Shown here one piece after another: positions 1-64,000 of a DNA stretch of 64,000 nucleotides. Numbering within the stretch: position 1 is the first letter of the stretch; the number at the start of each line of letters is the position of its first letter. The position numbers and the translations under genes were made by a program. Source of the stretch: Calditrichota bacterium (lineage in GTDB: Bacteria; Calditrichota; Calditrichia; Calditrichales; Calditrichaceae). The notes beneath the pieces were generated by a model that did no database searches, was not told where the DNA came from, and worked only from the letters and a program-made list of their open reading frames with translations. The stretch is taken from NCBI GenBank assembly GCA_024278755.1, contig JAJRSO010000002.1, positions 62,001 through 126,000 on the forward strand, in the 5' to 3' direction.

Positions 1-92
1 TTCCATAAAAAGACATAAGAAACAAGACGGACTTCAATAAAGGCAATGTTTTTTGAAAATCTTGTATCTTGCGTCTTTTGTCATTTGTCTTT

Positions 93-632
93 TTATTTAT
101 CTGCCAACATGCCTATGGTGTGTATAATCGTTTCATCATCGGCCAAACCGCCCATACCTTCGTCGCCGTCGGCTAATTTTTTAGACACCGGCTGAATGAG
201 AGTCACATCGTATATTTCGGCGACCTGCCGGATATGCCGAGCTGTTAAGGGATTCTCCCACATGGCCGTATTCATGGCCGGCGCTAATAGAAGCGGTTTG
301 TTGTCCAAAGCCCGTACGGTGGATGTGAGCAGATTATCGCAAAGACCGTTAGCGATTTTTGCCAGGGTGTTGGCCGTAAGCGGAGCGATTAAAAGTATAT
401 CGCACCATTTGGCCAGTTCGATATGCGGTACTTGTTTTGTGTTGCCCCATTCTTGCGCATCCGTGTAACAGGTGTTTTTACTCATTACGGCCAGCGCCTG
501 CGGGGCAACAAAGGCTCTGGCGTGTTCAGTGACAATGGTATTAATTTCGTGTCCCTGCTTGCTGAGCTGCGAAATTAGATTCGGCAAACGGTAGGCGGCG
601 ATGGATGAGGTAATTCCGATGAGAATGTTCAT
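93..632 (-). CDS. CoaC-like flavoprotein (phosphopantothenoylcysteine decarboxylase domain only)
   Basis: A 179-residue flavoprotein of the HFCD family. In CoA synthesis this fold decarboxylates 4'-phosphopantothenoylcysteine using FMN. Visible family motifs are the N-terminal GITSSIAAY flavin-binding start, the active-site His in HIELAKW, and PAMNTAMW. Only the CoaC half is present; most bacteria fuse it to CoaB (PPC synthetase), and no CoaB follows within the 92 bases left at the window edge. The flap that normally reads ACGD and supplies the catalytic Cys reads ADGD here (confirmed from the bases near 165-176), so the usual reductive Cys is missing. It could therefore be a divergent CoaC or another HFCD decarboxylase. 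Family is clear; exact substrate is uncertain. Confidence 0.8.
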   Translation of the reverse strand: MNILIGITSSIAAYRLPNLISQLSKQGHEINTIVTEHARAFVAPQALAVMSKNTCYTDAQEWGNTKQVPHIELAKWCDILLIAPLTANTLAKIANGLCDNLLTSTVRALDNKPLLLAPAMNTAMWENPLTARHIRQVAEIYDVTLIQPVSKKLADGDEGMGGLADDETIIHTIGMLADK

Positions 633-876
633 AAGGTTCTTTATCTTTTAATTATACGAAACCGCAGTATATTGATTTTTAAGAAGGGAAGCAACAACCT
701 GCGGAAAAATTTAAATGGTAGGTTTTGGGTTTTAAATGGGAAAAAATCCCCATGCGGTTTACCTTCTTGGTGAAAAAGTAACGATGGGATTCGGAAAGCG
801 TTACAAACCGCTTAAGAATTTGTACTAATTGATTGCAGGAATGAACTTTACGAATCTTCTAAGGATTCCGTATAGG

Positions 877-1503
877 CTAAGTAATTTTTAAGATGCCGCG
901 TAAAATGGGCGTTAAACCGCCGAAGAAAAATTCCACGGCGATTACCATTACAATTAATCCCATGATGCGCATTAGTACTTTATTGCCGTTATCGCCGAGA
1001 AAGTCGAAAATGCGTCGGGCGCTTAACAGTACAATCCATGTAAGCAGGATAACGAATAAAATGGAAAGCAGTAAAATTCCTTTTTGTTCCCAGTTGGCGC
1101 TTTCCTGCATAAACACGATAACGGCGGTAATGGCGCCAGGTCCGCAAATAACAGGGATGGCCAACGGCGTAATGGCCACATCGTGATCGGTCACCTCCTC
1201 GGTGCTGGCGGTTTTGGTTTTACTGATCCGGGCCAGCAGCATATCGTAGCCCATAATAAAAAAGATAATACCGCCGACAATCTTTAAGCTATTTACGGAA
1301 ATAGCAAAGAAATCGAAAATAAACTTTCCGCTGAAAGCAAAAATAATGAGAATGATAAAAGCGGTGATTGTGGCTTTAAAAGCAATAAAACGCGCCTCTT
1401 TAACCGGCAGATCCTCGGTAAGGGCAATATAAACCGGGATGACCCCCAGCGGGTTCATCATGGTGAAGAGAGAAGTAAAAGTAAGTAAGGCAAATTCTAA
1501 CAT
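877..1503 (-). CDS. MarC/YhgN-family integral membrane protein
   Basis: A 208-residue, very hydrophobic protein with about six membrane spans. The family signatures MNPLGVIPVY near the N terminus and ITPLAIPVICGPGAIT in the middle place it in the MarC (UPF0056) family. These inner-membrane proteins have no firmly established transport substrate; the old link to multiple antibiotic resistance has not held up. The gene lies downstream of the POT transporter on the same strand, but a strong terminator-like hairpin sits 13 bases upstream of its ATG and no Shine-Dalgarno sequence is visible there. Expression is therefore either low, read-through dependent or driven in an unusual way. Confidence 0.88.
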   Translation of the reverse strand: MLEFALLTFTSLFTMMNPLGVIPVYIALTEDLPVKEARFIAFKATITAFIILIIFAFSGKFIFDFFAISVNSLKIVGGIIFFIMGYDMLLARISKTKTASTEEVTDHDVAITPLAIPVICGPGAITAVIVFMQESANWEQKGILLLSILFVILLTWIVLLSARRIFDFLGDNGNKVLMRIMGLIVMVIAVEFFFGGLTPILRGILKIT

Positions 1504-1511
1504 AGAATATC

Positions 1512-1544
1512 AAAAAGCAGGGAATGCATACGTGCATTCCCTGC
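1512..1544 (-). terminator. Perfect 12-bp stem with T tract between the POT gene and marC
   Basis: GCAGGGAATGCA (1517-1528) and TGCATTCCCTGC (1533-1544) are exact inverted repeats with a 4-base loop. Read on the minus strand the stem is followed by TTTTTG, the form of an intrinsic terminator for the POT gene that stops at 1559. It ends just before the marC start, so it may act as an attenuator for that gene. Confidence 0.75.
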
Positions 1545-1558
1545 GGACAAATAATGTG

Positions 1559-2845
1559 TTAAGCGCCTTCTGTGGCGTGTTTTAGTTTATTTAGTACGAT
1601 TCGCACCATTAACGCAGACAGAAATAGCAGAACGGTAAGGATGGTAAAAAACATCGTATGCGATAAGGTATTATAAAATCCTCCGATAAAACCGGAAAGA
1701 TAATTACCGATCGCCGTTGCGCCAAACCAGCCGCCCATCATCAAGCCGCGCATGCGAGCCGGCGCTACTTTGGAGACAAATGAAAGCCCCATAGGGCTTA
1801 AAAACAATTCACCGATGGTTACCACAAAATAGGATGAAATCAGCCAGTTTGGCGACATATTGTTGGCGTCTGCGTTTCCACCCATACTGGAAGCTACTAC
1901 CATTATAACCATTGCCAGTCCGGAAATAAACATTCCAATACCGATTTTCGCCGGGCTGGACGGTTCTTTATCCCGTTTGCGGAGCCAGTTAAAGAAAGGT
2001 ACGATGAGTGGCGTTAGAATAAGGATAAAAAGCGGATTAAATGTTGCGTAGGTTTCCGGTTTAAGCCAATCAAGCATTACGGTGGAACGTTGGGCAAACA
2101 GGGTTAAGGCAAAACCATTCTGATGGAAGGACATCCAAAAGAAAATCACGATTGCAAAGATAATCCCCAAAGCAACGATACGTTCTTTTTCCTGTTCCTT
2201 TGTGATATTGGTATCTTCCTGAGCCTTCTGATTTTCTTTCCCGGCTTCATGCTTATTATCGGCGTGAATATAATTTTTCTTCCAAATTTCAAAAACAACG
2301 ATGGAAAGAGCCATTCCAACGCCCGCTGCGGCAAAAGCGGAGTTGTAAGTTCCAAAATAATCATGTAAAAAAGTAGCCGCTAAAGGAGCGATAAAAGCGC
2401 CGAGATTGATTCCCATATAAAAAATATTGTAGCCTACATCTTTATACGGACTGCCCGGTTCGTATAAATTGCCCACGAGAACCGAGATATTCGCTTTAAA
2501 AAGTCCATTACCGAGAATCATTACAATGAGGGCAACGTAGAACAAGGCCACGGCATTGGGACCGGAAAAGGATAAAAGGATATAGCCGATTCCCATAATT
2601 ACAGCGCCGAGTAAAATGGATTTGCGGTACCCAAGATACTTATCGGCAATCCATCCGCCGGCAATGGGAGTAAAATATACGAAACCAAGATATAGTCCGT
2701 AAACCTGACCTTTATGTGCGTCGGTCCAGCCAAGGGTTTCATCCATATAGAGCGTAAAAACCGCCAGCATTGTGTAAAAACCGAAACGTTCCCACATTTC
2801 TGTAAAGAAAAGAGTCATCAGTCCTTTGGGGTGATTCTTTAACAT
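1559..2845 (-). CDS. POT-family proton-coupled di/tripeptide transporter
   Basis: A 428-residue major facilitator protein of the proton-dependent oligopeptide transporter (POT/PTR2) family, located in the inner membrane and importing di- and tripeptides with protons. The family signature ExxERFxxY appears as EMWERFGFYTM near residues 16-26, followed by the GGWIADKYLGYRK loop between helices 2 and 3. About twelve hydrophobic segments are visible, with a charged cytoplasmic loop rich in Lys, Glu and Asn around residues 195-220. A good ribosome site (AAAGGAGC) precedes the ATG. Partner genes in the window that would supply dipeptides are the S46 dipeptidyl-peptidase and the exported subtilase. 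Exact peptide preference cannot be read from sequence. Confidence 0.92.
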   Translation of the reverse strand: MLKNHPKGLMTLFFTEMWERFGFYTMLAVFTLYMDETLGWTDAHKGQVYGLYLGFVYFTPIAGGWIADKYLGYRKSILLGAVIMGIGYILLSFSGPNAVALFYVALIVMILGNGLFKANISVLVGNLYEPGSPYKDVGYNIFYMGINLGAFIAPLAATFLHDYFGTYNSAFAAAGVGMALSIVVFEIWKKNYIHADNKHEAGKENQKAQEDTNITKEQEKERIVALGIIFAIVIFFWMSFHQNGFALTLFAQRSTVMLDWLKPETYATFNPLFILILTPLIVPFFNWLRKRDKEPSSPAKIGIGMFISGLAMVIMVVASSMGGNADANNMSPNWLISSYFVVTIGELFLSPMGLSFVSKVAPARMRGLMMGGWFGATAIGNYLSGFIGGFYNTLSHTMFFTILTVLLFLSALMVRIVLNKLKHATEGA

Positions 2846-2941
2846 ATATGCTCCTTTATTGAGTTAGGTGTCTGAAAATAAACAACCAATATACTTAAAA
2901 TCGAAGTTGACGGCAATACCGGGTAAAGGGAGCTTTTTTTT

Positions 2942-4006
2942 TTAAGGCGTCTGCGGAAGTACCGGTAGGCGCAAGGAGAGCGAATAGGAGGTGTTGTTTT
3001 TTTGTTTGTTAAATGTAACCGTTTCGTTAAATGCTGTTTTTAATCGTTTGTGCAGCGTTTTCAGACCGAAACCACTGTTTTTACCTGAACATGATGCCGG
3101 ATTATACGGATTGCCAACAAGAATAAAAATGGAATGGGCATCATTTCGAATAATCATTTTTATCGTTCCGCCTGCAGATTGTGTTTCTATGCCATGCTTG
3201 ATGGCGTTTTCAATAAGCGGCAACAGGCTGAAGGGAGGAATTAAACAGTTTTGCGCATCATCATCAATTTTAAAGTCAAGTGAAAGACGTTTGCCGAGAC
3301 GGGTTTGCTCGATACTCAGATAATTTGAAATATGGTTGATTTCATCTTTAATGGTTGCCCATTCTTTTTCGGCGTAATGCAGGCTAAAGCGCAGGAAATC
3401 GGCCAGCATCAGTGTGAGTTCGGAAGCTTTTTCTGATTCGGTTCGAATTAAAGTATTAAGTGCGGTTAGGCTGTTAAACAAAAAATGGGGATGCACACTG
3501 AGACGCAAGGCATTTAATTCGGCTTTGGCGGCGGCCAGTCGGTTTTCTAACAAGGTCTGCTCGATTTGGTGCACGCGTTCGGACTCCAGATACAGATAGT
3601 GCAGTAAGACGGCAATGAAATAAAATAACAGACAGAAAACGGTATAGATGCCTGTGGACTGGTTAAACAGTTCCCGCCAGTGTATGGCTTTTGTGGCGAT
3701 AACCAGTCCTTCGCTGTACATCATGGTTAACTGCAGCCAAAAACCGGTAATCAAAACGGCAATAGCGAGATGCTTTATTAACGGAAGATATAAATTTGCC
3801 TCGGTAAGCGGGATGGATTTTGCAATAAAAAAATTAGAAAGTAAAATAAAAAATAAAACGATCAATGGCGGGACAGACAGGATTATTAAAAAAAGCCAGG
3901 CGTCTTCGGTTATGGAATGCTGAAAGAAAAGAAAGCCTGCAACTATCGTTAGCCAGCCGGTAAGGGCCAGCAAGAATATTCTTGGAGAAGAAAACAGCGG
4001 ATGCAT
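2942..4006 (-). CDS. LytS/YehU-type sensor histidine kinase
   Basis: A 354-residue membrane histidine kinase of the His_kinase (PF06580) class. The N-terminal ~150 residues contain about four hydrophobic spans. A short coiled region follows, then the phosphoacceptor motif SVHPHFLFNSL near residue 170, and a compact ATPase domain with PLIENAIKHGIE (N box) and GFGLKTLHKRL (G box). Such kinases normally phosphorylate a LytTR-domain regulator, but none is encoded next to it: the gene is followed by a 96-base gap and then the POT transporter. Its ATG overlaps the stop of the LiaF-like gene (TAATG), indicating translational coupling, so the pair probably senses cell-envelope state together. Confidence 0.9.
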   Translation of the reverse strand: MHPLFSSPRIFLLALTGWLTIVAGFLFFQHSITEDAWLFLIILSVPPLIVLFFILLSNFFIAKSIPLTEANLYLPLIKHLAIAVLITGFWLQLTMMYSEGLVIATKAIHWRELFNQSTGIYTVFCLLFYFIAVLLHYLYLESERVHQIEQTLLENRLAAAKAELNALRLSVHPHFLFNSLTALNTLIRTESEKASELTLMLADFLRFSLHYAEKEWATIKDEINHISNYLSIEQTRLGKRLSLDFKIDDDAQNCLIPPFSLLPLIENAIKHGIETQSAGGTIKMIIRNDAHSIFILVGNPYNPASCSGKNSGFGLKTLHKRLKTAFNETVTFNKQKNNTSYSLSLRLPVLPQTP

Positions 4007-4716
4007 TAATTACGCACCTCTAAGCCGCCCATTATCAAAGAACCTGTTATGGTCAGTCGTTTTCCGGCCGATGGGAAATCCTCTCCGTTGTTTGCCGTAT
4101 GCGCATTATAGGTCTTATCTTCCACTCCGCCTAAAATAGGCGTTGCCGATACATATAGGTGCCAGTGTTTTGGAATTCGTACTTCGAGGCCGCCCATCAG
4201 GGCAAATACATCAAGCACGGTTTCATTACCTTCCATTTCCGCATCGGTTAAATCGAGGGTTCCGCCTCCCATTACGGCGGTTATTTTACCTCCCGTAAAA
4301 TTTTTTGAATTAAAACGGTATTCTCCACCTCCGAGTATCATGGAGAGGTTTACCATATTCTGGCCGGAAATTTCGTTGCTTTTGCTTCTCGAGTGCTGCC
4401 GAAGCATTGAAGCCCCAATAAGAATCAAAAATACAGGCCATAGATCGCCAAAATCAAAATAAAAAAGATCAAGCGTGTTGCCCATAAATACAAGTCCTAC
4501 AAAAATTAATATAATTCCGGACAGGGGCTGCCGGTGAACAGACGGACGTATAAGCTGGCTGATTCCGATGAAAATGATAATAAGCGGCCACCATTCCCAG
4601 ATATTTATATGAATATCCATACCAAGATTTTCGGCTAACAAGACGATGCCCGCTATAATAATGGCCAGGGATAAAATGGAGCGTGTATTAAAAGGGCTGT
4701 TTTGGTAGTGTCCCAT
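4006..4716 (-). CDS. LiaF-like envelope stress membrane protein
   Basis: A 236-residue protein with four short hydrophobic segments in the first ~105 residues (DUF5668-type transmembrane part), followed by a beta-rich cytoplasmic domain of the cell-wall-active antibiotics response (LiaF C-terminal) type. The repeating glycine-rich turns LGGGEYRF, MGGGTLDLTD, MGGLEVRIPKHW and MGGLEVRN are typical of this domain. LiaF proteins restrain or tune a partner kinase during envelope stress. Here the partner is the overlapping LytS-type kinase. The start is supported by AAGGAGAAGGAA directly upstream of ATG. The function in this lineage is inferred from the family and the coupling. Confidence 0.85.
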   Translation of the reverse strand: MGHYQNSPFNTRSILSLAIIIAGIVLLAENLGMDIHINIWEWWPLIIIFIGISQLIRPSVHRQPLSGIILIFVGLVFMGNTLDLFYFDFGDLWPVFLILIGASMLRQHSRSKSNEISGQNMVNLSMILGGGEYRFNSKNFTGGKITAVMGGGTLDLTDAEMEGNETVLDVFALMGGLEVRIPKHWHLYVSATPILGGVEDKTYNAHTANNGEDFPSAGKRLTITGSLIMGGLEVRN

Positions 4717-4911
4717 TTCCTTCTCCTTAAAACGATTTGTTTTAGCAGTATGTACAAAAAAAACCCCAGAATGTTTAGGTTTTTTCGGCGAACAGCCTGT
4801 TTTTCTCGGTAAAAGACCTTGTTCAGAAGATGAACAGATAAAACCGGAAAATTTAGTTTTGTTTTTTCTATTTCGATAACAGTGTAAGCAGGAAGCTAAA
4901 GAAGGAAATAT

Positions 4912-5319
4912 ATGTATTCGGATTTGAATGATTTTTTACTGATAAACGGATTACAATCGGTAACAATACTTTTTAATGTAATTTCCAAATATAAAAACGG
5001 ATCGTGGCAAACGCTGGAAAGCAGCGATGGTTTTGAAATATTAACACGTTTGCGCCGGCAAAAAGGCCTTCGCATTGCCGAGGCGGATTTCACCCGCTGG
5101 GGAAATGACGCTGAACATTTGATGGATACTTATTATGTGGCCTCTGCGGATAATCTGTATATCAAAGATTTTTCATCGCTTAAGCAGATTATTATTCTGG
5201 CAATGCAAATAAAAAAAGAATTTACGAATGCTCAGATCTATATAAATAATTATTATGAATTAAATGGAGACACATCGGGACTGCTAAAATATATAAAGTT
5301 ATTGGAACAGGTTCACTAA
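4912..5319 (+). CDS. Hypothetical protein, 135 aa
   Basis: I do not recognise this family. The protein is soluble, with no signal peptide or membrane span, rich in Tyr, Asn and Ile, and mixed alpha/beta in character. The start is supported by GAAGGAAAT immediately upstream of ATG. The segment around residues 35-60 (sequence WQTLESSDGFE onward) is basic and may contact nucleic acid or a partner, but no known motif is visible. It stands alone, running toward the small Cys-rich gene on the other strand with a 4-base overlap of their ends. Coding is likely from its clean ribosome site and length. Confidence 0.6.
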   Translation: MYSDLNDFLLINGLQSVTILFNVISKYKNGSWQTLESSDGFEILTRLRRQKGLRIAEADFTRWGNDAEHLMDTYYVASADNLYIKDFSSLKQIIILAMQIKKEFTNAQIYINNYYELNGDTSGLLKYIKLLEQVH

Positions 5320-5534
5320 AACGATGTTGTCGGCCGCCGTGCGCCGTACTCAGCTTCGCAGGGGGCATTTTTTGTAACGTATTTGTTTAGCTTTTTGCAG
5401 TAAAGCGCCATAAATGTACGGCAGGTACCGGAACCGTCAAGGGCTGTTTCGGATGGAAATTCGGCAAATTCGCAGCGCAGATCACAGAATTTTATTTTAC
5501 TGCTGCTTACGCCCGCATTTTCGTTCACGATCAC
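5316..5534 (-). CDS. Small cysteine-rich protein, 72 aa
   Basis: A 72-residue protein with five cysteines arranged as CxxxC near residues 17-21, then single Cys in GTCRTF and ALYCKK, and a last one in KNAPC. The pattern, with conserved-looking DLRCEFA and NAPC, is what one expects of a small metal- or cluster-binding protein rather than a random frame. I believe similar short proteins exist in FCB bacteria but cannot name a family. There is no signal peptide, so it should be cytoplasmic. It is divergently oriented to the lipoprotein gene at 5674, sharing a 139-base region that holds a short tandem repeat. Function unknown. Confidence 0.5.
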   Translation of the reverse strand: MIVNENAGVSSSKIKFCDLRCEFAEFPSETALDGSGTCRTFMALYCKKLNKYVTKNAPCEAEYGARRPTTSF

Positions 5535-5611
5535 ATTCTCCCGCTCATTTTTTTCTAAATTAACTATAATGGGTTAAAATCTTAGGAATTTGTAAATTTT
5601 GCCGATTGCAA

Positions 5612-5635
5612 TAAAAGTAAAAGTAAAAGTAAAAG
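5612..5635. repeat. (TAAAAG)4 hexanucleotide tandem repeat
   Basis: Four perfect copies of TAAAAG lie 38 bases upstream of the lipoprotein start, in the spacer shared with the divergent Cys-rich gene. A change in copy number would alter promoter spacing. Confidence 0.85.
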
Positions 5636-5673
5636 TATATTACGTTTTAAGCAATAAATAAAATGGAGTTCAT

Positions 5674-5988
5674 ATGACAAAAATTCTTTTGCTGTTTTTG
5701 TTTCTGTTTTTAGCCGCTGCCTGTGTTTCCACCAAAGCGGTTTCCGAAGAGAACCAACCTCTGGTGGATGTTCTGGTGCAGGAATGGATGCATAAGCATG
5801 ATGCAAAAAGCGCTGAAAAACTTCCGGTTATTATTCAATCAAAAGAAGCTCTGGAAGGATACGGCTTTTTAAAAATGCTTAAAAAAAACTTTTACGGTGG
5901 GCAGGCTTCTTATATGGATTTGCAACGGTTACAAAAAGATGTCAAAGTCCTGCGTATCTACACAGGCAGAGAGAAACTTCTTAAATAA
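5674..5988 (+). CDS. Small lipoprotein, 104 aa, coupled to the exported subtilase
   Basis: The first 16 residues form a signal peptide ending in the lipobox LAAAC, so Cys17 would be lipidated and the 88-residue mature protein anchored to a membrane. The mature part is charged and helical (Lys, Glu, Leu rich) with no recognised domain. Its stop codon is only 14 bases from the true subtilase ATG at 6003, so the two are surely one transcription unit. A role as a membrane-anchored partner, chaperone or inhibitor of the protease is possible but is inference from position only. AATGGAGTTCAT supplies a GGAG ribosome site before the ATG. Confidence 0.75.
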   Translation: MTKILLLFLFLFLAAACVSTKAVSEENQPLVDVLVQEWMHKHDAKSAEKLPVIIQSKEALEGYGFLKMLKKNFYGGQASYMDLQRLQKDVKVLRIYTGREKLLK

Positions 5989-6002
5989 TGTTGGAGAAGA
6001 AT

Positions 6003-8129
6003 ATGCGTTTTGTCTTTTTATTTTTAGTTTTGGCCGGTCTTCTTCAGGCACAAATAATAGGGCCTTTTCTAAAGCATGAGGCGTCAAAGTCTTTGTTAAA
6101 ATCTTCGGCTGAGGATTATCCTTTAACCATTCGCGGTGAAGGTCGTTTTGTTGATGCGTTAACAAAATCGGGTTTTGCGGTACAGGCGTCCAATGGAAAC
6201 ATTGCCACGGTCATTGTACCGCGGGATCGATTAGAGGAATTATCTTCCATAAAAGAAATTCAAACGATCGAATTGGGGCCCAAAAGAAAACTCTATAATT
6301 CCAATGCGGTAATTTTCCAGAATGTGGGTGTCGCTTACAGCAAGGGATACACCGGTTCCGGAGTTATAATAGGTGTTGTGGATACAGGCATTGATTTTTA
6401 TAACCCCATGTTTCGGGATGCTTCCGGCAATACCCGGATTTTATATCTGTGGGATCAAACCGCTTCCGGAAGCGGGCCCTCCGGAACCGATTTTTCTAAC
6501 GGAGTCGAATATTCCCAGGCACAAATTAACCAGGATCTTGCATCCGGTTCGCCTCACTCTGTTGTTCCACAGAGAGATACCGAAGGACACGGCACGCATG
6601 TGGCCGGTTCCGCAGCCGGACGTCATCTAACGGCTTCGCCGGCCGATACTCTGCATGGCGGGGCGATGGACGCCAATCTGATTATTGTAAAAACAACGCT
6701 TTTGGGCGCCGATATTTCCAATGGTGTAAAATATATTTTTGACAAGGCAGCCGCTCTTAGCAAACCGTGCGTAATCAATTTGAGCCTTGGCAGCCAGTAC
6801 GGTCCCCACGACGGTACCGACGTGAACAGCGAGTTGATTGATGGTTATACCGGAGCGGGAAAAATTGTTGTGCGCGCAGCCGGAAACAATGGCGGCGATA
6901 AGGTACACTATTATGCAAAAAATGAAGTGTCGTCGGATGCTATTCAATTCGGCTATTCTTCGCTTGTAAATATGTGGCTGGAAGCCTATGATAATATTCA
7001 GAGTGTTTCATTGAGCTGGAACGGCGGTTCTATTTCTAACGTTACAAAAAACGCATATAAAGAAAATAATGGTATTAAGCTCTATCTCTATCCACCGGAT
7101 CCGGAAAATCAAAAGATAGCCGCTTATGTGGTGATGGAGAATGAAAATTTAAACTCGGAAACCTTTACCCTGACCCTAAATGGGTTATCCGATGATAGCG
7201 GTAACAATACTATCGAACGTCATGTATGGGCGGAGACGGATGTGATGAATGCTCCCTATGGCGCTTTTACGCAGGGTTCGGAATATGATTATAGCCACTA
7301 TCCGTATACACTGGCCAATGGCGCTTGTGCGCCAAAAGTAATTACGGTGGGCGCTTTTATAAGCCGTGAATCATGGACAGCTGTAAATAATGAACCGGGC
7401 CAAGCCTGGCATATTCCCGGCGCTGGCGCTGCCGGTGGAATCGCTGATTTCAGTTCCATCGGGCCCACGGCAAACGGATTACAAAAACCGGATATCATTG
7501 CCGGAGGTACAATGATTCTTTCGGCGCGCAGTTCGGACGCCACGTATTCGGACTATTATATTCCACAGGCGCCGTATACAGATGATTTTGCCTATATGCA
7601 AGGCACTTCGATGGCGTCTCCGGTGGCGGCGGGGGCCATCGCATTGCTGCTTGAAAAAAATCCGACCTGGACGCCGGCCGATTTATTAAGCTATTTAAAG
7701 ACCCATGCTCAGGGTACATACAATCCCCAGGGGTTGGCCAGTGCGCAAGTGGAGGTAAAAACGAATCCCAATAGTTGGGACCAGGTATTTGGCTGGGGAG
7801 CGGTGGATGTGACGGATGCGTTTGCTCCGCAGGCCATTGACGACCCGGATGTTTCTGTCCCGGCGGGCTATGCTCTGGAACAAAATTATCCCAATCCGTT
7901 TAATCCAAGTACGGCTATCAGCTATCAACTATCGGCTATCAGCGATGTACAATTAACGGTTTATAATGCTTTAGGGCAGAAAATCCGGACGCTGGTAAAC
8001 AGCAAACAGGAGGCCGGACCGCATACGGTTACTTTTAATGCCGCAGGATTGGCAAGCGGTGTTTACTATTATAAATTATCAGCCGGGAATAATACAATTC
8101 AAACCCGCAAGATGATTTTACTGCGCTAA
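6003..8129 (+). CDS. Secreted S8 subtilisin-like protease with T9SS C-terminal sorting domain
   Basis: I place the start at ATG 6003 (708 aa), because GGAGAAG precedes it, rather than at the in-frame ATG 5988 that lacks a ribosome site. A signal peptide of 16 residues ends QA, leaving Gln as mature residue 1. The S8 triad is visible as Asp127 (VVDTGID), His196 (GHGTHVAG) and Ser536 (GTSMASP). An insertion of roughly 200 residues with beta-sandwich character lies between the His and Ser blocks, as in lantibiotic- or C5a-like subtilases. The last ~85 residues carry YPNPFNPST and end in a GVYYYKL/RKMILLR pattern, the sorting domain used for T9SS export. The protein should be surface-attached or released and digest extracellular protein. 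Confidence 0.93.
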   Translation: MRFVFLFLVLAGLLQAQIIGPFLKHEASKSLLKSSAEDYPLTIRGEGRFVDALTKSGFAVQASNGNIATVIVPRDRLEELSSIKEIQTIELGPKRKLYNSNAVIFQNVGVAYSKGYTGSGVIIGVVDTGIDFYNPMFRDASGNTRILYLWDQTASGSGPSGTDFSNGVEYSQAQINQDLASGSPHSVVPQRDTEGHGTHVAGSAAGRHLTASPADTLHGGAMDANLIIVKTTLLGADISNGVKYIFDKAAALSKPCVINLSLGSQYGPHDGTDVNSELIDGYTGAGKIVVRAAGNNGGDKVHYYAKNEVSSDAIQFGYSSLVNMWLEAYDNIQSVSLSWNGGSISNVTKNAYKENNGIKLYLYPPDPENQKIAAYVVMENENLNSETFTLTLNGLSDDSGNNTIERHVWAETDVMNAPYGAFTQGSEYDYSHYPYTLANGACAPKVITVGAFISRESWTAVNNEPGQAWHIPGAGAAGGIADFSSIGPTANGLQKPDIIAGGTMILSARSSDATYSDYYIPQAPYTDDFAYMQGTSMASPVAAGAIALLLEKNPTWTPADLLSYLKTHAQGTYNPQGLASAQVEVKTNPNSWDQVFGWGAVDVTDAFAPQAIDDPDVSVPAGYALEQNYPNPFNPSTAISYQLSAISDVQLTVYNALGQKIRTLVNSKQEAGPHTVTFNAAGLASGVYYYKLSAGNNTIQTRKMILLR

Positions 8130-8222
8130 AAAACCGATTTCTTGTTCTTCGGGGAATATTGAAAACGTTGTGCGCCCTGTGGTTGAAATCAAAGCGCTTA
8201 ATTTGATTGGAAACAAAAAATG

Positions 8223-8247
8223 AGTCCGGCTTTTGCCGGACTTTTTT
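8223..8247 (+). terminator. Intrinsic terminator after the subtilase gene
   Basis: AGTCCGGC, a TTTT loop and GCCGGACT form an 8-bp stem followed by a T run. It ends the lipoprotein-subtilase transcript and overlaps the last codons of the convergent dCMP deaminase gene by two bases. Confidence 0.85.
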
Positions 8248-8734
8248 ATTGGTTGGAATATTCCTGCACTTCGTTTTCCATGACGATCAGCTCGATTCCC
8301 GCTTCCTTAAAAAGCTCCCGGGTGTCCTGCCCGGCATGGTAGCGCCTTTTAACAATTACTTTTTTTATACCAACGCTGATAATCAGCATGGCGCAAACCC
8401 GGCAGGGTTCCATGGTGCAGTAAAGGGTTGCCCCGTCCAGCGGTATGCCGTAGCGGGCGGCTTGACTGATGGCGTTCTGCTCGGCATGGATGGTGCGCAC
8501 ACAGTGCTGACGTACGGTGCCGTCTTCATCAATTACTTTTTTTAAAAGATGTCCCACTTCGTCGCAATGGGGAAACCCGGGAGGAGAACCCACATAGCCG
8601 GTACATAAAATACGTTTTTCCTTAACAATAACCGCCCCGCTTTTCCCGCGGTCGCAGGTGGCCCGTTTGGCCGCTTCGTCCACCATACTGATGAAATACT
8701 CATCCCAGCTGGGGCGCTTCTTTGTTTCACTCAC
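8246..8734 (-). CDS. Deoxycytidylate (dCMP) deaminase, ComEB-like
   Basis: A zinc-dependent deaminase converting dCMP to dUMP for thymidylate synthesis. The catalytic zinc site is plain: HAEQNAI supplies the His ligand and the catalytic Glu, and TMEPCRVCAML supplies the two Cys ligands. An extra metal-site-like CTGYVGSPPGFPHC segment is typical of dCMP deaminases. I choose GTG at 8732-8734 as the start (about 162 aa) because AAGGA lies at good spacing upstream; a longer reading from a TTG at 8747-8749 would overlap that ribosome site. The gene stands alone between the subtilase terminator and the MBL hydrolase. Confidence 0.92.
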   Translation of the reverse strand: MSETKKRPSWDEYFISMVDEAAKRATCDRGKSGAVIVKEKRILCTGYVGSPPGFPHCDEVGHLLKKVIDEDGTVRQHCVRTIHAEQNAISQAARYGIPLDGATLYCTMEPCRVCAMLIISVGIKKVIVKRRYHAGQDTRELFKEAGIELIVMENEVQEYSNQ

Positions 8735-8809
8735 ATCCGTTCCTTTCAAAAAAATCTGCTCCGTATCAAAACAAAGTTAATAAATAGACCGCTCGGGGTC
8801 GAATAAAAA

Positions 8810-9646
8810 TTAACGGATCGTAAACCGGTCGCCGGCATTTAACAGCAGAATTCGGTTTTTAAAACGATCGTACATATGGTGCACGGCCGGAAAACCGGTG
8901 CAGTGAAGGGGAATGATAAAATCGGGATTTATCTTTTCCAGGTTGTGAATAATTTTTTTAATACGTTCTTCCGGAGTATGAGCCAGATGCATTCCGCCGA
9001 TAACCGCGTGCACATGCTGGTTTTCGGTAAGGCGCATACTGTGTTTAATGGAATTTATGGGGCCGGAGTGTCCGCAGCCCAGTAAAATAACCAGCCCTTT
9101 TTTTGTATTGAGGACAAGGCTCATGTCATCATGTAACTCATCGTGAATATAACTTTCCAGAACCCGCTGCTGATAAATTTCATCAATAAATTCATATTTG
9201 GTATTGCGGGGAATTTCGCCGGAAAGCCAGATATCGGGCAGGATTTCGTAAGGATGTGATTTATAAATGAACCGGGCGCCCGCTGCTTTTATCTTGGCTT
9301 CATCCCAGGGCACACCGATGTTCAGCATTCCTCCCGGATATACTTTGAATTTCTTATTGGAAATGGAAGGATGACAATAGACGTCGGCCGGTTTAATTTC
9401 ACGCAGATAGTGCGGCAGTCCCCCGGTGTGGTCGTAGTGGCCGTGGCTCAAAACGATGGCCTTAATATTTGCAAGATCGATATTCAGCTCCCGCGCATTG
9501 TGAATAAAGGCGTCGGTCTGTCCCGTATCAAAAAGTATATTTCCAGCAGATGATTCCACGAAGACAGAAAGACCCTGTTCGGCCAAAAGGCGGGCGTTGG
9601 TCACTCTGTTTTCGGCAAGGATGGTTAAGGTTACGTCGGTTAGCAT
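8810..9646 (-). CDS. MBL-fold metallo-hydrolase (RFAP-synthase-like group)
   Basis: A 278-residue metallo-beta-lactamase-fold protein. The metal-binding motif HxHxDH is visible as LSHGHYDHTGGLP, a further ligand in GCGHSGPIN, and the last His in PLHCTGFP. The overall layout (DTGQTDAF at the start, then HGHYDHTGG, then GGMHLAH) matches the group often annotated as methyl-dihydropterin RFA-P synthase-like MBL hydrolases. That name derives from an archaeal pterin enzyme and should not be taken as its activity here. AGAGGAGGAAC gives a strong ribosome site before ATG. It is a single gene with no obvious pathway neighbours; the substrate is unknown. Confidence 0.87.
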   Translation of the reverse strand: MLTDVTLTILAENRVTNARLLAEQGLSVFVESSAGNILFDTGQTDAFIHNARELNIDLANIKAIVLSHGHYDHTGGLPHYLREIKPADVYCHPSISNKKFKVYPGGMLNIGVPWDEAKIKAAGARFIYKSHPYEILPDIWLSGEIPRNTKYEFIDEIYQQRVLESYIHDELHDDMSLVLNTKKGLVILLGCGHSGPINSIKHSMRLTENQHVHAVIGGMHLAHTPEERIKKIIHNLEKINPDFIIPLHCTGFPAVHHMYDRFKNRILLLNAGDRFTIR

Positions 9647-10085
9647 CTTGTTCCTCCTCTCGAATGGTGGTGACTCAGAAACAATATACTTAAAATCCGG
9701 CCAAAGGAAAGCGAAAAAAATTAATTAAACCTTTAAATTCTGAATAAAATTAGTTTAAAAAGCAATGCAAAAGCAGGCCATAGAATATAAAGTAACCGGA
9801 CCATAAGATGTTTGAAGATCGGTAAAATACAAAACGCGTATTCGCTTACTAACCAACCATCATTGAGTTCACTATAACCACGAATTCCACGAATCTATTC
9901 AATGTAATTTCAATAAAAACAATCCGTGTCTTTCTGTGGAAATCGGTGGCTATGCCTTTTTAGACTGGACTCATCATTGCAAATTAGATTCTTTCATAAA
10001 GATTCATTCTTTTAGAATTCATGTATATTCACAGGAATATGCGGCACGTTCTTTTTTCTACTAACCTAGCCCAGCAATAAACCGT
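9647..10085. other. 439-base non-coding spacer with an imperfect inverted repeat at 9876-9950
   Basis: No coding frame of note is seen. At 9876-9950 the left arm AACCACGAATTCCACGAAT faces a right arm containing CTGTGGAAATCGGTGGC; the arms are imperfect reverse complements separated by about 35 bases. The short unit CCACGAAT occurs twice in the left arm. The style resembles dispersed intergenic repeats of many bacterial genomes, and a related segment occurs at 15845-15873. The rest is AT-rich and featureless. Confidence 0.5.
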
Positions 10086-10880
10086 TTATTTGCTTTCTGG
10101 CTGCTGTTTTTTTCGTTTATATACCCAAAACAGAAGTACGGCGCCAATTAAAACAGCCGGAATGCTGAGAATTTGCCCCATATTCAGAACCATGCCCGCC
10201 TCAAAGGCGGATTGATCGGCTTTGACGAACTCAACAAAAAAGCGGAATGTAAAAGTCAGCACCAGAAATAATCCCAGTAAAAGCCCATGTTCGGTTTTGG
10301 CGCGTTTTTTATTATAAATGCTTAGCATGATAATAAATATAGCGAGGTAGGCAAAGGATTCGTAGAGCTGCGACGGATGCCGCGGAAGCGGATCCACACG
10401 ATCAAAAATAATAGCCCAGGGAACATCCGTTTTTGCACCGACGATTTCGGAATTAAAAAAATTCCCGAGGCGAATAAAAAATCCGGAAATGGCCACGCCA
10501 ATAACAATACGGTCGATAAGCCATAAGAATGGTTGTTCGGGACGCTTCCGCGAATAGAGCCAGGCGCCGACGGGAATGCCGATGGCCGCCCCATGGCTGG
10601 CCAGTCCGCCTTCCCAGACCATTAAAATTTTAACGGGATGACTTAAATAATAGGCCGGGTCATAAAAAAGACAGTGTCCCAGCCGGGCGCCGATGATGGT
10701 GCTGAAAAGCATATACATGAGTAGGTGGTCCACATCTTCGGCGGGTTTGCCTTCTATTTTAAAAAAACGGTTAAACAGGTAAACGCCCGCGATAAAAGAC
10801 AACATAAAAAGCAGGCTGTACCAGCGCACGGCAAAAAAACCGATTCGGAATATTTCCGGATTTACATTCCAGTGAAACAT
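10086..10880 (-). CDS. lgt: Prolipoprotein diacylglyceryl transferase Lgt
   Basis: Transfers diacylglycerol from phosphatidylglycerol to the lipobox Cys of prolipoproteins at the inner membrane, the first step of lipoprotein maturation. The 264-residue protein has about seven hydrophobic spans. The Lgt signature is visible as IRLGNFFNSEIVG near residues 138-152, with SHGAAIG before it and PRHPSQLYES after it, both conserved in the family. GGAG lies eight bases before the ATG. The gene begins 14 bases after the S46 peptidase gene, so they are probably co-transcribed. Lipobox substrates seen in this window are at 5674, 24462 and 48445. Confidence 0.95.
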   Translation of the reverse strand: MFHWNVNPEIFRIGFFAVRWYSLLFMLSFIAGVYLFNRFFKIEGKPAEDVDHLLMYMLFSTIIGARLGHCLFYDPAYYLSHPVKILMVWEGGLASHGAAIGIPVGAWLYSRKRPEQPFLWLIDRIVIGVAISGFFIRLGNFFNSEIVGAKTDVPWAIIFDRVDPLPRHPSQLYESFAYLAIFIIMLSIYNKKRAKTEHGLLLGLFLVLTFTFRFFVEFVKADQSAFEAGMVLNMGQILSIPAVLIGAVLLFWVYKRKKQQPESK

Positions 10881-10894
10881 AAAAAATTCTCCGT

Positions 10895-13048
10895 CTAATT
10901 ATGATCAATACCCATTTCGTCAAGCAGATATCCGGCGCCGGCATATTTTTGCAGAAGCCATAAAATATAGCGGATATCCACACCGATGGAACGGCTGTAT
11001 GATTCGTCCCAGGCAAAATCATTGATGGTAGCGCCAAAGGCGCGATCAAAATTTAAGCCTACCAGTTCTCCTTTGGCATTTAGCACCGGACTGCCGGAAT
11101 TACCGCCGGTGGTATCGCAATCGTATAAAATTCCAACCGGCATGGTGTGCAGTGTTGCACTTTGCAAAAATCCAAACGCTTTGGCCTTAATGAGTTGTCG
11201 CAATTTATCCGGGGCGTTAAAAGGCGCCTGCCCCGTGTGCTTTTCCAGAATGCCGGCCACGGTGGTAATGGGAAAATTGTAAACGGCATCGGCCGGCGCA
11301 TATCCGCGAATATGCCCGTAGGTGAGCCGGAAGGTGCTATTGGCGTCGGGAATGAAGGTGTTCTTTTCATATAAACGTTTCACTTCGGCCCACTGTGCCG
11401 AAAGTTTGGAGAGTTCTCCGGACTGCCGCTCGTTTTTTTCTTTCAGCGCTTTGATATCCGGCTGTAACGCCTGTATCCATTGCAGGAAGGGATCGTTGGT
11501 TTTTTGTATCTGTTCGAAAGACTGCTGAAAGGCTTTGCTAAGGAAATCTTTTTGGGTGATTTTTGCGTCGTCGTATGCCTGTTTAATTGCCTTCTGCCAG
11601 TCCCGTTCGGGGTTGTTCAACGAAAAAAGCCGATCCATGCTTTTGATACGCTGACCTTTTGGCAACTGCGCCGCCTTGCGCAGTAATTCGGTTAAAATAA
11701 GTTCGTCTGCCTGTAGATCAAAATTTTGTAAACGTATAAAAAGACGCTTTTTGGTGCGCTCGAAATTGCGGTTCATGAAAGCCGATTCCCGTTCCAGATC
11801 TTCTTTTTCCCGTTCTTCGGCGGCTTTATACACCGTATTGGCAAAAGAGAGGGCCGAGACGCTGCGGGTTAAATAAGAGAGAATATAATCCCGTTCGGCT
11901 GAATTTGTTTTTTCGTCATAAATATTTTTTATAGCATTTAAGACCGCCCCATAACGCCGTTGCAATGCTTCGTCCTTTTGTAAAAAGGCCTGAATCTGCG
12001 CTTCCTGTCCGCGTTTTTTTCGAACCATTTGCAAACGGCCGAGACCTCGTAATTTACCACGGTAATTTTTCTCGGTGTTTGCCAGGCTTTTAATGGTGGC
12101 ACTGAAACGGAGAGCGGTCGCACGATCCTCTTTACCCAAATCTTCCAGTAAATGAATCTGCCACTGGTACCAGTCGGCCACAAAGGGCATGTGTACGTGT
12201 TCTTCGTAAGCAGTAAAATAGGAGGTGCGGTGGCGGTAGGTACGTCCCGGATAGCCCAACAGAAAAACAAAATCGTTTTCATCTACTCCGCGGGGGGTAA
12301 CGTTTAAATATTTTTTTGGTTGATAGGGAACATTGTCCGCGGCGTATTCGGCGGGACTGCCATCCGGCGCACTGTAAGCGCGCAGAATGGAAAAATCACC
12401 CGTATGGCGCGGCCACTCCCAGTTGTCTGTTTCGCCGCCAAAGTTGCCAATAGAGATGGGCGGCACATAAACCAGGCGTACGTCTTTGAGGTAGGTGTAA
12501 AGAAACAAAACATAGGTTTGGCCTTTGAACATCTCGGCCACCTCGGCCCGCATGCCGGGGTTTTCTTTTTCGGCCCGGGCGGTAATTTCTTTGCGGCGCC
12601 GCTTGATTGTTTTATTGCGTTCGGCAAAATCGCTAATCGCATCAAGGTCTTTTAATACTTCCGCAGAGACGTCTTTAAACGACTGGGTGATGCGCACCGT
12701 GTAGCCTTTAGCTTCGATCTCCTGTTCCCGGCCGGCGGCCATAAAACCGTTTTTCAGATAATCGTGCTCGGCATTGCTGGCTGTTTGCACCGCCCGGAAA
12801 GCGCAATGATGATTGGTTAAAATTAACCCCTGTGGTGAAATAAAAGAACCGGTGCATCCGCCTAATTTAACGATGGCGTCCGACAGAGAAGGCGCTTCCT
12901 GGTTAAAAATATCGGCAGCCGAAATTTTAAAGCCGGCTTTTTGTAGATCGATAGTATGCAGTTCGCTGAGCGGATACATGCCTTCTTCGGCAAAAAGTGC
13001 TGAGAGGGAAAGGAATAGAGTCGTTATTAAAAATATAAATTTAGTCAT
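10895..13048 (-). CDS. S46-family dipeptidyl-peptidase, DPP11-like (Asp/Glu preference)
   Basis: A 717-residue periplasmic exopeptidase of the DPP7/DPP11 family that removes dipeptides from the N terminus of oligopeptides. The signal peptide ends ALFA at residue 20. The chymotrypsin-type elements are GCTGSFIS followed by TNHHCAF (catalytic His near residue 80), and TGGNSGSPV with nucleophile Ser651. The residue 18 positions beyond the nucleophile is Arg669 (NFDRAFG). In Porphyromonas DPP11 the pair is Ser655/Arg673 and the Arg selects Asp or Glu at P1, while DPP7 has Gly there. This enzyme is therefore predicted to prefer acidic P1 residues. AAGGA precedes the ATG; lgt follows after 14 bases. 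Confidence 0.93.
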   Translation of the reverse strand: MTKFIFLITTLFLSLSALFAEEGMYPLSELHTIDLQKAGFKISAADIFNQEAPSLSDAIVKLGGCTGSFISPQGLILTNHHCAFRAVQTASNAEHDYLKNGFMAAGREQEIEAKGYTVRITQSFKDVSAEVLKDLDAISDFAERNKTIKRRRKEITARAEKENPGMRAEVAEMFKGQTYVLFLYTYLKDVRLVYVPPISIGNFGGETDNWEWPRHTGDFSILRAYSAPDGSPAEYAADNVPYQPKKYLNVTPRGVDENDFVFLLGYPGRTYRHRTSYFTAYEEHVHMPFVADWYQWQIHLLEDLGKEDRATALRFSATIKSLANTEKNYRGKLRGLGRLQMVRKKRGQEAQIQAFLQKDEALQRRYGAVLNAIKNIYDEKTNSAERDYILSYLTRSVSALSFANTVYKAAEEREKEDLERESAFMNRNFERTKKRLFIRLQNFDLQADELILTELLRKAAQLPKGQRIKSMDRLFSLNNPERDWQKAIKQAYDDAKITQKDFLSKAFQQSFEQIQKTNDPFLQWIQALQPDIKALKEKNERQSGELSKLSAQWAEVKRLYEKNTFIPDANSTFRLTYGHIRGYAPADAVYNFPITTVAGILEKHTGQAPFNAPDKLRQLIKAKAFGFLQSATLHTMPVGILYDCDTTGGNSGSPVLNAKGELVGLNFDRAFGATINDFAWDESYSRSIGVDIRYILWLLQKYAGAGYLLDEMGIDHN

Positions 13049-13152
13049 AAAAAATCCTTAAGATTTTTGCCCGTTGGATTGTTGAAAATTAAGCGAAAGC
13101 GGTAGAATATTCAAATACAATTATTCGGAACGGAATCGGGCGTAGGAGTTAT

Positions 13153-14238
13153 TTATTTGCGCACGGCCAGCAGCGTATATAAACCGATGGCGATAAAAAT
13201 GAGATTTCCCAGCCAGGCGGCCAATAGCGGTTGCAGGGTTCCCTGGTGCCCCAAAACCTGGCCCACACGAATGAGGATAAAATAGCTGAAGCTGATTAGC
13301 AGGCTTACGCCGAAATTAAAGCCCATCCCGCCGCGGCGTTTGCGCGAGGCCAGCGGCGCTCCCAGCAGGACAACAATTAAGCATGCGGCCGGCATGGATA
13401 GTTTTAAATAGCGTTCCACAATCCATTTGCGCACATTGGCGCCAATGGCCTGCAACTCACCGATGAACTTGTTTAATTCTGCGTAGCTCATCTCTTCGGG
13501 TTTTTTCTGCATCAAAATCAATTCTTTCGGTTCGATGCGTAAATCGGTAAGCGTACTGTCTTTAAAATAATGGAACTGTTCGGTCTCCGCCGTAAAATGG
13601 CGAACCTTCCCCTTCTTAAGCAGCCAGACACTATCCTGCCAGACGATCGTCTCTGCATCGATACGTTCCACGATAGTCGACTTTTTGTATGTTTTAATGC
13701 TTATATTTCGTCCCTGATTTGTCCGTCCGTTAAAAAAACGCAGGCTGATGGTGCGGTCGCCCGTGTCCTGAACATAAATATCGGAACGGGATTTTTGCGA
13801 AGGCCGGGTCTTTTTCTGCACATCGTAACGTAAAATGTCCAGCCGGTTCTGATTGGCGGGCGGTACAATCAGCTCGTTAAAAAATCCAGCGCCAATGCTG
13901 ATAAAAAACGCAATTAAAAATATGGGCGCTAATAAACGGTATAAACTTATACCCGATGAAAGCTGGGCTGCAATTTCATTATGCTGAGCCATGGCGCTTA
14001 ATGTAAACAGCGTACTTAATAAAACGGCAATGGGCAGTGTGAGGCTGATGATATAGGGAATATAGTAAATGTAATATAAGGCGAATTCTCTAAAAGAAGA
14101 GCCGTGGTCGATAAAGGTAGATACGTTTTCGATAATATCCACAATTAAAAAAATAGCTACCCAGGCAGCAATGGCGATAGTAAGATTGAGTAAAAAACGC
14201 TTTAGCAGATAGACGTCCAGAAGTTTAAACATACGCAT
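13153..14238 (-). CDS. lptG: LPS export permease LptG (YjgP/YjgQ family)
   Basis: A 361-residue inner-membrane subunit of the LptB2FG ABC exporter that extracts lipopolysaccharide and passes it to LptC/LptA. Layout is typical: three membrane spans in the first ~110 residues, a periplasmic beta-jellyroll in the middle (about residues 125-255), then three spans at the C-terminal end. GAPLASRKRRGGMGFNFG before the last spans is the conserved family motif. It overlaps the preceding lptF-like gene by 14 bases, so the two subunits are made together. Which of the pair is LptF and which LptG rests on order and length. The ATPase LptB is not in the window. Confidence 0.85.
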   Translation of the reverse strand: MRMFKLLDVYLLKRFLLNLTIAIAAWVAIFLIVDIIENVSTFIDHGSSFREFALYYIYYIPYIISLTLPIAVLLSTLFTLSAMAQHNEIAAQLSSGISLYRLLAPIFLIAFFISIGAGFFNELIVPPANQNRLDILRYDVQKKTRPSQKSRSDIYVQDTGDRTISLRFFNGRTNQGRNISIKTYKKSTIVERIDAETIVWQDSVWLLKKGKVRHFTAETEQFHYFKDSTLTDLRIEPKELILMQKKPEEMSYAELNKFIGELQAIGANVRKWIVERYLKLSMPAACLIVVLLGAPLASRKRRGGMGFNFGVSLLISFSYFILIRVGQVLGHQGTLQPLLAAWLGNLIFIAIGLYTLLAVRK

Positions 14239-15691
14239 CCTGTTCCTTTTTCCCCCGCTTAAATATGCGGGCCAGTTTATCCCAGTTGATAAAGGAACTC
14301 TCTTTAACGGCCCGCCAGGTTAAATAAAGCCCGGCGGTTCCCACAATAAAGTTAGCGGCCCACATGGCGGCAAACGGTGGTAAAAAACGGCGGTCAGCCA
14401 GTTCTTCTCCTCCAATAAGAAATATCCAGTAGAGCATAAAAAATCCGATACTCATACTAATGGCCATGCCCATGTTCCCTTTTCGGGCCATTACGCCCAG
14501 CGGCGCGCCAACCAGAACAAAAACGATACAGGCGAAGGGGATGGAAATTTTCTTATATATTTCTACCAGAAAACGGTTGATATTTTTCTCCTGACTTTCG
14601 ATAAAACTCTGGTGCATACGCATCTGCTGATAAAGCCGGGCGCTGTTATTGCGCGCTTTACGCAGGGCGGCCCGCCATTTTTTTGCTGGAAGAGAAGAAA
14701 GCGAAACACTGTCATTAACCGTATTTTTTAAATCATTCCCGACGCTTTTAAGCCGATGCTGGTAAGGGGCCATATTTTTCCCAACGAGAGAGCCGATACG
14801 ATCGAGCCGGGTTTGGATCTGTTTTTCGAAGCCGTTTACTTTGGCCCGCATCATTTTAATATTCATTTCACGGTCGCTGCGGTGCGAAATTTCCTGTTCT
14901 TCAAACACAAATTCTTTTGCCGGAATCACCACCAGTTGTTTGTCAAAAAATGATCGCTGGTACTGATCCGGTTTTAAATGATCCCATTTGTGGTATTCCC
15001 CATCAAACAGTGTAAATAAAATCGATTTACGTTTTTCTGAAAAAACCATCCAGCCTTGCTTGGCGGTTATGGTGATGTCCACCCGCGGATCACTACGGTC
15101 GAAAATTACCAGATCGCTCAGCCGGTCAATATTAGTTGCCGTGCGGTATTCCGGGCCAAGTAAATTGCTCATATCCAGCCATTCGTCGGGCAGCGGTTTT
15201 TCAATTTGGGAAACAGAAAAGGTGTAGCGGCCGATTTTGTAGAGAATGTGTTCTTCTAATTGCAGAGTTGGCTTCTTTTGGTTGATGGCGCGAAACAGAA
15301 TTTTTGCCTGGTGGTTAGACTCCGGAAGAATCTGGTCGTTAAAATAAATCATTACTACGGTTACAAAAATACCCAGCATTAGTGAAGGACGGATGATCCG
15401 ATAAATACTGATTCCGCTTGATTTCAAAATGGTAATTTCATTATCGGCCGAAAAACGCCCGTAGGCCATTAAAACGGCAATAAGCACTGCCATCGGCACT
15501 GCAAGGGCCAGCATCCAGGAAAGGTTGAGATAGATGAGCTTAAAGATTGTACTTAGTTCCAGCCCTTTCCCAAATATCTTGCCGATGTATTTTACCAGAA
15601 AATTCATCAGTAAAATAAACATAATCACAGACAGGCCGAAGATAAAGGGACCGATATGTTCTTTAACGATATAGCGGGTCAGTATTTTCAT
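14225..15691 (-). CDS. lptF: LPS export permease LptF (YjgP/YjgQ family)
   Basis: First gene of the permease pair. The 488-residue protein begins MKILTRYIVKEHIGPFIFG, the usual family opening, with spans near residues 15-35, 55-75 and 100-120. The periplasmic jellyroll is longer than in LptG: an inserted, charged and probably helical stretch lies around residues 270-370 (for example EISHRSDREMNIKMM). The C-terminal motif GAPLGVMARKGNMGMA and three spans follow. The extra helical insert makes it about 100 residues longer than Escherichia coli LptF, which is common in FCB bacteria. Upstream lies the 561-base spacer shared divergently with sprA. Confidence 0.87.
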   Translation of the reverse strand: MKILTRYIVKEHIGPFIFGLSVIMFILLMNFLVKYIGKIFGKGLELSTIFKLIYLNLSWMLALAVPMAVLIAVLMAYGRFSADNEITILKSSGISIYRIIRPSLMLGIFVTVVMIYFNDQILPESNHQAKILFRAINQKKPTLQLEEHILYKIGRYTFSVSQIEKPLPDEWLDMSNLLGPEYRTATNIDRLSDLVIFDRSDPRVDITITAKQGWMVFSEKRKSILFTLFDGEYHKWDHLKPDQYQRSFFDKQLVVIPAKEFVFEEQEISHRSDREMNIKMMRAKVNGFEKQIQTRLDRIGSLVGKNMAPYQHRLKSVGNDLKNTVNDSVSLSSLPAKKWRAALRKARNNSARLYQQMRMHQSFIESQEKNINRFLVEIYKKISIPFACIVFVLVGAPLGVMARKGNMGMAISMSIGFFMLYWIFLIGGEELADRRFLPPFAAMWAANFIVGTAGLYLTWRAVKESSFINWDKLARIFKRGKKEQDAYV

Positions 15692-15844
15692 TCGCCAAAT
15701 ATACGTAAATTGGGTAAAAAGTTCTATAAAAATACAGAATGGGGAGCAAATGCCTCTTTGTTATTGATTTCCGTTTGTAAATGAATTTCGTGCGGGAAGC
15801 GGAAGAAGGCTCTATACCGTTTAGTGTGGATAACACGGGGGGGA

Positions 15845-15873
15845 ATACCGCGAATTTACACGGATTCACGGAT
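15845..15873. repeat. Intergenic repeat fragment related to the 9876-9950 element
   Basis: ACCGCGAATTTACACGGATT shares the CCnCGAATT-n-CACGnAT rhythm of the element at 9876-9950. Two copies in one window, both in long spacers, suggest a dispersed repeat family, but similarity is short. Confidence 0.35.
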
Positions 15874-16001
15874 AGGACGATTGTTTTTTTAAGGCCAGGT
15901 TAAAATCATTCGCCTTAATTCGTACAATTAGCGGTCTTAATTTTTTTGTATTTTCTTTTACCCGTACGGATCGATATAGAACCCGAAAGAAAACCGGGGA
16001 A

Positions 16002-16024
16002 GACAATCTGTTTTAGAGATTGTC
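16002..16024. other. Perfect 8-bp hairpin upstream of sprA
   Basis: GACAATCT and AGATTGTC flank a 7-base loop. There is no T tract on either side, so it is not a standard terminator. It lies upstream of the sprA promoter candidate and could be an operator. Confidence 0.45.
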
Positions 16025-16087
16025 GGGAAAAACTTGTGATAAATCGCAATTATCCCTGATTTGCATAAGCGGGGCGGGAATTAGCTC

Positions 16088-16116
16088 TTGACCATGCTAC
16101 AGATTCTAATTAAATT
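16088..16116 (+). promoter_or_regulatory. Candidate housekeeping promoter for sprA
   Basis: TTGACC, 17 bases, then TAAATT. The tRNA-Gln gene is preceded by the same layout (TTGACA, 17 bases, TAAATT), which supports both. Predicted transcription start is near 16124, giving a leader of about 130 bases. Confidence 0.4.
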
Positions 16117-16252
16117 CGCCACGCAGTATTTGGTAAAATGCGGGAACCTTTTCCTGCTTCTTTAATTAGACACATCAGATAGATGGAGGAAGCACCTGTT
16201 TAAACTGCTACCCTAAATGTTGGAATAACAAAACTAAAGTACTTATTATCAG

Positions 16253-19200
16253 TTGAATGCTTTCTTAAAAAAAGTAGCAGGGGCAGTGCGTCTTTTCGTC
16301 TTCATCGTCCTTTTTGCTGTTCTGTATCCTAAGCCGGTTGCAGCCCAGATCGGTCTCCGTGTACCGGAGCCGCCGCGTGTTGTGCATCTGTTTCAGCCTC
16401 ATATTTACGGTCTGGAATTTTATCAGCAGGATTCCACTTTTTTTCAAAAACCGCCTTCCATATATAAACGTCAGATTCGGCTGGATTCCACCGCGTCTTT
16501 TATTTCGGTAAGCGAAGGGATCGACCATACCCAGTTTCAGTTACCGGCCGTTGTGGATATCGATACATATATTAAACTGCGTACCGCCTTTGACACCCGG
16601 GAATTGTGGAAAAAAAATACCCTCACCGCACTTAGCGGGAAAGTACAAAAGTCCTCCGGCGCCATTGAACTGGACATTCCGTTTCGTATCAAAAGTAAAG
16701 CCTTTACCCGCATTTTCGGTTCCGACCGAATCGGTTTGCGTGTAACCGGAAATATTTCATTTGATTTATCCGGACGAACGGAAAAGCGATCCGGCTCGGC
16801 AATTTCTGCCATCGAAAACCAGAACACCTTCAGTCCGCGTTTCAGACAGACGCAGCAGTTTACCGTCGAAGGGAAAATCGGCGATAAGGTTACGGTGTCG
16901 GTGGAGCAGAATTCCGAAGCGACCGTGGATATCGATAATACGCTAAAATTGCGGTACGACGGCGGGGAAGATGAGATTGTTCAAAAAATTGAAGCGGGAA
17001 ATATTTCCCTTTCACTGCCTTCTACAAAATATGTAATTTTCGGCGGTTCCAATCAGGGTTTGTTTGGATTAAAAACCCAGATGCAGTTGGGCGATTTATA
17101 TTTTACCGCCATTGCATCACTGGAAAAAGGGCAGCAGCAGGAGCTCTCTGTAAGCGGCGGCTCCAAGAAGTCAAGCTCTAAAATTAAGGATTATAATTTT
17201 ATCCGTAACCGGTATTTTTTTGCGGACACGTGGTACCACGATAATTTTGAGGTGGGATTTAAAGACAACCCCACGCAGTTTGTGGTTCCGGCCGACCGAA
17301 AGATTTTACAACTGGAAGTCTGGCAGTCTACAGGAATTACCGATAGGAAGAAGCGCAAGGGTATTGCCGTTTTAGACCCTGCGCAATACTGGAATTCCGC
17401 TACCGGATACAAGGGAGTGGATATTGATGCGCTTAACACGACGCTTGCCGCGGATACATTAGAATATTATTATGGATATTTTAAGCGTCTGGATGAGGGG
17501 AAAGATTACACTTATGATGAGTACCGGGGGTTTTTTACGCTCAGCCAAACAGCCGACGAGCAGTCGGCCCTTGCTGTTTCGTTTGTAACCGAAGGTCAGG
17601 CCGCCAACCCCTCCATCCCTACGACCGGTACGATGAGCGCTTTACTTAGCGATAGCCTGCAGCCGGTTGTGCTGCGGTTAATTAAACCCAAAGCAATGCA
17701 GCCGGATAATAAAAACACATGGCCGCTTATGATGCGCAATGTGTATTCGCTCGGCGGTACAAAAATAGAACGGGAAGGGTTTGAACTGCGTCTGGAAAAT
17801 AATGTAAACGGTAATCACGAGATCTATCCGGAGGGCGGTAATAAATCCTATTTAAATTTGCTTGGGCTGGATGTGCTGGATGTAAATGGCGCTGTGGTGG
17901 AAGGTGGCGATGAGCAGATAGACAATAACCGGTATATTGTTAATCTAAATGACGGTACGCTGATGTTTCCCGCTTTACGGCCTTTCAATCCGCAAAAAGG
18001 AAGCCGTTTTGAAGGCCGCCTGCCGGAAGAGAACCTGGTGGATATGTATGATGTAACGCCCAATCAGACGACCCTTGCCGAACGTAGTCAGTTTGAAATG
18101 CTGGTAACTTCCAAGAGTACCCGCTCTACGTTTGACCTTGGGTTTTATGTGCTTGAAAACAGCGAAGTAGTTACTGCCGGAGGCCAAACCCTGGTACGTG
18201 ATAAAGATTATACGATTGATTATTTTAGCGGACAGCTCACTCTGATTTCTGCCGAAGCCAAACGTTCCAGCGCGCAGTTGCATATCAAATACGAACGGGC
18301 CAATCTTTTTCAGCTCGATAAAAAAACCATTTTCGGCGGTCGCCTGGAATACCGTTTCCTGGACAATTCCTTTGTGGGGCTGACCGCGCTGTATCTGAAC
18401 AAAACCACGCTGGACAGGCGTGTTCGCGTAGGGCAGGAACCGTTCAGCAACTTTGTATGGGATGTCAATGCGGCCTTTAAGTTTAAGCCGCGTTTTATAA
18501 CCAAAGCCATGAATGCCCTCCCTTTTTTAGAAACGAACGCAGAATCGCATATCAATATCGAAGGTGAATTTGCCCAGGTGCTTCCCAATCCCAATTCGCT
18601 GAACAATAGTAAAACCGGGGATAATGACGGTGTCGCCTATGTGGATGATTTCGAATCCAGTAAACGTACCACTACTTTAGGTATCCGATACCGAACCTGG
18701 AGCATGGCTTCGGCGCCAAAATATATGGCGACGATCGGGGAAGGTGAAGATTTGGACGAAGTGGAAGTGGATTCGAAACGGGGCACCATTGTCTGGTTTA
18801 ATCCCTACAATCAAACGTTGATTAAAGATATTTGGCCCAACCGGGATGTAAACGCTCAAACCGGACAGACGACGGATGTGTTGGGTATCGATATAATGCG
18901 GCCCGAAGATTCAGACCCCGACAGCGCCTGGGCTGGCATTATGCGTTCCACCATTAATTTTTCCGATCAGCAGAAAACCAAATACATCGAAATGTGGATT
19001 CAGGGTTACGACGGAACCGTAAATATCGATATTGGCCGTATTTCGGAGGACTGGTATCTAAAAGGCAAGAACCTGAGTCTCGAAGACAGCAGGGGCAACC
19101 TGAATACGGAAGATAAAAATTCAAACGGTCTTTTGGAACTGGAAGAAGATATCGGAATTGACGGCGTTCCCGACGGGCAGCCCGGTGACGATCCCTTTGA

Positions 19201-22200
19201 TAACTGGAGTGAGCCTAAAGCAGGCGCCCTGAATATGTACGATGGCTATTTATACGACGGAATAAACGGTACCGAAGGAAACCATAATTCACGGGACGCC
19301 CGTTATCCGGATACGGAAGACTTAGACGGTGACGGCGATATATCAACAATAAACGAATATTTTGAATATTCGTTTTCACTGGATTCTCTGGATACGGAAA
19401 CCAATGCCCGGGAGTGGATTAAAGGGTCCACCGAGAAAAAATGGCGTCTGTTTAGAATACCGCTTAATAAATATACGAAAGTTGTGGGAAATCCGGATCC
19501 TAATTTTCAGCAAATTTTCTTTGTGCGTTTATGGTTTAGCGATTTACCGGTGGAGCGCAGACGTATTAAAATTGCCACGTTCGATTTTGTGGGTAACGAG
19601 TGGGAGGAACGCGGCATTGCCGTGCATAAAGATTCCGCCTTTGTTAAAAACGATTCGCTGTTTACCCTGGCCACCTACAATACCGAAGAAAATGCCGACC
19701 CGCCGCAATCGTATGAATCGCCTCCGGGCGTTACCGGCGTACGCGACAGGATTACAAAAGCGCTGTCCAAAGAGCAGTCGCTGGTAATGTCGCTGACCGA
19801 TTTAATGCCCGGTGAATATGCCGAAGCTAAAAAGACCATGTTCAGCGCCATGGATCTGCTTAATTATAAAAAGCTGCGCATGTTTGTTCATGGCGATAAA
19901 CTGTTGCCTTCCGAGCCGCCGGTGGAAATTTCACCCGGGGACACGGTGGGCGATTTTTCTCAGTTGCGCTTTTATCTGCGTTTTGGCTCCGACGCTAACA
20001 ATTATTACGAGTTTGGCAGGGATATTTATGCCGGCTGGTACAAAGGAAATGAAATTGACATTGATTTGGATGAATTGGCGGCCATTAAATCCATCGATTC
20101 ACTGAATATCGGTACGGCTGATACGCTCATCTTCCGGAAAAAACTTCCCGGAAATACACAAGCGTATTATTTGGCCCACGGTCGTCCAAACCTGAAAAAT
20201 ATTCGCTATTTTATTATTGGCGTAAAACACCGGGGCGACGAAATGGGACGCATCGGCACGCCTTTTACGGGTGAGCTTTGGCTGGATGAATTACGCCTGT
20301 CCAATGTGCGCCGTAATAAAGCTTCTGCCTTGCGTTTAAGTACCAGTGTGGCTTTGGCCGACGTAATTACCTTTAATGCGCAGTGGGAAAGCAAAGACGC
20401 CGATTTTCATAATATCAGCACGCAGTTCGGCAAGGGCGATACGCAGGAACGGCAGAACTACCGCGGTAAAATTGTACTGGATAAATTTTTGCCGGATTCG
20501 TGGGATTTATCCATTCCCATAGACGGCAGCGCCAGTTTTAGCCGCAGCATTCCCAAGTATAAACCGAAGACCGACGAACTCACCGGATATGGAAATGATA
20601 CGTTTGATAAAAAACTACGTTCTTTGTTTGGAACCCGTTCTCTGGATCCCGCCCTGGAAGAACTGACATCTGCCAACGAAGTGCTGGGTTGGGGTACTAC
20701 CATAAAAACCCGTTCTAAATCCAAACGGTGGTATTTGCGTTATACAATTGATGAAATGCTGTTTGATTTTGACTATTCCCGAAAGAACAGCAGCAACTGG
20801 GAAACCTTATTTAATCGTTCGGAACAGTATAAGGAATCATTTCGTTACAGTATCCCGTTTAGTAAAAGCAATTATATTCAGCCGTTTACGATTTTTAAAA
20901 ATTTTCCGGTACTCAAAAAACTTAGTGATCAAAAGCTCTATTATTCGCCCCAAAGCATAAAAATGTCCTTAAATGTTTTTGATTCCGAGTCCGAAAAACT
21001 GCTTCGTCGCGCGGGCAGCGAAAAGACGCGTATCGTCAATACGGGCACTACACGTTCTATCAGCACGGGATATATGTTTTTCCCCAGTATGAAATTTTCG
21101 TATGGCCGTACGCATAAAACGGATGCGGATTTTGTGGGACTGAAACACGAAGATATTTTAAAAGAGATTTTAACCAAAGCAAATTTTGGTAAAGAAACCG
21201 ATATCTCCCAATCCTTTAAGGGCGATTATAATCCTAAAATTATAGACTGGTTTAAGCCCAGTTATTCGTATAGCAACAATTTCTCCTACAATCTTACTAA
21301 CGGATACAAATACCGCCAAACGGCCAATAAAACAACACAGCGGGTGGGGCTTACGATTAGTCCGGGAAAATTGTTAAAAAGTATATACAGCCCTAAAGGA
21401 CAAAAGAAAAAATCCAGAGGAAGAGGTTCGCGCCGCAGGGGGAGTAAAAATACCAAGCAGCAGAAAACAGAGGCCAAAAAGAGTACGTCTTTTTCGATTA
21501 CAACCCCTTTGATGTGGATATATGATGTCTTTGCGGGCTGGAGCAGCGTTAAAACAACCATTACAAAAAATGAAAGTAACCGCCACCAGTATCTGAATTC
21601 CATGCCCAAATGGAAATACCAGTTTGGCTTTACCAAAGATCCGGGCGTTGGGCAGGATATCGAAATGGCCGAACGGGAGAATATCCTGCTGGTCGGGCCG
21701 TCGAACCAGGAGACCTACTCGGTGCGCACTTCCACCAGCTTAAGTTTAACCTCGTTTATAAAAACAACGCTGTCGCACGACTATTCTACTCAGGAGTCAA
21801 ACGCCAATTACGGACAAACCCGAAGCGGCACCAGAAACAGCTCCTATTTTTCACTAAGCGACGATCCATTAACCGAAATTAAAGGAATTTCGGGCATAAA
21901 CGCCTTTATTCCCGATTGGACCGTATCGGTTAATAAAATAGAAAAACTCTTTTTCTTCCCTTCGTTTGCAAAATCCATAACTTTGGAACACAGCCATTCA
22001 AGCAAGTATTCCGAGCGTTTAACTTTAAATCCCATCGACAAAAAATATGAGGCGGCTTCGAGTACATACAGCAATAACTGGCAACCGCTCGTCGGCGTCA
22101 ATATCCGTACAAAATGGGGGGTGAATGCTAAAATTCGCATGACCAATTCCACCAGCTATTCGGCGGCGCGCGCCGCAGGATCCACAAAAAGCGAAACCGA

Positions 22201-22540
22201 ACAGGTTACATTCAGCATGTCTTATAAAAAATCCACCGGTTTTAAAATTCCCATTCCGATTTGGCCTTTTAAAGGAAAAACGTTTAAAAATGAAATTAAT
22301 TTTAACCTGACTTTCGATACGTCCAATAACCGAACATACCAGAGACAGTTTGGGCAAAAGAAGTTTCAGGAACGGCAAAATAATAAAACCTGGAAACTGC
22401 GTCCTTCCGCAACCTACCGATTCAGCACCCGTGTGCAGGGAAGTATGTTTTATGAACGGGGATTTACGGAAAACAAAGTTTCGGGTAAGTATACTTATAA
22501 TGAATTTGGCATCACCGTGAATATTGCAATACATGATTAA
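16253..22540 (+). CDS. sprA: SprA/Sov-type type IX secretion translocon
   Basis: A 2095-residue giant outer-membrane beta-barrel that forms the T9SS pore through which sorting-domain proteins leave the cell. A basic N terminus and signal peptide end VAA at residue 31, exposing Gln. The long, Tyr- and Gly-rich body of alternating strands and the block DGVAYVDDFESSKRTT near residue 800 are recognisable SprA features; Flavobacterium SprA is around 2400 residues. The reading frame opens with TTG at 16253 and has no in-frame ATG nearby; GTG at 16286 (just before RLFVFIVLFAV) is an alternative that also keeps the signal peptide. No classic ribosome site fits either. PorV-like partners lie at 26453 and 27413. 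Confidence 0.92.
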   Translation: MNAFLKKVAGAVRLFVFIVLFAVLYPKPVAAQIGLRVPEPPRVVHLFQPHIYGLEFYQQDSTFFQKPPSIYKRQIRLDSTASFISVSEGIDHTQFQLPAVVDIDTYIKLRTAFDTRELWKKNTLTALSGKVQKSSGAIELDIPFRIKSKAFTRIFGSDRIGLRVTGNISFDLSGRTEKRSGSAISAIENQNTFSPRFRQTQQFTVEGKIGDKVTVSVEQNSEATVDIDNTLKLRYDGGEDEIVQKIEAGNISLSLPSTKYVIFGGSNQGLFGLKTQMQLGDLYFTAIASLEKGQQQELSVSGGSKKSSSKIKDYNFIRNRYFFADTWYHDNFEVGFKDNPTQFVVPADRKILQLEVWQSTGITDRKKRKGIAVLDPAQYWNSATGYKGVDIDALNTTLAADTLEYYYGYFKRLDEGKDYTYDEYRGFFTLSQTADEQSALAVSFVTEGQAANPSIPTTGTMSALLSDSLQPVVLRLIKPKAMQPDNKNTWPLMMRNVYSLGGTKIEREGFELRLENNVNGNHEIYPEGGNKSYLNLLGLDVLDVNGAVVEGGDEQIDNNRYIVNLNDGTLMFPALRPFNPQKGSRFEGRLPEENLVDMYDVTPNQTTLAERSQFEMLVTSKSTRSTFDLGFYVLENSEVVTAGGQTLVRDKDYTIDYFSGQLTLISAEAKRSSAQLHIKYERANLFQLDKKTIFGGRLEYRFLDNSFVGLTALYLNKTTLDRRVRVGQEPFSNFVWDVNAAFKFKPRFITKAMNALPFLETNAESHINIEGEFAQVLPNPNSLNNSKTGDNDGVAYVDDFESSKRTTTLGIRYRTWSMASAPKYMATIGEGEDLDEVEVDSKRGTIVWFNPYNQTLIKDIWPNRDVNAQTGQTTDVLGIDIMRPEDSDPDSAWAGIMRSTINFSDQQKTKYIEMWIQGYDGTVNIDIGRISEDWYLKGKNLSLEDSRGNLNTEDKNSNGLLELEEDIGIDGVPDGQPGDDPFDNWSEPKAGALNMYDGYLYDGINGTEGNHNSRDARYPDTEDLDGDGDISTINEYFEYSFSLDSLDTETNAREWIKGSTEKKWRLFRIPLNKYTKVVGNPDPNFQQIFFVRLWFSDLPVERRRIKIATFDFVGNEWEERGIAVHKDSAFVKNDSLFTLATYNTEENADPPQSYESPPGVTGVRDRITKALSKEQSLVMSLTDLMPGEYAEAKKTMFSAMDLLNYKKLRMFVHGDKLLPSEPPVEISPGDTVGDFSQLRFYLRFGSDANNYYEFGRDIYAGWYKGNEIDIDLDELAAIKSIDSLNIGTADTLIFRKKLPGNTQAYYLAHGRPNLKNIRYFIIGVKHRGDEMGRIGTPFTGELWLDELRLSNVRRNKASALRLSTSVALADVITFNAQWESKDADFHNISTQFGKGDTQERQNYRGKIVLDKFLPDSWDLSIPIDGSASFSRSIPKYKPKTDELTGYGNDTFDKKLRSLFGTRSLDPALEELTSANEVLGWGTTIKTRSKSKRWYLRYTIDEMLFDFDYSRKNSSNWETLFNRSEQYKESFRYSIPFSKSNYIQPFTIFKNFPVLKKLSDQKLYYSPQSIKMSLNVFDSESEKLLRRAGSEKTRIVNTGTTRSISTGYMFFPSMKFSYGRTHKTDADFVGLKHEDILKEILTKANFGKETDISQSFKGDYNPKIIDWFKPSYSYSNNFSYNLTNGYKYRQTANKTTQRVGLTISPGKLLKSIYSPKGQKKKSRGRGSRRRGSKNTKQQKTEAKKSTSFSITTPLMWIYDVFAGWSSVKTTITKNESNRHQYLNSMPKWKYQFGFTKDPGVGQDIEMAERENILLVGPSNQETYSVRTSTSLSLTSFIKTTLSHDYSTQESNANYGQTRSGTRNSSYFSLSDDPLTEIKGISGINAFIPDWTVSVNKIEKLFFFPSFAKSITLEHSHSSKYSERLTLNPIDKKYEAASSTYSNNWQPLVGVNIRTKWGVNAKIRMTNSTSYSAARAAGSTKSETEQVTFSMSYKKSTGFKIPIPIWPFKGKTFKNEINFNLTFDTSNNRTYQRQFGQKKFQERQNNKTWKLRPSATYRFSTRVQGSMFYERGFTENKVSGKYTYNEFGITVNIAIHD

Positions 22541-22632
22541 GCGGAATAAATACCGAACAATGTGTTTTGACGATTTTTTTGTGTTACGGCGCGTAAGTAT
22601 TTATTTTTAAGCTTGTTTTAAAGGAGCATAAA

Positions 22633-23532
22633 GTGCGTATACGAGTACTGTTTATTTTATTAGTTCTGTTTGCCGCCCAAAAACCGGCGGCGGCTCAGTT
22701 TGACGCGGATCGCGCTTTTTCCTATTTAAAAAAGCAGGTGGATTTCGGAACCCGCGAGCCGGGGAGCAAAGGACATGGGCTCTGTCTGGAATTTTTAGAT
22801 GCGGAACTGCGTCAACTGGCAGACAGTGTACGGCTGCAAAGTTTTGAATTTCAGGATATGCGCAATAATAAGCATTTTACTCTGACGAATGTCATCGCTT
22901 CTTTTAATCCCACCGCAAAGAAACGTATCTTTTTTGCAGCGCATTGGGATACCCGACCGCGGGCAGACTATGACATAAAAGAGAACCGGGAAAAACCCAT
23001 CCCCGGAGCCAACGACGGAGCCAGCGGTGTGGCGGTTTTATTGGAAATAGCCCGGCAGTTAAAACTAACGCCGGTAACGATTGGCGTGGACTTAATCTTT
23101 TTTGACGGGGAGGATTACGGTGAAGAGGGACATCTCGAAGATTATTTTTTAGGCTCCCGCTATTTTGCCAAACATGCTTCGGATTACCATCCGGAATATG
23201 GTGTTTTGCTGGATATGATTGGCGACGCCAATTTAAACATTCCCAAAGAGGGCTGGTCTAACCAGTATTTACCGCAAATCGTGGAGAAAGTCTGGCGTAC
23301 GGCGCGCGACCTCGGCTATACGGAATTTGAAGATCGGGTTGGGCTGCAGATAAGCGATGATCATCTGATTTTGATTGAACACGGAATCCCCTGTATTGAT
23401 GTAATTGATTTTGAATATCCGGACCGCTCGCACCGCTATTGGCATACCTTGCAGGATACGCCGGACAAATGCAGCCCCCAAAGCCTCGAAACGGTGGGCC
23501 GGGTAATGATGGAATTGATTTATTCTGAATAA
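22633..23532 (+). CDS. Glutaminyl-peptide cyclotransferase (type II QC, M28 fold)
   Basis: A 299-residue periplasmic zinc enzyme that cyclises N-terminal Gln to pyroglutamate. The signal peptide ends AAA at residue 21, exposing Gln itself. The order of motifs matches animal-type and Bacteroidota QCs: AAHWDTRPRAD, GANDGASGVAVLLE with zinc ligand Asp128, FFDGEDYG with catalytic Glu160 and ligand Asp161, the GSRYFA segment, ISDDHLIL, and YWHTLQD with ligand His271. GTG start with AAGGAG seven bases upstream. An M28 aminopeptidase is the alternative, but the DDH and WHT blocks favour cyclase. It follows sprA by 92 bases, and many exported proteins here begin with Gln after cleavage. Confidence 0.85.
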   Translation: MRIRVLFILLVLFAAQKPAAAQFDADRAFSYLKKQVDFGTREPGSKGHGLCLEFLDAELRQLADSVRLQSFEFQDMRNNKHFTLTNVIASFNPTAKKRIFFAAHWDTRPRADYDIKENREKPIPGANDGASGVAVLLEIARQLKLTPVTIGVDLIFFDGEDYGEEGHLEDYFLGSRYFAKHASDYHPEYGVLLDMIGDANLNIPKEGWSNQYLPQIVEKVWRTARDLGYTEFEDRVGLQISDDHLILIEHGIPCIDVIDFEYPDRSHRYWHTLQDTPDKCSPQSLETVGRVMMELIYSE

Positions 23533-23557
23533 TTAAACCGTATAAAAGCAGGTGGCT

Positions 23558-24409
23558 ATGTCCAAACAATGGATTGAAATTAAAATTACCCTACCGTCTG
23601 AATACCTGGAATCCATCTCTTCTTATCTTTTTGCGCTTGGTAGCAGCGGACTGGTGGAAGAAGACAATGCCTGTACGGTTTATTTTCCCGAAGAGAATTG
23701 GATTCCCGATAGTTATGTTTTACTGCGTTCATTCTGTAAAGCCCTTTATCCCGATGTACGTTTTTTCCAGTCACGGGTTCAGGCCGAAAACTGGAACGAG
23801 AACTGGAAGAAAAACTTTCATCCGTTTCGCATTACGAAAAACTGCATCATTGTTCCGGACTGGGAAAAGGAATACGATGCGGGTGATGCGCATAAAATAA
23901 TTATCAGCCCTAAAATGGCCTTTGGAACCGGGCATCATGAAACGACAAAGCTAATTTTAAGGCTTCTGCCCGAGTACTTAAATCCTCAGGCAAGCGTACT
24001 GGATGCGGGAACGGGCAGCGCCATTCTTTCCATTTATGCCGCTCAGTTGGGCGCGGAACGGATAACCGCTTTTGATCCCGACCCGGATGCGGTTGAAAAT
24101 GCGCTGGAAAATATTAAACTGAACGGTTTTCAGACGCGTATTGCCGCCCAGGTTGCCACGCTGCATGAGATTGAAAAAAACGAGTTTGATTTGATTCTGG
24201 CAAATATTAACCGTAACGTGTTGCTTACTCTGGCAGAACCGTTTACACATTTTATCCTGCCCGAGGGGACATTAATTTTGTCCGGCTTACTGGAACATGA
24301 TTTTGACCGGGTAAACGAAACATACGCTGCGGCCGGCTGGTATTTGCGGCGTAAAGAACAATTGGGAGAATGGCTGGCGCTGGTATGGGTTCGAAACGCG
24401 CAGGAATAA
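23558..24409 (+). CDS. prmA: Ribosomal protein L11 methyltransferase PrmA
   Basis: Class I SAM-dependent methyltransferase that trimethylates ribosomal protein L11. The N-terminal ~110 residues form the L11-recognition domain, with WNENWKKNF, which is typical of PrmA. The SAM-binding core follows: FGTGHHETT, motif I DAGTGSAILSIYA, and the motif IV-like LILANINRNVL. I choose ATG 23558 over GTG 23552 because AGCAGGTGG then lies just upstream. The protein is about 283 residues, the usual size. Its placement among secretion-related genes looks incidental. Confidence 0.93.
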   Translation: MSKQWIEIKITLPSEYLESISSYLFALGSSGLVEEDNACTVYFPEENWIPDSYVLLRSFCKALYPDVRFFQSRVQAENWNENWKKNFHPFRITKNCIIVPDWEKEYDAGDAHKIIISPKMAFGTGHHETTKLILRLLPEYLNPQASVLDAGTGSAILSIYAAQLGAERITAFDPDPDAVENALENIKLNGFQTRIAAQVATLHEIEKNEFDLILANINRNVLLTLAEPFTHFILPEGTLILSGLLEHDFDRVNETYAAAGWYLRRKEQLGEWLALVWVRNAQE

Positions 24410-24461
24410 ACCATATTTATCGGAAAAGTGAAACTGGGATATTTTCGACAGGCAGGAAAAA

Positions 24462-24893
24462 ATGATAAAAAAAACAGGAATAATTACAACGCTGGCCCTG
24501 CTGGCTCTGCTGGTTTCATGTTCGGAACCGGCAAACAAGGGAGCCGGCGTCATTAAAAATATCTATATGCCGGATAGTTTGCAGCGTCCGGATTCCATTG
24601 CCGTGGCCCTGATCCGCGCAGAAGTGGAAGACCCGGATGGGCTGGACGACGTCGAATCCGTTTATTTTTATTCGCTTAAACCGAACGGGGAATATGCCAA
24701 TGGCGGAAACGGGTTTGATATGATGGATGATGGAACTTTTGGGGATGAAATTGCCGGTGACGGCATCTATTCGCTGGGTATCCAGATTAATGATCAGGCG
24801 CAGTTGGGAACCTATATTTTTACATTCAATATGCGCGACAAGGCGGGAAACTCCGCAGAAGAAGTGGCAGATTCAATTAAGGTGTATGAATAG
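24462..24893 (+). CDS. Lipoprotein with an Ig-like/choice-of-anchor domain, 143 aa
   Basis: Signal peptide ending in lipobox LVSC with Cys20 as the lipidation site. The mature protein is one beta-sandwich-like domain: EVEDPDGLDDVESVYF and DDGTFGDEIAGDGIYS are motifs of bacterial cadherin/Ig-like domains with calcium-type Asp loops, and DKAGNSAEEVADSIKV closes it. AGGAAAAA lies before the ATG. Its stop TAG is immediately followed by the ATG of the next gene with no spacer, so the two are translationally linked and the products may work together at the surface. No enzymatic motif is seen. Confidence 0.75.
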   Translation: MIKKTGIITTLALLALLVSCSEPANKGAGVIKNIYMPDSLQRPDSIAVALIRAEVEDPDGLDDVESVYFYSLKPNGEYANGGNGFDMMDDGTFGDEIAGDGIYSLGIQINDQAQLGTYIFTFNMRDKAGNSAEEVADSIKVYE

Positions 24894-26372
24894 ATGAAAA
24901 AAATACTTTTGATATTGGTTATCTTGGGCATATGTTCGGCCTTAATGGCCCAGACGCTTTATAAAAATTCTTTTGCTTTGACAGATGAAACAGAAAATTT
25001 TAGCGGCCAGTTGTATGGCAACGGTATTGTGGATTTGCTGGTGCAGGATTCGATCGTGTGGGCCGCGACCGGGTACGGTCTGAGCAAAGCCATGTATCGC
25101 GGCTGGGACAATCCGCTGGAGTGGCGCTCTTTTTCCGATAATGAATACCTGGGAAAAGGCGGCGTTTCGGCCATGGCTATTATGAATGATGACAGCAGTA
25201 CGCTGTGGATTGCCACGGCCTTTGATACAACGGCACAGGGTACAGATTTGCCTGCCGGCGGCGGCTTAAGCTATACAAAAGATGGCGGCGAAACCTGGAT
25301 ACATATTCCGCAGCCGGTAGATACAAAAGACGTGACGGCCTATGCCCCCACGACCACTGTAATTCAAAATCTGACGTACGACATTGCCTTTGTCGGTGAA
25401 ACAATTTGGATCGCCAGCTTTGGCGGCGGGCTGCGTCGTTCGGATGATTGGGGCGCCACCTGGCAGGTTGTGACAACAGACGGATTACCTTTTAACAGTG
25501 GACAGTATCTGAATCACCGCGCTTTTTCGCTGCTGACAGTCGAGGACACTCTTTGGGTAGGCACGGCGGAAGGCATCAGTAAGACGGTGGACAACGGGGC
25601 CACCTGGGAACACTTTACGGCAGATGTGAATGATCCCGCAACGATTTCCGGAAATTTTATTGTGGCTCTGGCCTGGCAGGAGGAAACAAACTCTCTGTGG
25701 GCGGCAACGCTTCCGGCGGAAAGTCAGGGGGAGGTTCGGGCAATTAGCAGAACGTCGGACGGCGGTGCTACCTGGGAACGAATGCTGACGGACGAACAGA
25801 TTTTTGCGCATAATATTGCCTTTGCCGAAAATCGGGTCTATGTGCCCTCGGACCAGGGGTTGTTCTATTCCAATAATAATGGTTTAGACTGGGAAGAACC
25901 ACTTACCGCCTTGCAGGACACCGATTCCGGAAATGAAATTTTTCAGGAAGAATACTATTCGGCGGCTGTACAGTCTGTTTCGGGTACGGAGATTTTATGG
26001 CTTGGTAATTCGGATGGACTCGCTTATACCGTCGTTGACGATAATCTGAACAATGCGCCGTGGAATATTGCTCGTTCTTCTGTCTCTGTAAAAAGCCGGA
26101 CAAAACCAAAAGTGTACGCCTATCACTCACCCTTTTCTCCATCACGGCACTACTATGTGCGCTTCGAATTTGACGAAGACAAAGAATTTGAGGGATCCAT
26201 AAAAATTTATGATTTTGCCATGGATTTTGTGGCGGATATTCCCACAGGCGAACTAAATCCAAAATGGAATGGTAAAAATTCAGCCGGGAAAACAGTGGCC
26301 AGCGGAGTCTATTTTTTTAAGGCCGAAATCGGCGGTTCGGCAACCTGGGGTAAGGTTGTGGTAATCAATTAA
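24894..26372 (+). CDS. Exported beta-propeller (BNR/Reg_prop-like) protein with T9SS-type C-terminal domain
   Basis: A 492-residue secreted protein. The signal peptide ends LMA at residue 19, exposing Gln. The body shows repeated blades of the form WVGTAEGISKTVDNGATW and TSDGGATWERM, the BNR/sialidase-type propeller also seen in YCF48-like and sortilin-like proteins. The final ~85 residues contain FSPSRHYYVRFEF, KIYDFAMDFV and SGVYFFKAEI, a FlgD-like T9SS sorting domain. It abuts the lipoprotein gene and is followed by two PorV-family barrels, PorV being the T9SS shuttle that collects sorting-domain cargo. The ligand of the propeller is unknown. Confidence 0.82.
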   Translation: MKKILLILVILGICSALMAQTLYKNSFALTDETENFSGQLYGNGIVDLLVQDSIVWAATGYGLSKAMYRGWDNPLEWRSFSDNEYLGKGGVSAMAIMNDDSSTLWIATAFDTTAQGTDLPAGGGLSYTKDGGETWIHIPQPVDTKDVTAYAPTTTVIQNLTYDIAFVGETIWIASFGGGLRRSDDWGATWQVVTTDGLPFNSGQYLNHRAFSLLTVEDTLWVGTAEGISKTVDNGATWEHFTADVNDPATISGNFIVALAWQEETNSLWAATLPAESQGEVRAISRTSDGGATWERMLTDEQIFAHNIAFAENRVYVPSDQGLFYSNNNGLDWEEPLTALQDTDSGNEIFQEEYYSAAVQSVSGTEILWLGNSDGLAYTVVDDNLNNAPWNIARSSVSVKSRTKPKVYAYHSPFSPSRHYYVRFEFDEDKEFEGSIKIYDFAMDFVADIPTGELNPKWNGKNSAGKTVASGVYFFKAEIGGSATWGKVVVIN

Positions 26373-26452
26373 AGCAGGGTATTGTTCGTGATAGAATTAA
26401 TAAGGTATTTAACAGGTATCAACGGATCTGTAAAACAGATAAAAGGTTACGT

Positions 26453-27403
26453 ATGAAAAAAATAATTTTGGCGGCGCTGCTTCTGCTGCCCTTGTTTTTG
26501 TATGCAAATGGGAATGGCGGCTATGCCGGTTCGGCGTTTCGAATTGGTCTTGGCGCGCGCGCCACCGCGCTGGGAAATACCGGAACCGCCGATGTGCCAA
26601 ACGGTTATTCCTTTTACTATAATCCGGCCCTGACGGGTTTTGTGAAAAATAAAATATTTTCACTCTCTTCCAACAGTATGTCGCTTGACCGTAATCTGAA
26701 TTTTATCGGTTTTACCATGAAAGTGCCTCCTGCGGCGGGGTTTTCGATCGGATGGATTCGCATCAGTATCGGCGATCTTTACCGGATCAACGGTATCGGC
26801 GAGATTACCGGCGATATCGATCAGTCGCTGAATGCTGTCTATTTTAATTTTGCCCGTCCCTTCGGAGAAAAACTTTCGGCCGGCCTTTCCATCAAATATT
26901 TATGGGAATCCATTGATTTTGGCAGCGATGTCTATTTGTCGAACGGCTGGGGCTGGGAGTTCGGTCTGCTTTATCGTATTTCTGATAATCTAAGCGCTGC
27001 GCTGGTGGCACGGGACCTGGCAACCAAACTCAGCGCGGCAACCGATAAACTCTTCGAGTTTGGCGGAACAACGACCGATGCTCTGCCCAAAACATATCTT
27101 GCCGGATTGCGCTGGAAAACTTTTTATCCCTGGCTGCGCGTTTTGTATGATTTCGAAATGAGCGATAAACAAGCCCGCAAACACCATTTCGGCGCCGAAG
27201 CGCTCTATCAAAATGCCGTTGCTCTTCGCGGTGGGTATGACGCCGATCGCTTTACCTTTGGCGCGGGCATCAATTTTCGAAACTTAAAAGCCATGAAAAA
27301 AAGTATGCTTTCGTATTTGGGACAGCTTGATTACGCTTTTCTCCCGTCCCGTCACGGCGAAGGTAGTACGCATATTTTTTCATGGCAGATTTTTTTAGAT
27401 TAA
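26453..27403 (+). CDS. PorV/PorQ-family outer-membrane beta-barrel protein (1)
   Basis: A 316-residue outer-membrane barrel of the FadL-like PorV/PorQ (UPF0164) group. A signal peptide ends LYA around residue 18. The family start is plain: FRIGLGARATALGNTGTA then YSFYYNPAL, the amphipathic pattern at the head of PorV-like barrels. In T9SS, PorV (LptO) accepts cargo emerging from SprA and PorQ belongs to the attachment complex. Whether this is PorV, PorQ or another paralogue cannot be decided by eye. AAAGGTTACGT precedes the ATG. A second, related gene follows after nine bases, so they form an operon with the propeller gene. Confidence 0.8.
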   Translation: MKKIILAALLLLPLFLYANGNGGYAGSAFRIGLGARATALGNTGTADVPNGYSFYYNPALTGFVKNKIFSLSSNSMSLDRNLNFIGFTMKVPPAAGFSIGWIRISIGDLYRINGIGEITGDIDQSLNAVYFNFARPFGEKLSAGLSIKYLWESIDFGSDVYLSNGWGWEFGLLYRISDNLSAALVARDLATKLSAATDKLFEFGGTTTDALPKTYLAGLRWKTFYPWLRVLYDFEMSDKQARKHHFGAEALYQNAVALRGGYDADRFTFGAGINFRNLKAMKKSMLSYLGQLDYAFLPSRHGEGSTHIFSWQIFLD

Positions 27404-27412
27404 GAGGAAGTA

Positions 27413-28321
27413 ATGATTTTAAATAGCATAAAAATTCTTTGGCTGTTTCTTTTAGGTAGCTTCGGCGTTGCCGCAGCATCGGGCAGCAACGGACTGGCTT
27501 TTTTAAAAGTGGATGTGGACGGCCGCTCCGCGGCTATGGGCGGCGCCTATACGGCGCTTGCTTCCGGCGCTTCCGCTGCTTACTGGAATCCTGCCGGACT
27601 GGCGGATTCGGATAAAAACAATATTATATTGACCCATCTTGTTTGGCTGAGCGACATTACTCAAGAATATGCGGCTGTAAAGTTTAATGCGGGTAGACAC
27701 CATTTTTCGCTGGCCGTAAATGTTTTTACTATTCCGGGTATCGAAATTCGCGGCGAAGAACCCGCTGCCGAACCGGACGGGACAGTGGAGGCGGTAAATT
27801 TTTATACGGCGTTTGGATATGCGCGTTCTTTTGGGGGGGGATGGCAAGCGGGCATTAATGTAAAATACCTGTATGAAAAGCTCTATTTAACTTCGGCCGG
27901 GGGCTTTGCCGTTGACTTGGGTGTTAAATATCATTCTGTTTATAAGGGGCTGGACTGGGGTCTAACCATCCAGAATATTGGGAAAATGACACAGTTAAAA
28001 GAGCAGTCAACCCCGCTTCCGTTTCTTTTACGCAGCGGTTTTGCGTACCGTCTGCCGTATCGGTTATTCCTGCAAAATCCTTTGTTGACCAGCGATCTGG
28101 AATACATCAGGGACGGTAGAACTTCTTTTCGTCTGGGAGGGGAAATCCCTCTGGTAGGCGGGCTGGTCTTTCGGCTGGGTACCCGTTTTGGCGAGGCTCG
28201 CTTTCAATGGACGGCAGGTGTCGGTCTTAATTATCGGGCCTTTTATTTTGATTATGCCTTCGCGCCGGATCCGTTTGATTTGGGAACGAGTCATCGTTTG
28301 ACGCTGGGATTGTATTTCTGA
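27413..28321 (+). CDS. PorV/PorQ-family outer-membrane beta-barrel protein (2)
   Basis: A 302-residue paralogue of the preceding gene. It carries the same family opening, FLKVDVDGRSAAMGGAYTAL followed by AAYWNPAGLA, and ends RLTLGLYF with the C-terminal Phe expected of BAM-assembled barrels. The signal peptide ends near VAAA at about residue 22. AGAGGAAGTA gives a strong ribosome site. Having two PorV-like genes side by side, next to a sorting-domain protein and within 12 kb of sprA, fits a T9SS cargo-handling function. Which paralogue binds SprA is open. Confidence 0.82.
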   Translation: MILNSIKILWLFLLGSFGVAAASGSNGLAFLKVDVDGRSAAMGGAYTALASGASAAYWNPAGLADSDKNNIILTHLVWLSDITQEYAAVKFNAGRHHFSLAVNVFTIPGIEIRGEEPAAEPDGTVEAVNFYTAFGYARSFGGGWQAGINVKYLYEKLYLTSAGGFAVDLGVKYHSVYKGLDWGLTIQNIGKMTQLKEQSTPLPFLLRSGFAYRLPYRLFLQNPLLTSDLEYIRDGRTSFRLGGEIPLVGGLVFRLGTRFGEARFQWTAGVGLNYRAFYFDYAFAPDPFDLGTSHRLTLGLYF

Positions 28322-28410
28322 AAACGGAACAGGACTCTTGCCCGCCGAGTTGTCAATAAAATCCGCAAATCCGACAGCCGCCCTGCTTCTTGTCATAATC
28401 CAATAAAATC

Positions 28411-28439
28411 TTGACAACCTTTTGGATTCATATTAAATT
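28411..28439 (+). promoter_or_regulatory. Candidate promoter of tRNA-Gln
   Basis: TTGACA, 17 bases, TAAATT, with the transcription start expected near 28446, about 20 bases before the tRNA. The same hexamers and spacing occur before sprA. Confidence 0.5.
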
Positions 28440-28464
28440 CCAAGACTATCATTAATTTTGCATT

Positions 28465-28536
28465 TGGGGTGTCGCCAAGCGGTAAGGCACCGGGTTTTGG
28501 GTCCGGCATTCGCAGGTTCGAATCCTGCCACCCCAG
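28465..28536 (+). tRNA. tRNA-Gln (anticodon UUG)
   Basis: A 72-base cloverleaf. The acceptor stem TGGGGTG pairs with CACCCCA; the D arm is GCC..GGC-like; the anticodon stem CCGGG pairs with TCCGG around the loop TTTTGGG, giving anticodon TTG; the T arm is GCAGG-TTCGAAT-CCTGC. Discriminator base G is at 28536. CCA is not encoded. It reads CAA codons and, by wobble, CAG. Confidence 0.95.
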
Positions 28537-28657
28537 CAAAATAAGCGGCCTTACGGTTTGCCGGATCTTTTGTTATGACTGTAAGCCGGAAAACGGTACG
28601 GTATTAGAACTATTGATGCAGATATAATTTGCATTATTTTTAACCAGGGAGTTATTC

Positions 28658-29299
28658 ATGTCTGAAATGATATTAAATGCAGAAATCCGAGAAAACAGCG
28701 GTAAGGCAGAAGCCCGGCGGATACGCAGGGCGGGCAGGGTTCCGGCGATTATTTATGGCGAAATTGATAAGCCGACCTCAGCGAGTATCGAAGCGCACGA
28801 GTTAAAAATGTTGCTGCGCGAAAAACATGCCGTTATTGATTTATCTTTAAGCGGAGACGTTCATCGTGTAATTGTTCGCGATGTGCAGGTTCATCCGGTA
28901 AACGGCAGTGTTTTGCATGTGGATTTTATGGAAGTTAAAAAAGGCCAGAAAATTGTTATGTCTGTGCCGGTTCGTTTCGAAGGAACCCCGAAGGGCGTTA
29001 AGTTGGGTGGTATGCTGGATATCGTTAAACACGAAATCAGTATTTCGGTACTGCCGAAAGATATTCCGGGTGAAATTGTGGTTAATATTGATGAACTGGA
29101 TATCGGGGAAGCGATTCGTGTGAGCGATCTGGCTGCTGACGATATTGAGCTGATGGATGAACTGAACGATGTTCTGTGTCGTGTGGCGGTTCCGCGTGGT
29201 CCGGAAGAGGAAGAAACCGAGGAAGACGAGCTTGAAGGTGACGAAACAGCAGAACCCGAAGTTATTACAGCCCGTGATAAAGAAGAATCTGACGAATAA
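28658..29299 (+). CDS. rplY: 50S ribosomal protein L25 (Ctc/TL5 type)
   Basis: Binds 5S rRNA on the large subunit. At 213 residues it is the long Ctc/TL5 form: an N-terminal L25 domain (NAEIRENSGKAEARRIRRAG through HVDFMEV, about residues 1-95), a C-terminal TL5 beta domain (PVRFEGTPKGVKLGG to DELNDVLCRV), and an acidic tail of about 35 residues rich in Glu and Asp. CAGGGAG lies before the ATG. It is followed 14 bases later by pth, the usual pairing in bacteria. Confidence 0.95.
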   Translation: MSEMILNAEIRENSGKAEARRIRRAGRVPAIIYGEIDKPTSASIEAHELKMLLREKHAVIDLSLSGDVHRVIVRDVQVHPVNGSVLHVDFMEVKKGQKIVMSVPVRFEGTPKGVKLGGMLDIVKHEISISVLPKDIPGEIVVNIDELDIGEAIRVSDLAADDIELMDELNDVLCRVAVPRGPEEEETEEDELEGDETAEPEVITARDKEESDE

Positions 29300-29313
29300 C
29301 GAGAGCGATACCG

Positions 29314-29892
29314 ATGCGGGCATTGATTGGCCTGGGAAATCCCGGCCGGCGTTATCAAATGACGCGTCATAATGCGGGTTTTCTTTTTCTTGATTATTTA
29401 AGTTATAAACAAAACATCCCCTTTCGCCCGGGCAAAGGGGATTATTATTTTAGCGAAGCAGTGTTCGGGCGGCAGAAAATTGTTATGATAAAGCCGACAA
29501 CCTATGTCAATAATAGCGGCTTGGCCGTGCGTCAGGCGATGGAAGCTTTTTCTGTAACACGGGAAGAATTACTGGTTGTTTATGATGATTTTCATTTACC
29601 CTTTGGCGTTTTAAGATTTCGAGCCAGAGGAGGCGACGGCGGGCACAACGGGATAAAATCCATTGTTTTTGAACTGGAAAGCAGTGAATTCTGCCGACTT
29701 AAAATAGGAACCGGCGCAGAATTTACCGATGCTGTGGACTTTGTTCTGTCCGATTTCAGTAAGCCGGAAACCGAACGGTTAAAAAGTTTGTTTAAAACCG
29801 CTTTTTTTGGTGTTGAAACCTGGATTGAAAAGGGTATTGAACAGGCAATGAATGTATATAACAGAAACTATGACAGTACAGAGATAAACTAA
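29314..29892 (+). CDS. pth: Peptidyl-tRNA hydrolase
   Basis: Recycles peptidyl-tRNA that drops off ribosomes by cleaving the ester bond. The 192-residue protein starts MRALIGLGNPGRRYQMTRHN, with the catalytic His in RHNAGF and conserved Asn. KPTTYVNNSG, VVYDDFHLPFG with the catalytic Asp, and RGGDGGHNGIKSI are all standard. It is in an operon with rplY upstream and 15 bases from hppA downstream. Confidence 0.96.
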   Translation: MRALIGLGNPGRRYQMTRHNAGFLFLDYLSYKQNIPFRPGKGDYYFSEAVFGRQKIVMIKPTTYVNNSGLAVRQAMEAFSVTREELLVVYDDFHLPFGVLRFRARGGDGGHNGIKSIVFELESSEFCRLKIGTGAEFTDAVDFVLSDFSKPETERLKSLFKTAFFGVETWIEKGIEQAMNVYNRNYDSTEIN

Positions 29893-29907
29893 CTAAAGAG
29901 GTACAAG

Positions 29908-31953
29908 ATGTTCGATATGGTTCTTTATATCGGAATGGGGTCCGGGGCGCTTGCACTGTTATTTGCCTTCTGGCGCAGTTCGTGGATTATTAAACAGGAA
30001 CCTGGTACGGAAAAAATGCAGGAAATCGGACAAGCTGTCCGTGAAGGCGCAATGGCATTCCTTTCGCGTGAGTATAAAGTACTTGCCGTTTTTGTTGCCG
30101 CGGTTGCCGTTTTGTTGGTTGTTGGAAATAAAGCCGATATTCGCCTGGTGGCTCTTTCGTTTGTCGTCGGCGCGGTTTGTTCTTCCCTTGCCGGTTATTT
30201 TGGAATGCGCGTGGCCACAAATGCCAATATGCGTACGACTAATGCGGCCCGACAAGGATTGGCTCCGGCTTTACAAGTTGCCTTCTCAGGCGGCGCGGTA
30301 ATGGGTATGAGCGTGGTTGGTCTCGGTATCTTCGGTATTTCTCTGCTTTTGGTTATTTATACAAAAATATTAGGACTCGGAACGGAAATAAATGCGCTTC
30401 AGGGTACGGTGTTGCCTATCATTAACGGTTTTGCCATGGGCGCATCGTCCATCGCGTTATTTGCTCGTGTAGGAGGCGGCATTTACACCAAAGCAGCCGA
30501 TGTGGGCGCCGATTTGGTTGGTAAGGTAGAAGCTGGCATCCCCGAAGACGATCCCCGTAATCCGGCCACCATCGCCGACAATGTGGGTGACAATGTTGGT
30601 GATGTCGCAGGAATGGGCGCCGACCTTTTTGAATCGTATATGGGTTCCATTATCGGTTCCATGGTTCTTGGCGCAGCCGCAATGTCGGTAGACCTGGTGC
30701 TATTACCGCTTATTCTGGCTTCGCTAGGAATTGTTATTTCCATTCTCGGTACTTTTTTTGTTAAAACAAAAGAAGGCGCTAATCCTCAAACGGCCTTAAA
30801 TATCGGTACTTTTGGAGCCGGCGGAATTATGGCGCTATTAACCTATCCCGTTGTGATGAAATTTGCTCCGGCAACGTTTACTTTGTCCGGTATTCAGTAT
30901 TCTGCCTCTGGTATTTTTTGGGCGACCATTGCCGGTTTGATTGCAGGAATTGCCATTGGAATGATTACCGAATATTACACGGCGGAAAATAAAAAACCGG
31001 CACAGGCCATTGCCAAAGCCTCGGAAACCGGCGCCGCAACCAATATTATTGCCGGCCTTGGTACGGGAATGAAGTCGACGGCGCTGCCTGTTCTGTTTAT
31101 TGCCGGCGCCATAATGATTGCCTTTCATTTTGCCGGATTATACGGTATTGCCATTGCCGCGCTCGGAATGCTGGCAACGACCGGTATTCAGCTGGCGGTT
31201 GACGCTTATGGTCCCATCGCCGATAATGCCGGCGGTCTGGCCGAAATGGCCGAGCTTGAACCGGAAGTACGTAAACGAACGGATAAACTGGATGCGGTTG
31301 GTAATACAACGGCAGCCATCGGAAAAGGTTTTGCTATCGGTTCCGCTGCCTTAACGGCCTTGGCCTTATTTGCCGCTTTCAGAGCGACGGTAGGCATCGA
31401 TACCATCGATTTGACCAAGCCGATTGTAATGGCCGGTCTGTTTATTGGCGGTATGTTACCGTTCCTTTTTTCTTCTTTTGCAATGGATGCGGTTGGCCGC
31501 GCTGCCTTTGCAATGATTGAAGAAGTGCGACGCCAGTTTCGTGAAATCCCCGGTCTGCTCGAAGGCAAAGCAAAGGCTGAATATGCGAAATGCGTTGATA
31601 TCTCGACCAGTGCGGCAATTAAAGAGATGATAACGCCGGGCCTTCTTGCGGTTCTTACTCCGGTGGTGGTTGGCTTTTTTGGCGGTGTGGAAATGCTGGG
31701 CGGCGTTCTGGCCGGCGTTACGGTTTCCGGTGTTATGATGGCGTTGTTTATGGCCAATGCCGGTGGCGCCTGGGACAACGCTAAAAAATATATCGAAGGC
31801 GGGGAACTGGGCGGAAAAGGTTCCGAAGCGCATAAAGCAGCAGTTGTGGGTGATACGGTGGGCGATCCGTTTAAAGATACGGCCGGTCCGTCTCTGAACA
31901 TCCTTATAAAATTGATGTCAGTGGTGTCGTTAGTAATTGCACCCATGTTATAA
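29908..31953 (+). CDS. hppA: Membrane-bound ion-translocating pyrophosphatase
   Basis: Hydrolyses pyrophosphate and pumps H+ or Na+ outward across the inner membrane. The 681-residue protein has about sixteen spans. The catalytic loop reads [16 protein letters not shown] and [19 protein letters not shown], and the C-terminal site [12 protein letters not shown] and [15 protein letters not shown]; all key Asp/Lys residues are present. In [20 protein letters not shown] the position that decides potassium dependence is Ala, not Lys, which marks the K+-dependent class. Whether it pumps Na+ or H+ cannot be told with confidence. Ribosome site AGAGGTACAAG. It likely uses pyrophosphate from tRNA charging and polymer synthesis. 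Confidence 0.95.
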
Positions 31954-32031
31954 ATACAGGTTTTGGTTTTACTCAGGCAAGCAACTTTTACAGAAGTGAA
32001 ACCGGAAAATAAATGATTAACTAAATCCTAT

Positions 32032-32047
32032 TCCGCCATTCGGCGGG
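32032..32047 (+). promoter_or_regulatory. Stem-loop in the rpsF leader
   Basis: TCCGCC, loop ATTC, GGCGGG directly ahead of the strong AAAGGAGG ribosome site of rpsF. In many bacteria rpsF leaders carry an RNA element bound by the S6:S18 complex. This hairpin is in the right place, but I see only the stem, not a clear match to the element. Confidence 0.35.
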
Positions 32048-32071
32048 ATCGAACAGACCAAAGGAGGTTTA

Positions 32072-32551
32072 ATGGCAGTCTACGAAACAATTGTTATTCT
32101 GGATAGTCTGATGGCGCCAAAAGAAATTGACGCTTTGCTCGAACAGGTAACCGGAATAATCAAAGAAAACGGCGGTACGGTCCGTAAAGTGGATAAGTGG
32201 GGCAAAAAACGGATGGCCTACGAAATCAGCAAAAAACAATATGGTTTTTATGCGGCTATCGAATTTGAAGGCCCGGGCAACATCACTAAAACACTGGAAA
32301 GCGATTACAATTATAATGACAAAGTAATTCGTTATCTGACCTATAAGTATGATAAACAGAAATTACAATCCCTTAAAACGCTGGCAGAAAAAGAGGCAGC
32401 CGTTACGGAATCTGCTCCTGTAGTAGAAGTAACACCTGCGCCCGAACCTGTAACCGAACCCGCAGCGGAACCGGTTGTGAAAACAGCGGAAACAGTAGAG
32501 GCGGCTAAGGCCGAAGCCACTGCTGAAGAAACCAAAGAAACTGAAGAATAG
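32072..32551 (+). CDS. rpsF: 30S ribosomal protein S6 with long low-complexity tail
   Basis: Binds 16S rRNA with S18 in the platform of the small subunit. The first ~100 residues are a normal S6 domain (YETIVILDS, VDKWGKKRMAYEI, YGFYAAIEF, VIRYLTYKY). The remaining ~55 residues are an Ala/Pro/Val/Glu/Thr-rich tail (for example PAPEPVTEPAAEP) that is not part of the fold. S6 tails vary in length and are sites of added Glu in Escherichia coli. AAAGGAGG is a near-ideal ribosome site. It stops 11 bases before rpsR; an ssb gene, often between them, is absent. Confidence 0.95.
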   Translation: MAVYETIVILDSLMAPKEIDALLEQVTGIIKENGGTVRKVDKWGKKRMAYEISKKQYGFYAAIEFEGPGNITKTLESDYNYNDKVIRYLTYKYDKQKLQSLKTLAEKEAAVTESAPVVEVTPAPEPVTEPAAEPVVKTAETVEAAKAEATAEETKETEE

Positions 32552-32562
32552 GGGTTGACACA

Positions 32563-32790
32563 ATGATAAAGATGAGAAGAAAACGTGTTTGCAACTTTTG
32601 CAAAGAAAACGTTGAGTATATCGATTTTAAAGATGAACGCAAATTATTTCGTTATTTAACTGAACAGGGGAAAATCATACCGCGGCATACCTCCGGCACT
32701 TGTGCAATTCATCAGCGCCAGTTGGCCCGTGCGGTAAAACGCGCCAGACATTTGGCGCTCATTCCGTTTGTAACTGATTTTACCAGGTAA
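32563..32790 (+). CDS. rpsR: 30S ribosomal protein S18 (zinc-ribbon form)
   Basis: 75-residue partner of S6 on the small subunit. The frame MIKMRRKRVCNFCKEN retains a CxxC, and GTCAIHQRQL a CxxH, together a potential zinc site, so this is the C+ (zinc-containing) version of S18. The core RYLTEQGKIIPRHTSG and KRARHLALIPF are standard. The start is ATG 32563; an in-frame ATG at codon 4 would also work. It is in the rpsF-rpsR-rplI operon. Confidence 0.96.
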   Translation: MIKMRRKRVCNFCKENVEYIDFKDERKLFRYLTEQGKIIPRHTSGTCAIHQRQLARAVKRARHLALIPFVTDFTR

Positions 32791-32818
32791 ATGTTAAATA
32801 GAAAATAAAGGTAGACCC

Positions 32819-33262
32819 ATGGAAATAATATTACGTCAAGATTACGAAGGTCTGGGAGCAGCCGGTGAAATCGTTACCGTAAAAGACGGTTTTGGCCGGA
32901 ATTATCTAATTCCCAAAGGAGTGGCATACATTGCTACCGAAGCAAATAAAAAGCGCCACGAGGCAGATTTAAAACAGCAGAGTATGCGTTTGGCCCGCGA
33001 TAAAAAGGCGGCGGAAGAGCTGGCTGAAAAACTGAAAAATGTCTCCTGCACCATTACCGTTCAGGTTGGTGAAGAAGATAAACTGTTCGGTTCCGTTACC
33101 TCGCTAAACATTGCCGAATCACTGTTAGCCCAGGGCTTTGAAATTGATAAGCGCAAAATTTTACTGGAAGAACCGATTAAATCATTGGGGATTTATTCTG
33201 TGCCGGTTAAACTTCACAGCGAAGTTGAAGGTACCGTTAAGGTTTGGGTAGTAAAAGAATAA
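32819..33262 (+). CDS. rplI: 50S ribosomal protein L9
   Basis: Binds 23S rRNA near the L1 stalk. At 147 residues it has the usual two-domain form: N-terminal domain MEIILRQDYEGLGAAGEIV with GFGRNYLIPKGVA, a long connecting helix rich in Lys, Glu and Ala (about residues 40-78), and the C-terminal domain containing KLFGSVTSLNIAE. AAAGGTAGACCC precedes the ATG. The last gene of the operon, followed by a terminator. Confidence 0.96.
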   Translation: MEIILRQDYEGLGAAGEIVTVKDGFGRNYLIPKGVAYIATEANKKRHEADLKQQSMRLARDKKAAEELAEKLKNVSCTITVQVGEEDKLFGSVTSLNIAESLLAQGFEIDKRKILLEEPIKSLGIYSVPVKLHSEVEGTVKVWVVKE

Positions 33263-33272
33263 TAATTACAAG

Positions 33273-33295
33273 GGCGGGTTTTACCCGCCTTTTTT
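33273..33295 (+). terminator. Intrinsic terminator of the rpsF-rpsR-rplI operon
   Basis: GGCGGGT, loop TTT, ACCCGCC, then TTTTTT. A compact GC-rich stem with T tract directly after rplI. Confidence 0.92.
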
Positions 33296-33331
33296 GTCTG
33301 CATCCATTTGTTTTAACTATCAGGTTTGTAA

Positions 33332-35779
33332 ATGCCGTTTGCCGAAATTGTATTTAACCTGCCACTGGATCACAGCTACACTTATCATATTCCGCAGGAT
33401 ATGCAGAATATCAAGCCGGGTATGCGGGCGTTTGTTCCGTTTGGAAAGCGTACCATCACCGGAGTGATCGTTTCCATCATACAAAAAACTCATCTTTCCA
33501 GTACACGTGATATCATTGATCTTCCGGACGATAAACCGCTGCTGTCGCCCAAAATGCTGGCGCTTACCAAGTGGCTGGCTGCGTATTACTTGTCTTCGTG
33601 GGGACAGGCCATTTATCTGGCCCTGCCAAAAGGGATTAATACCGAAGATAAAGAACGTTTGCACCTCGTTGTGGAAGATCCGGACGTAAAACTTACCGAA
33701 CGCCAAAAAGACCTGTATCTGATTATCGGCGAACAACCCGGAAACACCAAAGAATTCTACCGTAAGAAATTCGGGGACCAGTCTTTTCATTATTTTGTCT
33801 CCGCTTTGGAAAAAAAGGGGTTGATTCGTCGTGAAAAATATCGTCAGACAGCCAAAGTGCGCACCCTTTCCCGTAAGTTTGTGCAGGTTTCGGGAAAATA
33901 CGAAAGCATTAAACAAAACCATGATAAATATGTAAGTTATATTAAGCGCCGTCCGGAAATTGATCTGTTTTTTAAGGAACATACCGGCAAAGAACTGTTG
34001 TTGTCCGATTTTTTAAAACACACAAGCATGGCTTCGGCAACCTTGCAAAAAATGGTCGGTTACGAACTATGTACGCTTGTAGATAAAACGGTAGAACGCA
34101 GGCCGGAAAACGCCTTTCATGAGGCAGATAAGGTGTTTGATTTAACGGAGGAGCAGAAACAGGTATTGCGGAGTCTGCACAAGCAGGTCCAAAAAGAATC
34201 CTTCTCTGTTTTTCTGTTGCATGGCGTAACAGGAAGCGGAAAAACACAGGTGTATATTGAAACCCTTAAAAAAATACTGGAGCAGGGAAAAAACGGCATT
34301 GTACTCATTCCCGAAATTGCCTTAACGCCGCAAACAGCCGCGCGTTTTATGGAGGTGTCGCAGGGAAAGACGGCGGTTTTTCACAGCAAAATGTCCGCCG
34401 GTGAACGCCTGGACGCCTGGAATGCCTGTTATGAGGGACGGGTACGGGTGGTCATCGGGCCACGGTCGGCTCTGTTTGCACCACTACAAAATATCGGGTT
34501 GATAATTGTGGATGAGGAACATGAAACGACCTATAAGCAAACCGACACTTCGCCGCGATACAGCGCGAGAGACACGGCCATTGTCTGGGCCAAAATGCAC
34601 AACGCCATTGTGGTTTTAGGATCGGCTACACCAAGTCTGGATTCTTATTACAACGCCCGCCGCAAAAAATATACGTTACTTGAAATTCGAAACAGAGTAG
34701 AAAATATAAAAATGCCCTTTGTCCATATTGTGGATATGAAGCGTAACCGCGCCCGAATCGGTTCGACTGTTACGCTCTTTTCGCAAATATTAGCCGAAAA
34801 AATTGCCGACCGTCTTTCCCGGAAGGAACAGATAATTCTGCTACAAAACCGTCGCGGTTATTCATCGTTTATGCAATGCGTGGAATGCGGCTATATCCCC
34901 CTGTGCGCGAATTGCGATATCAGCCTCACGTACCATTCACACAGCGAAGAAATGAAATGTCATTTATGCGGACACCGCCAGCCGGCCTATCACCAGTGCC
35001 CGGCCTGCGGCGGAAAACAGATTGATTATAAAGGAATGGGCACCCAGCGTATTCAGGATGATTTATTAAAACTCTTCGAAGGCGTGCGTATTTTACGCAT
35101 GGATCAGGACACGACCCGTGGTAAAAACAGGCATGGAGCGATTTTACAGGCCTTCGGCGCGGGGAAGGCGGATATTCTTTTGGGCACGCAGATGATTGCC
35201 AAAGGACTGGATTTTGAAAATGTCACATTAGCCGGTGTGATCTCGGCGGACGTGGGACTGGCTATTCCGGACTTCCGTTCGGCCGAGCGCGTGTTTCAAT
35301 TATTAACCCAGGTTGCCGGCCGTTCCGGCCGTGGCAAAAAAGGCGGTGAGGTTGTGGTGCAAAGCTATCTGCCCCGCCATCATTCCATACAGGCTGCAGA
35401 GCAACATGATTTTATAGGTTTCTACATGCAGGAAATGCAACATCGCCGAGACTATAAATATCCCCCGTTTTATAAATTAATTCAGATAGTGGTCAGCGCC
35501 GTAAAAATGAGCGATGCTATCGCTTTAACCCGAAAACTGGCGGTCTCTATTCAGCGCCGTGTAAAAAACCATTGCCAGGTTGTCGGCCCGGCTCCGGGAA
35601 TCATTCCTCGGATAAATAATCTTTTTCGCTGGCAGCTCACCCTGCGTATAGATTATAAAACCGATCCCACGGGGCAAAAAACACGCCTAATTCTAAAACA
35701 GATTCTGGAGCCGTATCTATCGAAAAGAAATCAGGAAATACGGGTATCTGTCGATATCGATCCGTTACTTTTAAGTTAG
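33332..35779 (+). CDS. priA: Primosomal protein N' (replication restart helicase PriA)
   Basis: 3'-to-5' DNA helicase that recognises stalled forks and reloads the replicative helicase. The 815-residue protein has the N-terminal fork-binding domain (first ~100 residues), a winged-helix part, helicase motif I GVTGSGKTQVY, motif II DEEHETTYKQ, and GSATPSL (motif III). The inserted zinc-binding region has CVECGYIPLCANC, CHLCGH and CPACGG, eight cysteines in all. Motifs V and VI follow (GTQMIAKGLDF, QVAGRSGRG). Typical PriA is about 730 residues, so this is slightly long. It starts 36 bases after the rplI terminator. Confidence 0.96.
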   Translation: MPFAEIVFNLPLDHSYTYHIPQDMQNIKPGMRAFVPFGKRTITGVIVSIIQKTHLSSTRDIIDLPDDKPLLSPKMLALTKWLAAYYLSSWGQAIYLALPKGINTEDKERLHLVVEDPDVKLTERQKDLYLIIGEQPGNTKEFYRKKFGDQSFHYFVSALEKKGLIRREKYRQTAKVRTLSRKFVQVSGKYESIKQNHDKYVSYIKRRPEIDLFFKEHTGKELLLSDFLKHTSMASATLQKMVGYELCTLVDKTVERRPENAFHEADKVFDLTEEQKQVLRSLHKQVQKESFSVFLLHGVTGSGKTQVYIETLKKILEQGKNGIVLIPEIALTPQTAARFMEVSQGKTAVFHSKMSAGERLDAWNACYEGRVRVVIGPRSALFAPLQNIGLIIVDEEHETTYKQTDTSPRYSARDTAIVWAKMHNAIVVLGSATPSLDSYYNARRKKYTLLEIRNRVENIKMPFVHIVDMKRNRARIGSTVTLFSQILAEKIADRLSRKEQIILLQNRRGYSSFMQCVECGYIPLCANCDISLTYHSHSEEMKCHLCGHRQPAYHQCPACGGKQIDYKGMGTQRIQDDLLKLFEGVRILRMDQDTTRGKNRHGAILQAFGAGKADILLGTQMIAKGLDFENVTLAGVISADVGLAIPDFRSAERVFQLLTQVAGRSGRGKKGGEVVVQSYLPRHHSIQAAEQHDFIGFYMQEMQHRRDYKYPPFYKLIQIVVSAVKMSDAIALTRKLAVSIQRRVKNHCQVVGPAPGIIPRINNLFRWQLTLRIDYKTDPTGQKTRLILKQILEPYLSKRNQEIRVSVDIDPLLLS

Positions 35780-35806
35780 GCAAAATATTTGCAATCAAGG
35801 GGTTAA

Positions 35807-35884
35807 ATGAGTATACTTCGGGTTAATTTAAAGACTAAATTCAATAGAATTACTTACCTTTCTTCATCTAAACGGTGCCTATGA
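35807..35884 (+). CDS. Short upstream ORF (25 codons) overlapping the kinase start
   Basis: ATG at 35807 is preceded by AAGGGG at proper spacing, and the frame ends in a TGA that overlaps the kinase ATG (ATGA at 35881-35884). The kinase itself has no ribosome site, so translation of this short basic peptide could deliver ribosomes to it. The peptide has no known relatives that I can name. It could also be a displaced N terminus of the kinase. Confidence 0.4.
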   Translation: MSILRVNLKTKFNRITYLSSSKRCL

Positions 35885-37125
35885 GCCGGCAGTTCGAAAA
35901 TAAAAAAAAAGCGGCAATAACCCTTAACAAATTCCATTCTGCTTTAGAAGCTGGGAGTAGACAGCCCACCTTACCGGGAGAACCGGATTATAAATATAAA
36001 TACAATCTGCTGCACAAACGTTTCCGGGAACTGGAACAAGTATTTGATTTTCACCGGGGCATTATTCAAACCATCTCCAGCGGAATTATCACCATAAACA
36101 GCCAGGCCGAAATTACCTTTATGAACCGCGCTGCTCTGAATCTGTTTAATTGCGATTATATGCAAGTGCAGGGAACGCAAATCCATGCTCTGTTTGCGGA
36201 TAAAAATGAAGCGGAAATCTTACTGAATCAAATCCTTACCGAACAAAAAATGTGCGAGAGTACCGAAGTGCATTTCCGATCGCAAAACGGAGATATTTTT
36301 CCGGCCGGTTTAACCACAACCCTGCAAAAGCAGCCCGAACAAAAAGGCGTATCCGGTGCGATTTTTATCTTTCGTAATATTTCTAATATTACCAATCTAC
36401 GCCGTCAAATCGAGCGTATGGATCGTCTGGCCACAATGGGGGAATTATCCGCAGGGATTGCGCACGAAATCCGTAATCCGTTAGCGGGAATTAAATCATC
36501 GGCCCAGGTTATCGAGGAGAGTTTTAGTCCCGGGGATTTCAGAGCTCAGTTGGCTTCGCGCATTGTCAAAGAAATAGATCGCAGTAACGATCTGCTGAAA
36601 CGATTTTTTAATTTTGCCCGTCCCAGCCGGGCCCGTCAGGATTTTCATAATATAGAGATGATCATCGACGGTGTTTATCTTTTGATGGCGCCGCGCTTTA
36701 AAAAGAAAAACATCGAATTCGAAAAAAAATTCGCCGATGCGCTTCCCCAGGTATATGTGGATGAAAGTCAGTTGGAACAGGTGGTGCTGAATCTGTTTTT
36801 AAATGCCGTGGACGCCATGCCGGAAGGAGGAAAGTTAACCGTTTTTACCGGGGTCCGTAAAACGGCAGAAAAATCGGATCTACACGAACAGGAACAAATG
36901 GTCTTTGTGGATATTGCCGATTCGGGAAACGGAATACCGCAGTCGAAACTGGAAAAGATTTTCAATCCCTTTTATACAACAAAAAGCGATGGCGTTGGCC
37001 TTGGCTTATCGATTTCATCCCGCTTGCTGGAAGAAAACGGTGGGGCGATAACCGTGGAATCAAAATTGGGCAAAGGCTCGGTTTTTACGGTCTTATTACC
37101 GATAGCAACAAAAATTAACAGATAG
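35881..37125 (+). CDS. Cytoplasmic PAS-domain sensor histidine kinase
   Basis: About 414 residues, no signal peptide or membrane span. A Lys-rich start and coiled segment lead into a PAS domain (about residues 55-170, GIIQTISSGIITINSQAEIT). The dimerisation domain follows with phosphoacceptor His195 in AGIAHEIRNPLAGIK. The ATPase domain has NLFLNAVDAMPEGG (N box), DSGNGIPQ (G1), and VGLGLSIS (G2). I use ATG 35881; GTG 35875 is an alternative start. The receiver gene follows after eight bases, so this is its probable partner. It heads the operon that ends with the MglA GTPase and probably passes a cytoplasmic signal into it. Confidence 0.9.
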   Translation: MSRQFENKKKAAITLNKFHSALEAGSRQPTLPGEPDYKYKYNLLHKRFRELEQVFDFHRGIIQTISSGIITINSQAEITFMNRAALNLFNCDYMQVQGTQIHALFADKNEAEILLNQILTEQKMCESTEVHFRSQNGDIFPAGLTTTLQKQPEQKGVSGAIFIFRNISNITNLRRQIERMDRLATMGELSAGIAHEIRNPLAGIKSSAQVIEESFSPGDFRAQLASRIVKEIDRSNDLLKRFFNFARPSRARQDFHNIEMIIDGVYLLMAPRFKKKNIEFEKKFADALPQVYVDESQLEQVVLNLFLNAVDAMPEGGKLTVFTGVRKTAEKSDLHEQEQMVFVDIADSGNGIPQSKLEKIFNPFYTTKSDGVGLGLSISSRLLEENGGAITVESKLGKGSVFTVLLPIATKINR

Positions 37126-37133
37126 GATTCGGA

Positions 37134-37499
37134 ATGGCAAAACGTTTACTTATAGTAGATGATGAAGAAACCATTACCTTTAGTTTGTATCAGAGTTTTA
37201 TACATTCTAAAAAAGACTACGAAGTCGTGACCGCTTCCAGCGGCGAAGAAGCGCTTGAACGGATTCATGAAACGCCTTTCGATTTGGTAGTAACGGATAT
37301 TATGATGCCCGGCATTGACGGTTTTGAACTGCTTAATTCCGTTAAGCGCGATTATCCGCAAACGGATGTTATTATAATGACGGCATACGGATCGAGTATT
37401 TATAAGGAAAAAGCCTTAAAAGAAGGGGCCTGTGACTATGTGGAAAAGCCCTTTGAGATGAAAGAATTTAAAAAACTAATTATAGATTTATTGGATTAA
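37134..37499 (+). CDS. Single-domain response regulator (CheY-like)
   Basis: A 121-residue stand-alone receiver. Acidic pocket VDDEE, phosphoacceptor Asp55 in VVTDIMMPGIDG, conserved Thr in IIMTAYGS and Lys in YVEKPFEM are all present, so it should be phosphorylated normally. It has no output domain, so it must act by protein contact, most likely on a roadblock or GTPase component encoded downstream. It lies between the kinase and the DUF4388 protein with gaps of eight and one base. Confidence 0.93.
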   Translation: MAKRLLIVDDEETITFSLYQSFIHSKKDYEVVTASSGEEALERIHETPFDLVVTDIMMPGIDGFELLNSVKRDYPQTDVIIMTAYGSSIYKEKALKEGACDYVEKPFEMKEFKKLIIDLLD

Positions 37500-37500
37500 T

Positions 37501-38142
37501 ATGGCCTTAGTCGGAAACTTAAAAGACCTGAAACTGCCCAGCCTGATTCAACTGAATTGTATGGAACGCAATTCAGCCAAGCTGACTATCGAACACGGCA
37601 GTCAATATGGTTTTATTTATTTTGAAGGGGGGCAGGTTGTTCATGCGGAATTTGGTCAGGATATTGGAGAAGCGGCTGTAACGCGGCTGATGGGTCTTTA
37701 TTCCGGCAAATTTAAAGTGGAGAGCATTGCCCGTCCTCCCGCAAGAACCATAAAAAAGCATTGGAATAATTTACTGCTGGACAGCCTGCATAAACTGGAC
37801 GACAGTGAAGACAGTCCGGAACGAAAATACAACCATCTTATCGAGCGGTTACTGACCGTGCGAGGCGTTAAAACAATCAGTATATTAAACAGAGATGGAA
37901 CGGTTGTAACGAGTAGTGCGCCGGAGGGTACACCGGAAAACTACCTGTTTGCTTTTATTCAGATGCAGGCCGAAAAAGCAGGCGGAGCCATTGGCAGTGA
38001 GCGGCCGGAATTTGTCAGTGTGGCGGCTACGGGAAGAAAATATGTATTTACCGATTACAATATGCTGAATGTCGTTCTGGAAATGGACCATAAAACGAAA
38101 CTGGATATGGTTTTGCCGTTAATAAAACAGGCCTTAAAGTAA
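37501..38142 (+). CDS. DUF4388 (PATAN-like) plus roadblock/LC7 domain protein
   Basis: A 213-residue two-domain protein. The N-terminal ~95 residues (ALVGNLKDLKLPSLIQL, then GFIYFEGGQVVHAEFG and EAAVTRLMGLYSGKF) match the DUF4388/PATAN domain found in bacterial two-component and GTPase networks. The C-terminal ~110 residues (GVKTISILNRDGTVVTSS to KLDMVLPLIKQ) form a roadblock/LC7 domain, the fold of MglB-type GTPase regulators. The fusion links receiver-type signalling to small GTPase control. It starts one base after the receiver stop. Exact role unknown. Confidence 0.82.
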   Translation: MALVGNLKDLKLPSLIQLNCMERNSAKLTIEHGSQYGFIYFEGGQVVHAEFGQDIGEAAVTRLMGLYSGKFKVESIARPPARTIKKHWNNLLLDSLHKLDDSEDSPERKYNHLIERLLTVRGVKTISILNRDGTVVTSSAPEGTPENYLFAFIQMQAEKAGGAIGSERPEFVSVAATGRKYVFTDYNMLNVVLEMDHKTKLDMVLPLIKQALK

Positions 38143-38199
38143 AAAATAAAAATATCTTAACTTAATCGGAATATTGGCGATAAATGAAATCGAATAGCA

Positions 38200-38637
38200 A
38201 TGGTTAAAAAGCTTTTAAAAGATATAACGGAAATCGACGGCGTGAGCGGCGTCTTTATTGTGTCCAACCGTGCAGAAATTATTAGTAAAACCGGCCTGGA
38301 ATTTAGTGATAAGCAGTTAAGCGCCCTTTCGACTTATATTTTAAGAATCATTGCAGCCTTGCATATAAAAGGAAAAAAAACAACCGAACTGGAATTTTAC
38401 TGGCAAAATAAATACATTATATGTAAAAGTTCGGATCAGTTTTTAGTGGTTGTCTTCTGCAATACACCGCATATTTTAGCGGTTATCCGAATCACGTTAA
38501 ACGTAACAACCGCAAAATTACTGGAAGATAAAAAATTTACCAAATGGCTTAAATCGCATATTGCGGGTAAAGAATTTATGTTACGTAAAGGCTCTTTGGA
38601 TACTGCCGAAGAAAGGTTGCTGGAATATATAACGTAA
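38200..38637 (+). CDS. Roadblock/LC7-like protein, 145 aa
   Basis: The N-terminal ~110 residues have the roadblock pattern: a first helix (KKLLKDITEIDGVSGVFIV), strands with NRAEIISKTGLEF, a helix, then ELEFYWQNKYIICKSSDQFL and VVVFCNTPHILAVIRITLN. The remaining helices are lysine-rich. Roadblock proteins dimerise and contact Ras-like GTPases, acting as activating proteins or scaffolds. It is the second of three such proteins in the operon, separated by 57 bases from the previous gene. Homology is remote, and the call rests on pattern and context. Confidence 0.68.
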   Translation: MVKKLLKDITEIDGVSGVFIVSNRAEIISKTGLEFSDKQLSALSTYILRIIAALHIKGKKTTELEFYWQNKYIICKSSDQFLVVVFCNTPHILAVIRITLNVTTAKLLEDKKFTKWLKSHIAGKEFMLRKGSLDTAEERLLEYIT

Positions 38638-38673
38638 CGTTGCACCATTTATATTTGCTGTTATAAAAAGGTA

Positions 38674-39156
38674 TTGGTTAATTTGATCGAAGTAAATGAA
38701 AATGTTGTTTTTTGTCTGGCGCAGGATAAATCACCGGCAGAAGTTACCCTGCGTTCCACGGACTGGGCCGTTATTACGCAAATTGACGGGCATAAAACAG
38801 TAGCGGAAATTGCCTCCATTTTAGCACTGACTATGGAAGAAGCCGTTGTCCATTTTACCTGGCTATTCGACAAAGGACTTTTGAAATATGTCTCTTCGGA
38901 TATGGGAGGTGAGAAACCGTTATCGCCGGTGGTATTCGAAAAACTGGAAAAGGAATTGATGCAAATTCTCGGGCCGGTTGCCCCCTTTGTGATAGATGAT
39001 GTTTTATGGAATATGGAAGTGAAAAGAAGTGAGTTTAAAACCAACAAACTGGCTGAATTGATTGAGTCGATAAGCGATGAAATTGAAGATGAAAATAAAA
39101 AACTGATTTTTCAACAAAAAATGCTTTTGCTAATGCAGGAAACAAATAGCCAATGA
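38674..39156 (+). CDS. Unknown protein of the roadblock operon (winged-helix-like, DUF8082-like C terminus)
   Basis: A 160-residue soluble protein. The first ~75 residues look like a small winged-helix fold of the PqqD/DUF4388-associated kind (STDWAVITQIDGHKTVAEIA, then EEAVVHFTWLFDKGLLKYV). The second half, from FEKLEKELMQILGPVAPFVI onward, is helical and similar to a domain I know from other roadblock/PATAN gene sets (DUF8082); I am not certain of the name. The start is TTG, either 38674 or 38683; AAAAAGG lies upstream. Its end overlaps the HAMP gene in ATGA, so the two are translationally coupled. Confidence 0.6.
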   Translation: MVNLIEVNENVVFCLAQDKSPAEVTLRSTDWAVITQIDGHKTVAEIASILALTMEEAVVHFTWLFDKGLLKYVSSDMGGEKPLSPVVFEKLEKELMQILGPVAPFVIDDVLWNMEVKRSEFKTNKLAELIESISDEIEDENKKLIFQQKMLLLMQETNSQ

Positions 39157-39902
39157 AATTTATAAGTTTACGCTGGAAAATAAGCGGTATTCTGCTGATA
39201 ACGAATTTACTGATAGGGGTCTTTTTAATATTTTTTGTTAGCAGTCAGGTGCGGCAAAATCTCGGCACCGAATTGATTGCAAAGGGCCGGATAATTGCAA
39301 AAGATTTAGCGCATTTTTTAGTAGAGCAAATTTATTCCGAAGATCAGGCAGGGCTTAATGAACTGATTTCCGGCAGTATTTCATATGAAAGCGTGGAATA
39401 TGTTTTAATTCAAAAAGCCGATATGACTGTTTTAGCAGATACCTATAACGGTCGGGTACCGCAATTACTACTCGATCAAAAAATACCGGAAACGGATGAA
39501 AAAGCAACGCCTTCTCTGGTAACTTTGCCGGGAGAAACCCGGGTTTTTGATATTTGGCAACCGGTTGAAGACGGTGACCTGGGATATGTTCGGGTAGGTA
39601 TCCGTCAGGATTATGTTCGTAAAATAATTTTTAAGACTGCTGTCCGGGTTATCTCGACCATTGCTGTGGCAATTATCCTGGCCTGGCTCGTAATTATTAT
39701 TCTGATTTCAAAATATATTATTAAGCCGTTAATGTATTTGACCAATAGTGCCGACAAAATTAGTCAGGGAACATTGGACCAAAAAGTCAGCCTAAAAACT
39801 AAAGATGAAATAGAACTACTGGCCGACGCGTTGGAAAGACTGCGTGAAAGCGTAAAAATAGCGCTGGATCGTCTGAAAAAACATCAGAAAATGAGAATGT
39901 AG
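39153..39902 (+). CDS. Membrane sensor with HAMP domain and no output domain
   Basis: A 249-residue inner-membrane protein. Span 1 at about residues 10-32, an extracytoplasmic sensor domain of ~130 residues, span 2 at about 168-190 (RVISTIAVAIILAWLVIIIL), then a HAMP domain (IIKPLMYLTNSADKISQG to DEIELLADALERL) and a short coiled tail. Chemoreceptors and kinases have this front half, but here nothing follows the HAMP domain. It must pass its signal by contact with other proteins, most likely those encoded beside it. ATGA overlap with the upstream gene and 21 bases to the MglB-like gene. Confidence 0.82.
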   Translation: MKFISLRWKISGILLITNLLIGVFLIFFVSSQVRQNLGTELIAKGRIIAKDLAHFLVEQIYSEDQAGLNELISGSISYESVEYVLIQKADMTVLADTYNGRVPQLLLDQKIPETDEKATPSLVTLPGETRVFDIWQPVEDGDLGYVRVGIRQDYVRKIIFKTAVRVISTIAVAIILAWLVIIILISKYIIKPLMYLTNSADKISQGTLDQKVSLKTKDEIELLADALERLRESVKIALDRLKKHQKMRM

Positions 39903-39923
39903 TTTTTAAGAGAGGATAGATTT

Positions 39924-40433
39924 ATGGTACAAACAAAAAAACTGAAAGATGGAAGCCGACAAGTGGTATTAAACGGCCGGCAGTACGATGCAATTACCAA
40001 AGTTCTGTCCGAACTTGCCGTTAAAACAAAAGCATCGGCTATTTTGTTTGCCGATATGAGCGGACAGCTAATCAGCCAGCGTGGGAAGACAGACGATATG
40101 AACACCACGGTGCTTTCGGCATTGGCGGCCAGCGATTTTGCCGCAACTTCCGAAATGGCCAAGCTGGTTGGAGAAGAGGCAAAATTTAAACTGCTGTTCC
40201 ACGAAGGTGAAAAGCGTAATGTGTATCTTTCCAATGTGGGTGATGAATTTTTTCTGGTTGTTGTTTTTGATGTGAGCGTTACGCTTGGTTTAATCCGGAT
40301 TTATACCAAAAAAGCCATCGAAGATCTTAATAATTCACTTGAGGAAGAAAGTGAAAACAACGATGTCGGTAATATGCTCGATTCTGATTTTAGCACATTG
40401 CTTGGCGATGCTTTGGACGATTCGTTTAAATAA
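39924..40433 (+). CDS. Roadblock/LC7 protein, probable MglB partner of the GTPase
   Basis: A 169-residue protein. Its core (residues ~25-125) is a good roadblock/LC7 domain: ITKVLSELAVKTKASAILFA, DMSGQLISQRGK, TVLSALAASDFAATSEMAK, HEGEKRNVYLSNVGDEFFLV and TLGLIRIYTKKA. An acidic C-terminal tail of ~40 residues follows. In Myxococcus and Thermus the roadblock protein MglB lies next to mglA and is its GTPase-activating protein. Here it ends 31 bases before the GTPase start, so the same pairing is likely. GAGAGGATAG is the ribosome site. Confidence 0.82.
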   Translation: MVQTKKLKDGSRQVVLNGRQYDAITKVLSELAVKTKASAILFADMSGQLISQRGKTDDMNTTVLSALAASDFAATSEMAKLVGEEAKFKLLFHEGEKRNVYLSNVGDEFFLVVVFDVSVTLGLIRIYTKKAIEDLNNSLEEESENNDVGNMLDSDFSTLLGDALDDSFK

Positions 40434-40464
40434 TAGTTTTCATTAAATTAAGGGACGGAACAGG

Positions 40465-41049
40465 ATGTTTATTAATTGGGCATTACAAGAGATAAATCTA
40501 AAAATTGTGTATTACGGTCCGGGTATGAGTGGAAAAACGACCAATCTGGAATATATTCATTCCAAACTCGACCCTTCCCTGAAAGGCGATTTGGTATCTT
40601 TAAAAACAAAAGAAGACCGTACCATCTTTTTCGATTTTATGCAAATTGAAGTGGGTCGGATTAAAGGCAAAAAACCAAAATTTAATCTTTATACGGTTCC
40701 GGGGCAGGTCTATTACGCCTCCAGCAGAAAAGTAATTTTAAACGGAGTGGACGGTATTGTCTTCGTGGCCGACTCGCAGCCGCACCGGATGGAAGCAAAT
40801 ATCGAAACGCTACTCGATTTGTAGAAAAACTTAAAAGTAGATGGTCAGGAATTGGAACATTTCCCCTGGGTAATTCAATATAACAAACGTGACCTCCCCG
40901 GCGCGGAATCAATTGAAGAACTTAACAAACGGTTAAACTTTTTTGATGTTCCGCATTTCGAAGGTGTTGCCGTACGGGGAGACGGTGTGTTTAATACACT
41001 CAAATCCGTGATCAACCTGGTGGTACAAAAAGTACAGGCTCAATTGTAA
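40465..41049 (+). pseudogene. mglA: MglA-type small GTPase interrupted by one in-frame amber codon
   Basis: Read through, this is a 194-residue Ras-like GTPase of normal MglA length and colinear with Myxococcus MglA. The P loop GPGMSGKT is at residues 18-25, the MglA-specific TVPGQ at 77-81, and NKRD at 140-143. Codon 120 (40822-40824) is TAG. Both halves are otherwise intact and in the same frame, with no other lesion. The product ending at 119 would lack the guanine-specificity motif; the downstream half has only a TTG at 40852 without a well-spaced ribosome site. It is the last gene of the operon and should drive polarity or surface behaviour. Sequencing error, a natural nonsense change or read-through are all possible. 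Confidence 0.9.
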
Positions 41050-41063
41050 CAAGCAACGGTTAA

Positions 41064-41095
41064 AAACCTTCTTTGAATGGGAGAAGGTTTTTTTT
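41064..41095 (+). terminator. Intrinsic terminator after mglA
   Basis: AAACCTTCT and AGAAGGTTT form a 9-bp stem with a 9-base loop, followed by a run of eight T. It closes the kinase-to-mglA operon. Confidence 0.92.
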
Positions 41096-41160
41096 ACTCC
41101 TCTTTGGTATTTTCAAATATTTTGCTTATCATTTAATCTCTTTAATAAACAAAACGATAA

Positions 41161-41187
41161 CAGCGGCAGTCGGAAACACAGCCGCTG
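41161..41187 (+). other. GC-rich hairpin upstream of the UMF1 gene
   Basis: CAGCGGC and GCCGCTG are exact inverted repeats around a 13-base loop, ending 13 bases before the GGAG ribosome site of the next gene, and followed by GTTTTA. It may be a weak terminator or a leader structure that controls the transporter. Confidence 0.5.
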
Positions 41188-41210
41188 GTTTTACTTAATG
41201 GAGCTGAACA

Positions 41211-42491
41211 ATCGACCTTCCCGGAAAACAACGCAGAAAAGAAATTTTTTCATGGACACTTTACGATTTTGCCAACACTTCTTACAGTGTTATCGTGGTA
41301 ACGGTTGTATACGCCGTGTATTTTAAGCAGTATATTGTGGGTGGTTATACCATTGATATTTTTGGATTGCAGCGCAATCCGGGCGACTTATTTTGGGGAC
41401 TGGGTAGCGCCCTTTCGATGTTAATTGTGGGCTTTACGTCACCGATCATGGGAGCTACGGCAGATTTTAGCAATAAAAAGAAACCGCTCCTATTTCTGTA
41501 TTCCATGGTATGTATTTTAGCAACAATTGCCTTATTCGGTTTAAAAAACGGAATGATCTGGCAGGGCGTATTTCTTTTTGTAACGGCTAATGTCGGTTTC
41601 GAGGGAGCGCTTGTTTTTTATAACGGTTTTCTTCCGCAAATCACAACCCGGCAGAATATCGGAAAGATATCCGGATACGGTTTTGCCATGGGATATGTGG
41701 GTTCATTAATTTCTTTGCTCATGGCCATGCCCTATGCAAATATGGCTTTGGCCGCCAACGATCTTTCCCTGATGCGTCCTGCCTTTGTGTGGGCCGGGTT
41801 GTTCTTTTTTGTTTTTTCGCTTCCGTTATATGTTTTTGTTAAAGAAAAAGCAATATCCGTAAAACAGAATAAACGCAACAGTCTTAAAGCGGGCTACCGG
41901 CGTATCCGGCACACGTTGAAACGTGTCCGGGAAATCCCACAGATCACCCGTTTCTTAACGGCCTATTTTATCTATATTGACGGTGTAAATACGGTTATTT
42001 ATTTTAGCGGAATCTATGCCAGTGACAGCCTTGGCTTTTCGATGGCCGAGGTCATTCAGTTTTTTGCCATTGTGCAGGCTTCGGCCATTTCCGGCTCCTA
42101 CATATTTGGGTTTTTAACGGATAAACTGGGGGCAAAAAAAACCATTAATGTTACACTGTTTCTCTGGATGGGCGTCATTGTAGGCGGCGCGCTCTCTTTT
42201 TCGGCTTTCACATTTTATTTTGTCGGCTTGGCGGCAGGGATTGCAATGGGCTCGTCACAAGCGGCCAGCAGGGCCTTTATGGGGCAGTTAATTCCGCAAG
42301 GAAGAGAGGCGGAGTTCTATGGGTTTTACGCCTTAACAGGAAAATTTTCCGCTGTGCTTGGTCCGTTGTTTTTTGGTATTACATCCACGTTAACCGGTAG
42401 TCAGCGTCTTGCCGTTTTATCGGTACTGCTGTTTTTTATCACCGGTTATTTGTTGTTAAGACGAGTCGACGACGGATTATCCATAAAATAA
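41211..42491 (+). CDS. UMF1/Atg22-like major facilitator transporter with an apparent AUC start
   Basis: A 12-span inner-membrane transporter related to the UMF1 (Atg22-like) MFS group. The family N terminus KEIFSWTLYDFANTSYS is encoded from about 41239, upstream of the first GTG (41295), so the coding region must begin earlier. In that frame a TGA at 41205-41207 bounds the gene, and there is no ATG, GTG or TTG between it and the conserved segment. ATC at 41211 lies exactly seven bases after GGAG and gives an ordinary N terminus of IDLPGKQRRKEIFSW. An ATG at 41198 opens a different frame, which would need one base fewer in the AAAA run. Substrate unknown; Atg22 relatives export amino acids. 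Confidence 0.8.
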   Translation: MDLPGKQRRKEIFSWTLYDFANTSYSVIVVTVVYAVYFKQYIVGGYTIDIFGLQRNPGDLFWGLGSALSMLIVGFTSPIMGATADFSNKKKPLLFLYSMVCILATIALFGLKNGMIWQGVFLFVTANVGFEGALVFYNGFLPQITTRQNIGKISGYGFAMGYVGSLISLLMAMPYANMALAANDLSLMRPAFVWAGLFFFVFSLPLYVFVKEKAISVKQNKRNSLKAGYRRIRHTLKRVREIPQITRFLTAYFIYIDGVNTVIYFSGIYASDSLGFSMAEVIQFFAIVQASAISGSYIFGFLTDKLGAKKTINVTLFLWMGVIVGGALSFSAFTFYFVGLAAGIAMGSSQAASRAFMGQLIPQGREAEFYGFYALTGKFSAVLGPLFFGITSTLTGSQRLAVLSVLLFFITGYLLLRRVDDGLSIK

Positions 42492-42529
42492 CGCAAAGAT
42501 AACTTCTAATATGGATTTCAGTGTTTATT

Positions 42530-45500
42530 ATGCGTAAAAAAAAGCAGGAACCGACACAGGATTTTACAAATATCTGGAGTTACCACCCCAACGCCCGATT
42601 TGGGATTTTCCGTAAAGTACTTATTTCGTTTTTAGTTATCTCTTTAACTCCGATTATTCTTCTCGGCTTTTATTTTTTAAATATACTTACCGGTGTGGGC
42701 GCGAACATGGTCGAAAAGACCACCACAAGCGTAAATCGTAAAATTCAGGATGCACTGGAACTTCAGGCTGTTCTTACGGCAAAATCACTTACCGTGTTTT
42801 TAGAGCAGCGGGAACAGGATCTGATTCGTTTAAAAGAGGTGCGTCCGTCTGCAAAAAATTTTCTGTTATTCTCCCGCCAAAATAGCAGAGAAATCTGGAA
42901 ACGGATTGGTACCAACGAAAATCCGGGGGAAAAACATCTGCTGATTCCCCTCTACAAAGAGGTCTCTTTTGTCGATGTCCGTGGGATGGAAAAAATTAAA
43001 ATTGTAAATAACCGTGTGCTCCCGGCGGAAAAACTTAAAAATGTTCGTTTCCCTCAAAATACAACCTATAAAACAGAAACCTATTTCCAAAAGACCCTCC
43101 ATTTAAAAGCAAATGAAATGTATGTGGGACACCTGGCCGGATTTCATGTGAGTAAACAAGAACAGTTAGGGCGGGCAACCCGTGTCGAAGACGCGGTGGA
43201 GGGAAAGGAATATGACGGGGTTATTCGTTTTGCCGCACCGGTGTACGCAAAAGGTTATTTGCAGGGAATTGTGGTTTTGGGTTTGGACCACCGCCATTTA
43301 ATGGAGTTTACGCAGCATATTTTGCCCAACCAGAAAATGACCACCGTATTTCCCAGTTATATGTCCGGTAATTATGCCTTTATGTTTGATGACCGGGGCT
43401 GGATAATCACCCATCCGAAATACTGGGATATTCCCGGAGTAGATGCAAACTGGCGTTGGGTTCCGGCCTACACGGAACACAGTACCAGCCGGGATATTGA
43501 ACTGGGAAACATTCCATTTAATTTGGACAGCGCGGCTTTCATTCATAAAAACTACCCTTTTGTTTCACGCCAGGTGCGCAACCATCTTTCCGGTTCGGTA
43601 ATTACAAAAAATGTGGGTGGTGTAACAAAAATTATGGCATATGCGCCGATATTATTTAATAAGGGGGAGTATAAAAATACCGGAATTTTTGGCGGCATTA
43701 CGGTGGGCGCGGAACTGAAAAAATTTCAGTTACCCGCGTTTTTTATTGGCAACAGCATTTTACAGGCATTGCAGCTTGTCCGCGAAAACCTGATAGCTGT
43801 TTTGGTGTTTGCGCTATTGCTAAGCGTTTGGCTTTCCTGGCTTATTTCGCGGGGAATTACGAATCCTATTCTTCTCATTATGCGCGGAGCCAGAGAACTT
43901 GCAAAAGGTAAATTGGAAAAAAATATCAGTGTTAACCGCCATGATGAAATTGGAGTTTTGGCAGCCGTTTTTAATTTTATGGCCTATGAACTACAAAAAA
44001 GCCGCAGTGAATTGTTGCGTTCCTACAATAAATTAAAACAATCCAAGGCCGAGGTCGATTCTTATGCGGAGGATTTGGAGTACCAGCTTAAAATTCTTAA
44101 AAGTATTCAGCGCATCAGTAATATTTTAGGATCTACGCTGGATATGAACGCGGTTATTCGCATTATTCTGCAAAACTGTGTGGAAAGTGTCGGTTTCGAC
44201 CGGGCGCTCTTGTATCTGTTAGATATAAAAGAAGAGTATCTGGAATGTAAAGAGGCTTACGGCTTTAGCGACGAAGAGGATGCGCTGGCGCGTCAGTCCA
44301 AGTATCACATCCGGCATTACGACTGCATCGAAACAAAAGTGGCGCGCGAGGGCCGTATTATCTTTATTAAAGATTTTAAAAACTATACGCAGGCCACCGT
44401 ACTGGATAAAAAAATACGCCGTTACGGCAAGAGTAATTCGTTTGTTTTTATTCCGTTAAAAGTAAAAGAACGCATCATCGGTATTTTGGGCGCCGATAAA
44501 TTGCGCACCGAAGAAGAGATTACACAAACCGATATAAATTCATTACAGATTCTGGCCAATCAGGCTTCGCGGGTTATCGAAAATACCCGGCTGTATTCGG
44601 AAATTATCAATCAGCGGAATTTTGTGGAAGATGTTTTGCGCTATATGATTAACGGAGTGCTTACGGTAAATCCCGAGGGTGTTATTACCAGCGTTAACCG
44701 GGCGGCGCTTTCCATTTTATCTGTATCCAAAGCCGATATTCTCGGGAAAAATGCCCGGGAAGTCTTCCGCACGAATGAAGACGTAGTAAATCAGATTCGC
44801 GATAAACTGGCCGGTCGCGGATTTTATCACGGCTATAATTTACGGTTTATAATTAAAGAGGTAGAAAAGTATATCAACATTAATGCTTCTACTACGGGCG
44901 GTGGCGAATCGAGTATTATCATTTTGGAAGATGTTACCGAGCGCAAACGGCTGGATGAAAACTTTGCCCGGGTGGAACGATTGGCATCGCTGGGGCGCTT
45001 TGCCGCCGGCCTGGCCCATGAATTACGTAATCCGCTGACCGGTGTAAGTTTATTGCTGGACGATTTGCATGATAAACTTACTGCCATGCCGGAAGTGACA
45101 AAAATGCTGGCCATGGCTTTAAACGAAATTGAACGGCTCGAAAATTTAACAAACGAAATCCTTGATTATGCAAATCCAACAAAAGGAAGTTATAAAAAAA
45201 TGGATATAAATGAACTCATCAAGACAACGCTTCCTTTTATCGAAAAACAATGCCAGCCGGCCGGAATTTCCGTAGAAACCACATTAGAACCGACTCTGCC
45301 GACGGTATGGATAAATCCGGATAAAATTCGTCAGGCGCTGTTGAATATTTTAATCAACGCTATTCAGGCCATGCCCGAAGGAGGCAAAATTTCGGTGGCT
45401 ACTCACTTTTTAAAAGATGTTTCCGTTAAAGGGAAAGAAAAAAACGGCTGGATTCATATCACCGTTACTGATAGCGGGCCGGGCATTCCGACGGAAGATA

Positions 45501-45685
45501 TGGAAAAGATTTTCGAACCATTTTTTACTAAAAACAAAGAAGGCACCGGGCTGGGACTTTCGACTACGCAGAGTATTGTGGAAGAACATGGCGGCAAAAT
45601 ACAGGTACGCAGTAGTTCAGGAGGAGCCGGATTTATTATTCTTCTGCCGATATTTGCGCGAAAAAAGGAGGAAAATGAAGTATAA
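42530..45685 (+). CDS. Large membrane sensor histidine kinase (Cache-like, HAMP, GAF, PAS)
   Basis: About 1051 residues; I prefer ATG 42530 to GTG 42521. Order: cytoplasmic start, span 1 near residues 30-55, an extracytoplasmic region of ~350 residues with double-Cache character (GYLQGIVVLGLDHRHL, YAFMFDDRGWIITHPKY), span 2 near 410-435, HAMP, a coiled segment, GAF (DRALLYLLDIKEEYL), PAS (NGVLTVNPEGVITSVN), then the kinase core with His830 in AGLAHELRNPLTG, N box NILINAIQAMPEGG and G box GTGLGLSTTQS. Its last 11 bases overlap the NtrC-type regulator, its obvious partner. It should sense a small extracellular ligand and activate sigma54 transcription. Confidence 0.92.
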   Translation: MRKKKQEPTQDFTNIWSYHPNARFGIFRKVLISFLVISLTPIILLGFYFLNILTGVGANMVEKTTTSVNRKIQDALELQAVLTAKSLTVFLEQREQDLIRLKEVRPSAKNFLLFSRQNSREIWKRIGTNENPGEKHLLIPLYKEVSFVDVRGMEKIKIVNNRVLPAEKLKNVRFPQNTTYKTETYFQKTLHLKANEMYVGHLAGFHVSKQEQLGRATRVEDAVEGKEYDGVIRFAAPVYAKGYLQGIVVLGLDHRHLMEFTQHILPNQKMTTVFPSYMSGNYAFMFDDRGWIITHPKYWDIPGVDANWRWVPAYTEHSTSRDIELGNIPFNLDSAAFIHKNYPFVSRQVRNHLSGSVITKNVGGVTKIMAYAPILFNKGEYKNTGIFGGITVGAELKKFQLPAFFIGNSILQALQLVRENLIAVLVFALLLSVWLSWLISRGITNPILLIMRGARELAKGKLEKNISVNRHDEIGVLAAVFNFMAYELQKSRSELLRSYNKLKQSKAEVDSYAEDLEYQLKILKSIQRISNILGSTLDMNAVIRIILQNCVESVGFDRALLYLLDIKEEYLECKEAYGFSDEEDALARQSKYHIRHYDCIETKVAREGRIIFIKDFKNYTQATVLDKKIRRYGKSNSFVFIPLKVKERIIGILGADKLRTEEEITQTDINSLQILANQASRVIENTRLYSEIINQRNFVEDVLRYMINGVLTVNPEGVITSVNRAALSILSVSKADILGKNAREVFRTNEDVVNQIRDKLAGRGFYHGYNLRFIIKEVEKYININASTTGGGESSIIILEDVTERKRLDENFARVERLASLGRFAAGLAHELRNPLTGVSLLLDDLHDKLTAMPEVTKMLAMALNEIERLENLTNEILDYANPTKGSYKKMDINELIKTTLPFIEKQCQPAGISVETTLEPTLPTVWINPDKIRQALLNILINAIQAMPEGGKISVATHFLKDVSVKGKEKNGWIHITVTDSGPGIPTEDMEKIFEPFFTKNKEGTGLGLSTTQSIVEEHGGKIQVRSSSGGAGFIILLPIFARKKEENEV

Positions 45686-47066
45686 AAACATACTGATCGT
45701 AGACGACGAAGAATTTATCCGCTTAAATTTAAAACGTATATACAGTGAGGAACCCTACCGGGTGTTCCTCGAAAACCGCGGCGCTTCCGCTTTAAAAACA
45801 GCAGAAGAGGAAGATATCGATTTGGCCCTGCTGGATTTGAATTTACCCGATATGAGCGGTATTGATGTACTTAAGCAGATCAAAGAGATAAAACCCGGGC
45901 TGCTGGTCATTATGATTACCGGCTATGCTTCGGTAGAATCTGCTGTGGAAGCCTTAAAACTGGGTGCCTACGATTATATAAAAAAGCCCTTTAAGGCCGA
46001 CGCTATTCGCCTGATTACCCGATTGGCGCTGGAGGCGCAAAGCCTTAAAGAAACCGTAAAAAACCTGCGCGAACTACAGCCGGGCATGGATGCCGATCCG
46101 ATTCTGGGTGAAAGTGAAGCGATTTCGAAGGTACGAAATCAAATAGAAGAATTTTCGAAATACGATTCCGAAACCGTGCTTATTTCCGGTGAAAGCGGCG
46201 TCGGCAAAGAATTGGTTGCCCGATCTCTGCACTACTTAAGTTCCCGTAAAGAAAAGGAATTTATCGAAATAAACTGCGCCTCTATTCCGGAGACGCTGCT
46301 GGAAAGCGAATTGTTTGGCTATGAAAAGGGGGCTTTTACCGACGCCAAAACCAAAAAAACAGGCCTGCTGGAAAAAGCAGACGAGGGCACTCTGTTTCTC
46401 GATGAGATCGGCGAAATGAGCATGGCCCTGCAGGCCAAACTTTTACGGGTGCTGGAAAATAAAAAACTGCGCCGCCTGGGAGCAACTGAAGATAAAATAA
46501 TTAATGTGCGTATTATTGCCGCTACCAATAAAAATTTAAAAGAGGCCATAGCGGCTAAAGAGTTTAGGCAGGATTTGTATTATCGTTTGAATGTTCTGCC
46601 GATAGAGATTCCGCCATTGCGCGAGCGTGGCGAAGACATTTTACTATTTACCGATTATTTTTTTCGGCATTTTAATAGCAAGTTCAATAAAAATGTTAAG
46701 GGCTTTAGCGAAGAATCCAAACTGATATTGCTTCAATATAACTGGCCGGGCAATGTACGCGAACTTAAAAATATGATTGAGCGTATCTGTATTTTACAAA
46801 AAGAGCCGGTTATACGGCCGGCACACCTGCCAAACGAACTCATCGCCGGAACCGCAAAACAAGACATCGGGCTTTGTGACGAATTGTTTAATTCTGGCGA
46901 TTTGGCGCTGGAAGATGTTTTGCGCGAAACAGAAATTGCCGTATTAAAACGAGCTTATAATCTTAGTGGCCAAAATACAAGCCGGGCTGCCCGTCTTTTA
47001 AATATTCCCAGAGAAACCTTGCGCTATAAGCTGCACAAATATAATATCGAATCCGGTGAATCTTAG
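45675..47066 (+). CDS. NtrC-family sigma54-dependent response regulator
   Basis: 463 residues from ATG 45675, which has AAGGAGG upstream; a longer in-frame reading into the kinase gene is not supported. Receiver domain with Asp54 (LLDLNLPDMSG), then the AAA+ activator domain with Walker A GESGVGKE, the sigma54-contact loop ELFGYEKGAFTDA (GAFTDA instead of GAFTGA, a variant found in natural activators), and Walker B GTLFLDEIGEM. The C-terminal Fis-type helix-turn-helix reads TSRAARLLNIPRETLRYKL. It forms a two-component pair with the overlapping kinase. A -24/-12 promoter stands 100 bases downstream, ahead of the porin. Confidence 0.95.
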   Translation: MKYKNILIVDDEEFIRLNLKRIYSEEPYRVFLENRGASALKTAEEEDIDLALLDLNLPDMSGIDVLKQIKEIKPGLLVIMITGYASVESAVEALKLGAYDYIKKPFKADAIRLITRLALEAQSLKETVKNLRELQPGMDADPILGESEAISKVRNQIEEFSKYDSETVLISGESGVGKELVARSLHYLSSRKEKEFIEINCASIPETLLESELFGYEKGAFTDAKTKKTGLLEKADEGTLFLDEIGEMSMALQAKLLRVLENKKLRRLGATEDKIINVRIIAATNKNLKEAIAAKEFRQDLYYRLNVLPIEIPPLRERGEDILLFTDYFFRHFNSKFNKNVKGFSEESKLILLQYNWPGNVRELKNMIERICILQKEPVIRPAHLPNELIAGTAKQDIGLCDELFNSGDLALEDVLRETEIAVLKRAYNLSGQNTSRAARLLNIPRETLRYKLHKYNIESGES

Positions 47067-47073
47067 CCGCTTT

Positions 47074-47089
47074 CGGCCAAAATTGGCCG
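47074..47089 (+). promoter_or_regulatory. 16-bp palindrome: possible activator site or terminator
   Basis: CGGCCAA, two A, TTGGCCG: a perfect dyad centred about 108 bases before the predicted start of the porin transcript, where sigma54 activators usually bind. It also lies eight bases after the regulator's stop and is followed by GTTTTATTG, so a weak terminator (CGGCC stem, 6-base loop) is the alternative. Confidence 0.5.
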
Positions 47090-47162
47090 GTTTTATTGTT
47101 GCAAAATTTATCCTTCCTTTTTCTACTCCCCATTTCCCGCCGTTTGATTTAAATCACAAAGC

Positions 47163-47178
47163 TGGCATATCCTTTGCA
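47163..47178 (+). promoter_or_regulatory. Sigma54 (-24/-12) promoter of the porin gene
   Basis: TGGCAT-ATCC-TTTGCA: the invariant GG (47164-47165) and GC (47176-47177) are ten bases apart as required. Expected start near 47190, leaving a leader of about 50 bases with GAGGAGG before the porin ATG. The preceding gene encodes a sigma54 activator. Confidence 0.82.
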
Positions 47179-47240
47179 CTTCGGTTACCAATCAACCCTA
47201 ATTAAACTCACTTCAACCTATTATTTTATGAGGAGGTTTT

Positions 47241-48224
47241 ATGAAAAAGCTATTAGTGCTTTTGTTTGTTTTCGGTTTGGCAACTTTTCTGTTTGCCCAG
47301 GATGCGCCGGAACTTAAAGTTCGTTTAGGCGGCTCCGTTCAATCCATGGTAAGTTATGCGTCTGTCGATTCGGGTGATGCTCTTATGGGGGTCGGGCTGC
47401 GTCGCGTACGTTTGCGCGCATATGCGTCATTTGGAAAAAGCTTAAAAGGTTTTATCCAATATTCGGCAAAAAGCAACAAAGTGCTTGATGCTCGTATTAC
47501 TTATATTTTCTCTCCACAGTTTAACGTTCGCATTGGCCGTTTTATCGGAGCGGGAATGAAAGCCGGCGGACTTACTTCACATACCAGTATTGATATCGTC
47601 GAAAGACCGGTCTCCGCGCAAAAATGGGGAGCCATGACAATTGGGGCTGATTATCGCGATTACGGGATTGCTTTTTTTGGTAAAAAGAGCATGTTTAAAT
47701 ACAACCTGACTCTGCAAAACGGCAATGGCGCCAAAAATATTACATCATCCCATAAATCCAACAACGATGCTTTAAATGCAACCGGCAGCGGTATGACGGT
47801 AAGCGGAATGGCTTCTGTAACACCAATGAAAGCCTTGGAAGTTGGCGGATATTATGGCGTCGGAAATAAAAATTATAATGATTATACCAGTTATTCGGCA
47901 TATCTCTATTATCAGCCGGAAAAATTCCGCATTAAAGCCGAATTGGTAAGCATTACAAAAGATCCTGTAACTTCGTTGGGGTATTATGTATTCGGCGCTT
48001 ATCGGATGACCGATAACCTTGAACTGCTCGGACGTTACGAACAATGGGATCAGAATACCGATATTGATAACAATGAAGAAACCGATATTACGGTAGGTGC
48101 GACCTATTCGATGTTCCCTAACAAATGGAAAGCATCTAAAATAACGGTTGCGTATGTATTACAGCAGGAAGATCCTTCCATCGATAATAATGTACTGTAC
48201 GCAATGTTCCAGCTGATATTCTGA
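47241..48224 (+). CDS. Outer-membrane porin (OprP/OprO-like)
   Basis: A 327-residue beta-barrel. The signal peptide ends LFA at residue 19, exposing Gln. The mature protein shows alternating strands with porin features: LRRVRLRAYASFGKSLKGFI, then FNVRIGRFIGAGMKAG, similar to phosphate-selective porins O and P, many Tyr/Asn turns, and a C-terminal Phe (FQLIF) for BAM recognition. GAGGAGG gives a strong ribosome site. It is preceded by a sigma54 promoter and the NtrC-type regulator, and followed by a terminator, so it forms a single regulated unit. Solute preference is not visible; the Liv importer downstream suggests amino-acid uptake. Confidence 0.85.
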   Translation: MKKLLVLLFVFGLATFLFAQDAPELKVRLGGSVQSMVSYASVDSGDALMGVGLRRVRLRAYASFGKSLKGFIQYSAKSNKVLDARITYIFSPQFNVRIGRFIGAGMKAGGLTSHTSIDIVERPVSAQKWGAMTIGADYRDYGIAFFGKKSMFKYNLTLQNGNGAKNITSSHKSNNDALNATGSGMTVSGMASVTPMKALEVGGYYGVGNKNYNDYTSYSAYLYYQPEKFRIKAELVSITKDPVTSLGYYVFGAYRMTDNLELLGRYEQWDQNTDIDNNEETDITVGATYSMFPNKWKASKITVAYVLQQEDPSIDNNVLYAMFQLIF

Positions 48225-48225
48225 T

Positions 48226-48254
48226 AAAGAGGCCTGTGGGCCTCTTTATTTTTA
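48226..48254 (+). terminator. Intrinsic terminator after the porin gene
   Basis: AAAGAGGCC, loop TGTG, GGCCTCTTT, then ATTTTTATT, starting just beyond the porin stop codon. Confidence 0.9.
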
Positions 48255-48444
48255 TTAGAAACAGTTGCTTACCTCGCTTCTGCTACGGTTTAATTTGGTT
48301 GAGATTGATAAGGGGTATGGAGGGAGAAGGTTTTACCGAAAAGTAAAATCGGCGTCCCACGGCGGATGGGGTAAGCAATAGCCATGAATTTTTAATAAAA
48401 CTCCGTTTATTCTTGTTTGATCTAACAAGAGAGGAAATGTACTA

Positions 48445-49689
48445 ATGAAATACCTAAAAGTTATTATCATACTTGTTCTGACGGCTGCATTTGCATTAAG
48501 CATTAGTGGCTGCGGTAAAAAAGCGGACGGTCCGGTAAAGGTTGGCGTTTTGTTGCCTTTGACCGGTTCCAAAGCGAAGTTTGGCGAAATGGAAAAGAAC
48601 TCCTTTGAATTAGCCAAAGAAAAAATTAACGAAGCCCGCACTAAAGCCGGTTTAAATAAAATTGAATTCGTATACGAAGATGATACCGGTAAGCCGGACG
48701 TGGGTCGTGCGGCCATGGAAAAACTGGTAAATGTAAATAAGGTGGCTATGGTTACCGGAGGATATAGTTCTTCCGTTACATTTGCCGCGGCTGCGGTTGC
48801 CCAACAGTATCGGATACCATTTCTGGTAAATACAGGTTCCGTAGATAAAATTACCGAACCGGAAGCCTTTAACCTGACAACCGACGATGGTGATAAGTTT
48901 TATATCTACCGCTTAAATCCCCCTGTGTCGGAATATGCTTCCGGTCTGGAAAGTTTACTTCGCGAAGTGGTAAAACCGAAATCTGTATTTATTATCCACG
49001 AAAATACCGCATTTGGCACTAAAGGAGCCGAAGCCTTTCAGAAATCCGCAGAAAAATTAGGTATTAAAGTGGTGGGTGACGAGTCTTATTCCGGCGGCAC
49101 GGTGGATTTTAAACCGATGCTCTCCAATGCAAAAAAACTGAATCCGGATATGACTTATATGATTTCATATGTAATGGATGCCGCTCAGTTGATGAAACAA
49201 GCGCGCGAACTTAACTGGAAACCAAAACTTTTTGTTGGCGCCGGCGCAGGTTACACCATGCCGGCTTTTAAAGAAAATGCCGGCGTTGCTTCGCGGCGAA
49301 TGGTTTCTGCCACTTTATGGCATCAGTCTCTGCCCATTCCCGGCGCAAAAGAATACTTTGATGGTTACATTGCTAAATTTGGCGGCGACGGTCCCGATTA
49401 CCACGGCGCCGAAGCGTACGCAGCAGCCACGGTTGTGGATGATGTGTTAAAACGCTGTAACGGTAATTATGATGCGGCAACTATTAAAAAAGCGTTGGAT
49501 GCCACCGATATGATGACCGTTTTTGCACCTGTAAAATTTACTTCCTATGGAAAGAAAATCCATCAGAACAAAGTGGAAACCTATGTTGTTCAGTGGATTG
49601 ACGGAACATTAAAACTAATCTGGCCAAAAGATTTAGCCAATGCACCGTTTGAATATCCGATTGACTGGACAAAAATTTGGGCCAAATAA
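48445..49689 (+). CDS. ABC transporter substrate-binding lipoprotein (LivK type)
   Basis: A 414-residue periplasmic binding protein of the type I (branched-chain amino-acid) fold, anchored through Cys23 (lipobox SISGC). The mature start VKVGVLLPLTGSKAKFGEM is characteristic, followed by VYEDDTGKPDVGRAAMEKLV and VFIIHENTAFGTKGAEAF. It delivers ligand to the permease encoded downstream. Such proteins also bind amides, urea or aromatic acids, so the ligand is not certain. AGAGAGGAAATG-like sequence precedes the ATG. A long stem with T tract separates it from livH-like genes, which suggests higher expression of the binding protein. Confidence 0.93.
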   Translation: MKYLKVIIILVLTAAFALSISGCGKKADGPVKVGVLLPLTGSKAKFGEMEKNSFELAKEKINEARTKAGLNKIEFVYEDDTGKPDVGRAAMEKLVNVNKVAMVTGGYSSSVTFAAAAVAQQYRIPFLVNTGSVDKITEPEAFNLTTDDGDKFYIYRLNPPVSEYASGLESLLREVVKPKSVFIIHENTAFGTKGAEAFQKSAEKLGIKVVGDESYSGGTVDFKPMLSNAKKLNPDMTYMISYVMDAAQLMKQARELNWKPKLFVGAGAGYTMPAFKENAGVASRRMVSATLWHQSLPIPGAKEYFDGYIAKFGGDGPDYHGAEAYAAATVVDDVLKRCNGNYDAATIKKALDATDMMTVFAPVKFTSYGKKIHQNKVETYVVQWIDGTLKLIWPKDLANAPFEYPIDWTKIWAK

Positions 49690-49713
49690 ATCAACTCTAC
49701 GGCTCTTTGTAAT

Positions 49714-49790
49714 AAAAACACGGGAATCGGCCTTCCTCTGAAAAAACGAAAAAATGTACAAATTATATTTTTCCGGTTCCTGTGTTTTTT
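49714..49790 (+). terminator. Long-armed attenuator/terminator between the binding protein and permease genes
   Basis: AAAAACACGGGAATCGG (49714-49730) pairs with CCGGTTCCTGTGTTTTT (49773-49789) along all 17 positions, two as G-U pairs in RNA, and the 3' arm merges into a T tract. The 42-base loop is long for a terminator. The position suits partial termination after the binding protein gene. Confidence 0.6.
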
Positions 49791-49932
49791 GTACAACACG
49801 AACGCATAGTCTGATAAAAGAGGTGAAACTGTTTCAGCGTTGTAATTACAGATTTTAGTTGATTCGTGTTTATTCGCAATGGCTTTGACTTTTTTGGAAC
49901 GCATTAAATCTAAACTGATTTTGAGGTTATGA

Positions 49933-50808
49933 ATGGAACTTTTCTTACAGACCCTGGTAAACGGGACGCTGATTGGAGGATTATACGCGATTATCGGTAT
50001 CGGAATGACGCTGATTATGGGCGTAATGGGCATTATCAATTTGGCCCATGGGCAGATAATGATGATTGCCATGTACATCACCTGGGTTTTATGGCAATTT
50101 TTAGGGATTGACCCCCTATTAAGCCTGTTTATCTCTATTCCGCTGGTTTATGTTTTAGGCGATTTAATGGCCCGCTATCTTTTGTATCCTTTAATGGAGA
50201 AAGAATCTATCCTGCCGGAAAACCAGGTTCTTATGACGGTTGGCATCGGAATGGTACTGGTAGAGCTGGCAAGAACCATTTTTACCAGTGACTACCGTTC
50301 TGTACAAACAAGCTATTCGGATATCGTTTGGCGACTAGGGCATATTTCATTAAGTGTGCCCGTTGTAATCGATTTTTTTATTGCCATTGCTTTTACAGGA
50401 GCCATGTTCTGGTTTCTGATAAAAACCGATATAGGACGTTCCATTCGCGCAACGGCACAGGATAAAGAAGCGGCAATCCTGATGGGCGTCAGCGCTAAAA
50501 AAATTACTATTTTAACGTTTGCCCTAGGCAGTAGTTTAACAGCCGCCGCCGGAACGCTCTTTCTTCCTATTTATTATTTATACCCGGATGTGGGCCCAAT
50601 TTTTACATTGAAAGCATTTGTTATTACAATTCTTGGCGGACTTGGTTCCACGGTAGGCGCCATTGCCGGCGGTCTGGTTTTGGGCATTGCCGAAACATTT
50701 GGAGCTACCTATATCTCCATGGGATACAGGGACGCTTTTGGACTGATTATCTTTTTGCTGGTTTTAATTTTTATGCCCGGTGGGTTAAAAAGCTTGACTA
50801 AAGTGTAG
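49933..50808 (+). CDS. livH: Branched-chain amino-acid ABC transporter permease (LivH)
   Basis: A 291-residue inner-membrane permease with about eight spans. LVNGTLIGGLYAIIGIGMTL at the start, MGIINLAHGQ, and the cytoplasmic coupling segment RATAQDKEAAILMGV are standard for LivH. TILGGLGSTVGAIAGGL near the end is also conserved. GAGGTTATGA supplies the ribosome site. It begins the tight livH-livM-livG-livF group, separated by eight bases from livM. Symbols follow fold and order; the transported solute is not proven. Confidence 0.93.
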   Translation: MELFLQTLVNGTLIGGLYAIIGIGMTLIMGVMGIINLAHGQIMMIAMYITWVLWQFLGIDPLLSLFISIPLVYVLGDLMARYLLYPLMEKESILPENQVLMTVGIGMVLVELARTIFTSDYRSVQTSYSDIVWRLGHISLSVPVVIDFFIAIAFTGAMFWFLIKTDIGRSIRATAQDKEAAILMGVSAKKITILTFALGSSLTAAAGTLFLPIYYLYPDVGPIFTLKAFVITILGGLGSTVGAIAGGLVLGIAETFGATYISMGYRDAFGLIIFLLVLIFMPGGLKSLTKV

Positions 50809-50816
50809 GTATTCGA

Positions 50817-51812
50817 ATGACAACTGAACAGACAAATAAAAATCCGTTAATTGCCAAAAATGAATGGTTTATCATTCTTGCGGCAGTCGTATTACCGTTT
50901 ATTTTTCATTTCTCGCCCTATATTCAGGGGCTGCTTATTTTTATCATGATATGGACTGTGTTGGGTTCGTCCTGGAACTTATTGGCAGGATTTACCGGTT
51001 TGGTCTCTTTTGGTCATGCGGCATATTTTGGAGTGGGCGCCTATGTTGGCGGCTTACTCTATTTTCATTTTCATATTTCGCCTTGGTGGGGATTGCTGTT
51101 AGGCGGACCGGTTGCGGTTCTTTTCGGGTACCTTTTGGGCCTTATGGTGTTTCGTTTGCGTGGGCCCTATTTTGCTTTGGGAACGCTCGCCTCAGCCGAA
51201 ATTTTACGCATTGTTTTCGGACAGGAAGAATGGCTGACAAACGGGCATAACGGAATTTTATATATCACGACCTGGGTAAGTAAATATCCGTATTATTTTG
51301 TCGGACTGGCAATCGCCTTGGGATCGGTGCTTACGATTAAACTTGTAATGCGCTCTAAGGCCGGTTTCTATTTTCTTTCTATCCGGGAAGATGAAGATGC
51401 GGCCGAGGCTTTGGGCATAGATACAAAGCTGTATAAAAACATTGCCACAATAATTTCTACCTTCTGGGCCGGAACCGCCGGTGCCTTTTACATGATTTAT
51501 ATGGGTTTTATCGATCCGGAAGTCGTGTTTGCCTTACATAATATTTCCATTATTACAATTTTAGTGGGAATTATCGGCGGTGTCGGAACCATTTGGGGGC
51601 CAACCGTCGGAGCCGTAATAATGGTGCTGGTGCAGGAACTGTTTCGTTCCGCTTTCTTTGATTTGGCGCCAAGCTGGGTTTCGCGCATGCACGAACTGGC
51701 TTTTGGCCTGCTGGTCATCTTTGTAATTCTTTATCTGGCCGGCGGCGTGGTAGGTGATTGGGATATTATCAGAAAACGATTGCATTTTAAAAGGGCGGAG
51801 ATTAAAGAATGA
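50817..51812 (+). CDS. livM: Branched-chain amino-acid ABC transporter permease (LivM)
   Basis: A 331-residue permease, the second membrane subunit of the importer. Family motifs are NLLAGFTGLVSFGHAAYFGVG, FRLRGPYFALGTLA, the coupling region REDEDAAEALGIDTKLYK, and GGVGTIWGPTVGAV. About nine spans. It overlaps livG in ATGA, indicating coupled translation. A charged C-terminal tail is cytoplasmic. Confidence 0.94.
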   Translation: MTTEQTNKNPLIAKNEWFIILAAVVLPFIFHFSPYIQGLLIFIMIWTVLGSSWNLLAGFTGLVSFGHAAYFGVGAYVGGLLYFHFHISPWWGLLLGGPVAVLFGYLLGLMVFRLRGPYFALGTLASAEILRIVFGQEEWLTNGHNGILYITTWVSKYPYYFVGLAIALGSVLTIKLVMRSKAGFYFLSIREDEDAAEALGIDTKLYKNIATIISTFWAGTAGAFYMIYMGFIDPEVVFALHNISIITILVGIIGGVGTIWGPTVGAVIMVLVQELFRSAFFDLAPSWVSRMHELAFGLLVIFVILYLAGGVVGDWDIIRKRLHFKRAEIKE

Positions 51813-52552
51813 GTATTATTACACTGGATAATGTAACAAAAAATTTCGGTGGTCTGACCGCAGTTGACCATGTCTCTTTTGAGGTGCAGGAGGGTGAAAT
51901 ATTTGGTCTTATCGGCCCGAATGGCAGCGGGAAGACAACAACCTTTAATTTAATAAATCATTATTTTCAGGTTTCTTCCGGAAAAATTATTTTTAAGGGG
52001 CAGGAAATTACCGATAAAAAAACGTTCGAAATTGCCCGGCTTGGTGTTGGCCGTACCTTTCAGGTTGTGAAACCGTTAAAACGTTTAACGGTAGAAGACA
52101 ATATTGTAGCTGCATCCTTTGCCAGAGAGTCCAGTTTTAACGGCGCACGAAATGTGGCCCGCGAGATGATTTCCTTTTGTCACCTCGAAGAGGTTGCTCA
52201 TCAAAAAGCAGGCGGATTACCCATTGCCGGCCGCAAACGGTTGGAAATTGCCCGGGCGCTGGCCACCAGGCCCTCTCTTTTACTGCTGGACGAAACAGCT
52301 GCCGGACTGAACCCCTCTGAATTGGACGAGGCGATAGATATTATTAAAAACATTCGGTCAAAACTGGGTATTACCATTGTTATTGTTGAGCATATAATGA
52401 AAGTTATTATGAGTATCAGCGACCGGATCCATGCCATTGCACACGGCGCAACCATTGCCGAAGGTTCGCCGGCCGAAGTGGCAAAAAATCCAACGGTTAT
52501 CGAAGCGTACTTAGGTTCAGATTATAATATGGAGAGATTCCTGAATGCTTAA
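51809..52552 (+). CDS. livG: ABC transporter ATP-binding protein (LivG)
   Basis: A 247-residue ATPase. Walker A is GPNGSGKTT; the Q loop lies near FQVVKPLKRLTV. The signature segment reads AGGLPIAGRKRLEIARAL, so the usual LSGG(Q) start is degenerate (LPIAG), with the LE-I-ARAL portion retained. Walker B is LLLLDETAAGLN. LivG proteins normally have LSYGQQRRLEIARAL; the change may reduce or alter ATP hydrolysis, with LivF carrying a full signature (LSGGEQQ). It overlaps both neighbouring genes. Confidence 0.93.
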   Translation: MSIITLDNVTKNFGGLTAVDHVSFEVQEGEIFGLIGPNGSGKTTTFNLINHYFQVSSGKIIFKGQEITDKKTFEIARLGVGRTFQVVKPLKRLTVEDNIVAASFARESSFNGARNVAREMISFCHLEEVAHQKAGGLPIAGRKRLEIARALATRPSLLLLDETAAGLNPSELDEAIDIIKNIRSKLGITIVIVEHIMKVIMSISDRIHAIAHGATIAEGSPAEVAKNPTVIEAYLGSDYNMERFLNA

Positions 52553-53249
52553 GCTTGAAAATGTAAATATGAGTTACGGTGATATCCAGGTTTTATGGGA
52601 TGTCTCTTTTGAAGTTAAAGAAGCCGAAATTCTTGTTTTGGTTGGCGCAAACGGCGCAGGGAAAAGTTCTACCTTAAAAACGATTTCGGGCTTGCAGCGC
52701 GTTCGTTCGGGAAAAATTATTTTTAACGGGGAAGATATTACACAATTGCCCGCCGAAGAAGTGATTACAAGGGGAATTGTGCATGTACCGGAAGGCCGTC
52801 GTTTGTTTAACGAAATGACTGTCGAAGAAAACCTCGTTATGGGATCTTTAAACGGCGAATCAAAGAAACTGCGCAGCCAGACCATGGAAGAGTGTTACGA
52901 GCTTTTTCCGCGCCTGCTTGAACGCAGAAAACAATTGGCGGGTACTTTAAGCGGCGGCGAACAGCAGATGCTGGCCGTAGCCCGCGGCTTAATGGCCAAA
53001 CCAAAATTATTGATGCTTGACGAACCGAGCCTTGGTTTGGCTCCGGTTCTGGTACAGGATATTTTTGATATCGTTAAAAGTGTTAACAAACAGGGAATTA
53101 CGGTTTTACTGGTCGAACAGAATGTACAATCGACCTTAACTTTTTGCGATCGCGCTTATGTACTGGAAAATGGAAAGATAGGTATTTCCGGCACCGGAAA
53201 AGAATTATTGAATAATGAACATGTAAAAACCGCCTATCTCGGAATTTAA
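52545..53249 (+). CDS. livF: ABC transporter ATP-binding protein (LivF)
   Basis: A 234-residue ATPase and second nucleotide-binding subunit of the importer. Walker A GANGAGKSS, Q loop region VPEGRRLFNEMTVEENL (typical of LivF), signature LSGGEQQMLAVARGL, Walker B LLMLDEPSLGLAP and the switch His region replaced by LLVEQNVQ as usual. It overlaps livG by eight bases and ends 26 bases before the CBS-ACT gene, so that gene is likely co-transcribed. Confidence 0.95.
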   Translation: MLKLENVNMSYGDIQVLWDVSFEVKEAEILVLVGANGAGKSSTLKTISGLQRVRSGKIIFNGEDITQLPAEEVITRGIVHVPEGRRLFNEMTVEENLVMGSLNGESKKLRSQTMEECYELFPRLLERRKQLAGTLSGGEQQMLAVARGLMAKPKLLMLDEPSLGLAPVLVQDIFDIVKSVNKQGITVLLVEQNVQSTLTFCDRAYVLENGKIGISGTGKELLNNEHVKTAYLGI

Positions 53250-53275
53250 AAAGGGATTCTGCCCGGGAGAAATCT

Positions 53276-53929
53276 ATGTTAGTTAAAGAATGGATGTCCG
53301 AAAAAGTTATTTCCATTGATGCTTCGGAGACGCTTTCCGAAGCCATAAACACATTAAAACGAAACAAAATTCGTCGCTTGCCGGTGCTTGATAAAGAAAA
53401 ATTAGTAGGGATTGTATCCGACCGCGATTTAAAGGAAGCCGCGCCTTCAAAGGCGACGTCACTGGATATCTGGGAAGTGCATTACCTCATGTCCAAAATA
53501 AAGGTAAAAGATGTAATGACCCCCCGTCCGCTTACTATTGGGGCTGATACAACCATAGAAAAAGCCGCCATTTTAATGCATGATAAAAAAATAGGCGGCC
53601 TGCCGGTGGTTGATGATTCCGGCGTACTGATTGGAATGTTAACGGAACAGGATATTTTTGAAGCGTTAATCAGTATAACCGGCGCCCGCATTGCCGGGAC
53701 ACGGGTATCGGTTATTGTTCCGGACGAACCCGGTTCCATAAAGAATGTGTGCGAAGGAATGCGTAAGTATGATTTTAAATGTATCAGTATCTTAACGACG
53801 CACGAAGGAGTGGAAGCGGGCAAACGTAAGGTAATAATTCGCTTTCAGGCCGAAGAAAACAAGATAAATGAAATTATAAGTGAATTAAAAACAAAATATG
53901 CGAATGTTAATTTTACCAATGATTTCTAA
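53276..53929 (+). CDS. CBS-pair plus ACT-like domain protein (AcuB-like)
   Basis: A 217-residue cytoplasmic protein. Two CBS domains: residues ~1-60 (LVKEWMSEKVISIDASETL, KIRRLPVLDKEKLVGIVSDR) and ~75-135 (VKDVMTPRPLTIGADTTIE, GGLPVVDDSGVLIGMLTEQD), then an ACT-like domain from ~140 (RVSVIVPDEPGSIKNVCEGM). CBS pairs bind adenine nucleotides, and ACT domains bind amino acids. AcuB of Bacillus has the same layout. Its place at the end of the Liv operon suggests that it reports amino-acid or energy status to the importer. The target is unknown. GGGAGAAATCT is the ribosome site. Confidence 0.88.
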   Translation: MLVKEWMSEKVISIDASETLSEAINTLKRNKIRRLPVLDKEKLVGIVSDRDLKEAAPSKATSLDIWEVHYLMSKIKVKDVMTPRPLTIGADTTIEKAAILMHDKKIGGLPVVDDSGVLIGMLTEQDIFEALISITGARIAGTRVSVIVPDEPGSIKNVCEGMRKYDFKCISILTTHEGVEAGKRKVIIRFQAEENKINEIISELKTKYANVNFTNDF

Positions 53930-54044
53930 AAAATGATGCCGCTATTCTGCTGGCAAATTTTGTTTAACTTTTATATATTAGAGGAATCGTTTTCAATCTA
54001 AAAAAAGTATTGTTAATTCGATAATCGAGCGGAACATTTTTGGT

Positions 54045-55766
54045 ATGGATGCACTGTTAATTATGATCTTGTCTTTTGCCGGATACCTGCTCATGTACAA
54101 ACTGTATGGCAGATATGTCGGCTATAAAATATTTCAGTTAAACGATACAAATCCGGTTCCGTCTGTCGAGTTGGAAGATGGAACCGATTATGTCCCTACG
54201 AAAAAAGAGATCATCTTTGGCCATCATTTTACATCCATTGCAGGAACAGGGCCGATTGTGGGTCCGGCCGTTGCCATTATCTGGGGCTGGGTGCCGGCGC
54301 TTTTATGGGTTTTTGTCGGCAGTATCATTATGGGAGCCGTCCATGATTTTGGCTCTCTTATTATTTCGATGCGTAATCAGGGCAAGTCCATTTCGGAATA
54401 TACCGCCAAGTATATCAACTCCCGCACTAAAATATTCTTTTTCCTTATTATTTTTATTGAATTGTGGATTGTTGTTTCCATCTTTGGATTGGTAATAGCA
54501 GAGCTTTTTAAAATGTATCCGTCTTCCGTATTTCCGGTTTGGGTACAAATTCCCATTGCCATAGCGCTGGGCCGGGCCGTTTATAAAAAACAGGTTAATT
54601 TAACTTTGTGGTCGGTGTATGCGGTGGTTCTGATGTATATAACGGTAGCCCTCGGCGTTTGGCTGCCGCTGAATATGCCGCCGGTTTTTGGCCTTTCTGC
54701 AATTGGCGTTTGGACCATCCTTTTATTTATCTATGCTTTCTTTGCATCGGTTCTTCCCGTTACAACACTTCTGCAACCGCGTGACTATATGAATGCGCAT
54801 CAACTGTTAGTGGCTATGGTCTTGTTGACCCTGGGCGTTGTTTTTGCCTCTTTGGGAGGTGAGCTGAAAATGGTTGCGCCAGCGGTGCAATCCGCTCCAA
54901 AGGATGCGCCGTCTATGTGGCCTTTCTTATTTATTACCATTGCCTGTGGCGCCATATCCGGATGGCACTCTCTGGTATCTTCAGGCACAACATCCAAGCA
55001 GGTGCGCAAAGAGAGCGATTCTCTGTTTGTGGGTTACGGCTCCATGATTATGGAAAGCGTTCTGGCCCTGTTTGTTATTATTGCCGTTAGCGCCGGTATA
55101 GGAATGGGACTGAAAGAAAATGGCGAAACCCTGCTTGGCGTTTCGGCCTGGACAACACATTATGCGTCGTGGGCGGCGGCAAAAGGGTTGGGTTCCAAAG
55201 TAAGCGCTTTTGTGGTAGGCTCGGCCAATATGCTTACGGCTATTGGTATCCCCCTAAAATTCGGCCTCACCATTATGGGCGTTTTTGTGGCATCATTTGC
55301 CGGTACAACACTGGATACGGCTACGCGTATTCAGCGTTATCTCATGTCCGAAACGTTTCCCAAAACATTTGGGAATCGTTATATCTCCACCGCTTCCGCA
55401 TTGTTGTTAGCTACGTTTTTGGTTTTTTCGACCGGCGCCAACGGTAAGGGCGCGTTGATTCTGTGGCCTCTTTTAGGCGCCATAAACCAAACGCTGGCCG
55501 GACTTTCATTAATCATTGCCACGGTTTATCTGAAATCCAGAGGCGGGCTTAAATGGCTGGTCACCGGAATTCCGGCCGTTTTTATGGTCGTTATGTCCTT
55601 TTGGGCTACTATTGAAAACCAGATTCGGTTTTTGCAGAATAATGTATTGTTGACCACTATAAATTTTATTATTATTTTATCCATACTCTGGGTTGTGGCC
55701 GAAGGGATTATACGCTTTATAAAAGTGAATGATTCCGGCGAGATCCAGTTTACTACTGTCGATTGA
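54045..55766 (+). CDS. CstA-family carbon starvation membrane protein
   Basis: A 573-residue inner-membrane protein with about fifteen spans, in the CstA/BtsT family, which takes up pyruvate and has been linked to peptide use during starvation. The hallmark GHHFTSIAGTGPIVGPAVA near residues 61-79 is intact, followed by WVFVGSIIMGAVHDFGSL. GWHSLVSSGTTSKQ and FAGTTLDTATRIQRY are further conserved blocks. It is shorter than Escherichia coli CstA (about 700 residues), which is usual outside Enterobacteria. It is a single gene with its own terminator. The identity of its solute here is inference. Confidence 0.93.
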   Translation: MDALLIMILSFAGYLLMYKLYGRYVGYKIFQLNDTNPVPSVELEDGTDYVPTKKEIIFGHHFTSIAGTGPIVGPAVAIIWGWVPALLWVFVGSIIMGAVHDFGSLIISMRNQGKSISEYTAKYINSRTKIFFFLIIFIELWIVVSIFGLVIAELFKMYPSSVFPVWVQIPIAIALGRAVYKKQVNLTLWSVYAVVLMYITVALGVWLPLNMPPVFGLSAIGVWTILLFIYAFFASVLPVTTLLQPRDYMNAHQLLVAMVLLTLGVVFASLGGELKMVAPAVQSAPKDAPSMWPFLFITIACGAISGWHSLVSSGTTSKQVRKESDSLFVGYGSMIMESVLALFVIIAVSAGIGMGLKENGETLLGVSAWTTHYASWAAAKGLGSKVSAFVVGSANMLTAIGIPLKFGLTIMGVFVASFAGTTLDTATRIQRYLMSETFPKTFGNRYISTASALLLATFLVFSTGANGKGALILWPLLGAINQTLAGLSLIIATVYLKSRGGLKWLVTGIPAVFMVVMSFWATIENQIRFLQNNVLLTTINFIIILSILWVVAEGIIRFIKVNDSGEIQFTTVD

Positions 55767-55800
55767 TTTGTTAAATCTGTTTTTACACCAGCGGCCGGAA

Positions 55801-55831
55801 AATGCTCAGTGGATTACTGGGCATTTTTTTT
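55801..55831 (+). terminator. Intrinsic terminator after cstA
   Basis: AATGCTCAGT, loop GGATT, ACTGGGCATT with one G-T pair, then a T run. Located 35 bases after the cstA stop. Confidence 0.88.
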
Positions 55832-55873
55832 ATACTTCCGTATGGTTGCAGAAAGACGTAACGGCAATAAAAA

Positions 55874-56338
55874 ATGAAGACCGACATGATGTTAAAAAAA
55901 GAGCTTAAAACACTCTATTGGCGGCTGCTTGTGCCGGCTTTGGCAATAATTGTCATCAGCGAAATATTTAAAGCATTAGAAATTTTAAAGATACCTGGGC
56001 CGGATAAAAGTAGACAGATAGATGTGGCGGTATTTATTTTGGCTGCACTTTTTTCCACCGCATTGCCGGTGATGCGGCGGCTTGTTTTCGTAAATAAAGT
56101 GAAAAATCTAAAGATGGTAAACCCGGACGATTGGTGGCGTTTCGAAAAACAGGTATTGCAAATCGCGCTGGTAACGCCTTATTTTTTTGCAATGGCTTCC
56201 GTTTTGCAGTTTAATGGATTTTTTTATTCAACTGTTTTTTTGCTGGCCTTATATGCCGGCTACTTTTATTTTCCTTCGGGAAAGCGGATACGGTATGAAA
56301 TGCGGATTTTCCGAATAAACGAGGTGTCGGACGAATGA
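55874..56338 (+). CDS. Unknown four-span membrane protein, 154 aa
   Basis: I do not recognise the family. Hydrophobic spans lie at about residues 15-35, 50-67, 95-112 and 115-133, with a basic loop (MRRLVFVNKVKNLKMVNPDDWW) between the second and third. Both ends should be cytoplasmic. The stop overlaps the next gene (ATGA at 56335-56338) and the third gene of the set is an ArsA/Get3-like ATPase, so this is a candidate membrane partner of that ATPase. Coding is convincing from the coupling. Confidence 0.7.
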   Translation: MKTDMMLKKELKTLYWRLLVPALAIIVISEIFKALEILKIPGPDKSRQIDVAVFILAALFSTALPVMRRLVFVNKVKNLKMVNPDDWWRFEKQVLQIALVTPYFFAMASVLQFNGFFYSTVFLLALYAGYFYFPSGKRIRYEMRIFRINEVSDE

Positions 56339-56628
56339 TTCGTTATGTTTTAAACAGAATCCGGAAAGGCGTTGGCGGCGTGTGGGCTGTTTATCAGCAG
56401 CAGTCAAAAGCACACTTTACAGCCTCTTATGAAACGGAAGCGGCGGAGCTGGAAAATATTTTCGGCCTGCTTGTTTTGGGTTCGTTTGTGGGAATGCCAT
56501 CGCCACCCATGGCGATTACACTGGATATGATGCCGGTTATGGAAAAAGAACTTATTCGTATGCTGGAAAAAGTGGATACTGCTTCGTCGCCACTCTCGGA
56601 TTTGGCATCTGTTTTTGAAGTAGGTTAA
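56335..56628 (+). CDS. Unknown small protein, 97 aa, of the ArsA-like gene set
   Basis: No family recognised. Basic N terminus (RYVLNRIRKGVGGVW), then a mostly helical, acidic middle (YETEAAELENIFGLLVLGSF) and a short hydrophobic stretch LLVLGSFVGMPSPPMAITL around residues 43-62 with a PSPP turn. It overlaps the membrane protein gene by four bases and is one base from the ATPase gene. Size and location suggest an adaptor linking ATPase and membrane protein, but that is inference only. Confidence 0.65.
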   Translation: MIRYVLNRIRKGVGGVWAVYQQQSKAHFTASYETEAAELENIFGLLVLGSFVGMPSPPMAITLDMMPVMEKELIRMLEKVDTASSPLSDLASVFEVG

Positions 56629-56629
56629 A

Positions 56630-57535
56630 ATGAAAACAAAACCGGTAAGTTTATTTTTTTTGGGTAAGGGCGGCGTAGGGAAATCAACCTGTTCGGCGTT
56701 AACGGCGGTAGCCGCCGCCCAAAAAGGAGATTCCGTGTTACTGGTTTCGCTCGATCCCGCGCATAATCAATCCGATATATTTAAAACCGGTTTTAACGAA
56801 AAACCAAAAAAGATCACCGGAAATTTATTGGTTTTAGAAATCGACCAGCAAAAATGGGTGCAAAAATATCTGCTTGAGGTAAAAAGGCAGGTAAAGCAAT
56901 CGTATACATATTTAAGCGCATTTAATCTGGAACACTATTTTGATGTGATTAAATTCTCCCCCGGGATTGAAGAATATGCCCTGCTCATGGCCTATTCACA
57001 TATCCTGAAAGAACATAACGATAAAGATATAATTGTCTTCGATATGCCGCCTACCGCGTTGGCGTTAAAGTTTTTTGAACTGCCGCAGATTTCTCTAATC
57101 TGGCTAAGCCGGCTTTTGGACTTACGCAATGAAATATTAAGAAAACGGGAAATTATCACAACGATAAAAATCGGAAAAACTAAAATCGAGAGCGACAAAA
57201 TCACATCCCGACTGCGCGCGCAAATAGAAGTATATAAAACCATCCGACGCATCTTCTCCGATGTGCATAAAACCCGCATTAATCTGGTTCTTAATCCCGA
57301 TCAACTATCGTTAAACGAATCGCGTTTAATTGAACAGCAGTTGAGCGAAAAGGAATTGCCTATAAACAGACTGTTTCTGAATAAGTATGACCGGGAAAAT
57401 ATTACAGAGATTAAAAACAGTTTCTCCAAAATCCCAATGGTGCCAATACCTGTTGCAGCCTTTCCTCTGCTTGGACTGGATAATCTTAACGTCTTCCTGG
57501 CTGCAAAAGAATCCGGAATTCAGGATATTATTTAA
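56630..57535 (+). CDS. ArsA/Get3-like ATPase
   Basis: A 301-residue ATPase of the SIMIBI class. The deviant Walker A KGGVGKST is at residues 13-20. LVSLDPAHNQSDIF is the A-loop/switch I segment typical of ArsA/Get3 (DPAHNxSD), and FDMPPTALALKFFELPQ matches the Get3 switch II segment. NPDQLSLNESRLIEQQL and LFLNKYD complete the family pattern. It is a single ATPase unit, so it should act as a dimer like Get3, not a tandem ArsA. No ars genes are near. It ends a tight three-gene set with a membrane protein and a small protein. The cargo is unknown. Confidence 0.88.
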   Translation: MKTKPVSLFFLGKGGVGKSTCSALTAVAAAQKGDSVLLVSLDPAHNQSDIFKTGFNEKPKKITGNLLVLEIDQQKWVQKYLLEVKRQVKQSYTYLSAFNLEHYFDVIKFSPGIEEYALLMAYSHILKEHNDKDIIVFDMPPTALALKFFELPQISLIWLSRLLDLRNEILRKREIITTIKIGKTKIESDKITSRLRAQIEVYKTIRRIFSDVHKTRINLVLNPDQLSLNESRLIEQQLSEKELPINRLFLNKYDRENITEIKNSFSKIPMVPIPVAAFPLLGLDNLNVFLAAKESGIQDII

Positions 57536-57679
57536 CCCTATTTCGCCCTCCATTTGTATCCGCTGTCTGTTCGCCGGACCAAGGTTCTTTAATCTGTTGA
57601 ATTTATTAAGTTTTCCCGTTAATGTCCGATAAAAGAACTGTTATGGCGTAAATTCAATTTTATTTAAGCGGAATCAACA

Positions 57680-60600
57680 ATGCATTTTTTAATCTTTCTA
57701 AAACGAATAACCATATTATCTCTCTTTTTAACCATGGTTTATCCCCTAAACGCTCAGGTTCTGAATTTTCGTGTGTTCGGTGCGGAAGAAGGCCTCATTC
57801 AGTCGCAGGTACATACAATATTACAGGATAACGACGGTTATATGTGGTTTGGAACCGTAAACGGAATATCGGTTTACGACGGTCGTGAGTTTCAATCACT
57901 AACGGTCAAAGACGGTTTGGCCGCAAATTTTATCCTTTCGGGCGTAAAAGACAAAGACGGGAACTTGTGGTTCGGCCACCGCAACGGAATGCTAACAAAG
58001 TATAACTGGCAAACAAAAGAAATGGAAAAAATATATCTTTCACAAATGCTGAAGGATTCTACCAGTACCAGCGTAAACACTCTGTTTGTTGATGATGCAG
58101 GACGTGTATGGGCGACCACCACAGGCTGGGGCGCTTATTATTTTGAAAAAGACAGCCTGTATCATTTAAGTACGGAAAACGGTCTGACATCCAACAATGT
58201 AAACGGTATCGGACAAGATAAAGAGGGCCGTATCTGGTTAGGAACGGATTCTTTAATTACCATTTACTCGCCTGATAAGGGCAAATTTGATAGCATTAGA
58301 ATTAAAGAAAAGACAAAAAATATATATGCGAACTCTTTTTTATCAGACGAAAAAGGATTTATGTGGATTGGCACTATTTCCAGAGGGCTCTTTCAGTATT
58401 ATCCGGAGTCAAAAAAAGTTTTCCATTTTACCGAAAAAGAGGGTTTGCCCAACATAAAAATAAATACCATTTTTCGTGATCACAGTGGTAAAATCTGGTT
58501 GAGCAATGAATTTGTGGGCGTTGCCTACTCCGTCCGTTTAAGCTCCGGAAAAATTATTTTTAAGAATTTAACAACTGCTAACGGTCTGCCTTTTGACGGG
58601 AATTATGTAGTGACCGAAGACAGGGAAAATAATTTATGGTTCGGGACTTCGGGAAGGGGAGCTGCGCAACTGCGTGACAAACGCTTTGAACTATGGGTGC
58701 CCGGAAAGGATGATGAAGAACGGAGTGTCTGGAGTATCTTTCTCGATTCTAAGGGAAATCACTGGTTCGGCACCGGAGACGGTGTTGTGGTCCTGGATAA
58801 AGATGCCCGCCAAACGAAGGTGTTAAAAAAATACAACGATAAACGTCTGAATGATATTTTTCAGATTCGGCAGGATGATAAAGGAAAGATCTGGTTCACT
58901 TCAAATTTATCCGGTTTATATTCGATTAATAAAAGTACTCAACAAATTCAGCCGTTTCGTTTGCCGGACTCTTTAAGCAGGCATATAATCAGTACGGTAG
59001 AGTTTGATAAAAGCGGGAATATCTGGCTGGGCGGAGCGCGGCTGGGTTTGTTCCGTTACAATCCGAGAACAAAAAAATACAAACGTATGCTTGCCCCCAA
59101 TGCGGATTATACAAAAAATATAATGAATATTTCCTTTAAAGATAGTAAGTCCGTGCTTTGGTTCGGCCTGGTAAACGGCGGTTTGTACAAATATGACGGA
59201 ACGGCTTTTGGCAAGGTGCCCAATGCGCCGAATACCATTACAAATATTGTGGAAGGCACAAAAAATGACTATTGGATAATAAATGACAAAGATCAGCTGT
59301 TTCGTTATAAAAACGGAAAATTCAGCGAATTTGGTAAAGACCATGGGTTGGAGGGAAATGCGCTTTTTTCCGTCTTGGCCGATTCGAACAGCGTATGGGT
59401 GGGCACCAGTAGTGGTTTGGCCCAGTGTAAATATAATGATACGGGTTTTAAATTTTTTAATAATAAAGAAGGGTTCCCGTTTGGAGAAGCGAATGAAGGA
59501 GCTGTTTTTAAAGATAGCGAAGGCCTGCTGTGGTTCGGTACAATTGACGGCGCGGTCTGTTTTCATCCCGATCTGGAAACCGTAAGCAAAATTCCCCCGT
59601 TAGTTCATATCCGTAAATTAAAACTGTTTTTAAAAAATATTCCCTTTCCTCCGAAGGCAGAATTCCTGCCCGGGCAAAACTATTTAACATTTGATTTTAT
59701 TGGCATCAATATGTCTTTGCCCGAGGCGGTGCGTTATCAATATCGGCTGTTGGGAATAGATGAAGACTGGCTGCCGGAAACATCTTTGGCATCGGCCACG
59801 TATCCGAATTTATCGCCGGGTTCATACACGTTTCAGGTGAAAGCGCGAAACGGAGATAATATCTGGACACCGCAACCGGCAGAATACAGCTTTACTATTT
59901 TAGCTCCTTTCTGGCAAACCTGGTGGTTTTATCTGCTGCTGGCGGGGGCTTTTATTCTTCTTGTCTATCTTTTTATTTACTGGCGCACCACAGAAGTGAA
60001 AAAAATGAATATGATGCTTGGCAGGAAGGTAGAAGAACGCACCGCTGAACTACAAAAGGAAAAAGACTCGGTAGAAGCCGCACTTGCCGCATTAAAAGAA
60101 AGTGAAACTAAATTTCGTACCTACACCGAACTTACCAGTTCCGGTATTTATATCCATCAGGATAATAGATTACAATATGTAAATAAGGCTGGCCGCGAGT
60201 TATCCGGATACGCTTCAGAGGAATTATTACAAATGAATATCTGGGATATTGTTCATCCGGATTACAAAGATCTGCTAAAAAAACGGTTTTCCAAACGAGC
60301 TGCCGGGGAAAAAGTTCCGGACCAGTATGAGTTTAAATATATCAAAAAGAACGGTGACGAAGGCTGGCTGGATTTTTCCGGGCTTTTGATAGAGTATAAT
60401 AATAAACCCGCCTTACTGGCAACGGTGTTTGATATTACAGAACGCAAACGTGCCGAAGAAGCGCTGCTTGCCGAAAAAGAACGTCTTGCCGTAACGCTGC
60501 GTTCCATTGGAGACGGTGTAATAACAACCGATATTCAGGGAAGAATCACATTGATCAATGAACGGGCTAAGGCGGTAATCGGTTATAAAACCGCTAACCC

Positions 60601-61990
60601 AATCAATGAAAAATTAGAAAAAATTTTATTGCTCTTTGATGAACAAACCGGAAAAAAAATAATTAATCCGGTGGATGTTATGTCTGCCATTCACGGGCAG
60701 GAATCCATGTATACTAATTGTGTATTAAAAACCCTTGACGGCGGACAAAAGTTTATTTCGTTTGCAAGTTCTCCGCTGAAGGATAAAAACAGTAGGCGCA
60801 TAGGTATGGTTTTTGTTTTGCGGGATATTACCGAAAAGCGTCAAATGGAACAGGAACTGTTTAAAAGCCAGAAATTGGAATCGGTGGGCGTGTTGGCAGG
60901 AGGAATCGCCCACGATTTTAATAATATTTTAACGGCCATTATCGGGAACCTTTCACTGGCAAAGATTAATCTCGAACCTTCGGACCTCCTTTATGACCGT
61001 ATCGAAAAAGCGGAAAAAGCTTCTGCGCGGGCACAGGAGCTTACCCAACAACTGCTTACGTTTTCCAAAGGAGGAGCGCCGGTAAAACGGGCGGCCTCCA
61101 TAGAAGATGTCGTTAAAGATTCCGTTGGCTTTGTTTTAAGCGGTTCCAATGTTAAATGCCGCTTAAAGTTTGAAGAGGATTTGCCGCCGGTAGAGATTGA
61201 TGCGGGACAGATTAGCCAGGTGATGCAGAATCTGGTAATCAATGCCGATCAGGCCATGCCCCAGGGGGGCGACCTTGATATAAGCGTAAGTTTACGTGAA
61301 TTTAGAAAAGGTCGGAAACGGTTAAATCCCGGCGTGTATCTGCAAGTGGATGTGGCGGATCAGGGCATAGGAATTTCGAAAGAATATCTGGATAAAATTT
61401 TTGATCCCTTTTTTACGACCAAACAGAGTGGCAGCGGACTGGGACTGGCAACATCCTATTCGATAATTCAAAAGCACGGCGGTCTGTTGTCTGTTTCTTC
61501 GGAAATCGGAAAAGGAACGGTCTTTACCATTTATTTACCCGTTGCGCGGGGCGTAAGAGTTTCGCATTCTTCACAACAGGAAGACCTGTCCGTTATTCGG
61601 GGCAAAGGGAGGATACTGGTAATGGACGATGAGTTATTTGTTCAGGAAACCGCCGTTACCATGCTGGAGGGGTTTGGTTTTGAAGCCGTGGCGGCAGAAG
61701 ACGGAGTGGAAACCCTGGAAAAATATAAAAAGGCGCGCGATGAAAGGGCTCCGTTTAATGCGGTAATTATGGATTTAACTATCCCCGGGGGAATGGGTGG
61801 CCGGCAAACAGTGGAAGAGCTGTTAAAAATAGATGCGGATGCGGTTGCAATTGTTTCCAGCGGATATTCCAATGATCCGGTAATGGCTGATTTTAAACAG
61901 TATGGTTTTAAGGGCTGTCTAAAAAAACCCTACCGGCTGGAAGAATTAATAGGTATTTTAAAAGAACTGGGTCTTACCATATCGAACTAA
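57680..61990 (+). CDS. Giant hybrid two-component sensor: propeller, Y_Y_Y, PAS, kinase, receiver
   Basis: A 1436-residue inner-membrane protein. The signal peptide ends LNA at residue 25, exposing Gln. Residues ~30-690 carry repeats of two-component regulator propeller blades, each with a WFGT or WLGT turn (for example YMWFGTVNGISVYDG). A Y_Y_Y domain (~690-750) precedes a membrane span (~753-775), a coiled segment, two PAS domains, the kinase core with His1078 (GGIAHDFNNILTAI) and N box NLVINADQAMPQGG, and a receiver with Asp1365 (VIMDLTIPGGMGG). Bacteroides HTCS proteins end with an AraC domain; this one has none, so output must pass to another protein. The next plus-strand gene is a TonB-dependent receptor. 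Confidence 0.94.
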   Translation: MHFLIFLKRITILSLFLTMVYPLNAQVLNFRVFGAEEGLIQSQVHTILQDNDGYMWFGTVNGISVYDGREFQSLTVKDGLAANFILSGVKDKDGNLWFGHRNGMLTKYNWQTKEMEKIYLSQMLKDSTSTSVNTLFVDDAGRVWATTTGWGAYYFEKDSLYHLSTENGLTSNNVNGIGQDKEGRIWLGTDSLITIYSPDKGKFDSIRIKEKTKNIYANSFLSDEKGFMWIGTISRGLFQYYPESKKVFHFTEKEGLPNIKINTIFRDHSGKIWLSNEFVGVAYSVRLSSGKIIFKNLTTANGLPFDGNYVVTEDRENNLWFGTSGRGAAQLRDKRFELWVPGKDDEERSVWSIFLDSKGNHWFGTGDGVVVLDKDARQTKVLKKYNDKRLNDIFQIRQDDKGKIWFTSNLSGLYSINKSTQQIQPFRLPDSLSRHIISTVEFDKSGNIWLGGARLGLFRYNPRTKKYKRMLAPNADYTKNIMNISFKDSKSVLWFGLVNGGLYKYDGTAFGKVPNAPNTITNIVEGTKNDYWIINDKDQLFRYKNGKFSEFGKDHGLEGNALFSVLADSNSVWVGTSSGLAQCKYNDTGFKFFNNKEGFPFGEANEGAVFKDSEGLLWFGTIDGAVCFHPDLETVSKIPPLVHIRKLKLFLKNIPFPPKAEFLPGQNYLTFDFIGINMSLPEAVRYQYRLLGIDEDWLPETSLASATYPNLSPGSYTFQVKARNGDNIWTPQPAEYSFTILAPFWQTWWFYLLLAGAFILLVYLFIYWRTTEVKKMNMMLGRKVEERTAELQKEKDSVEAALAALKESETKFRTYTELTSSGIYIHQDNRLQYVNKAGRELSGYASEELLQMNIWDIVHPDYKDLLKKRFSKRAAGEKVPDQYEFKYIKKNGDEGWLDFSGLLIEYNNKPALLATVFDITERKRAEEALLAEKERLAVTLRSIGDGVITTDIQGRITLINERAKAVIGYKTANPINEKLEKILLLFDEQTGKKIINPVDVMSAIHGQESMYTNCVLKTLDGGQKFISFASSPLKDKNSRRIGMVFVLRDITEKRQMEQELFKSQKLESVGVLAGGIAHDFNNILTAIIGNLSLAKINLEPSDLLYDRIEKAEKASARAQELTQQLLTFSKGGAPVKRAASIEDVVKDSVGFVLSGSNVKCRLKFEEDLPPVEIDAGQISQVMQNLVINADQAMPQGGDLDISVSLREFRKGRKRLNPGVYLQVDVADQGIGISKEYLDKIFDPFFTTKQSGSGLGLATSYSIIQKHGGLLSVSSEIGKGTVFTIYLPVARGVRVSHSSQQEDLSVIRGKGRILVMDDELFVQETAVTMLEGFGFEAVAAEDGVETLEKYKKARDERAPFNAVIMDLTIPGGMGGRQTVEELLKIDADAVAIVSSGYSNDPVMADFKQYGFKGCLKKPYRLEELIGILKELGLTISN

Positions 61991-61997
61991 CCGGAAG

Positions 61998-62450
61998 CTA
62001 CCGATCTTCAAGCAATTGTTTGCAGGCGGCCGCCTTTACCGCGAGACGGTCACAGCGTTCATTTTCCGGATGACCGGCATGTCCTTTCACCCAGTGCATT
62101 TTGACCTCGTGTGCATCCAATAAATTCAGCAGGCGTTCCCATAAATCCGGATTTTTTGCCGCTTCTTTCTTATTGCGCATCCAGCCTTTTTGTTCCCAGC
62201 GTTTTGCCCAGCCTTTCTCCACAGCATCCACAATATATTTGGAATCGGAATAGACGTCTGCCTGGCAGCGTTCTTTCAGGGCTTCCAGTCCGGCGATAAC
62301 CGCCATTAGCTCCATACGATTGTTTGTGGTTTTTTTGTATCCGGCCGAAAGCTCTTTTTCATGTTTGCCGAATTTTAAAATGGTTCCATAGCCACCCGGC
62401 CCGGGATTTCCGGAGCAGGCGCCATCCGTATAAATTTTCACGCGTTTCAA
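61998..62450 (-). CDS. rnhA: Ribonuclease HI
   Basis: A 150-residue nuclease that removes RNA from RNA-DNA hybrids. The four metal-binding acids are in place: Asp9 ([15 protein letters not shown]), Glu47 ([10 protein letters not shown]), Asp69 (YSDSKYIVD) and Asp134 ([11 protein letters not shown]), with the catalytic His in [10 protein letters not shown]. The basic handle segment [18 protein letters not shown] is present, as in Escherichia coli RNase HI. It runs convergently toward the hybrid kinase with a seven-base gap and diverges from the TonB receptor gene. Confidence 0.96.
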
Positions 62451-62452
62451 AG

Positions 62453-62481
62453 TTGTTTTCCGTTTAAATTTTAATTATAAT
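62453..62481 (+). promoter_or_regulatory. Candidate promoter for the TonB-dependent receptor gene
   Basis: TATAAT at 62476-62481 with TTGTTT 17 bases upstream, in the 80-base spacer between divergent genes. The -10 element is perfect, the -35 is weak. Confidence 0.4.
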
Positions 62482-62530
62482 ATCAGACGACCTAATTTAA
62501 AACATACCAGCTAAAATAAAAACTTTAAAT

Positions 62531-64000
62531 ATGACAAGAATCAAGATTCTGTTATTTCTGTTGTTTAGTACTTCCGCTATGGCAATAAACTCGTCTTCGT
62601 TAAGTGGATTTGTGTTGGATGCCGTAAGCAGAGAATCTATTCCGGGCGCCAATGTGTTTTTACCCGATCAGAGCCTGGGGAGCAGCAGTAACGGAAGCGG
62701 ATACTATGTCATTTCCGACCTCCCGGCGGGCGAGTATTCCATTAAATGTCAGTTTGTCGGTTATAAACCCATCGAAAAAAAACTGAAATTAAATTCCGGA
62801 GAACAAAAACATCTCGATATTTTTATGGAAGAAGAAGTGCTCCTTGGTGAACTGATAGAAGCAAACATAAGAGGTTCCGGTTTGGCCGATAATTTATTCC
62901 GTCAGCCCGTTTCAAAAATTAATCTCAGTTCATTACAAATAAAAAGAATTCCTCCTGTTTTGGAGGCCGATATTTTGCGTGCTCTTCAAAATCTTCCGGG
63001 AATCTTATCCATTTCGGATTTCTCGTCGGCGCTTTATGTGCGCGGCGGAACGCCGGACCAAAACCTATATTTAATCGATGGCGCCGATGTGTATAACCCG
63101 GAACATGCCTTCGGTTTTTTTTCTACGTTTAACACAGATGCCGTAAAACAGGTGGAACTGTACAAAGGCGGATTTGGCGCCGCATATGGTGGCCGTCTTT
63201 CTTCGGTATTAGACGTAACATACTCGGATGGGGACCGCGATAAATGGGGGGGGAGCGCATCCCTAAACCTGTTGTCGGGAAAAACCTCTTTATATATGCC
63301 TTTAGGTAAAAAAGGGTCTGTTTCGGGTGCGTTCCGACGTACCTATTTTGATCAGACGGCCGCAAAACTTATCAGGGATATTCCCAAGTACTATTTTTAC
63401 GATGCCAATATTAAGGCCGTTCTAAATGTCAATCCCCGCAACAAAATTTCTTTTTCCATGTTTAGCGGTCGTGATGTAATGAATTATGTGGTCAATAAAA
63501 AGAGCGATATTAAAACGGGATTTAATTATAATTGGGGAAACAGGACGGCCAGTTTTAACTGGACATGGATACTTACGCCCCGCCTTTTTACAAAATTCTG
63601 GGTTACAAATAGCAGCTTTTCATCGGACTTTGATTATAACAGCGGGCTTGATATTGATGAAAAAAACAACCTGAACGATCTAACGGTTAAAGGAAACAGC
63701 GCATATGCTTTTTCCAATAAGTTAAACGTAGAAGCCGGATTTGAATATAAAAATATAAAAACATCATATAAACTGCTTTTTGCAAACAGCCTGGCAAATG
63801 TGATGCAAAAAAGCCGGTACTATGCCGGTTTTGGAACGGTTAACTGGAAACCGAAACCGGTTTGGGATATAGCCGCCGGAATTCGTTTTAATTATTTTAA
63901 CTCCGATAGAAATTACAGCCATATAAATCCACGCCTTCAGATCAAACGTCATCTGCCATTTAAAAGTAATATTAAATTTGCCATGGGGTTGTACAGCCAG
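62531..64000 (+). CDS. TonB-dependent outer-membrane receptor, N-terminal part (runs off the window)
   Basis: The frame is open from ATG 62531 to the window end, 490 codons without the C terminus. The signal peptide ends AMA at residue 18. A carboxypeptidase-regulatory-like domain follows (GFVLDAVSRESIPGANVFL, then GSGYYVISDLPAGEYSI), then the plug: ALQNLPGILSISDFSSALYV, RGGTPDQNLYLIDGADVYNP and GGFGAAYGGRLSSVLDV. Barrel strands begin after about residue 240. Such receptors import siderophores, vitamins or oligomers with TonB energy. No SusD-like gene is visible within the window. The hybrid propeller kinase upstream could regulate it. Confidence 0.92.
   Translation, partial: MTRIKILLFLLFSTSAMAINSSSLSGFVLDAVSRESIPGANVFLPDQSLGSSSNGSGYYVISDLPAGEYSIKCQFVGYKPIEKKLKLNSGEQKHLDIFMEEEVLLGELIEANIRGSGLADNLFRQPVSKINLSSLQIKRIPPVLEADILRALQNLPGILSISDFSSALYVRGGTPDQNLYLIDGADVYNPEHAFGFFSTFNTDAVKQVELYKGGFGAAYGGRLSSVLDVTYSDGDRDKWGGSASLNLLSGKTSLYMPLGKKGSVSGAFRRTYFDQTAAKLIRDIPKYYFYDANIKAVLNVNPRNKISFSMFSGRDVMNYVVNKKSDIKTGFNYNWGNRTASFNWTWILTPRLFTKFWVTNSSFSSDFDYNSGLDIDEKNNLNDLTVKGNSAYAFSNKLNVEAGFEYKNIKTSYKLLFANSLANVMQKSRYYAGFGTVNWKPKPVWDIAAGIRFNYFNSDRNYSHINPRLQIKRHLPFKSNIKFAMGLYSQ

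What the first reader, a model, noticed from the sequence alone, without database searches (positions are those of the whole stretch)
16253..23532. Glutaminyl cyclase beside sprA and signal peptides that expose Gln: a Q-rule outside Bacteroidota
Predicted signal peptidase I cleavage leaves Gln at position 1 in six of ten exported proteins here: subtilase, SprA, the cyclase, propeller protein, porin and hybrid kinase. Exceptions are S46, two PorV-like proteins and the TonB receptor. In Bacteroidota this bias feeds a periplasmic QC that makes pyroglutamate. Seeing the QC gene directly after sprA suggests that T9SS and N-terminal cyclisation evolved or are regulated together in this lineage.
Basis: partly seen in the sequence, partly recalled or inferred. 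Interest (0 to 1): 0.66.

Follow-up and report, generated by a model that had tools for sequence, protein, structure and literature searches.

The report
Q-rule and glutaminyl cyclase in Calditrichota
This Calditrichota bacterium sends about half of its exported proteins out with a glutamine as the new first residue and carries a glutaminyl cyclase gene next to the type IX secretion gene sprA, so a protein-capping habit described as exclusive to Bacteroidota is older and wider than that.

Summary
The genome is a Calditrichota. The gene after sprA encodes a type II ("animal-type") glutaminyl cyclase: nearest solved structures are Bacteroidota QCs, and it has the single-zinc QC signature (D-G, E-D, W-H), while M28 aminopeptidase paralogs read D-N and Y-H. 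In a 19% sample of the genome, Gln is at +1 in 38% of signal peptidase I substrates with a predictor blind to that position and 54% when it may learn it, against 3.7% background and 8-10% in E. coli. T9SS cargo and other exported proteins do not differ, so this is a general Q-rule, not a T9SS signal. sprA-QC adjacency is conserved in 20 of 28 Calditrichota with both genes and in Marinimicrobia, Zixibacteria, Eisenbacteria and Gemmatimonadota loci. Unexpected: at least three separate changes put QC-less genomes, which also lack the plant-type QC, among QC-bearing ones, yet those sampled keep Gln+1 at about 60%. Either a third cyclase exists or Gln+1 does not depend on this enzyme. Cyclisation itself is untested.

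The parts
16253..22540 (+). sprA, T9SS outer membrane translocon; own mature N-terminus predicted Gln (QIGLRVPE)
   Evidence: TIGR04189 865 bits and PF14349; +1 call
22633..23532 (+). type II glutaminyl cyclase; SPI signal peptide (..KPAAA|QFDADRAF), no lipobox; catalytic E160, zinc ligands D128, D161, H271 (window protein numbering)
   Evidence: phmmer 6qro E 5e-64; active-site columns; AlphaFold model pLDDT 93.5, Foldseek top hits QCs with TM 0.84-0.89
23552..24409 (+). prmA (ribosomal protein L11 methyltransferase), third gene of the conserved cluster
   Evidence: PF06325 218 bits; order conserved
24462..24893 (+). short version of a conserved ~390-aa cluster protein of unknown family
   Evidence: blastp to the same slot in other genera; no Pfam match
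24894..26372 (+). secreted beta-propeller protein with FlgD-like C-terminal domain; mature N-terminus Gln
   Evidence: Pfam (FlgD_ig is below its curated cut-off)
26453..27403 (+). PorV/PorQ-family outer membrane protein 1 (non-Gln +1, non-Gln in most orthologs)
   Evidence: NF033709 88.9 bits, just under its cut-off of 90; orthologs
27413..28321 (+). PorV/PorQ-family outer membrane protein 2 (non-Gln +1, non-Gln in most orthologs)
   Evidence: NF033709 151 bits; orthologs
5988..8129 (+). subtilase with T9SS type A sorting domain; mature N-terminus Gln
   Evidence: PF00082, PF18962
47241..48224 (+). porin; mature N-terminus Gln
   Evidence: PF13609
57680..61990 (+). hybrid two-component kinase with periplasmic propeller; mature N-terminus Gln
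   Evidence: PF07494, PF02518, PF00072
10895..13048 (-). S46 dipeptidyl-peptidase (DPP7/DPP11 family), a possible N-terminal threat; non-Gln +1
   Evidence: PF10459 690 bits

Best explanation
Calditrichota follow a Q-rule like that of Bacteroidota. Signal peptidase I exposes Gln on about half of its substrates whatever their destination, and the sprA-linked type II glutaminyl cyclase, itself exported, turns that Gln into pyroglutamate in the periplasm, blocking aminopeptidases and dipeptidyl-peptidases such as the S46 enzyme encoded nearby. sprA-QC is an old FCB gene pair, in Calditrichota part of a cluster sprA-QC-prmA-x-propeller-PorV-PorV; its linkage looks like inherited gene order, not cargo-specific coupling. 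Shown: the sequence bias, the enzyme family and active site, the gene order. Inferred: the cyclisation, its timing and its protective role.
For: Gln+1 38% blind and 54% learned in the window's genome, 65% and 62% (learned) in two other Calditrichota; the same learned model gives 79% in Bacteroidota loci (published mean 71%), and E. coli gives 2/26 blind, 2/21 learned. SprA orthologs start with Gln in most Calditrichota while PorV orthologs mostly do not, with the blind model. QC: zinc ligands, catalytic Glu/Asp, Gly after the first zinc Asp, Trp before the zinc His and the Arg/Pro/Asp loop are conserved in 31-32 of 32 Calditrichota; inspected M28 paralogs are aminopeptidase-type; Foldseek top hits are QCs, including PgQC, TfQC and BtQC. 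Calditrichota QCs fall outside a supported clade of Ignavibacteriota, Balneolota and Bacteroidota, so recent transfer from Bacteroidota is unlikely. Adjacency in 20/28 and in other phyla.
Against: Six f1 genomes lack both known QC types, yet the four of them that were sampled keep Gln+1 at 61% pooled, learned model. The window QC lacks the lipid anchor of PgQC and two substrate-pocket residues (PgTrp193 is Tyr, PgPhe294 not kept). No proteomics.
Confidence: 0.78

Rival explanations
1. The Gln+1 bias does not depend on this QC: another, unrecognised cyclase (or a preference of signal peptidase, or spontaneous cyclisation) maintains it, and the sprA-linked QC is redundant in family f1.
For: QC is absent from the sprA-prmA slot in G007, G011, G013 and G014 (sprA followed directly by prmA) and is missing from the sprA locus of G006; these and G012 have no QC match, no plant-type QC hit above noise and, where inspected, aminopeptidase-type M28s, yet Gln+1 is 44/72 pooled in the four sampled, learned model. 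They are not one clade on the SprA tree (AU p = 0.0003, at least 3 changes).
Against: Genomes are drafts; losses could be recent on long tips; Gln+1 may decay slowly; the SprA tree may not be the species tree. G013 (3/11) and G007 (6/15) alone are small samples and lower.
Confidence: 0.25
2. QC and T9SS are functionally coupled: cyclisation serves T9SS cargo, and the operon co-regulates both.
For: Adjacency conserved across several phyla; sprA and any QC co-occur outside Calditrichota (14/20 vs 24/101, p = 1e-4).
Against: CTD-bearing and other proteins have equal Gln+1; prmA shares the cluster; QC unlinked in family f5; QC missing while sprA stays; mutagenesis in P. gingivalis argues against a sorting role (PMC5837995).
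Confidence: 0.1
3. The gene encodes an M28 aminopeptidase, not a cyclase.
For: Pfam names it M28; 3tc8 and 4fuu were deposited as aminopeptidases.
Against: Gly after the zinc Asp, Asp as third ligand and Trp before the zinc His, unlike the inspected M28 paralogs; those depositions were proposed for re-annotation as QC (PMC7948796).
Confidence: 0.03

Closest known systems
Bacteroidetes Q-rule (Bochtler 2018 PMC5837995; Szczesniak 2023 PMC10653852)
   Same: Gln at +1 in about half or more of SPI substrates, independent of destination; type II QC with Asp as third zinc ligand in the genome
   Different: Another phylum; somewhat weaker bias (54-65% against 79% here for Bacteroidota loci, learned model); QC beside sprA and in the window not a lipoprotein; some lineages lack any known QC. 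The 2018 paper already listed Ignavibacterium album (77%) and some Chlorobi above 50%, so 'exclusive' was not airtight; Calditrichota is not named in its text.
PgQC, TfQC, BtQC (PDB 6qql, 6qro, 7d1d/7d1e)
   Same: About 40% identity, same fold (TM 0.84-0.89), same catalytic set
   Different: PgTrp193 is Tyr, PgPhe294 not conserved, no lipobox in the window enzyme

Membership tests
Type II (animal-type) glutaminyl cyclase, bacteroidal subtype | Single zinc site Asp/Asp/His with catalytic Glu and Asp | tested here: met
   D128, E160, D161, D194, H271 of the window protein; conserved in Calditrichota
Type II (animal-type) glutaminyl cyclase, bacteroidal subtype | Gly (not Asn/Asp) after first zinc Asp and Trp (not Tyr) before zinc His | tested here: met
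   D-G 31/32, W-H 31/32 in Calditrichota; M28 paralogs D-N and mostly Y-H
Type II (animal-type) glutaminyl cyclase, bacteroidal subtype | Pocket residues PgTrp193 and PgPhe294 | tested here: not met
   Tyr/Phe at the first, no Phe at the second; these line the pocket and are not the catalytic set, so I keep the family and drop only the claim of an identical pocket
Type II (animal-type) glutaminyl cyclase, bacteroidal subtype | Cyclises N-terminal Gln | not testable with these tools
   needs an enzyme assay
Q-rule | Gln at +1 in about half or more of SPI substrates | tested here: met
   54% learned, 38% blind, 57% at confident blind sites
Q-rule | Independent of final compartment | tested here: met
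   T9SS cargo against the rest p = 0.64
Q-rule | Exposed Gln is pyroglutamate in vivo | not testable with these tools
   needs N-terminal proteomics
Q-rule | QC is an inner-membrane lipoprotein (usual, not universal, in Bacteroidota) | tested here: not met
   window QC has an SPI-type signal peptide; QCs of G016, G019 and Zixibacteria have lipobox-like signals. In Bacteroidota about 15% of animal-type QCs are predicted SPI substrates (PMC5837995), so this is not disqualifying

The most novel reading that the evidence does not exclude
Calditrichaceae contain a third, unrecognised periplasmic glutaminyl cyclase (or a QC-free Q-rule): the sprA-linked QC was lost several times while Gln+1 stayed near 60%.
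Probability: 0.25. Interest if true: 0.75.

Novelty: new member of a known kind. Interest (0 to 1): 0.6.

Why it matters
It removes the claim that the Q-rule is exclusive to Bacteroidota, pushes N-terminal cyclisation back toward the common ancestor of several FCB phyla, and gives a conserved sprA-QC gene pair as a marker. The repeated absence of QC with the Gln bias kept offers a natural test of why Q-rule bacteria need the enzyme.

Tried and rejected
A first rule-based signal peptide caller mixed in membrane proteins and was replaced by an EM-trained model. A motif count ([AVST]xA followed by Q near the N-terminus) was dropped: E. coli also scored high in its small sample, probably because its signals carry Q at -2. 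Idea that QC loss follows loss of S46 peptidases: rejected, G006, G013 and G014 keep S46. Idea that an M28 paralog replaced QC: all inspected are aminopeptidase-type. Plant-type QC as replacement: true for G022, G032, G035, G037, not for the six f1 genomes.

Full report
What is there. The window lies on contig 18 of a 3.94 Mb genome; its QC is 92% identical to one from a Calditrichaceae bin, so the organism is a Calditrichota. SprA (16253-22540) is well above the TIGR04189 cut-off. QC follows after 92 nt and prmA 19 nt after QC. The genome has 106 matches to the T9SS sorting domain, nearly all over the cut-off.

Is the enzyme a cyclase? By sequence the nearest solved proteins are bacteroidal QCs. 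Following the discriminators in PMC7948796, all catalytic and zinc residues, the Gly after the first zinc Asp and the Trp before the zinc His are kept in Calditrichota. Other M28 proteins of the phylum that I inspected have Asn after the Asp and, nearly always, Tyr before the His. An AlphaFold model (pLDDT 93.5) matches QC structures first, TM 0.84-0.89. Two pocket residues differ. I take QC identity as about 95% sure; activity is untested.

Is the Gln bias real? No SignalP was at hand, so I wrote an EM-trained signal peptide model. It was run once blind to +1 and once allowed to learn +1. In 732 kb of the genome: 37/97 blind, 59/109 learned. With the learned model, G001 (4.98 Mb in one contig, probably Caldithrix abyssi by size) 20/31; G019 26/42; Bacteroidota loci 30/38; Ignavibacteria plus Balneolaceae 13/21. 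E. coli: 2/26 blind, 2/21 learned. The blind figure has p = 1e-27 against background. Learned figures favour Gln by construction and are upper estimates; blind ones are lower estimates because misplaced sites dilute them. At blind sites with posterior above 0.9 the figure is 17/30. SprA orthologs begin with Gln in most Calditrichota and in the Marinimicrobia one; PorV orthologs are mostly exceptions.

Is it tied to T9SS? CTD-bearing proteins 13/22, others 46/87, p = 0.64. So the bias is general, as in P. gingivalis.

How old is the gene pair? Of 40 Calditrichota genomes 30 have a clear QC hit and 37 SprA; in 20 of the 28 with both, QC lies just downstream of sprA (counted from coordinates). 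The order sprA-QC-prmA-x-propeller-PorV-PorV recurs. Named loci with sprA-QC: Marinimicrobia L006, an FCB bacterium L009, Zixibacteria L010, Eisenbacteria L040 and L078, Gemmatimonadetes L082; QC-prmA without sprA nearby in Ignavibacteria and Balneolaceae. In unnamed families outside the phylum, 7 of 9 genomes with both have them about 2-2.6 kb apart, measured from the SprA_N domain. Calditrichota QCs do not nest in Bacteroidota.

What does not fit. G006, G007, G011, G012, G013 and G014 have no QC hit and no convincing plant-type QC. Where the contig allows a look, the QC slot is empty (in G006 prmA was not called either, and G012's contig does not reach the slot). They are not one clade on SprA (AU p = 0.0003; at least 3 changes). 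The four sampled (G006, G014, G013, G007) still show Gln+1 of 43% blind, 61% learned; with the model fitted per genome G014 is 22/31 and G006 12/21, while the other two have few proteins. I cannot tell whether a third cyclase, slow decay or something else explains this.

Literature. PMC5837995 and PMC10653852 present the Q-rule as Bacteroidetes-specific, though the former lists Ignavibacterium album at 77%. In the open library I found no report of a Q-rule in Calditrichota or of sprA-QC linkage; subscription papers were not searchable. The C. abyssi genome paper does not mention secretion systems or a cyclase in the terms I looked for.

Limits. A 19% genome sample, a home-made predictor, draft genomes, single genes for trees, and no protein chemistry.

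Noticed in passing
window 10895-13048 (-): S46 dipeptidyl-peptidase gene on the far side of lptF/lptG from sprA; in P. gingivalis enzymes of this family are suggested to attack N-termini not protected by pyroglutamate. S46 is kept in QC-less G006, G013, G014.
   Followed up: partly
G006, G007, G011, G012, G013, G014: Independent absences of the sprA-linked QC inside Calditrichota family f1 without loss of the Gln+1 bias in the four sampled genomes.
   Followed up: partly
Calditrichota family f5 (G029-G034) and G022, G032, G035, G037-G039: Plant-type (beta-propeller) QC PF05096 present, in several genomes together with the animal-type QC, so both types coexist in one phylum.
   Followed up: partly
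window 24462-24893 (+): 143-aa ORF is a short form of a ~390-aa protein of no known Pfam family that keeps its place between prmA and the propeller gene in other genera.
   Followed up: no
G000:C18, C15, C7 and others: 106 T9SS type A sorting domain matches in one Calditrichota genome, although T9SS is still described as Bacteroidota-specific in reviews.
   Followed up: partly
G000:C50:198949-199176: A T9SS sorting-domain ORF with one in-frame TAG.
   Followed up: no

Follow-up and report, generated by a model that had tools for sequence, protein, structure and literature searches.

A CstA-CstX-ArsA-type gene set with an extra small membrane protein in a Calditrichota bacterium, and a candidate role for its Get3-fold ATPase

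A single-domain ATPase of the Get3/ArsA fold is encoded in a Calditrichota bacterium together with a CstA-family transporter and a small CstX-type protein, and it very likely serves the transporter in some way. The genes lie in a stretch of 64,000 nucleotides (the window) and are the CstA-CstX-ArsA set described in 2010 by Castillo and Saier plus an extra small membrane protein, not a new targeting machine. How the ATPase would serve CstA is a question of several readings. That ATPase and CstX together switch or activate, depending on ATP, a CstA transporter that is itself driven by protons has, in our judgment, about an even chance of being correct. CstA would be the membrane transporter, CstX (orfB) would link it to the ATPase in a physical complex, and the ATP cycle of the latter would act on CstA through CstX. 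The extra protein, orfA, would be an added membrane subunit of the window's branch.

The three genes singled out by the initial annotation (orfA, orfB and the ATPase gene) are open at the coordinates given there, all on the forward strand, and the tight spacing that it described is present, with a 4-base overlap between orfA and orfB and a one-base gap between orfB and the ATPase gene (Table 1). The gene set as drawn there was correct for these three but lacked the upstream cstA, which lies on the same strand 107 bp 5' of orfA. Upstream of the window cstA (53276-53929) is the gene of a protein with a CBS domain and a weak match to ACT, and such a protein also precedes cstA in two relatives, G009 (L084, 2538-3188) and G004 (L096, 2053-2703).

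Table 1. Features of the cstA region of the window and what identifies them
Feature	Coordinates	Strand	Basis
cstA, CstA-family transporter, 573 aa	54045..55766	+	PF02554, E 1.2e-133
Hairpin with T run resembling a terminator, in the cstA-orfA gap	55797..55829	+	
orfA, membrane protein, 154 aa	55874..56338	+	open frame, hydropathy
orfB, CstX-type small partner, 97 aa	56335..56628	+	weak cory-CC-star match, helical-hairpin model
Single-domain ArsA/Get3-fold ATPase, 301 aa	56630..57535	+	PF02374, TIGR00345
Hybrid sensor kinase (Reg_prop, Y_Y_Y, PAS, HisKA, HATPase, receiver)	57680..61990	+	

The operons of Castillo and Saier give the closest comparison. Parts of the main text of PMC2963123 report CstA together with an ArsA homologue in 26 cases, of which 24 also have a CstX of ~90 aa; the ArsA homologues of these clusters are single-domain proteins of ~300-330 aa without arsenic genes, and the CstA, CstX and ArsA trees largely match. 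The window shares the single-domain ArsA homologue of ~300 aa (301 here), the adjacent CstX of ~90 aa (97 here), the clustered cstA and, among the neighbors tested, the lack of arsenic genes, and differs in having orfA between cstA and cstX. The same main text, in the parts available, names no such four-span protein, and the strings "Calditri", "Desulfovibrio" and "Spirochaet" are absent from it.

The ATPase has one PF02374 stretch (E 9.6e-53), scores 170.3 bits against TIGR00345 (GET3_arsA_TRC40, cut-off 135) and gave a structure model (pLDDT 89.3) with the Get3/ArsA fold, in agreement with its first description as a single-unit Get3-like enzyme. The best match of the model was the archaeal TRC40 chain 3zq6_A (Z 28.6, rmsd 2.9, 273 residues), and yeast Get3 scored Z 25.8, the closest solved structures being archaeal and eukaryotic Get3; ArsA chains score at most Z 24.6, reached by a bacterial one, so Get3 and ArsA are not separable by fold. 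The Gly and Lys residues of the P-loop, S40 and D42 are invariant in 24 of 24 ATPases, and the protein is therefore likely to be an active ATPase, as judged from these sequences. It probably works as a homodimer. Besides the fold over 273 residues, an intact P-loop is shared with Get3/TRC40 (3zq6, 3ug7). The differences are the gene company, here a transporter, and the CxxC zinc motif of the Get3 dimer interface, which the aligned archaeal Get3 chains carry inside an insertion and which is found in none of the 24 ATPases, in line with the zinc-site absence that the initial annotation had proposed to check. Some Get3 proteins also lack CxxC, according to parts of PMC10248533.

Although the PF02374 match is one to the ArsA family, we give almost no credence to a function as an arsenite efflux ATPase. 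The arsenite ATPase ArsA has two tandem domains and the protein described here has one. Three arsenite-site cysteines are listed for ArsA in parts of PMC2963123; the window ATPase has one cysteine in total, and conserved arsenite cysteines are lacking among the 24 ATPases, no cysteine column being filled in more than 6 of them. The claim that no arsenic genes are nearby also held, the ATPase itself being the only such gene among six neighborhood proteins tested against Pfam, the three genes included. We would not class the protein as an ArsA; it is at most a putative Get3, and it may work in a Get3-like way. A phage or defense origin was considered and rejected: PHROGs returned one match, of the ATPase to a ParA-like family, and PADLOC one weak match to 38 residues of the ATPase (E 4.4e-6). 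Tandem ATPase genes, perhaps encoding a heterodimer, follow a divergent CstX in 13 loci of the Desulfovibrio-type phylum (L158, L159, L161, L163, L164 and L167-L174) and in one of the Spirochaeta-type phylum sample (L194).

The identification of orfB fits the CstX of Castillo and Saier by size, by place and by paired Thermococcus copies, not by sequence: parts of PMC2963123 describe paired CstX in T. kodakarensis, and we found paired copies in four Thermococcaceae loci. Their CstX has one transmembrane segment; the window protein has one hydrophobic stretch, and among 30 relatives 13 attain a mean hydropathy of 1.4. Two Pfam scans, one of the window orfB and one of 30 CstX proteins, gave no family, and the sole NCBIfam match of orfB was a weak one to cory-CC-star (NF041419; 29.2 bits, cut-off 80), a model that all 30 CstX match at E ≤0.1 (best, 2.2e-8). 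We take the name to refer to a C-terminal CC. The window protein, besides scoring below the cut-off, differs in ending in EVG, and a CC end is present in only one of its 30 relatives (L107). The term "cory-CC-star" was absent from the literature searched. Residues E35, E38, L39, F43, G49 and G53 are invariant in the 30 CstX. Modeling gave, with modest confidence (pLDDT 70.6, pTM 0.36), a helical hairpin, and a fold search started from it found nothing better than E 8.8; a search by sequence for solved relatives gave one chance-level match (E 0.87). Long frames in L192 and L202 that could have been taken for CstX-CstA fusions proved to be overlapping frames. A Thermococcus CstX had no plasmid match.

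An alternative is a dedicated assembly factor, an ATPase that would handle either CstA itself or the hydrophobic stretch in CstX, help to insert it into the membrane and stand outside the working transporter. The nearest solved structures, both Get3, and the one hydrophobic stretch of the window CstX (residues 45-63) speak for it; against it, the hydropathy limit of 1.4 is reached by only 13 of 30 CstX, the ATPases lack CxxC, and the loci read show no gene for a receptor or a co-chaperone that repeatedly accompanies the set. We regard this alternative as rather unlikely.

Recurrence was assessed in 40 Calditrichota relatives. A strong ATPase match (E <1e-55) was obtained in 19 genomes and an orfB match (E ≤0.01) in 19, 18 of which belong to the strong-ATPase set; the remaining one, G029, has a weak orfB match (E 1.2e-5) and no ATPase match. 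All but one of the 19 strong-ATPase genomes have the two genes next to each other. The exception, G005, lacks orfB as well as the front of the ATPase gene in a broken region (L081), where cstA and the rear portion of the ATPase gene are separated by unrelated sequence; either the locus itself is disrupted or the assembly is at fault. PF02554 (CstA) was detected in 24 of 40 genomes. Among the 18 genomes with the pair, 16 carry cstA on the same contig, 15 of them within ~6.6 kb and one, G016, ~38 kb away. No CstA was found in G001 and G011, genomes less than 75% complete in which the pair sits near a contig end. Two other genomes count against a strict tie between the pair and CstA and against the switch or activator: G008 has a close CstA with neither CstX nor ATPase beside it or found elsewhere in the genome, and in G031 the 10 kb read around a divergent CstX-ATPase pair contain no CstA, which is encoded on a different contig.

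A wider set of 85 loci was assembled from 26 loci of a contig search (orfB alignment) and 29, 8 and 22 new loci from three phylum samples. The 26 comprise 12 Calditrichota loci, mostly from genomes already among the 40, one locus labeled Caldisericaceae (its contig is that of G012, of the window's family), five Desulfovibrio-type/Desulfobacterales, one planctomycete, four Thermococcaceae and three Spirochaetes loci. All 26 have the ATPase gene directly downstream and a same-strand cstA upstream, which in three is ~6.5 kb away. The phylum sample around G041 (Desulfovibrio type) had orfB in 33 of its 198 genomes, the one around G050 (Spirochaeta type) in 8 of 198, and the one around G046 (Thermococcus type) in 75 of 101. 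An ATPase follows orfB and a same-strand cstA precedes it in 27 and 25, respectively, of the 29 new Desulfovibrio-type loci read, in 7 and 7 of the 8 Spirochaeta-type loci, and in all 22 of the Thermococcus-type loci.

In total, the ATPase follows CstX in 82 and a same-strand cstA precedes it in 80 of the 85 loci, all of which were found through orfB and thus test the company of orfB rather than that of every such ATPase. L192, with its overlapping frame, was counted as having cstA. Neither gene was present in L160, L162 and L195, while in L173 cstA is on the other strand and in L174 none is in the stretch read; these three loci without the ATPase and five without same-strand cstA weigh against the switch or activator. 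The pairing of orfB and ATPase, seen in 18 of 19 strong-ATPase genomes and 82 of 85 loci, is therefore not due to chance. The loci span five groups, namely, Calditrichota, Desulfovibrio-type bacteria, a planctomycete, Spirochaetes and Thermococcus, and this association across bacteria and archaea speaks, with the 18 pair-bearing Calditrichota genomes, for a switch or activator of CstA.

The initial annotation had taken orfA to be the membrane partner of the ATPase. The genetic tie of the ATPase to a small helical protein and to a membrane protein was upheld, but the conserved membrane partner is CstA instead. The orfA profile matched 2 of the 40 Calditrichota relatives, compared with 19 with a strong ATPase match, so that close relatives do carry the ATPase without orfA, and orfA is missing from most relatives with the ATPase. 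A general machine for targeting tail-anchored or other membrane proteins, in which orfA would be the receptor and orfB the adaptor, could draw on the Get3 fold; it is a very improbable reading, however, given this distribution of orfA and the single transporter gene that accompanies the pair in 80 of the 85 loci, and we saw no sign of tail-anchored clients or of a receptor.

Where orfA does occur, its place is constant. It was found as a single copy in the 2 Calditrichota relatives and in 4 of the 198 genomes sampled from the Desulfovibrio-type phylum, between cstA and cstX in all 6 genome copies; the same position was seen in 6 of the 26 contig-search loci, two of which are the already counted G009 and G041. 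G004 has a 43-aa piece of orfA at a contig edge, 3' of cstA, and in G003, G006, G013 and G014, cstA and orfB overlap or nearly do so, leaving no room for orfA. The gene is an optional member of the CstA-CstX-ATPase set. The protein has four hydrophobic stretches of 19 residues with a mean of at least 1.2, three of them with at least 1.4, and no convincing family in Pfam or NCBIfam, and it is apparently an extra membrane subunit new to description. It was also compared with CstY, which parts of PMC2963123 name in archaea only, and this identity was rejected: CstY-like proteins have ~220 aa and one hydrophobic start (by eye) and are encoded downstream of the ATPase, and a CstY-like profile had no match in the window. 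We found such ~220-aa proteins in four Thermococcaceae loci (L123, L124, L126 and L127) and 3' of the ATPase gene in three Spirochaete loci (L128, L129 and L130), with 28-30% identity between the two groups.

The choice between modes of action depends largely on Escherichia coli. Its CstA is a proton-gradient-driven pyruvate transporter inhibited by protonophores, according to parts of PMC7730263, and by this analogy the substrate of the window CstA is probably pyruvate or another small nutrient. YbdD, a small protein encoded beside E. coli cstA, is required for full CstA uptake, which fell to 13% of the wild-type level without cstA and to 20% without ybdD, in the portions of PMC5847655 available. 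Both observations are consistent with a switch or activator, as are the matching trees and association reported in parts of PMC2963123 and the nucleotide-binding residues kept in the ATPase. Castillo and Saier proposed, in the same parts of that paper, that ArsA energizes CstA through CstX, with ATP hydrolysis itself driving transport as ArsA was held to do for ArsB. The gene linkage and the coevolving trees fit such a primary energizer too, but the E. coli transporter is proton driven and no ArsA-type gene is present beside E. coli cstA or btsT; we therefore favor a switch over direct drive by ATP and think the energizer improbable, roughly on a par with the assembly factor. The E. coli evidence against it is not decisive, since CstA and BtsT of E. 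coli form a different, longer branch. That E. coli CstA works without an adjoining ArsA-type ATPase also counts against the switch or activator, and with no such ATPase there and no detectable homology between CstX and YbdD or YjiX, the analogy is a loose one.

The likeness to the E. coli CstA-YbdD and BtsT-YjiX-YjiA systems lies in the order of the genes, with a small protein encoded after a transporter of the CstA family; to these the bts locus adds a P-loop NTPase gene. YbdD and YjiX end in CC; hhalign of CstX against a YbdD/YjiX profile (made from only the two E. coli sequences) gave a probability of 0.7%, and PF04328 was not among the matches of the 30 CstX at E values up to 1. YjiA is a G3E GTPase and not ArsA-type, as indicated by annotation and parts of PMC2770081. 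A G3E GTPase gene takes the place of the ATPase in E. coli btsT-yjiX-yjiA and on one Rahnella plasmid, where btsR and a sensor kinase adjoin cstA-yjiX-yjiA. Among 69 plasmid records matched, seven YbdD-type loci were opened and one had the GTPase; none was annotated beside E. coli cstA-ybdD or at the other six plasmid loci (one of them without an annotated cstA), an absence that is weak evidence for the plasmids because their gene tables are incomplete. The parallel of GTPase and ATPase is thus narrow, and the idea that YbdD-type CstA generally has the G3E GTPase as its partner was rejected, the GTPase gene occurring with btsT and at one of seven plasmid loci and not with E. coli cstA.

The hairpin between cstA and orfA (15 pairs, -16.3 kcal/mol, z -2.83) was equaled in stability by 1 of 200 shuffles, in a scan with no overall excess of terminator-like sites (9 found, 6.8 expected). 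It might weaken or split the transcript between cstA and orfA and is a point against a switch acting on this CstA. It is not present in relatives whose cstA and cstX overlap. Downstream, the Reg_prop-type sensor kinase 3' of the ATPase gene on the same strand may be a regulator of the gene set. Five further Calditrichota loci (L105, L108, L109, L082 and L117) have a similar long frame after the ATPase, with the sensor-kinase domains checked in L108 and L109 only.

A sequence search for solved relatives of CstA gave none at E 0.1. On a quick, rough CstA tree, built from 59 rows of which many were shortened by locus ends, the CstX-ATPase label required 4 changes (shuffled mean, 12.8) and the YbdD label 1; with several long branches and warnings, we draw little from it. 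By tree path the window CstA is nearest to orfA-bearing Desulfovibrio-type CstA, although the CstA with which it shares most identity, 64%, is from Calditrichota. A transfer of the window cstA is possible, with middling support. A plasmid search with the region matched two Acinetobacter records, by one 77-base match each inside cstA. In G009, a TGA codon in frame divides cstA (L084, 3253-4977) into two reading frames.

The tie between CstA and an ArsA-type ATPase has been in print since 2010, and we found no experimental test of it in the literature searched. Its recurrence from Calditrichota to Thermococcus suggests that it is a basic feature of how CstA transporters work, and orfA here and the CstY-like proteins of Spirochaetes suggest that extra membrane subunits were gained in some lineages. 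As a tentative and rather speculative extension, a Get3-fold dimer would dock through CstX, with its ATP state setting CstA activity; orfA and the CstY-like proteins would be lineage-specific subunits, and YjiX-YjiA, a G3E GTPase with a small protein unrelated to CstX, would be a convergent arrangement in some enterobacteria. If this is true, nucleotide-switched CstA transporters would be a general class.
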